In this document: positions 1 through 21,437 of the stretch, piece by piece
Layout: every line of letters begins with the position of its first letter
Position numbering within the stretch: the stretch's first letter is position 1
IMG/VR virus record: IMGVR_UViG_3300009285_001025
Span: 1-21,437 of that record
Strand: one strand, 5' to 3'
Length of the DNA: 21,437 bases
From: a virus
Position numbers and translations under genes: made by a program
Notes under the pieces: model-generated
What the model saw: only the letters and a program-made list of their open reading frames with translations
Databases searched by the model: none
What the model was told of the DNA's origin: nothing

Positions 1-386
1 TAGTTCGGGTTTTCCTTCCACGACTGATACCACTGCATCAAGTTACCCTGTGGGTTGGGACCGAACAAATCGTCAAGGTATGTTTTGGCCCGCGCCGCGT
101 CGGTCCCGAACTGTCGCTGCACGGAACGATACACCCATTTCTCAAAATCATACCACGCCGGGTCCTCTCGCGGATCGCCATAAATGTCCCCGCCTTGTGG
201 TGCAACCGGAGAACCCCCTTGCGGGTTATTGTTCTGCATCTCTTGGATATACCGCTCCACTAGCGGATTCCTCTTTGCGGGGTCACTCCACACGGAAGCA
301 ACGTCTATCCCCTGCTGTTGCAACCACTGAGCCACTTGTTGCGGTTGAACTCCGCCCCAGATCCAATCACTCCCTGCGTATGCCAT
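1..386 (-). CDS. Hypothetical phage protein downstream of the tail fibre, 3' end cut by window
   Basis: An open frame starts at ATG 386 and runs off the left edge with no stop, giving 128 visible residues. A ribosome site (AGGGG, five bases before the ATG) supports this start, and the gene begins 8 bases after the fibre gene ends. The visible part is hydrophilic and rich in Gln, Trp and Asp, with a Gln-rich helix near residues 14-23 and a Gly/Pro/Gln linker near residues 52-66. No signal peptide or membrane segment is seen. I do not recognise the family. Position after the tail genes suggests a virion or injected internal protein, which is inference only. Confidence 0.75.
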   Translation of the reverse strand, partial: MAYAGSDWIWGGVQPQQVAQWLQQQGIDVASVWSDPAKRNPLVERYIQEMQNNNPQGGSPVAPQGGDIYGDPREDPAWYDFEKWVYRSVQRQFGTDAARAKTYLDDLFGPNPQGNLMQWYQSWKENPN

Positions 387-394
387 ACCTGCCC

Positions 395-1804
395 CTATTG
401 TTTAATCAACGTCAAAGAAGAACCTGTTAGCCATTTCGTGTCAGACGCGTTTGCTACACGTTGCGCCCATTGGACGGTGAAACTTCCAGCCGTTCCAGCC
501 GTTACCAATATGCCCTCCGCTTTTAATGGAACGGTGGTGAATATCGCACCCCACGAATTAACTGCCGGAGCAACTATGATGGGAGCCGCACCGTAGGCGA
601 TTACGCCATTGTAAAACGTGGACGAGTTTGTCGTTGGGACGAGGTACGTACACGCCCCGTTTGAACTTGCGGGCGCGGTGAACTGGAACTTGATTTCCGG
701 CGTTGCATTGTTTGTCACACCCAACACATTGAGCGAGAAATGATATACCGAGTTCGCTTCAACGGGCAATGTCAAGTGATCGTCGTCCTGATATGTCGTG
801 CTGTTGTTGACTGTCTCATCGGCGGTTTTGTAGGCAATCTTTACCTTGTTGAATGTGCTGGTTACATCCAAAGTCCCGGTTACACTGGAATTACCTGTTA
901 CGTCCACACCCTTATCGAATGAGAACTTTGGTGTACCGTTGTTGCTGACGATGGCGAAAGCTGTCGCACCCGTCCCTGATACTGTTTCGGTAACATAATT
1001 GTTAGCGTCATAGTCTAACCGTTTTTGCACGGTGGTAGAGCGGACGTGAAGTTTGGCGGATGCCGCCGCTCCAACCCCAATAGCCAGTCCCGTTGAGGTC
1101 AGCCTTGCTATTTCCGCCATCGTGGTTGACCCGCTCGGCGTAACTCGGAATCGTATGTCGGTTCCATTCGCGGTTGATGACCACAACTCGGTAGTTCTCA
1201 TGTCTATTGCTACATTAAAATCGAAAGCGGAACCATCCCATCCCCAGCCACGAATAAGCGCGAGTTGCCTTCCAGAAGCTATAGCGGACGGTAACGCGAG
1301 TGTTCCATCTGCCGCATAATAATCGGACGCTGGAGAACTACCATAGGACCGATTAGAGATTATTGAGACACCCCCGTCAACCTCAACCGTCACCTTCCCA
1401 ACTACCGTCGCCGTCCCAATGGAAAGTGTGTCGGTTATCGTTCTCGGATAGACGTTAGTTCCCGTCCGCGTCCATATCCCAATCGGAGTTAAACCGTTGA
1501 CACCATACCAGTGAAGGACGCCGCCGAGCGAATAGAAGAACCCACCGCCAGCCGGGGCCGCGGTAGGAGCCTTGTACGCGTTGTCAAGGAATAATCCCCT
1601 ATCCAGCCCTTGAAAATTCGGCTTGGTCCCGAATATGGCTATGTTCCCGTCCGTCCCTTGCGCCACTGGCGTAGAAGTCGGTTCCTTCGCCTGCAACTCC
1701 CTGATAGCTTTTTCCAGCGTTGCGATGTTCTCATACAAACGCGTAACGAGGAACCGCATTTCGTCCGGTGTCTCAGGGGTAGTATTTGCCGGGAATAATG
1801 GCAT
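395..1804 (-). CDS. Putative tail fibre / receptor-binding protein
   Basis: 469 residues. The N-terminus (about residues 13-41) is a predicted coiled coil, as in trimeric fibres. The middle is Gly/Ser/Thr/Ala-rich with short beta-type repeats, including a segment of the form GIGVGAA followed by AKLHV near residues 245-255, a pattern frequent in phage fibre and tailspike proteins. The last roughly 140 residues look like a beta-sandwich head rich in Thr, Asn and Val. Its start overlaps the stop of the 780-residue tail gene by one base (TAATG), so the two are probably coupled. No endosialidase-type chaperone or enzymatic motif is seen. Function is inferred from composition and position; receptor is unknown. 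Confidence 0.7.
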   Translation of the reverse strand: MPLFPANTTPETPDEMRFLVTRLYENIATLEKAIRELQAKEPTSTPVAQGTDGNIAIFGTKPNFQGLDRGLFLDNAYKAPTAAPAGGGFFYSLGGVLHWYGVNGLTPIGIWTRTGTNVYPRTITDTLSIGTATVVGKVTVEVDGGVSIISNRSYGSSPASDYYAADGTLALPSAIASGRQLALIRGWGWDGSAFDFNVAIDMRTTELWSSTANGTDIRFRVTPSGSTTMAEIARLTSTGLAIGVGAAASAKLHVRSTTVQKRLDYDANNYVTETVSGTGATAFAIVSNNGTPKFSFDKGVDVTGNSSVTGTLDVTSTFNKVKIAYKTADETVNNSTTYQDDDHLTLPVEANSVYHFSLNVLGVTNNATPEIKFQFTAPASSNGACTYLVPTTNSSTFYNGVIAYGAAPIIVAPAVNSWGAIFTTVPLKAEGILVTAGTAGSFTVQWAQRVANASDTKWLTGSSLTLIKQ

Positions 1805-4146
1805 TAGAGTAGAGCCGCGTCGCCTTTCCTGGTCCTCAAGGTGTATTCAATCCCTAGTTCTTCGATTGTATAGGCAGTCCCTAGACTGGCCTTTGTCGCG
1901 TTCGTGTTGAACTCGAATCTGACCCGGGTACCGTTAATCAACGGGATGGGACGTTTGAACAACGGATTGGTCGTGGTCAAGGCTAGGTAGGGATTCGCCC
2001 CACCTACCGATACCGCCGTGCCGTCCACGTAAAGTTTCGCATCCAATGTCCCCGCGGGAGAACCAGCCTGACCAGAGACAGCCAGATACCAGGATTTCGG
2101 GCTGATAAGTTGTCCCTCGTCCACCACGTAGTCCCCTGTGTCAAAGTATGGCTTGATGGTCGTTGCGTTGTCCGCGGTGGCTGCTGAGTTGAAATAGAAT
2201 GTATCGTCTGACGCGGACTTGACGAAAAAGACCGTCCCGTCTGAGCGTGTGTGAACCCACGTAATCGCATCCGCCCCTTGATGTCTCACCCAAACGAAAG
2301 CATCGTCCAAGGGCCTCTCGAAGAACATCTCATACCACACCGTCTTGTCGCTCATATTACAAGCGAGGTTGTAAGACTTGTTCGCCTCGTTGTACCATCC
2401 TAACCAAGAGGTCGGAGTTGTGGTAAACGCCCTGTAAGTCGTTAGCCAGTTCTTCGCGAGTGACTTCACCGACCCCCCATTCCAGAGATATACGTCATCG
2501 TTGGAGTTTGCCCAGACTATCCCGTAGGGAGTGGTGACTACCGAGTACGGCGCATCACAGCCTGAATACTTCTGTATCGGTACTTGCGTCCACGTAAGAG
2601 GATCGTCCGTGATGTTGATGTATGAGACTGAGCCGGTCTTGAATACAACGAGGTTGGACTCGTAGCCGAGAAGTTGAGTGATGTTGGAATCGTCGCCATA
2701 GCCGAGCGTGGTCTCGGAAAAGTCGCCTATATTGGGCAAGACATTAAACCGCGAAACACCATTACCGATAGTCGAGAATCGGATGGAGTTATCAAAATTC
2801 TTTGCAGCGATGGGATCGCGGTACTTTGCCACAAACAGCCGCCCGCTAACTAACGCGGAAAGCGCATAAATCGGTGTTGACGCGATTGAACTTCCACCAT
2901 AGATTGTTGTCCCAACGTAAGTGAGAAGGTCTGATCCGCGACTTGCCCATTGCGCTCCCTTGATAGCCTTCGCCTTTATCCAGCAATTTCCTTGCGTAGC
3001 ATCGTCAAGCGTCCATGTAAACCCCTCGCTTGCTGTCAGGTCAATACGATCAACGTAGAAATACCGCGACCAATCAACGCTTGTTTCAGTCGCACTCCCT
3101 GACGCCATAAAGAGATTGACATACCTTATTCTCTTGTCAAAATCCGGCGTGATTTTGAACGTAACGTCGATTCGTTCGTCCGTGGACACATCATCGTATA
3201 TCGGTGCTGTGAGAATATCAGGCTCGGAAAGCAATCCGTCTATTGATTCACAAACGACAAGAACGAAATACCGGAAACCGCTTGGCAAGGGGTCTGTAAG
3301 CTCTGCAACATTGGCAATCGCACCAGCACCCATATTCACTTGTCCTATTTCCAAACTTTCGGTATATGTTCCCTGATAGGTAAACGTAGATGTTGCCGCA
3401 TCTGGAAAAAATGTCGCATTGATATACCCGGACCAAAGCGGGTAATTACCACTGGCTTTTTTGTTGCTAAAAATGTAATTACTCCCCAGTTGTATGAGGT
3501 TGGGTTGAGTGTCAAAATCCGCCACGTAAGACGGATCCCAACGATCATGGGCATAACGAAGTAGAAACACTACGTTGCCTACCGCCCAATCCCCGTGTGA
3601 TCCGTCGCCGTTGGGTTGTGCCGTCACAATCGTTTTGGATGAACCCGTATAATCTAAAATTGTTGCGCCTTCGTTCTTGGTGTCATTGTAAATATGCCAT
3701 CCGTTGTAGTAATCGTTACTTGCGCTTCCCGCCGTAAGTGTATAGGTTATGAAGTCCCCCGATACTGTCGCGATGGTTGTATTGAGATATTCTCCCGTAT
3801 CTACCCACGAATCTGTTGCCGTCGCGCTTTGTTTGAAAAATGGTTTCTGAAAAACATACTTCGACGCGCCCGATGTGGTCCCCGCCACAACGTCGATGTT
3901 GGTTGTTGTCGGATTTTCAGTCTGCGTTTTCCATTGGTTCTGAATCACCGTCAACGTTGTTCCCGCTACGTCCGTTATCGCGCTGGAAATGTCCGCCGTG
4001 TACCCCGTTCTCAGGCACATCTTGCCCGTCTTGGTATTCGGTACCACGTTGAGGCTGTCATCCACCGTCCCCAACGGACGATTAGACCTTGACGCCCTTG
4101 TATAGATGCCCTTGAAATCACTGAATTTGAATAGCGGGTATGGCAT
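1804..4146 (-). CDS. Large tail protein, P22 gp10-like hub/stabilisation candidate
   Basis: 780 residues, no signal peptide. It begins with a short segment (residues about 7-50) containing R-x-x-R-P-L-G-T and N-V-V-P motifs followed by K-x-G-K-x-x-L-R-x-G-Y, which resembles the opening of P22 gp10-like and T7 gp12-like tail proteins that bind the connector. The rest is rich in aromatic residues, Asp, Ser and Thr, with beta-propeller-like strands in the region around residues 450-600 (repeats of the type NLVVFKTG, GIVWANS, DVYLWNGG). Gene order (portal, scaffold, capsid, connectors, then this gene, then fibre) matches the P22-like arrangement. In that family the protein closes the tail hub below the connector. 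Family assignment is from pattern recognition, not alignment. Confidence 0.65.
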   Translation of the reverse strand: MPYPLFKFSDFKGIYTRASRSNRPLGTVDDSLNVVPNTKTGKMCLRTGYTADISSAITDVAGTTLTVIQNQWKTQTENPTTTNIDVVAGTTSGASKYVFQKPFFKQSATATDSWVDTGEYLNTTIATVSGDFITYTLTAGSASNDYYNGWHIYNDTKNEGATILDYTGSSKTIVTAQPNGDGSHGDWAVGNVVFLLRYAHDRWDPSYVADFDTQPNLIQLGSNYIFSNKKASGNYPLWSGYINATFFPDAATSTFTYQGTYTESLEIGQVNMGAGAIANVAELTDPLPSGFRYFVLVVCESIDGLLSEPDILTAPIYDDVSTDERIDVTFKITPDFDKRIRYVNLFMASGSATETSVDWSRYFYVDRIDLTASEGFTWTLDDATQGNCWIKAKAIKGAQWASRGSDLLTYVGTTIYGGSSIASTPIYALSALVSGRLFVAKYRDPIAAKNFDNSIRFSTIGNGVSRFNVLPNIGDFSETTLGYGDDSNITQLLGYESNLVVFKTGSVSYINITDDPLTWTQVPIQKYSGCDAPYSVVTTPYGIVWANSNDDVYLWNGGSVKSLAKNWLTTYRAFTTTPTSWLGWYNEANKSYNLACNMSDKTVWYEMFFERPLDDAFVWVRHQGADAITWVHTRSDGTVFFVKSASDDTFYFNSAATADNATTIKPYFDTGDYVVDEGQLISPKSWYLAVSGQAGSPAGTLDAKLYVDGTAVSVGGANPYLALTTTNPLFKRPIPLINGTRVRFEFNTNATKASLGTAYTIEELGIEYTLRTRKGDAALL

Positions 4147-4914
4147 TTACGCTCCCGGTAATCCTGCGTTGATTTCCTTGTCCACAATCGCTTCTTTTGC
4201 AAGCGCGAGTTGAATCGTGTCCGGCTCCCCTTCTTCCATCTTGGCTACTGCATAGGCAAGGTCAAGGATCATAGGCCAGTAGGTCGAGGTTACCGCGATG
4301 TCCGAGCCATTAGGAGGTATGATGTAGCCATTGGTGCTTGCACCGTCCGCCGCCAGAGCCGAGGCGATGGTGAAGGCTGTCGAGCTGACATAAGCAACAA
4401 TAAGCCGCGAGAACGGAGCGGCCGCGCTGTCTGTGCCTGCAAATGTCCCGCCTACGTGGGTAGAAAGTGTTCCCGTGAAATTGGTTATTGCCATCCCGGT
4501 AGCGGTAAAGGCGGTATCCGAAACAACCGCGGTGCTGGCCTGACCGTTCGTTATCGGGACGTGCCGCTTGATGTATCTTAGCGTGATGGAGTCTGACGCA
4601 CCCGCACCCAAGACATACAGGGTTGAGTTGATTTCAGACCAGAGGGGGTTTGTTGCGCTCGCGGCAATAATCGTATTCCCACCCGTTCCCGCCCAGTTAT
4701 ACATGTCCTGTGGGATATATCTACACGGTAGGGACAGGGTGGAATCGTAAACATCCAGGATCTTGACTATCCCGTTGCCTGAGTTCCACGTCGAGAGTGC
4801 CTTGAAGTTCGTGGCTAAGGCTTGCGCTTCTGTGTTGGTAAACCCTTGCAAGGCATCCCAGTACTGAGAAGCATTGCCGCCGATCGACTCTAGTTTCGTC
4901 GCGGCAGATACCAT
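4147..4914 (-). CDS. Head-tail connector or tail structural protein, N-terminus unresolved
   Basis: 255 residues from the first ATG in frame, but the same frame stays open and coding-like for 222 more bases upstream (to 5136), so this ATG is probably internal. The last codon lies right against the start of the 780-residue tail gene. The protein is rich in Ala, Thr, Ser and Ile with a central region (residues about 95-200) of beta-type sequence and a C-terminal helix with acidic residues (MEEGEPD). The upstream extension contains a helix pattern ending NTAVARWLDKM, reminiscent of the opening helices of phage head-tail adaptors. I infer a connector or tail-completion role from that and from its position between the adaptor and hub genes. 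No enzymatic motif is seen. Confidence 0.7.
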   Translation of the reverse strand: MVSAATKLESIGGNASQYWDALQGFTNTEAQALATNFKALSTWNSGNGIVKILDVYDSTLSLPCRYIPQDMYNWAGTGGNTIIAASATNPLWSEINSTLYVLGAGASDSITLRYIKRHVPITNGQASTAVVSDTAFTATGMAITNFTGTLSTHVGGTFAGTDSAAAPFSRLIVAYVSSTAFTIASALAADGASTNGYIIPPNGSDIAVTSTYWPMILDLAYAVAKMEEGEPDTIQLALAKEAIVDKEINAGLPGA

Positions 4915-5136
4915 TTTGTCAAGCCAACGGGCTACCGCGGTGTTAAGGTGTGCGTCCCGTTGTGCGCTTGACCACTTGTTACCATTGGTTGCCGCCGTTG
5001 CCGCGGGGTCGCCAATGTTCTTGGAATGACTGACACTTAATGAATCCCAGTTTGGAGTGCTAATGACGCACCTTCCCTTTCTGATATTCTCACTTGCATA
5101 ATCTGAATAAACTGTTCGGGCATTTTCTCCTAGACA
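4915..5136 (-). other. Coding-like upstream extension of the 4147-4914 gene without a canonical start
   Basis: In frame with the gene at 4147-4914 there is no stop until TGA at 5137-5139, and the translation looks like real protein (for example NWDSLSVSHS, then NGNKWSSAQRD). There is no ATG, GTG or TTG in this stretch. A possible ATT start at 5064 has a purine-rich ribosome site (AGGGAAGG) six bases upstream and would give a 305-residue product. In another frame an ATG at 5123 with AGGAG just upstream opens only 28 codons and stops at 5037. Either a rare ATT start, a frameshift, or a sequence error would explain this. Confidence 0.5.
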
Positions 5137-5753
5137 TCATGATAAACAACGCCATACCCTGACGGCTTGGTTCTAAACCAAGAGTGCCGCACGCGGTCTA
5201 ACTCCTGTGAGTACGCGACGCCAAGGCCAGCTGTCAACTCTTGCTTACCGACGTAAGGCGCGAGTTCCGTCGCTACCAGGTATTCAATGCACTTGTCCAG
5301 AATCGCGGGAGTCTCTGGGTCAACCGCTGTGGTTACATTCGTTGTCGGGATACCATAGTAGTACATGGTATAATTCCCGTCAGACAGAGCTGGATAGGTT
5401 GTTAACGTCCCGGCCCATCTCTTGTAAAACTCACCCGTTTGGAATCCCGTAGTCGGACTCTGACGGGTAATCGCATCGTAATCCTCAACGCTGACCTCTG
5501 TGGGTTGCCACGACGCGCTAGTACCCAAGACCAACTGTTTAATTTTGTAGAACCCCGACGGCTCCGACGCCGCGCCGCTTGTGAAAGCCAAGACTGCTGT
5601 GCTTTTCTCAAGGCAAAGCAATTCCTCGCAAAGCCGTCGCTGTGCATCGTCTATCTGTCCATAGACGTTGACATCAGCCAGCTTAAAATCCTTCACGCCG
5701 AGCAATAACTGAACCCGGTCTGCAATTCGGTCTGTGCGGTCCCCTGTTGCCAT
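5130..5753 (-). CDS. Head-tail connector (adaptor) protein candidate
   Basis: 207 residues. The N-terminal helices (residues about 5-50) include the pattern VYGQIDDAQRRLCEELLCLE, which resembles the opening helices of phage head-tail adaptors and gp6-like connectors that dock under the portal. The middle is beta-rich with many Tyr and Thr (residues 60-150), and the C-terminal part returns to helix (ILDKCIEYLVATELAPYVGK) before a Tyr-rich tail. Position four genes after the capsid gene and before the tail hub gene fits an adaptor. The gene follows a small hairpin at 5774-5797. Identity is from pattern and order; the exact family is not certain. Confidence 0.6.
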   Translation of the reverse strand: MATGDRTDRIADRVQLLLGVKDFKLADVNVYGQIDDAQRRLCEELLCLEKSTAVLAFTSGAASEPSGFYKIKQLVLGTSASWQPTEVSVEDYDAITRQSPTTGFQTGEFYKRWAGTLTTYPALSDGNYTMYYYGIPTTNVTTAVDPETPAILDKCIEYLVATELAPYVGKQELTAGLGVAYSQELDRVRHSWFRTKPSGYGVVYHDV

Positions 5754-5773
5754 CGTGCCTCCAAATTAGATAA

Positions 5774-5797
5774 GCGGGGCACTTCGCAGCACCCCGC
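5774..5797 (-). other. Intercistronic RNA hairpin with GNRA-type loop
   Basis: Between the secreted-protein gene and the adaptor gene, the minus-strand RNA can fold into GCGGGG paired with CCCCGC, extended by two G-U pairs, one C-G pair and one U-A pair, closing a GCGA tetraloop. It is not followed by a T-run, so it does not look like an intrinsic terminator. A role in transcript stability or processing is possible but not shown. Confidence 0.45.
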
Positions 5798-5804
5798 CCA
5801 CTTG

Positions 5805-6338
5805 TTACCGGAAATACAACTCACGGATAACGACGTAGAACCGGAACAGGGTCGCCGTACCGTCTGTACCGGACTCGGCGGGGTTTTTGATCCCCGCATC
5901 CGCACCCAGATAGTTAAAGTAGAACCTGACCTTATCTGCGCCTTTTATCGTGGTTGACGCAAGCGCGTTATGGTTCACCCCGTCTGTCGTGGTGTCCGTA
6001 GCCGCTCCTGCGTCGTCAACGTGGATAACGCTGTCGAGAGCCGTCCACGCACCCAGATGATTCGCTTCGGTGTTACCAAGCTGATAGTACACGAGAACGC
6101 GTATGCTATCGTTGGAACGTCCGTAGCAAGAAATATCAAATGGTGCGCTTCTTCGCCCAGCCGTCATTTCCGACAGGTTGAGAAACTTCGTTGTGTCGTT
6201 CGCTGTTGAATCCTCGTATGCGGTTTTTGAATAGACAAGCCACGCCCGGTTGAATTGGGTCGTACCTTGTGCATAAGCCTCACCGACCAGCAACAGCGAC
6301 AACGCAAGGAATGTGAATACAGCAAGCATCTTCTTCAT
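5805..6338 (-). CDS. Exported hypothetical protein within the head gene cluster
   Basis: 177 residues. Residues 1-24 form a textbook Sec signal peptide: Lys-Lys at the start, a Leu/Ala/Val core, and an AYA-Q cleavage site. The mature part is about 150 residues, rich in Asp, Thr and Tyr with alternating hydrophobic positions, suggesting a beta-sandwich. It has one Cys near the middle. Its ATG overlaps the stop of the zinc-finger gene upstream by ATGA, so it is co-translated with head genes. An exported protein here is unexpected for a virion component; it may sit in the host periplasm or cell surface (for example in exclusion of other phages), or the N-terminus may be removed in particle assembly. 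Function unknown. Confidence 0.8.
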   Translation of the reverse strand: MKKMLAVFTFLALSLLLVGEAYAQGTTQFNRAWLVYSKTAYEDSTANDTTKFLNLSEMTAGRRSAPFDISCYGRSNDSIRVLVYYQLGNTEANHLGAWTALDSVIHVDDAGAATDTTTDGVNHNALASTTIKGADKVRFYFNYLGADAGIKNPAESGTDGTATLFRFYVVIRELYFR

Positions 6339-6628
6339 GATGTCTCCTTGTGTTTTCGTTTATGAGCTGCGAGTCCGGCTTTTGATTTCTTGGTTTCACC
6401 GCAAGTCTCGCAAAGGAAAGTCTCTTTCGGTTTCTCCGGCACGGTAATCTCTACCGGTGGGACCTCCATAAACCATCCCCTGTGTTCGCGGTTTTCCAAT
6501 AACCTCTTGCCTCGCTCGTCGCTGGTTTCGCCATCTGGCTCGAACACTGTGAACTCTGGATTGTTCTTGTCCGGTGAATCGCTCCAGTTGACCTTAATCC
6601 TCTTGTCTCTCGTATATCTCAGTCGCAT
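6335..6628 (-). CDS. Small protein with C-terminal C2H2 zinc finger
   Basis: 97 residues. The last 27 residues hold a classical single zinc finger: C73-X2-C76-X12-H89-X3-H93, with the usual hydrophobic Leu three residues before the first His. The first 70 residues are charged and Pro-rich with no membrane segment. It begins 24 bases after the capsid gene ends and overlaps the next gene by four bases. Ligands and spacing are seen directly; zinc or DNA binding is inferred from the family. Because it lies between capsid and connector genes, possibilities include head completion or a DNA-binding regulator. Prokaryotic C2H2 fingers are uncommon, so this is a notable gene. Confidence 0.8.
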   Translation of the reverse strand: MRLRYTRDKRIKVNWSDSPDKNNPEFTVFEPDGETSDERGKRLLENREHRGWFMEVPPVEITVPEKPKETFLCETCGETKKSKAGLAAHKRKHKETS

Positions 6629-6652
6629 TTTAGCCTCCTGTCAGTCAGCTAA

Positions 6653-7846
6653 TTATGACCAGATCGCCGTGAAATTCGAGGCAACCGCCGGTGAATAACT
6701 GTACACGCAAATCGAGGACTGATTGGCAAACGTCGCGCCAGTTCCGTCATCAATTTGATAATCCGCACGCCTGTCACCGTAGATGAGTCCGCCACCGAAC
6801 GCAATGATGTTCCCGTAATCGTCCTCTTTCCTTGTTTCCATGTACTCGGGAAGAGCAACGGCGCGGGCTATCGAGTTTGCGCCAATGAGCAGATTCATCC
6901 GAACGTCAGTGTTGTTGCCGATGTCCGTTGGGGCAGTTGCGGCCGCGACGGAAATTGCATCAGACGTAACGGTGAGTGATCCGTAGTTTGCACCAGTTGC
7001 GATGCTGTTGTGTTCCGTGACGTAGATCCCACCCCAACGACCCTTCGCACGCGAGAACATTGGGTTCTCTTTGTTTGAAGGAAGCGCGTGGATGTTCGCA
7101 TCCTGATAGAGACTGTCCGCGCGGAGAGTCTTAAACCCGCGGGGATGGATAACGAACAGGTGTGTCTCTGAACCCTCGTACTTAATCGGATTGATGTTGT
7201 TCTCAATCGCGACGGTAGAGAGGATTTCGAGCAGTTCCGTGTCAACCACGTCGGCAGTCCCCAACCCTGAGTAAGCAGAGCGGTTCTTTCCGTAGACGTT
7301 GTTGAGCGGAAGTTTTTCGAGCAGGGTGGACGTTCCAATCTCACGAACGACGTTCGGGGAGTAACCCGAATAGAAGGCGAAAAACAGACCTTCGTCGAGG
7401 AACTTCGCGATTTCATTCGCAAGCAAGCCCTTTGCGACCTTCTTCAACTGGAAAGGCGAACGCTGTAACGTCTGCTTGCCCAGGATTGCGGTCGCATCGC
7501 GCCAGTGAGATACGTACACTTGCGTGTTGTAGAATGACATCGCCGTTTCCGAGTCAACGAGTTGGGTATTGCCCGTAACGCCCTCGTTGTAGAACGTCGA
7601 TGTTGCGAGTTGACGAACCAGCGACATGGTGATCCTGTCGCCGGAATCTTTGCCCAACTGTGTCTTTTCCACAATCGGGAAGTTTGACATCTGGTCGTCC
7701 AGACTGCCTTCTCCACCCTTGTCTTTCCCAATGAGGTCTTTGAAAAACAGACCAGCTTGGGTTTGCTCATGGAGTAGAGTATCCCATACTTTCTTTACAG
7801 AATTGTATGCGGTAGTCGGAGCGTAACCATAAGTGTAGTAAGCCAT
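6653..7846 (-). CDS. Major capsid protein, N4 gp56-like family
   Basis: 397 residues, no signal peptide. The order of features fits the N4 gp56-like major capsid family with the HK97 fold: a short N-terminal helix, a segment with KDSGDRITMSLVRQL (residues about 66-80) followed by V-x-G-N-T-x-L-V-x-x-E, then a helix with HWRDAT, and a later conserved-looking stretch FVIHPRGFKTLRAD (residues about 231-244). It directly follows the putative scaffold gene (14 bases apart) with a GGAG ribosome site before the ATG, the usual phage order. It forms the icosahedral shell. The capsid role is well supported by sequence pattern and by context; the exact family assignment needs a profile search. Confidence 0.85.
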   Translation of the reverse strand: MAYYTYGYAPTTAYNSVKKVWDTLLHEQTQAGLFFKDLIGKDKGGEGSLDDQMSNFPIVEKTQLGKDSGDRITMSLVRQLATSTFYNEGVTGNTQLVDSETAMSFYNTQVYVSHWRDATAILGKQTLQRSPFQLKKVAKGLLANEIAKFLDEGLFFAFYSGYSPNVVREIGTSTLLEKLPLNNVYGKNRSAYSGLGTADVVDTELLEILSTVAIENNINPIKYEGSETHLFVIHPRGFKTLRADSLYQDANIHALPSNKENPMFSRAKGRWGGIYVTEHNSIATGANYGSLTVTSDAISVAAATAPTDIGNNTDVRMNLLIGANSIARAVALPEYMETRKEDDYGNIIAFGGGLIYGDRRADYQIDDGTGATFANQSSICVYSYSPAVASNFTAIWS

Positions 7847-7860
7847 AAGTCACTCCGTGT

Positions 7861-8766
7861 TTAGCGAGTTGATAGTGTGTTTTCAGCATCTTCAATCGCC
7901 TTCATCGTCTCGCCTTCACCGAACCGCTTGAAGGCCGCCTCTGCCCCGTATTTTCCTACGTGGGCTAAGATGTCCTCAACTTTCGCGGCTTGTGCCGGTG
8001 GAGATGATGCTGGCGTTTTCGTTTTCTGTGCTGTTTCGAGTTGTTTGTTTACCTCTTGCCTAGCCTTGCTGGTCGCGTCAGTCTGCACTTTGTCAAAGTT
8101 CCTGACACGGAGAGCTATCTCGTAAGGCGTAAGTTGACTGACTGCTTCCTGCCAAAACTCCTGTAACTTGTCGGGATCTTCGTCTGGAAACTTCGCCTTA
8201 AACGCCGCCCTCATGTTCTCGAACCTTGCTTGTTCTTGCACCTTCGCAATTTCCTGTTGGTACTGCATTCGAACCATTTCAACCTGTTGCTGTGTCTGTA
8301 GTGCCATGTCCTGCCGAAACTGAGCCTGTCCCTCTGGTGTATAGAGATCGTAAGCCTGTTGCGGCTGAGACTGCGGTTGAAATGCTTGCGGGTTTGCTTT
8401 GTACGCAAGATACTGCTGGTGCGCCTTCTGCAAGTACTGGGCATATTCCGGGTCGGTGTCGGCTTGATTCAGAATTGGTTCATACGGCTTGACTTTCTGA
8501 TTCTTGCGCGTCATTTCACCAACTGCGTTTTTCCACCCCTTAACGACTTCGTCGATGTTCTTGAACGGTGTCTCTGCCAAGTACTTCGAGAAATCTTCTG
8601 CTGGTGCTTGGCTCGGCGGGGTTGCCGGAGTTGCACTTTGCACTGTTTCCGGTGCGGGTTCAGAGTCAGCCTTCGGGGGTTCACCTTGAATTTTCTGAAA
8701 ACCGGCCAACTGGTTCTCAACTTCTTCAAGGTTCTCCGGTGTGACTTCTAGCTGTTGTTCTGGCAT
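7861..8766 (-). CDS. Capsid scaffolding protein candidate
   Basis: 301 residues, acidic and Gln/Pro/Ala-rich, with no Trp-rich core or membrane segment. A Pro/Ala-rich linker spans about residues 30-57, and long Gln-rich helices with coiled-coil character span about residues 110-190. The C-terminus is a short charged helical region. This composition together with its place directly upstream of the capsid gene is typical of internal scaffold proteins, which guide shell assembly and are then lost. It starts with a strong AAGGAGG site just after a terminator-like hairpin (8790-8844). No protease motif is seen. Identification rests on composition and order. Confidence 0.75.
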   Translation of the reverse strand: MPEQQLEVTPENLEEVENQLAGFQKIQGEPPKADSEPAPETVQSATPATPPSQAPAEDFSKYLAETPFKNIDEVVKGWKNAVGEMTRKNQKVKPYEPILNQADTDPEYAQYLQKAHQQYLAYKANPQAFQPQSQPQQAYDLYTPEGQAQFRQDMALQTQQQVEMVRMQYQQEIAKVQEQARFENMRAAFKAKFPDEDPDKLQEFWQEAVSQLTPYEIALRVRNFDKVQTDATSKARQEVNKQLETAQKTKTPASSPPAQAAKVEDILAHVGKYGAEAAFKRFGEGETMKAIEDAENTLSTR

Positions 8767-8789
8767 ACATCCTCCTTGTGGGTGGGTAC

Positions 8790-8844
8790 AAAAAAATAGC
8801 GGCTAGTCAGGATTCCCTTACTGAGATTGTCCTTACTAGCCGCT
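8790..8844 (-). terminator. Terminator-like hairpin between portal and scaffold genes
   Basis: On the minus strand the arms AGCGGCTAGT and ACTAGCCGCT form a perfect 10-bp stem, continued with a bulge by AGGA/TCCT, and are followed within one base by seven Ts. This is a good Rho-independent terminator shape, although the loop is long. Only about 23 bases separate it from the scaffold start, with no room for a promoter between, so full termination would silence scaffold and capsid. It is probably partial, bypassed by antitermination, or a 5' stabilising hairpin. Confidence 0.7.
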
Positions 8845-8889
8845 TGGTTTTACTGCTAAATTTACCTAGCTGCCTATGTCAATAGACGG

Positions 8890-9084
8890 TTACTTGGCGA
8901 CGCCCTGCAACTGGACGCCCGTAACGACTTCCTTGTTCTTCACCCCTTCTTCTCTGGGGTGACCGAATCTCAACTCGTACTCTTTGTTGCCGTGAATCGT
9001 GGTCATTGTGAAACGGTAAGGAGCGTCGTTCGTCTCGAACTCAAATACTGGCTTGCCGTTTGCATCACTCACCAAGATTTTCAT
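8890..9084 (-). CDS. Small hypothetical protein between portal and scaffold genes
   Basis: 64 residues. Its ATG overlaps the portal stop by one base (TAATG), so it is probably translated by re-initiation after the portal. The sequence is soluble and beta-like (MKILVSDANGKPVFEFETND opening), with alternating charged and hydrophobic residues, no Cys and no membrane segment. I do not recognise a family. Placement between portal and scaffold suggests a minor head or assembly protein. The terminator-like hairpin lies about 45 bases downstream, so this is the last gene before a likely drop in transcription. Confidence 0.75.
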   Translation of the reverse strand: MKILVSDANGKPVFEFETNDAPYRFTMTTIHGNKEYELRFGHPREEGVKNKEVVTGVQLQGVAK

Positions 9085-10991
9085 TAGTTCCTCACTCCGC
9101 CGACATTGAGCATTTCATCCCCCGGACCGGGTTTCTTCACGTTGGCCTGTGGCGGTCCGCCCGCCATCTGCGGAGGGACGCCAGCCATCTGTGCCATTTG
9201 TTCCACTTCCAGCGTGTCTTTGAGTGCCTCCATCTTGCCGGGGGAATCACTCGCCTTTATGATCGTTGACCACTTCACCGGCGCGCCGAGAGACTTCATA
9301 TTCATCAAGTCCATATACCGGGCCTGTCTAGTCGTTGGATTGCCACTCACGTTGTCCAGAACAATGTCGTATCGTCCCACGGTGACATCGTTTATGGGCT
9401 TGCCATCTTCTCCGGGCTTATTCACCGTCACGGTCTTGGCTCCGTCCTCGACATTGACCAATCCCGCGCCCATCATCATCTTAGTTTTCTCGTCAATGAC
9501 TCCGGGATGGAACTCACCCAATATCCTGACCTTGCGTTCCGACGTATAGAACTGCTGTATCAAGGCTACGATGAGTTGAGCAACGAGTTTGTGAGACTCC
9601 AGATAATGTTCAACCAACTCACCGATAACCGTCTCAGTCGGGGCTTGCAAGGCGTCTATTCCACGCCCGGACTTAACGCCTGACGGGACTTTCCCAAACG
9701 ACGCATCGTTGATACCGGAGATTTCCTTCATCTCCTGAGTCGCGGCCATATCCATGTTGGCTAGTGCTGGAACGGCTTCAAGGTTGGAGTCGATTGTGCG
9801 GATGTTTTCCGGTGTCGGGGGTTTCTTCGTTACAACGATTTCACCCACTCCGCCCATTCGCTTACGGGCGTCCTCTATATCATCGAAAATGTCACCATAG
9901 GCAAAGTATGAGTTCTTCGCTGCGGTACCGAGGATGTGAATCAGTTGAGAATGTCTCTTGTTCTTCTCATCCTGCGGGTCGATCAGATCCTGGACAACAC
10001 CCGTCTCAAAGTTGTTCGCAATGAAGGCTATCGTTGGAACGATGTCAAACTTGTTGTGAGCGTACGGACTCCAATCGTCCTCTAACATCACGGGACCGAT
10101 GGAGTAAGAAAGCCTCACCTTGCGGATGGGCTTCTTGATGATCTTAAGTTCGATGCCCTGAGTAAGTGAAATCTCCTGCGCGGCTTTGAGTTCCTTGCCC
10201 TTGAGTTCGGTTTCCTTACGCGTACCGTCAGGAAGGACTACAAACGTCACCGATCGCCACATAAACTTCTGCTGCCTCAAGACAAGATACTTGCCCTGCT
10301 TCGGATCGTAAATGTCCGATTGGGATACCGTCTTGCCAAACGAATAATCAACGTCGTCCGCTACGGGAATCTTATCGTCACCCTCGGCGGTGGTCTTTAG
10401 TCCCTCAACGTCCTTTTTCTTGTCGGGCCAACGGGCTTGGATTTCCTCTTTGTCCATTGGAAGAACTTCGATAATCGCCTTCCGGTCGGAGAGGTCGTAT
10501 TCCCGTCCTTTACCAACGACATACACGGAGGCGGGGTCCAAGTCCTTGATGGTGATTTCGCCCAACGGATCCAGTTCGTCTGACCACTCGACCTTCTGGA
10601 ATCCCAACGCCCCGATAAGACAGTCCTTGAACGCTTTGAGTGCCTTCGTATTTCCCTTATTGATGTCCTTGACGTACTTTATCAGGTCGGTAATCGTCTC
10701 AGCTACGAGGGAATCAGCCGCATCGTCTCTCGGAAAGGCTTTCTGGTCAACCCTCATCTGGGAAATGATTCCATAGATGAGGTTGATGAACTTCTTGATT
10801 TCGTTGAAACTTATCGCGGGTTTTCCCTGGGCTTCCAGTTTGGAACGAACGTCACTGGGCCACTGACCGAGCTTGTCATCCACGCGATTGTTGTAGTACG
10901 CATAGAACTTCTCACGCAAGTCTCGCTCAACCTGTTCACGCGCAACCGCGCGATGGTACGCGTCAAGAATCTTTAAGGCTTCGTTTTCCAT
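9084..10991 (-). CDS. Portal protein, P22 gp1-like
   Basis: 635 residues, a little shorter than P22 gp1 (725). The N-terminal part has a helix-rich region with the pattern GQWPSDVRSKLEAQGKPAISFN (about residues 42-63, quoted in two parts: GQWPSDVRSKLE and AQGKPAISFN), which is characteristic of P22-like portals, then INLIYGIISQMR. Later a segment SQLIHILGTAAKNSYFA and a GINDASFG motif (about residues 434-441) also fit this family. The C-terminus is Gly/Pro/Met-rich and probably flexible. The portal forms the dodecameric ring through which DNA enters and leaves the head. The ATG overlaps the large terminase stop by one base, and the next gene overlaps its own stop likewise, so expression is coupled. 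Confidence 0.88.
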   Translation of the reverse strand: MENEALKILDAYHRAVAREQVERDLREKFYAYYNNRVDDKLGQWPSDVRSKLEAQGKPAISFNEIKKFINLIYGIISQMRVDQKAFPRDDAADSLVAETITDLIKYVKDINKGNTKALKAFKDCLIGALGFQKVEWSDELDPLGEITIKDLDPASVYVVGKGREYDLSDRKAIIEVLPMDKEEIQARWPDKKKDVEGLKTTAEGDDKIPVADDVDYSFGKTVSQSDIYDPKQGKYLVLRQQKFMWRSVTFVVLPDGTRKETELKGKELKAAQEISLTQGIELKIIKKPIRKVRLSYSIGPVMLEDDWSPYAHNKFDIVPTIAFIANNFETGVVQDLIDPQDEKNKRHSQLIHILGTAAKNSYFAYGDIFDDIEDARKRMGGVGEIVVTKKPPTPENIRTIDSNLEAVPALANMDMAATQEMKEISGINDASFGKVPSGVKSGRGIDALQAPTETVIGELVEHYLESHKLVAQLIVALIQQFYTSERKVRILGEFHPGVIDEKTKMMMGAGLVNVEDGAKTVTVNKPGEDGKPINDVTVGRYDIVLDNVSGNPTTRQARYMDLMNMKSLGAPVKWSTIIKASDSPGKMEALKDTLEVEQMAQMAGVPPQMAGGPPQANVKKPGPGDEMLNVGGVRN

Positions 10992-12343
10992 TATGCTGCC
11001 ATCCAGTGATGTTCCGCTTCTGCCCCTTTGAACCGGGCAAGGACCGCCTTGTAGTCAAACTTGTTTTTCTTCTTCGTCAGGTTCGGCGTGTCATAAATAT
11101 AGTTCAGCAAATACCGGCAAGCGTCTATCGCGTGATCATCCTTCTTCACGGGTTTCTCCAGTGAGTTCTGAGTCGCGCCCGGTTTCAAATCCTTCCACCG
11201 ATATGTCTGAAACTCCGTTCTCAGGTTCACACAGTTACGCAAAATCCGCAACTGTGGTTGTCCGTTCTTGAGCTTGAGCATTTCCTGAACGTGGTTGATG
11301 CCAGCTCTGACATCATTGTTCGCTGGCGTACAGGCTATCCCATAGTCCATAAACTCGTCAATCACACTCCGGCCCGTGACGCCGTTACGATTCCGGCAAG
11401 AGGGGTCAATCAGCACAAGACGCGAATGAACATCCTTGTCCTTCGTCTTGATGATCTGGGCTATCTCACTTACGAGTTTCCCACTTGAGAAAAACTCGTC
11501 ATAGACGTAAACCTCTCCCGTTGGGGCAACCGCACACCACAATACCGCGGTAGGATTCCTGTACCCGTGATCCATCCCCACAAAGCGGTACCAGTGTTCG
11601 GGGATCTTCGTATCGTTGGGAAGCACGAACGGTTCCTTGTCCTGAAATTCCTTATACACCAGACCTTCAAAGGTATCGAACGAGCCGTAGACATAACGCT
11701 TGACCCATTCTTCGGGATAGAGTTTTATCAGCGAGTCAACATATCCCGCGGGGAGATATTTGTTCGCGTCTGACGGTGCGTTGACGATAAAGTGGTCTTG
11801 GTCTGGCCCCATCACCCAGCGTTTCCACACCCAGTTATGCCCTTCAGGATTTCCCACTCCAAAGGCTGTGTGGCGAACGCCCTTGCGCCTCAATCTACCG
11901 ACCAGACCAAGCCACATTTCTTCGGGACATTCCTCTACCTGGTCAATCCCAAACCACCCCAGGTTCATCGACTTCACTTTGTCAAACGACCCCTCCAAAG
12001 CCCTTCCCACGACGAGCGAACCGTTGACGTATTCCAGGCTGTGTTCGGCTTTGTTGTAGGCCTTAATGAGCGGCGAATCCTTAATCGGCATTTCCTTCCC
12101 CTCAACAATGACGGGAAAGTTGATGTATTCGTGCCACGTCGAATCTCTTAACTCCGGATAGGTCATTCTCCCGATGAGTCCAAAATTACCGGGATATTCA
12201 AGTGACAACTGATGCCCCTCAGCGCAGAAAGCTGTGGTTTTCCCATTACCATAACCCCCAAACAAAGCCCGGAACTTCGCCGCGCTCCGGTGAAATTCCG
12301 TCTGGTGTCTCTGGGGATTATATTTCAGGATTATCGGCGTCAT
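10991..12343 (-). CDS. terL: Terminase large subunit (packaging ATPase and nuclease)
   Basis: 450 residues. The ATPase domain shows Walker A GGYGNGKT at residues 29-36 and Walker B FGIDQVEE at 131-138. The RNase H-like nuclease domain shows three acidic sites: D258 in VGMDHGYRNP, D313 in LVLIDPS, and D402/D403 plus D407 in KKDDHAIDACRY. Together these identify a complete terminase motor that pumps DNA through the portal and cuts the concatemer. The start overlaps the stop of a small zinc-type gene by ATGA, and its stop overlaps the portal start by one base. All catalytic residues are present, so it should be functional. Confidence 0.95.
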   Translation of the reverse strand: MTPIILKYNPQRHQTEFHRSAAKFRALFGGYGNGKTTAFCAEGHQLSLEYPGNFGLIGRMTYPELRDSTWHEYINFPVIVEGKEMPIKDSPLIKAYNKAEHSLEYVNGSLVVGRALEGSFDKVKSMNLGWFGIDQVEECPEEMWLGLVGRLRRKGVRHTAFGVGNPEGHNWVWKRWVMGPDQDHFIVNAPSDANKYLPAGYVDSLIKLYPEEWVKRYVYGSFDTFEGLVYKEFQDKEPFVLPNDTKIPEHWYRFVGMDHGYRNPTAVLWCAVAPTGEVYVYDEFFSSGKLVSEIAQIIKTKDKDVHSRLVLIDPSCRNRNGVTGRSVIDEFMDYGIACTPANNDVRAGINHVQEMLKLKNGQPQLRILRNCVNLRTEFQTYRWKDLKPGATQNSLEKPVKKDDHAIDACRYLLNYIYDTPNLTKKKNKFDYKAVLARFKGAEAEHHWMAA

Positions 12344-12588
12344 TGTCTGAGAAGTTCCACCGTCTTTTTACATTCTGCGCAGTACGCGAACGACTTTACA
12401 TAACTCTTTGGGTGCGGGAACGCGTCCTTGATAAAATGCCCGCAAGATCCTTGACTACCGCTAGCAAGTTCGTGCAAATAAATCGTCATCGCTGGCTTGA
12501 GCTGGCCCGCGTGGTCGGCCTTCTGGTAGTAATGGACGTTGGACCGTCTATGTGTCGGTTGAACATGGTCTGAGTCGATGAGGCTCAT
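12340..12588 (-). CDS. Small putative metal-binding protein upstream of terL
   Basis: 82 residues using ATG 12588, which overlaps the preceding gene's stop as ATGA; an upstream TTG at 12606 in the same frame is less likely. The C-terminal half has a Cys/His set C49-x-H51 and C70-x2-C73 that could bind zinc as a small ribbon. The N-terminal half is His-rich (HVQPTH, NVHYY). No known domain is recognised. Its stop overlaps the terL start by four bases, indicating coupled translation with the packaging motor. A zinc-dependent nucleic-acid-binding role, possibly in packaging, is conceivable but unproved. Confidence 0.7.
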   Translation of the reverse strand: MSLIDSDHVQPTHRRSNVHYYQKADHAGQLKPAMTIYLHELASGSQGSCGHFIKDAFPHPKSYVKSFAYCAECKKTVELLRQ

Positions 12589-13073
12589 AATTTCGGGACC
12601 CACCAAAGTATCGAAGATCCGTTCTTCCCGCAGAGTGTAAATTTACCCGCCGTGTTTTTCCTCACCGATACCGTGGTATCCGCGTACTGATTGGCGTCCA
12701 CCCCGACATAAGAAGCGACTACAATCCCCGTGGCAATCGTAAAGTTCGCGAGCGTCACCTGGATACTGTCATCCACGGTTATCGCCGCCGTCCCAAAGGT
12801 GACGTTGAGTTCAGAACGGTTGAGCTTGACGTTGGCGGTGTCTTGCGCGAGCGTAGCCTTGGCTGCAATCTGATTTTTCTTGTAAGTCGTGTCCGCAGCA
12901 AAAGCCGTCCGGCTCACATACCCCGGCTGGTTCAGAGTGTCCTCCGCGGCCACCATTTTATCAAGCGAGTCCTGCACGGTCGTCCCTACCAGCGTCAGCT
13001 TGAACGCCGGTATCAACTGCGCCTCCGCCACCCCAAAGCCAAATACCATCAGTAATACAAGTAACCGTTTCAT
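12585..13073 (-). CDS. Exported hypothetical protein upstream of terL
   Basis: 162 residues. Residues 1-19 form a Sec signal peptide: MKR, a hydrophobic core, and an AEA-Q cleavage site. The mature part has a helical, Ala/Asp/Lys-rich region (about residues 30-90) that could form a coiled coil, followed by a beta-rich C-terminal domain of about 70 residues (starting near VTFGTAAIT). It has one Cys. A strong GGAGG site lies five bases before the ATG and the upstream gene ends 10 bases away. It is one of three exported proteins inside the head cluster. The arrangement of helix then beta-domain resembles small fibre-like or adhesive proteins; function is not known. Confidence 0.8.
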   Translation of the reverse strand: MKRLLVLLMVFGFGVAEAQLIPAFKLTLVGTTVQDSLDKMVAAEDTLNQPGYVSRTAFAADTTYKKNQIAAKATLAQDTANVKLNRSELNVTFGTAAITVDDSIQVTLANFTIATGIVVASYVGVDANQYADTTVSVRKNTAGKFTLCGKNGSSILWWVPKL

Positions 13074-13083
13074 CTCATCCTCC

Positions 13084-13437
13084 TTATCGTAAAACTCCAG
13101 TTATGGTATATGGCGTTGTGCCGCTCCCAATCACCCATATCGTGTCCCTCGCTAACCTCGGTAAATAATGAGCCTCACCTGCCAAGATGAACAAACACTT
13201 GCCCCCATTCCTCGATGCAGCCAGCGTATCCGCCTTGTTCAAAGCCACGATCAACGTGTCGGTCGCTACGTCACGATTATAAATCGTGTAATCCTTCTCC
13301 GACCTGTCCCGTAACGGCACCGCTACCCACGCCGTCGTCGCACTCCCTACTTTCGTGAACGCCGCCGCTATCGGCTTTACCTGGCTCCATCCCAACACCG
13401 GAACCATTACCATCACCAAAAACCAGAATCGCTTCAT
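13084..13437 (-). CDS. Exported small beta-rich protein
   Basis: 117 residues from ATG 13437, chosen because GGAGGG lies just upstream; a longer start at 13458 would read through the ribosome site of this gene. Residues 1-19 are a Sec signal peptide with cleavage likely around GWS-Q or WSQ-V. The mature part is about 98 residues, with repeated Asp-Thr pairs and alternating hydrophobic residues, and looks like a single beta-sandwich, a fold used by many phage decoration and surface proteins. One Cys is present. It lies directly upstream of the second exported gene with a 10-base gap. Function unknown. Confidence 0.78.
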   Translation of the reverse strand: MKRFWFLVMVMVPVLGWSQVKPIAAAFTKVGSATTAWVAVPLRDRSEKDYTIYNRDVATDTLIVALNKADTLAASRNGGKCLFILAGEAHYLPRLARDTIWVIGSGTTPYTITGVLR

Positions 13438-13438
13438 C

Positions 13439-13696
13439 TTACCCTCCTGCCTGAACATTGTTAACTTCCGGATTCATCGCTATATATAACCGCGCTAAGT
13501 CCCTCGAAATCTGACTCGACTTCCGACCCAAAACCCCCTCAGCCCACTTCCTCGTCAACCTCGGCGCAATCTGGACATACGCCCGACATACCAACTCACC
13601 GTATTCCTCACCACTCAAGACTTCCTTGCTCCATAAATCTGAAAAGTGTTTTCCCGCCTTTTTCGGAGACTTCATTGGCCTTTTCACGAATTTCAC
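13439..13696 (-). CDS. Small basic hypothetical protein
   Basis: 85 residues if the GTG at 13696 is used; a GTG at 13687 (AGGG ten bases upstream) or ATG at 13675 are alternatives, so the start is uncertain. The protein is basic, with a helical middle and the segment GRKSSQISRDLARLYIAMNP near the C-terminus that could be a DNA-contacting helix pair. The stop is one base before the next gene's ATG and the GGAGGG within its last codons serves that gene. No family recognised. It lies 249 bases after the small-terminase candidate, an unusually large gap here. Confidence 0.65.
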   Translation of the reverse strand: MKFVKRPMKSPKKAGKHFSDLWSKEVLSGEEYGELVCRAYVQIAPRLTRKWAEGVLGRKSSQISRDLARLYIAMNPEVNNVQAGG

Positions 13697-13763
13697 ACCC
13701 TACACTTTTCAAAAATATTGGCGATTTCAACGTGCCATTTCCCCACCACGCCAAGACAAAATC

Positions 13764-13798
13764 ACTCCCATCCTGCCCGGTAGTGCGGGGATGGGAGT
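13764..13798 (-). other. Strong hairpin in the gap after the small-terminase candidate
   Basis: Arms ACTCCCATC and GATGGGAGT pair perfectly, with a further inner CCCG/CGGG stem and a six-base loop. On the minus strand it is followed by GATTTTG, which is only a weak T-run. It could be a leaky terminator, a processing site, or a structural element of packaging recognition. The hairpin is nearly symmetric and would form on either strand. Confidence 0.6.
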
Positions 13799-13816
13799 CA
13801 CATACGACACCCGCCA

Positions 13817-13853
13817 CCCCCTATGTCAACCCCTCCTACCCCCGTCTTGCCCC
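13817..13853 (-). other. Putative G-quadruplex motif next to the small-terminase candidate
   Basis: The minus strand carries four runs of at least four Gs (C-runs on the plus strand at 13817-13821, 13830-13833, 13839-13843, 13850-13853) separated by loops of 8, 5 and 6 bases, fitting the usual quadruplex pattern. It lies in the 249-base gene-poor gap (13697-13945) between the small-terminase candidate and the next gene. Besides this motif and the hairpin at 13764-13798, I see no convincing gene in that gap. Confidence 0.6.
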
Positions 13854-13945
13854 GGTCCTGTCCGGTCTAACCCTCGCCCCGACTATGACTTACTGACATT
13901 ATGCTGGCTTACATAACATCACTTATAACCATTGCTAGCATCTTG

Positions 13946-14473
13946 TCATACATCCTCGTATGTGGCAGCCCTGATACCGTCCTGTGCTACCTCTACCTGG
14001 CTCAACTCATCCTTTGACAAGTCCCGCCTAACCCCTGATACCAGGCTCACTTGGGTGATGGTGCCTCCGTGCGTTAACTGATCGCCCCATTTCTCACGCC
14101 TGTAAGCCTTTAGGATGGGAAATATATACCCAGCCCCACCCCTCTCTAGCGAAAAAGCGACGATGTGCTTCTCCAGCTCATCAATCTTAGCTTGCTCGAT
14201 CTCATCCCATTTGTCAGCGAATGTTGGGTCTTTGGTACGCCAATAAAAGGCAGTCCTACGATCTATACCAATTTGTTTAGCCGCCTTTGCAATGTTGGGC
14301 CAATGATCGGGAAGGATAGCGAGGAAAATATCTTTGTGTTTAGCCTGTTCCTCGATGATTCCCTCGGTCCCTTTAATCAGGTTAGCCAGACTATTAGGGT
14401 TGGTTTGTGTTCTCGCCGCGATTGGCTGCTGATTAGTTGACGGGGTTTGCTCTATGTTTGCCGGTTGGCTCAA
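13946..14473 (-). CDS. Terminase small subunit candidate (helix-turn-helix)
   Basis: 175 residues. Residues about 59-80 form a helix-turn-helix of the type AAKQIGIDRRTAFYWRTKDP, in which the protein would read DNA; similar sequences occur in small terminases and related phage regulators. A helical region follows (EIEQAKIDELEKHIVAFSLERG), then a segment ILKAYRREKWGD that is frequent in such proteins. The N-terminal 40 residues are low-complexity, rich in Gln, Asn, Thr and Pro. The gene lies at the head of the morphogenesis operon, four genes before terL, and overlaps the preceding gene by ATGA. The recognition role in packaging is an inference; a transcriptional regulator is the alternative. 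Confidence 0.7.
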   Translation of the reverse strand: MSQPANIEQTPSTNQQPIAARTQTNPNSLANLIKGTEGIIEEQAKHKDIFLAILPDHWPNIAKAAKQIGIDRRTAFYWRTKDPTFADKWDEIEQAKIDELEKHIVAFSLERGGAGYIFPILKAYRREKWGDQLTHGGTITQVSLVSGVRRDLSKDELSQVEVAQDGIRAATYEDV

Positions 14474-14673
14474 TTCACGCCTATTCTGTAAAGAGTTACT
14501 GTGTGCTGGTTTCGGGGGTCTTGCTCAGTGGGTTGCTCGGTGGGTTGCTCCGCGTCTCTCTTAGCTCTGTTGTACGCGCTGATGCCTAGCCCTAAGTATA
14601 CACCTATGGCGAGGCCGTAAATATGAGCTAGTGTGATGTAGAGGGCGTCCGTTACTGTCCCATCCCTATTCAA
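14470..14673 (-). CDS. Small single-pass membrane protein, first gene of the morphogenesis operon
   Basis: 67 residues. A hydrophobic helix (about residues 9-32) is followed by a polar tail containing the repeat PTEQPTEQ. It has no Cys. The only upstream start in frame is TTG at 14673, with no clear ribosome site, so the true start is uncertain; its stop overlaps the start of the small-terminase candidate by ATGA. The promoter at 14751-14779 lies about 70 bases upstream. A holin or membrane-tethered role is conceivable from shape alone, but nothing here shows it. Confidence 0.55.
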   Translation of the reverse strand: MNRDGTVTDALYITLAHIYGLAIGVYLGLGISAYNRAKRDAEQPTEQPTEQDPRNQHTVTLYRIGVN

Positions 14674-14696
14674 GCAAGGTAAACTTTTGCGACTGT

Positions 14697-14724
14697 GCCG
14701 GTTAGCTCAGAGCACTTCACCGGC
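14697..14724 (-). other. Hairpin in the 5' leader of the morphogenesis transcript
   Basis: GCCGGT and ACCGGC pair across a 16-base loop between the predicted transcription start (about 14744) and the first gene. It could modulate translation of the first gene or stabilise the transcript. It superficially recalls part of a tRNA D-arm but no full tRNA fits. Confidence 0.4.
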
Positions 14725-14750
14725 CAGTTGATCTTTATGCCGCTAGTATT

Positions 14751-14779
14751 AAGATAGCGTGCGAAATGGCGTTTGTCAA
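14751..14779 (-). promoter_or_regulatory. Sigma70-type promoter for the morphogenesis operon
   Basis: On the minus strand a perfect -35 box TTGACA (14774-14779) is separated by exactly 17 bases from TATCTT (14751-14756), four of six matches to the -10 consensus. Predicted start of transcription is near 14744, about 70 bases before the first gene of the long minus-strand operon. Candidate operators lie just upstream (14801-14873). Confidence 0.7.
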
Positions 14780-14800
14780 GAACTATTTTGTAAATCTTTC

Positions 14801-14873
14801 ATTCTGTTCAGGTCAGAATATGAGGGCTATATTCATTCGAGAATCAATCAAGTTTACATAATCATTCTCATAT
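14801..14873. promoter_or_regulatory. Cluster of inverted repeats, candidate operators in the divergent control region
   Basis: Perfect inverted repeats share GAAT/ATTC half-sites: ATTCTG-N7-CAGAAT (14801-14819), GAATAT-N7-ATATTC (14816-14834), and wider pairs GAGAAT (14839-14844) with ATTCTC (14864-14869) and ATATGAG (14818-14824) with CTCATAT (14867-14873). The first three half-sites fall 15 bases apart. The 378-base gap 14674-15051 also holds the minus-strand promoter and a leader hairpin. For the plus-strand genes I see only weak promoter candidates (for example TAATAT at 14924-14929) and no confident call. The ribbon-helix-helix protein at 15663-15827 is the natural candidate to bind these repeats. 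Confidence 0.55.
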
Positions 14874-15051
14874 CGGTACGCGTTTCGTTAATACTTCTCA
14901 CTGTGATGCACGTCGCTACTCGGTAATATTTTCAAAGGCTAATGATTTGCCCGTGCTCTCTCTGTGGCACAGATAATGCAATACCATATCTAGTCAACGA
15001 AATACCTCACTATCAGAGCGGGGCCAGCTCTCTAAAGTCGGCGAAAAGATC

Positions 15052-15456
15052 ATGACGAAAATAGAACGAATGTCCCAATTGTTTGACGGCCTTTCACGGG
15101 CTGGTTTTAGCTATTCAGAGGCACAAGCCCTGAGACGTATCGAAATGACCCTGCATAGATGGGCAGAACACGAGTGCAACGGGGAAATTGAGCGAGATGA
15201 GACAACGGGCAAAGCGTATGCCGTTTCAATGGCTTACGTCAACGGCACTGGCGATTATAACCGCTGGCCGACCGCAGACAGGGAAACCGGAGCACTTGCA
15301 CGCCTTGCCAAGATCATGGCAAAACATCCCAAATTCGTGGCGTATAATCAGTCAGACCCACGGGGGTGTGCGCTGTATATCGTCCGCAAGTCAGATATAC
15401 CTAAAGACGGTAAACTTGAATCCTACTACACACGCGGCATTGCAGTCTGTGTATAG
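15052..15456 (+). CDS. Hypothetical phage protein, first gene of the plus-strand island
   Basis: 134 residues, soluble, no signal peptide. The first ATG is used, although its ribosome site is weak (GAAAAGATC before the start). The N-terminal helix (residues about 5-35) contains LFDGLSRAGFSYSEAQALRRIE, here noted as LFDGLSRAGF then SYSEAQALRRIE, followed by a mixed region with MAYVNGTGDYNRWP and a C-terminal LYIVRKSDI...SYYTRGIAVCV pattern. I recall similar short proteins in environmental phage sequences but know no function. It is transcribed opposite to its neighbours, away from the operator-like repeats, together with the regulator gene downstream. Confidence 0.75.
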   Translation: MTKIERMSQLFDGLSRAGFSYSEAQALRRIEMTLHRWAEHECNGEIERDETTGKAYAVSMAYVNGTGDYNRWPTADRETGALARLAKIMAKHPKFVAYNQSDPRGCALYIVRKSDIPKDGKLESYYTRGIAVCV

Positions 15457-15640
15457 CCCTTCCCCCGTCTCCGCCCGAAAAAAGATCAGGGAGCACAATG
15501 GAACGAAGTATCTCACCATCTGCGAAAACAACCATCGCCCAAGCGGTGAGAATAAGCGCGTCACGATCCGAGTACACGGCGAGACAGCACCGGAGTTTTC
15601 GAAAGCGATTCGAGACGCCGTCAGCGCGATGCTTGCCTGA
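15449..15640 (+). CDS. Possible small hypothetical gene, start uncertain
   Basis: 63 residues if GTG 15449 is used, overlapping the previous gene by eight bases. The C-terminal two thirds (from KYLTICENN to the end) look like real protein, with beta strands (RVTIRVHG) and a helix (EFSKAIRDAVSAMLA) and a codon pattern with G/C in third position. No good ribosome site precedes the GTG. An overlapping frame at 15498-15644 has a better ribosome site but an Arg/Ser-rich shadow-like translation. The position between the first island gene and the regulator fits a small operon member. Confidence 0.45.
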   Translation: MYSPSPVSARKKIREHNGTKYLTICENNHRPSGENKRVTIRVHGETAPEFSKAIRDAVSAMLA

Positions 15641-15662
15641 GTAAACTAGAAAGGGAATGACC

Positions 15663-15827
15663 ATGCGAATGAAAGCTAATACCGTTGTCGTGTCTTTCCG
15701 CCTGCCCCGGCCATTGATTGACAGGCTCAAGGGCACAGTGAGAGCGAATAAGCCAGCGATCAAGGACATGACCCATGCCGCAGAAATAGCTATAACGGAC
15801 TGGGTTGAGCGGAATGAAAAGAAATAG
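15663..15827 (+). CDS. Ribbon-helix-helix DNA-binding regulator (Arc/CopG-like)
   Basis: 54 residues from ATG 15663, preferred because AAAGG lies eight bases upstream; an ATG two codons earlier (15657) is too close to that site. The sequence follows the ribbon-helix-helix plan: strand VVVSFRLP (residues about 8-15), helix A from RPLIDRLKGTVRAN, turn, and helix B from MTHAAEIAITDWVERN. Such proteins bind as dimers to inverted repeats through the strand and often repress their own operon. The repeats at 14801-14873 upstream of this island are the likely target. Fold call is from pattern; repression is inference. Confidence 0.7.
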   Translation: MRMKANTVVVSFRLPRPLIDRLKGTVRANKPAIKDMTHAAEIAITDWVERNEKK

Positions 15828-15845
15828 TGGGCACGAATTGTACTG

Positions 15846-15874
15846 AAGGCGCGCTGTCAATGACGGCGCGCTTT
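15846..15874. terminator. Bidirectional hairpin between convergent operons
   Basis: A 13-bp stem with two G-U pairs (arms 15846-15858 and 15862-15874, core GGCGCGC/GCGCGCT) closes a three-base AAT loop. It lies where the plus-strand island and the minus-strand glycosyltransferase operon meet, and it covers the end of the 33-codon gene. Neither side has a long T-run (TTT on the plus side), so termination strength is uncertain. Confidence 0.6.
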
Positions 15875-15958
15875 GAGTATGAACCGAATAAGTGGAACCC
15901 AAACGGGCGATAGCATCACCACGAATACGACCACCAACATTACGCTTTCCTCATCCAT
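15857..15958 (-). CDS. 33-residue single-pass membrane peptide after the family-4 glycosyltransferase
   Basis: The ATG at 15958 overlaps the end of the glycosyltransferase gene by eight bases, with GAGGG six bases upstream. After an acidic start (MDEES), residues 6-28 are almost entirely hydrophobic (Val, Met, Leu, Phe), followed by a basic tail (KARRH). This acidic outside, basic inside pattern suits a single membrane helix. Its stop codon lies in the terminator stem. It is very short, so the call rests on the overlap, the ribosome site and its resemblance in layout to the 29-residue peptide two genes upstream. Function unknown; perhaps a membrane anchor or partner for the enzyme. Confidence 0.6.
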   Translation of the reverse strand: MDEESVMLVVVFVVMLSPVWVPLIRFILKARRH

Positions 15959-17003
15959 TGAGTGCCCTCATTATCGCGTGTACTGACTTCTCTAAGGTGA
16001 ATAACCCTGCCGTCTCTACCGCGTTGCTACTGAGCTTACCCATGTCACTCATAAGCATCTCGTGTACCTTCGTTGCCCACCTCTCCGCGTCCAAAGGCAG
16101 GACATAGCCATTTAACCTGTGCCACACCATCTCATTCGCACACGCCGCGTTTTCGCACGTTATGACCGGGACGCCAGAGGCCAGGGCCTCGCCTGCAACT
16201 TGGCCCCATAGCTCACACCGCGTCGGCATTAACAGGATCTGTGAGAGACGGTAGAAATATGGCATTTGGTCGTAGTCAACCTTGTGGACCACCCTCAGAC
16301 TTACCTCAGAATTGACCAACCTTTTGAACTCAGGGTATAGCGGACCATCCCCAATGATTAAGGCTGAGGTGTGCCTAACGATGGAAAGACGGTTCAAGAC
16401 TTCCGCTACGAATAGGGGCATTTTCCGGTCAACAAATTGAGCCACATAAATAACGTCATAGAGTTTCGGCGTTATCTCTAGCGGATAGAATCTATGCGTG
16501 TCAATCGGGATATGGCTTACAACGGGATCTGCCCCGTACTCCCGATACAGACTTCGCCCCTTCTCACCAGCTACTATCACCGCGTCCGCGTGTCTAGCCA
16601 TTAGACCCTTGAGCCATCGCTGACGGGGTGTGTAATGATCTTCCCACAACTTCCAGGAGTCAGACCATAGTATGACCCTCCGCCCGTGCATCTTCGCCCA
16701 CAAGTAAGCAGCTTGACCCGTGAACCCATCACCGTAGATCATCACCACATCAGGGTTGAATAGTCCCGCCTGTCTGAATATGTCAGGATTGACATGGCGG
16801 AATCCCTCATCACCATACTTCACGATATGCCTTTTGAGGAAGATAGAATTGTGCCCGAAATCCGTGGAGTGCCACGGTCTATTTTCCTCGCGGCGCGTGG
16901 AATATATCACAAGGAAATTCCCTTGACCTAACTTAGAGGCCAATAGGTCATAGGTGTCTAGCCTGTAGGGATAGGGCTGATTGGCGATGAGGGCTAGTTT
17001 CAT
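15951..17003 (-). CDS. Family-4-type glycosyltransferase
   Basis: 350 residues from ATG 17003, which overlaps the stop of the 29-codon gene as ATGA; a longer frame to 17075 is unlikely. Two Rossmann halves are visible: an N-terminal half starting MKLALIANQPYPYR, and a C-terminal sugar-nucleotide half with LIIGDGPLY (residues about 215-223) and the EX7E motif of retaining GT-B enzymes, E264 and E272 in CELWGQVAGEA. GVPVITC follows, as expected. Such enzymes transfer a sugar from a nucleotide donor to a lipid, glycan or protein acceptor at the inner face of the membrane. Donor and acceptor cannot be told. It is part of the coupled surface-modification operon. Confidence 0.88.
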   Translation of the reverse strand: MKLALIANQPYPYRLDTYDLLASKLGQGNFLVIYSTRREENRPWHSTDFGHNSIFLKRHIVKYGDEGFRHVNPDIFRQAGLFNPDVVMIYGDGFTGQAAYLWAKMHGRRVILWSDSWKLWEDHYTPRQRWLKGLMARHADAVIVAGEKGRSLYREYGADPVVSHIPIDTHRFYPLEITPKLYDVIYVAQFVDRKMPLFVAEVLNRLSIVRHTSALIIGDGPLYPEFKRLVNSEVSLRVVHKVDYDQMPYFYRLSQILLMPTRCELWGQVAGEALASGVPVITCENAACANEMVWHRLNGYVLPLDAERWATKVHEMLMSDMGKLSSNAVETAGLFTLEKSVHAIMRALNG

Positions 17004-17089
17004 TTCTTGCGCCCACCTTGGTTTTCTTCTAAAATTACCAAAAGAAACACCGTTACCAGAACCGCGGCAAGGCAAATGCCCATACCCAT
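17000..17089 (-). CDS. 29-residue single-pass membrane peptide between two glycosyltransferases
   Basis: The ATG at 17089 lies one base after the stop of the family-2 enzyme, with AGGAAGGGG seven bases upstream, and the TGA overlaps the ATG of the family-4 enzyme. Residues 1-20 are hydrophobic (Met, Gly, Ala, Val, Leu, Ile, Phe, one Cys), followed by a polar basic tail EENQGGRKK. The coupling on both sides makes it a likely real gene despite its size. A role as a membrane anchor or assembly partner for the flanking enzymes is inference. Confidence 0.68.
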   Translation of the reverse strand: MGMGICLAAVLVTVFLLVILEENQGGRKK

Positions 17090-17090
17090 T

Positions 17091-17870
17091 TTATTTCCCC
17101 TTCCTGATTATCCTCCACATCCTGACCATCGCATACCCCCATACCCTCACTAGGTTTGGGATCTTCCACAAAAGCGGCGCACACATCAATACGTACACTG
17201 AATAGTAAATTGGATTATGCACACACTTGATACTGAACAGTTCCCGGATTGTCTCTGGCTCTGTGATGCCCGTCCGCGTCTCGTCCACGGTCAACTCAAG
17301 GTCAAACGGTGCGAATGGCTCTAGCCTCTTGAGTGCCTTGCACGTCCACGCGTAATCTGAACAATAATGAGGCAAGAGCCACTTGTGAAACTTGACTCTC
17401 TCAAAATCTGACCACATCATAAACACGGCACGATTGGACAGCGCATTGGGGATGAGGGAATTGACCGTTGAGATTGCCCCAAACTGACGCGTGAATATCC
17501 ACTCCCACAAGACTCGCTTACCATCTCCCGCCCAGTGAACTATCCGCCCCGGCTTGCAATGCTTGACGGCCGTCTCAATGAAGTCCGGGCCAAAGGTCGT
17601 ATCGTTGTTCATCACTCCCACGATGTCCCCCGGCCTAGCTAGTCTCGCAATATACCTCTGTCCCGCCTGGAGTGACCCCGCCCAATAGTTCCCGCTTGAT
17701 ACGCGGATGCACTCATAGTAACAGCCCGGAGCCGTAGCCTCGCAAGTCCCGCAGTCCTTCGTCCCGCTATCCACCCAGACTATCATCCACGGCTTGACGG
17801 TCTGGGCGCGTAGGCACTTGATGAACTCACTCACGTTCTCGTTATGAATCGGGAGAATGAGAAAGGTCAT
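17091..17870 (-). CDS. Family-2-type glycosyltransferase (rhamnosyltransferase-like)
   Basis: 259 residues. The GT-A fold is indicated by LILPIHNENV at the start, VWVDSGTKD (D34) in the nucleotide-binding part, and GVMNNDTTFGPDFIE (N88-N89-D90) at the metal and sugar site. Later a HYCSDYAWTCKA segment (D172) resembles the acceptor-side motif of WbbL-like enzymes. The C-terminus (about residues 221-255) is hydrophobic and ends basic (RIIRKGK), so the protein probably sits on the membrane. It overlaps the upstream small membrane gene by ATGA. Specificity is not determinable; rhamnose is only a resemblance. Confidence 0.85.
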   Translation of the reverse strand: MTFLILPIHNENVSEFIKCLRAQTVKPWMIVWVDSGTKDCGTCEATAPGCYYECIRVSSGNYWAGSLQAGQRYIARLARPGDIVGVMNNDTTFGPDFIETAVKHCKPGRIVHWAGDGKRVLWEWIFTRQFGAISTVNSLIPNALSNRAVFMMWSDFERVKFHKWLLPHYCSDYAWTCKALKRLEPFAPFDLELTVDETRTGITEPETIRELFSIKCVHNPIYYSVYVLMCAPLLWKIPNLVRVWGYAMVRMWRIIRKGK

Positions 17871-18115
17871 TTCTTAGTATTCCTCATTAACTGACGCCAT
17901 TGCGGGTTGATTGTGCTGGAATAGTCATACTCGCTTGGCGCGATGTATCTCAGGTCAATCCACATAAACACAACTGAGAACGCAAACCCAGCTACGACCC
18001 ACCACCAAGATATGCCAGAGTCCCGGACAAACAAGTAGACGATCATCAGGAAGTTCATCCCGGCGGCGTAGTTCTTCCAGCGTTCAAAAACGAACTTGAC
18101 TTTACCGATGGTCAT
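17867..18115 (-). CDS. Small two-helix membrane protein
   Basis: 82 residues with ATGA overlaps at both ends (with the radical SAM gene and the glycosyltransferase gene). Two membrane helices are seen, about residues 18-31 and 36-54 (the second with WWWVVAGFAFSVVFMW). The C-terminal tail is soluble and carries APSEYDY then NPQWRQL. I know no function. The gene is wedged between two enzymes and strictly coupled to both, so it probably works with them, perhaps as a scaffold at the membrane. Confidence 0.75.
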   Translation of the reverse strand: MTIGKVKFVFERWKNYAAGMNFLMIVYLFVRDSGISWWWVVAGFAFSVVFMWIDLRYIAPSEYDYSSTINPQWRQLMRNTKK

Positions 18116-18786
18116 TCAGCCACCTTCGGTACTTGTTGCAGTGGCGGGCAATGATTAACAATCGTCCCGCCCATCCTCTCGTGATATACCGGGGTGCAAC
18201 CGATATACAGCTCCCTCGTCCGCGGACTATCCGGCGCAAAGTGCAGAGTATTGAACGCCCGTATATCTTCTGCGCTATACTTCCCCTTGTAAATCGACTC
18301 AGGGAGTATCATTGGGGATTCAATCTCATTCACCGATATGTTGATATGCTTGAGCCTGATATCCTGTACGTGCCTCACAAACTCATCCTTAATGTCCGTG
18401 TGATGGAATGTAGCCCATACGTTGAATCTCTTGGACGGCTTACACCGGATTATCTCAGAGACGTTCTTGAGGTTGGAATAGATCCTCACATCCGTTCCCC
18501 TATCTGTCAGGTAATTAACTATCTTGTGCATACCGAGATGGAACGATGGCTCACCCCCGGAAATACAGACATAGGAGATCCACTCAGGGTATTCGGTCCC
18601 TAGAAACTCAACCCATTCCTCGGCGGTGCATTCCTCATACTTCTGCACCTTACCCTCTGTAAACATGGGGCAATATCCACAGTGAAGATTGCACTTCGTT
18701 GTGAGTATCAACGTGAACCACGCGCCACGTGTGTACTTCCCGCCCCGACGTGGATTAACCAATAGCTTATTGAATAAACTACTCAT
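18112..18786 (-). CDS. Radical SAM enzyme
   Basis: 224 residues from ATG 18786, which overlaps the upstream stop by ATGA and has AAAGGAGAG before it; a longer ORF to 18840 lacks such support. The iron-sulphur motif CX3CX2C is seen as KCNLHCGYC (C32, C36, C39), followed by a GGEP motif (residues 77-80) that binds S-adenosylmethionine, and YSNLKN after it. Two later cysteines (C197 and C213) might hold an extra cluster. The family makes 5'-deoxyadenosyl radicals and modifies sugars, peptides, or nucleic acids. Context with two glycosyltransferases suggests a sugar, lipid or peptide substrate. The CX3CX2C motif and lack of QueE-type flanks argue against deazaguanine synthesis. Confidence 0.88.
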   Translation of the reverse strand: MSSLFNKLLVNPRRGGKYTRGAWFTLILTTKCNLHCGYCPMFTEGKVQKYEECTAEEWVEFLGTEYPEWISYVCISGGEPSFHLGMHKIVNYLTDRGTDVRIYSNLKNVSEIIRCKPSKRFNVWATFHHTDIKDEFVRHVQDIRLKHINISVNEIESPMILPESIYKGKYSAEDIRAFNTLHFAPDSPRTRELYIGCTPVYHERMGGTIVNHCPPLQQVPKVAE

Positions 18787-18968
18787 ACCGCTCTCTCCTT
18801 TAGTTCGTGAATGATCGCCGCCACTCCCAAAACAATGCAACCGGGGGCTAGAAAGTGTAAGATTGCCAAGAACAAATCCGGCGGAACGCGAAAATACAGC
18901 CCCGGCCCGTCACCATAGAGGAATACGTTGAGCAAGCCAAGCACAACGACAAGTAATACCTTCCTCAT
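18783..18968 (-). CDS. Small two-helix membrane protein upstream of radical SAM enzyme
   Basis: 61 residues. The ATG overlaps the previous stop as ATGA, and the stop overlaps the radical SAM start as ATGA. Hydrophobic segments are seen at about residues 4-18 and 31-53, with Pro-rich turn (RVPPD) between. The N-terminus (MRK then hydrophobic) could also be read as a signal anchor. No family recognised. It opens the coupled membrane-and-enzyme chain. A holin is possible from the shape but the context points to the enzyme module. Confidence 0.72.
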   Translation of the reverse strand: MRKVLLVVVLGLLNVFLYGDGPGLYFRVPPDLFLAILHFLAPGCIVLGVAAIIHELKERAV

Positions 18969-19252
18969 TTCTTCTCTCCCTCTTTGGGATAGGAAAATTG
19001 CGATTTACGTTCACTGTGTTCCGGCTCCCAGCTTTTCACGTTTGGCGTCATCCCGATTGTCTCCTTGATCTTCTCCAGCAGCTCCACACCTTTTGCCCCG
19101 TCCAATCCATCATCGTCATACACGGCGTTGCAAATGGCGTCGTAGCAAGAATCCAAAAGCGCTGTCAACAAGTCGGTTCGCGCGACCAATTGGTTTTCCC
19201 TTTGGCCCCATTGTAAACTCGCATTTCTCATTTCTTCGGTCAGCTCTTTCAT
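18965..19252 (-). CDS. Hypothetical soluble protein
   Basis: 95 residues, helical and acidic, with two Cys (residues about 36 and 41), no membrane segment. A GGAGGG site precedes ATG 19252. The sequence has a heptad-like N-terminal region (MKELTEEMRN) and a middle helix with VELLEKIKETIG; the C-terminal 25 residues are polar and probably unfolded. No family recognised. It links the small-gene block to the membrane/enzyme chain through an ATGA overlap with the next gene. Confidence 0.75.
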   Translation of the reverse strand: MKELTEEMRNASLQWGQRENQLVARTDLLTALLDSCYDAICNAVYDDDGLDGAKGVELLEKIKETIGMTPNVKSWEPEHSERKSQFSYPKEGEKK

Positions 19253-19271
19253 TATGCTTCTCCCTCCTTCG

Positions 19272-19487
19272 TTAAATACGTTCGCCTATAGCCCGTAGGA
19301 TGTCTTTCGCAACCGTTAACCCGTTGATATAGCTCTGCGTTGTCAGCGCCCTGACTATCTCTTTCCTCTTTGCTGCTTCTCTGCGTTGTCTTACTCCATC
19401 GGTAATCGCCAGGTTGATAGCCTTGCGAAGCTCGAATCGTAGTTGCTTTGCCGTCATCTGTGGTTTTGTGTCTTGCAAGTGTCGCAT
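19272..19487 (-). CDS. Small basic hypothetical protein
   Basis: 71 residues from ATG 19487, which is preceded by AAGGAG seven bases away; a longer frame to 19514 lacks that site. The protein is basic and mostly helical. Its opening MRHLQDTKP strongly resembles the opening MRHWQNTKP of the gene at 21117-21380, and the match continues in scattered positions (L, LR). A shared start with different later sequence could mean distant paralogues or a common N-terminal signal. Function unknown. A different frame over the same bases (19252-19521) has an Arg/Ser/Thr-rich shadow translation and is rejected. Confidence 0.7.
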   Translation of the reverse strand: MRHLQDTKPQMTAKQLRFELRKAINLAITDGVRQRREAAKRKEIVRALTTQSYINGLTVAKDILRAIGERI

Positions 19488-19501
19488 TATTATTCTCCTT
19501 T

Positions 19502-19651
19502 TTAGAGACGCCACTCTTCAAGCATTTTCTCTTGTTCGTAAATCTTTTTCCAAAATTGTTCAGCAGTCATTTTATTGCTCCATAGATACAATCGCCAGCC
19601 CATTCTTCCAACCGCCAACCGTAAATGTTCGTACCATTTCCCGCTTCCCAT
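19502..19651 (-). CDS. 49-residue hypothetical protein
   Basis: Start ATG 19651 lies two bases after the stop of the upstream zinc-ribbon gene and has an ideal AAGGAGG site seven bases upstream (inside the previous gene's last codons). Stop at 19502-19504 is 14 bases before the next gene's ATG. The sequence is rich in Trp (five), Lys and Glu, with helix-forming stretches (LRLAVGRMGWR and EQFWKKIYEQEKML). It is too short for domain calls; the ribosome site and tight packing make it a likely real gene. Confidence 0.7.
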   Translation of the reverse strand: MGSGKWYEHLRLAVGRMGWRLYLWSNKMTAEQFWKKIYEQEKMLEEWRL

Positions 19652-19653
19652 AG

Positions 19654-20094
19654 TCAAACCTCCTTCCATTTGCCGTTAGTCAGGTAGCCATGACGCTTGA
19701 CTGGTTTTCCGTTATCGTGTCCCACCACCTCTATGGAGGGCGTTACAGTAATTGTTCCGTCTTGATTTTCGATAACCGTGTGTGCTTTGAGGCTTCCGAC
19801 GCCGCAACGCGGAATGTATAAATACCATGAATCAGCTTCGACATTCTTCCAATAACACATCTTGTCTTGGACAATTTCATTATGTCTATCGACTCGCAGG
19901 GCTACCTGTTCCATCGAACGTCCCTTTAGATGAAGGAATTGAATGAGTTTTTCTTTTTCGGAAGCGTAGTCGTGCGAGGCTTTCCAATAGAATTTCTCTT
20001 GCCTTAGCGTTGGATGATTAGCCAGGCATTTGTCACAAAACTTTTCGTACATCGGAACCATTTGATCGCACAGAAGACAGGTTGAGTAACTCAT
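19654..20094 (-). CDS. Zinc-ribbon protein with C-terminal beta domain
   Basis: 146 residues. The N-terminus shows C6-X2-C9-X10-C20-X2-C23, a zinc ribbon; a short helical segment follows (EKEKLIQFLHLKGRSMEQ). The last 50 residues (from about SLKAHTVIENQDGT) contain TITVTPSIEVVG and HGYLTNGKW, a pattern like the DUF6527-type domain found in phage proteins, although that match is weak and without the usual cysteines. The ATG overlaps the upstream stop as ATGA. Likely nucleic-acid or protein binding through the ribbon, which is inference. Confidence 0.75.
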   Translation of the reverse strand: MSYSTCLLCDQMVPMYEKFCDKCLANHPTLRQEKFYWKASHDYASEKEKLIQFLHLKGRSMEQVALRVDRHNEIVQDKMCYWKNVEADSWYLYIPRCGVGSLKAHTVIENQDGTITVTPSIEVVGHDNGKPVKRHGYLTNGKWKEV

Positions 20095-20336
20095 TTTTCT
20101 CCTTCTACCCCTTCGGGCGGCCAGACGCTTGTTCCCATCTCCGAATCGGTCTCCAATAAATCTTGGACTGAACGTGGGGATTTGTAATCCATAAGTCGCA
20201 TGATCTTCCTGATGCTGATTCCCTCGGAACGTAGGAACCGGGCGACGCGGACGGCCCGCGTTTTGTCGAGTTTGTCATCCTCGAACACCTTGCCCGTTCC
20301 AAGACAACATTCACAGGTTAACATTCGCTCAGTCAT
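20091..20336 (-). CDS. Small protein with CxCC motif and LexA-like helix-turn-helix
   Basis: 81 residues from ATG 20336, with GGGAGG about 12 bases upstream; a longer frame to 20417 overlaps the preceding gene and is less likely. The N-terminus has C8-E-C10-C11-x-G-x-G, similar to half of a DnaJ-type zinc site. Residues about 27-59 form a helical region whose second part, IRKIMRLMDYKSPRSVQDLL, resembles the LexA DNA-binding segment (DYKSPRSV compared with the family's typical RSP-S/N pattern). Regulator or DNA-binding accessory protein is the reasonable guess. ATGA overlap joins it to the next gene. Confidence 0.65.
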   Translation of the reverse strand: MTERMLTCECCLGTGKVFEDDKLDKTRAVRVARFLRSEGISIRKIMRLMDYKSPRSVQDLLETDSEMGTSVWPPEGVEGEK

Positions 20337-20344
20337 GTTGCTCT

Positions 20345-20539
20345 TTATCCTCCCTTCGGTAGTGTTATCTTTTCTCCCGCGTGTCCCATCGCCATTTTGA
20401 GAACGGTTAGACCCCACTGGACACTTTGAAGTTCATCTTGGAGTTGCTTTACCAGGTCTGGCGATATCCCGTCATTGAAAAGGCTTATTTTGGCAAGTAA
20501 ACAGCTTTCTCGCTCTTCAAGCAGTTCGATTGCCCACAC
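20345..20539 (-). CDS. Small helical hypothetical protein
   Basis: 64 residues, starting at GTG 20539 with GGAGG six bases before it, and overlapping the previous gene's end by 23 bases. Helix-rich (MWAIELLEERESCLLAKI; DLVKQLQDELQSVQWGLTVLK) with possible coiled coil. No motif recognised. The tight overlap implies coupled translation with the preceding gene. Confidence 0.65.
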   Translation of the reverse strand: MWAIELLEERESCLLAKISLFNDGISPDLVKQLQDELQSVQWGLTVLKMAMGHAGEKITLPKGG

Positions 20540-20945
20540 TTTGCGCCTCCAGTTTCTCGATTAGATTCTTGTAATCGTAAATTTCATCGCTGTGTAATGC
20601 AAGTGCTTCAATGAGCATCTGCCTTGCCAGTGCCCCGCGAATTGGATATCCCTCGTAAACATCATAGAGGGTTATTCCGCGTTGGAATGGCGGATAGCTT
20701 GAATTGATAGGAATATTCTGTTCAATGTATGCCCTGTCCAATTTTTCCACTTCGGCAACGGTCAGTTCCTCGTATTTTAGATTTCTTGGTGTTTCATGCG
20801 GAATCGCGATGAACAAAATTAAATCCTTCAACCGTACCGTATGGCCATATTCTCGTGCGGTTTCCTTGCGTGCAACGATCCAATATTCTTCTTCGCTCAT
20901 CAAGATTTTCTTCAGCATATCAATGGTTGATTCAACGTTTGTCAT
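20517..20945 (-). CDS. Hypothetical soluble protein
   Basis: 142 residues from ATG 20945, which has GGGAGGG upstream and overlaps the preceding gene by 14 bases; the longer frame to 21044 has a shadow-like, Arg/Thr-rich start and is discarded. The protein is mixed helix and strand, with MSEEEYWIVARKE near residue 16 and EYGHTVRLKDLILFIAIPHETPR after. No Cys. No known domain recognised. The neighbours are similarly small unknown genes. Confidence 0.7.
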   Translation of the reverse strand: MTNVESTIDMLKKILMSEEEYWIVARKETAREYGHTVRLKDLILFIAIPHETPRNLKYEELTVAEVEKLDRAYIEQNIPINSSYPPFQRGITLYDVYEGYPIRGALARQMLIEALALHSDEIYDYKNLIEKLEAQSVGNRTA

Positions 20946-21120
20946 TTTCTTGATCCCTCCCATCATACGTGAAGGCCAAGCCCACTTCACCGCGCACGAG
21001 GTGTTTGTATTTCTTCGCGTGCTGAGCCGCCAATGCCTGACCATTTATGTGGCTTTCAAACAACTTCCCACAGGTTTCGCACCTCGCTAAGCAATGTATC
21101 ACTCCGATATCCTTTTTCAT
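20932..21120 (-). CDS. Small Cys/His-type putative zinc finger protein
   Basis: 62 residues. It contains CETCGKLFES (C14-X2-C17) followed by H31? and an AAQHAKKYKH region; the two Cys and the two last His (QH and KH, five residues apart) form a degenerate C2H2-like finger, spacing wider than the classical 12. The CETCG start is identical to that of the C2H2 finger in the gene at 6335-6628. Its ATG overlaps the preceding gene's stop as ATGA. Zinc binding is inferred. Confidence 0.65.
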   Translation of the reverse strand: MKKDIGVIHCLARCETCGKLFESHINGQALAAQHAKKYKHLVRGEVGLAFTYDGRDQENDKR

Positions 21121-21380
21121 TCTGGTAAAACCTCCGTGTCACAACAGTGTGGATGGAAAAGAACGAGTTTCTTTGCTTTCAACAAATCGCCCGCACTATA
21201 GGGGCTTCCAATAATGTGATTCCCTTCCTTTGCCATCCAAGACCAACCGCCCGCCGCTCGTTGCCAATAACCGGATCGCACACGTCTAAACTCAAGAACC
21301 TCAAAACCGAAATCTTGCCGCAATCGCTCCGCAAGTCGCTCAAATGTCGTCAAGGGTTTTGTATTCTGCCAATGCCTCAT
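21117..21380 (-). CDS. Small hypothetical protein
   Basis: 87 residues. It opens MRHWQNTKP, closely like the gene at 19272-19487. The middle is aromatic and basic (FRRVRSGYWQRAAGGWSWM), with a late HPHCCDTE that could bind metal. The ATG overlaps the upstream partial gene's stop as ATGA and its own stop overlaps the next ATG in the same way. Family unknown; its tight packing supports reality. Confidence 0.7.
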   Translation of the reverse strand: MRHWQNTKPLTTFERLAERLRQDFGFEVLEFRRVRSGYWQRAAGGWSWMAKEGNHIIGSPYSAGDLLKAKKLVLFHPHCCDTEVLPE

Positions 21381-21437
21381 TTCCCGCCCTTCAGTTTATC
21401 GCGTAGCTTACGCACCGCTTCTTCTGGGGTTGGCAGA
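21377..21437 (-). CDS. C-terminal end of a gene cut by the right window edge
   Basis: The open frame enters from the right edge and ends LPTPEEAVRKLRDKLKGGK with a TGA that overlaps the next ATG (ATGA). Only 19 residues are visible: an acidic then basic amphipathic helix. It shows that the minus-strand operon continues beyond the window. Nothing can be said about its function. Confidence 0.6.
   Translation of the reverse strand, partial: LPTPEEAVRKLRDKLKGGK

Follow-up and report, generated by a model that had tools for sequence, protein, structure and literature searches.

Seven open reading frames on the minus strand occupy positions 15857-18968 of the window, by which we mean the whole 21,437-base IMG/VR virus record that was analyzed, and all seven were found where a preliminary description of this DNA had placed them. 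In coding order, they encode a 61-residue two-helix protein, a 224-residue radical SAM (rSAM) protein, an 82-residue two-helix protein, a 259-residue glycosyltransferase (GT2), a 29-residue peptide, a 350-residue glycosyltransferase (GT4), and a 33-residue peptide. The features of the block are given below, with energies of Shine-Dalgarno (SD) pairing in kcal/mol and the hydropathy of the best 19-residue stretch.

18783..18968, minus strand: 61-residue hydrophobic protein, first gene of the block (SD -8.5; hydropathy 2.35)
18112..18786, minus strand: rSAM protein, 224 residues (PF04055, phrog_13987, alignments, cysteine positions)
17867..18115, minus strand: 82-residue protein with a polar C-terminal tail (SD -7.3; hydropathy 1.79)
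17091..17870, minus strand: family-2-like (GT-A) glycosyltransferase, 259 residues (PF00535, E 1e-4; Sinorhizobium alignment)
17000..17089, minus strand: 29-residue single-helix membrane peptide (SD AGGAAGGGG, -7.9; hydropathy 2.85)
15951..17003, minus strand: family-4-like (GT-B) glycosyltransferase, 350 residues (PF13692, PF00534; donor-site motifs intact)
15857..15958, minus strand: 33-residue single-helix membrane peptide, last gene of the block (SD -6.1; hydropathy 2.69)
15835..15885, minus strand: strong hairpin with a GCGCGC stem and no T-run (MFE -17.2 kcal/mol, z -4.2, 0/200 shuffles equally stable)

The genes are closely packed. The first three junctions (61-residue protein/rSAM, rSAM/82-residue protein, and 82-residue protein/GT2) are overlaps of 4 nt each, a single base intervenes between GT2 and the 29-residue peptide, and the last two junctions (29-residue peptide/GT4 and GT4/33-residue peptide) are overlaps of 4 and 8 nt, in agreement with the five overlaps and one single-base gap described earlier. 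An SD-like site was found at all seven starts, with anti-Shine-Dalgarno pairing of -6.1 kcal/mol or better, compared to a median of -3.0 kcal/mol across 366 ATGs on the same strand. The overlaps and SD sites support the earlier suggestion that the seven proteins are produced together, but the overlaps are not specific to these genes. A 95-residue gene upstream of the block also overlaps the 61-residue gene by 4 nt, and small packed genes with ATGA overlaps are common elsewhere in the phage. Overlaps alone therefore do not mark a seven-gene unit, and we rejected them as its definition. The hairpin lies at the 3' end of the block, before a convergent plus-strand ORF, and is a possible 3' boundary.

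The record belongs to a podophage with a P22-type portal, as the portal protein matched PF16510 (P22_portal) with an E value of 2e-86. The major capsid protein matched PF13252 and PHROG 334, and the large terminase matched PHROG 2. Three near-identical sister contigs are present in IMG/VR (G001, G002, and G003), with 99.99-100% identity to the window in common stretches up to position 18998; beyond this point the sisters diverge from the window, with short pieces at 91% and 83% identity. The seven-gene block is unchanged in all three. G001 and G002 overlap each other at both ends, which points to a genome of approximately 43 kb that includes a variable region. A search of the window and the three sister contigs, which may be incomplete, gave no integrase. 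The block shares its strand with the morphogenesis genes, and approximately 1.4 kb carrying ORFs of the opposite strand lies between the block and the packaging genes.

The 224-residue protein matched the Pfam Radical_SAM profile PF04055 (E 2e-9; 38.1 bits versus a cut-off of 29.5) and phrog_13987 (E 4e-12), with both the CX3CX2C motif (C32/C36/C39) and the GGEP motif (residues 77-80) intact. By profile and motif, it is a member of the radical SAM superfamily. The C-terminus is short and has just C197 and C213 after residue 115, too few cysteines for a complete auxiliary cluster, and the SPASM/twitch subgroup was rejected on this ground. None of the NCBIfam equivalogs reached its cut-off with the protein; the top match, NrdG2 (E 1.6e-9), scored 37 bits versus a cut-off of 131 and covered the core alone. 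The best sequence match in the PDB was the RiPP maturase SkfB (E 6e-5), again across the generic rSAM core alone. The predicted structure was poor (pLDDT 57), and Foldseek gave generic rSAM matches that offer no basis for function.

GT4 matched both Glyco_trans_1_4 (PF13692, E 1e-14) and PF00534 (E 4e-13), its GT-B C-terminal domain scoring 55.5 bits versus a cut-off of 27, and it carries the EX7E motif at residues 264-272 (E264-E272) and VDRK at 191. Judged by these profiles and motifs, it is a member of glycosyltransferase family 4. GT2 scored 22.4 bits against Glycos_transf_2 (PF00535), for which the cut-off is 23.3, and 23.6 bits when neighboring stretches were included. It is distant from known family members, but contains VDSG, YWAGS, NNDT, and LPHYCSDY motifs that it shares with a GT2 from a bacterial polysaccharide cluster, and aligned with an annotated GT2 of Sinorhizobium sp. 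B11 at 27% identity over 88%, with the VDSG, NNDT, and LPHYxxDY regions kept. Of the three enzyme families assigned in the preliminary description, rSAM and GT4 were upheld by profile scores above the cut-off, and GT2, with a score at the margin of its cut-off, is a probable assignment; the motifs are intact in all three proteins. GT2 lacks a strongly hydrophobic segment (best 1.34), and therefore any association of this enzyme with the membrane would be indirect. Its predicted structure was poor (pLDDT 36).

The 61-residue and 82-residue proteins each probably have two transmembrane segments, as predicted from sequence. Searches of Pfam, PHROGs, and NCBIfam assigned the former to no family at a significant level, and the latter had no match in phage records by tblastn at E<=5. 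By the hydropathy measure used here, only 8.6% of the short ORFs of the window reach 1.6. All four small ORFs of the block are hydrophobic. Outside the block, G002 has 26 small ORFs on the coding strand that are preceded by an SD site, and 4 of them are hydrophobic; the difference (hypergeometric p 0.0026) shows clustering of membrane proteins and not functional pairing. Given the SD pairing and hydropathy of the four and this difference in frequency, it is improbable that they are chance ORFs. Each has one cysteine or none. A further 28-residue single-helix ORF is found elsewhere in G002, at 40605-40691.

Searches for relatives of the enzymes returned little that was close. Among 2.9 million viral contigs, close relatives of rSAM, GT2, and GT4 were found in the three sister contigs alone, and the same was true of a specific rSAM DNA pattern and of two GT2-based scans of viral records. 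Against phage records, tblastn gave nothing for rSAM at 1e-5, with weak matches above this value, no match for GT2, and for GT4 one weak match, to an unannotated record resembling a bacterial polysaccharide locus. No close relatives of GT4 were detected in 84,980 species genomes, and an rSAM profile found only distant rSAM proteins from varied bacteria and archaea; no donor can therefore be named.

A profile scan for rSAM gave 44 viral loci, sisters included. Glycosyltransferases of two families were sought around rSAM in 32 non-sister records and one sister, and a second pattern added 16 records. At most of the searched loci a glycosyltransferase was not detected nearby. The best viral relative of our rSAM protein is of similar length (221 versus 224 residues; 31% identity over the aligned part) and is encoded in a contig of a phage with an SU10-type capsid (IMGVR_UViG_3300005663_000064, here L037). 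The L037 rSAM gene overlaps an upstream ORF that is glycosyltransferase-like by eye and has no Pfam family; next come a second ORF to which Pfam likewise assigns no family and a GT4 gene. These genes are inserted among structural genes shortly downstream of the SU10-type major capsid gene. Elsewhere, one contig (L038) has a GT2-rSAM fusion within an rSAM array, another (L047) has rSAM genes with several GT2 genes, and two more (G041 and G040) have GT2 matches within rSAM arrays. By these matches, the combination of rSAM with glycosyltransferases recurs in viral contigs, a statement of recurrence and not of statistical enrichment, and the whole block was found in the sisters alone. The arrangement had been described as unfamiliar, a view that does not hold, as rSAM and glycosyltransferase genes cluster in other phage contigs, in pelagimyophages (PMC7029224), and in bacterial polysaccharide clusters.

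L037 differs from the block: it has no recognized GT2, and its enzyme genes are not interleaved with small membrane ORFs. The earlier observation that a membrane partner follows each enzyme is true of the window, but it does not extend to this closest phage analogue; a homologue without the small ORFs had been named beforehand as an observation that would count against the arrangement, and L037 is such a case. Because the sole other copies of the block are identical, a conserved pairing of peptide with enzyme cannot be shown, and the interleaved membrane peptides come from what is effectively one sequence.

The best relatives of the two glycosyltransferases in a plasmid collection both lie in surface-polysaccharide clusters. 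That of GT2 is on plasmid p1 of Sinorhizobium sp. B11, with an ABC transporter, an rSAM gene, methyltransferases, and two more glycosyltransferases as neighbors. That of GT4 (24% identity over 99%) is on pNP95 of Pseudobutyrivibrio xylanivorans, with an rSAM gene, polysaccharide pyruvyl transferases, GH99-like genes, and an O-antigen ligase. Both clusters resemble the block in having an rSAM gene within a few kilobases of the glycosyltransferase relative. They are bigger, however, and include an ABC exporter, methyltransferases, pyruvyl transferases, or a ligase, and no close relative of the phage rSAM protein is encoded in them. Protein searches with the 61-residue and 82-residue proteins gave no matches in these clusters. 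The relatives are distant (about 25-30% identity), and acceptor specificity is therefore not transferable from them.

Our best explanation, to which we give an even chance, is that the seven genes form an auxiliary cassette, translated together, whose products modify a glycan of the host surface or one carried on a lipid. It takes the enzyme families, their intact motifs, the co-packed genes, and the clustered membrane ORFs as read from the DNA, and proposes a substrate, an order of steps, an rSAM chemistry, roles for the peptides, and an effect on phage competition. On the inner side of the host membrane, GT2 and GT4 would transfer sugars onto the precursor of a surface glycan or a comparable acceptor, and the rSAM enzyme would make an oxygen-independent change, such as dehydrogenation, epimerization, or deoxygenation, to the sugar or acceptor. 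The four small proteins might tether enzymes that are soluble by themselves to the membrane, or modulate their activity. An infected cell would probably have altered receptor properties as a result, and competing phages would be excluded or rebinding of progeny reduced. A membrane-bound glycan pathway had been proposed earlier; membrane association is supported by the four hydrophobic ORFs, and a host-surface glycan is the best available reading because of the bacterial glycosyltransferase relatives in polysaccharide clusters, the viral combinations of rSAM with glycosyltransferases, and the precedent in pelagimyophages, but the absence of the peptides from L037 tells against the proposal. It also counts against it that no GtrA-like flippase was found and that neither a sugar-nucleotide synthesis gene nor a polyprenyl-phosphate transferase was identified in the block. 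We consider it unlikely that each enzyme forms an obligate pair with its adjacent small membrane protein as its own peptide anchor, in a membrane assembly line where the two glycosyltransferases build a sugar on a lipid and rSAM changes it chemically.

Several other explanations were weighed. The block might be accessory cargo, with enzymes that work on a small soluble molecule or that each have their own substrate, and with unrelated membrane ORFs packed between them. The frequent ATGA-type packing of small genes in this phage, the additional single-helix ORF in the sister contig, the lack of conservation linking peptides to enzymes, and the many phage rSAM genes with no detected glycosyltransferase nearby are all compatible with this, but the hydrophobic character of every small ORF in the block, as opposed to few elsewhere, and the surface-polysaccharide setting of the best plasmid-collection glycosyltransferase relatives make it rather unlikely. 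Four membrane proteins are also a poor fit if the targets of the enzymes are capsid or tail proteins of the phage itself, glycosylated or changed in another way that alters adsorption or stability. Such a role would suit the location of the block on the morphogenesis strand and of the L037 genes near a major capsid gene; the 1.4 kb separating the block from the packaging genes argues against it, and we regard it as unlikely.

The remaining alternatives, in which the block serves DNA hypermodification, a glycosylated RiPP, or ribonucleotide reductase activation, are unlikely. Phage glycosyltransferases of T4 glucosylate 5-hydroxymethylcytosine, and some thymidine hypermodification pathways involve rSAM enzymes, so that a modified base could in principle be built and then glycosylated here. 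However, no thymidylate synthase/hydroxymethylase-type gene (PF00303) was found in three records including the window and sisters, while the control was detected in 9/14, and membrane proteins would be unexpected in such a pathway, leaving it very unlikely. The profile of the Tet/JBP dioxygenases (PF12851), which could catalyze the first step instead, had no match, and control genomes likewise gave none, making this result uninformative. A glycosylated RiPP system, with a small ORF as precursor and rSAM as maturase, would account for the short peptides adjoining rSAM and for SkfB as best PDB match. That match spans only the generic core, though, the RiPP equivalog cut-offs were not reached, the rSAM protein has just two C-terminal cysteines, the candidate precursors are membrane helices carrying at most one cysteine, and Pfam reported no RRE domain; we find this role highly improbable. 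The idea that rSAM is an NrdG-like activase of anaerobic ribonucleotide reductase, unrelated to the glycosyltransferases, stems from NrdG2 being the top NCBIfam match. It is largely refuted by the low score of that core-only match relative to its cut-off and by the absence of NrdD from the window and sister contigs in searches whose controls worked.

If the glycan reading is correct, a small podophage would remodel the surface of its host with an oxygen-independent radical enzyme and glycosyltransferases, and could serve as a compact model of how phages change the cell surface. The tiny membrane proteins, if they place soluble enzymes at the membrane, would likewise be a compact model of peptides as enzyme adaptors. 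The mixture of rSAM and glycosyltransferase genes is already known, and the interleaved membrane peptides are the distinctive feature.

The P22-like phages offer one comparison. Their gtrABC operons modify O-antigen, GtrA being a proposed flippase and GtrB a bactoprenol glucosyltransferase, and infectivity of P22 falls upon expression of P22 gtrABC (PMC3688519). The block resembles gtrABC as a short phage operon pairing membrane protein with glycosyltransferase action on surface glycans, in phages with the same portal type, and may work like it. It differs in having rSAM and GT4 in place of GtrA and the large multi-span GtrC. The GtrA flippase (PF04138) was absent from the window and three sister contigs (control detected in 11/14 genomes), and no large multi-span GtrC is present in the block, where rSAM, GT2, and GT4 are the only large proteins; a gtrABC seroconversion operon was rejected accordingly. 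Another comparison is with the host-recognition clusters of pelagimyophages, which contain rSAM cassettes and many glycosyltransferases, for which the authors propose modification of the O-chain (PMC7029224). The Campylobacter phages CP220 and CPt10 have multi-rSAM modules and encode 11 and 12 rSAM proteins, respectively, and the word 'glycosyl' is absent from the text of that report (PMC2853527). Both groups are T4-like phages of large size, in which the hypervariable clusters are long or the rSAM genes numerous, whereas the phage described here is a podophage of approximately 43 kb with one rSAM gene, two glycosyltransferase genes, and four tiny membrane ORFs. The block is a compact variant of a known but loosely defined class, the phage rSAM/glycosyltransferase accessory clusters, with interleaved membrane ORFs.

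Comparison of the window with G001, G002, and G003, the near-identical sister contigs of the same phage, revealed that identity ends abruptly approximately 30 bases upstream of the gene encoding the 61-aa hydrophobic protein, the first gene of the block. Beyond that edge (window 18998-21437), the small genes neighbouring the block matched the sisters in pieces only, at 83-91% identity. The abrupt stop in identity, taken together with these partial matches, suggests that the block begins at a recombination boundary.

At the downstream edge, two features were located:

15657-15827 (+): 56-aa ORF, convergent with the block
15835-15885 (-): hairpin of very high stability (z -4.2), lying between the block's end and that ORF

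By eye, the 56-aa ORF looks like a ribbon-helix-helix regulator, and no Pfam family was found for it. The hairpin is devoid of a T-run.

Elsewhere in G002, two small hydrophobic ORFs lie downstream of the tail region (25413-25947) and could be lysis genes, and a further small hydrophobic ORF (40605-40691) encodes a 28-aa single-helix peptide. On visual inspection, the ORF at 31496-32170 resembles a pentapeptide-repeat protein, and that at 37327-38424 may be a cytosine-5 DNA methyltransferase.

The viral contig L145 (IMGVR_UViG_3300042335_000480, 5093 bases) has matches to GT4 and GT2. A radical SAM pattern match in this contig lacked Pfam support. Some ORFs of L145 resemble methyltransferases on visual inspection, and close to the end of the contig is a hydrophobic ORF of 81 aa. 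In another viral contig, L038, a GT2 domain and a radical SAM domain are joined, N-terminal and C-terminal, respectively, in one 522-aa phage protein (L038:4501-6069), whose gene sits in an array with several further radical SAM genes and a 2OG-Fe(II) oxygenase.
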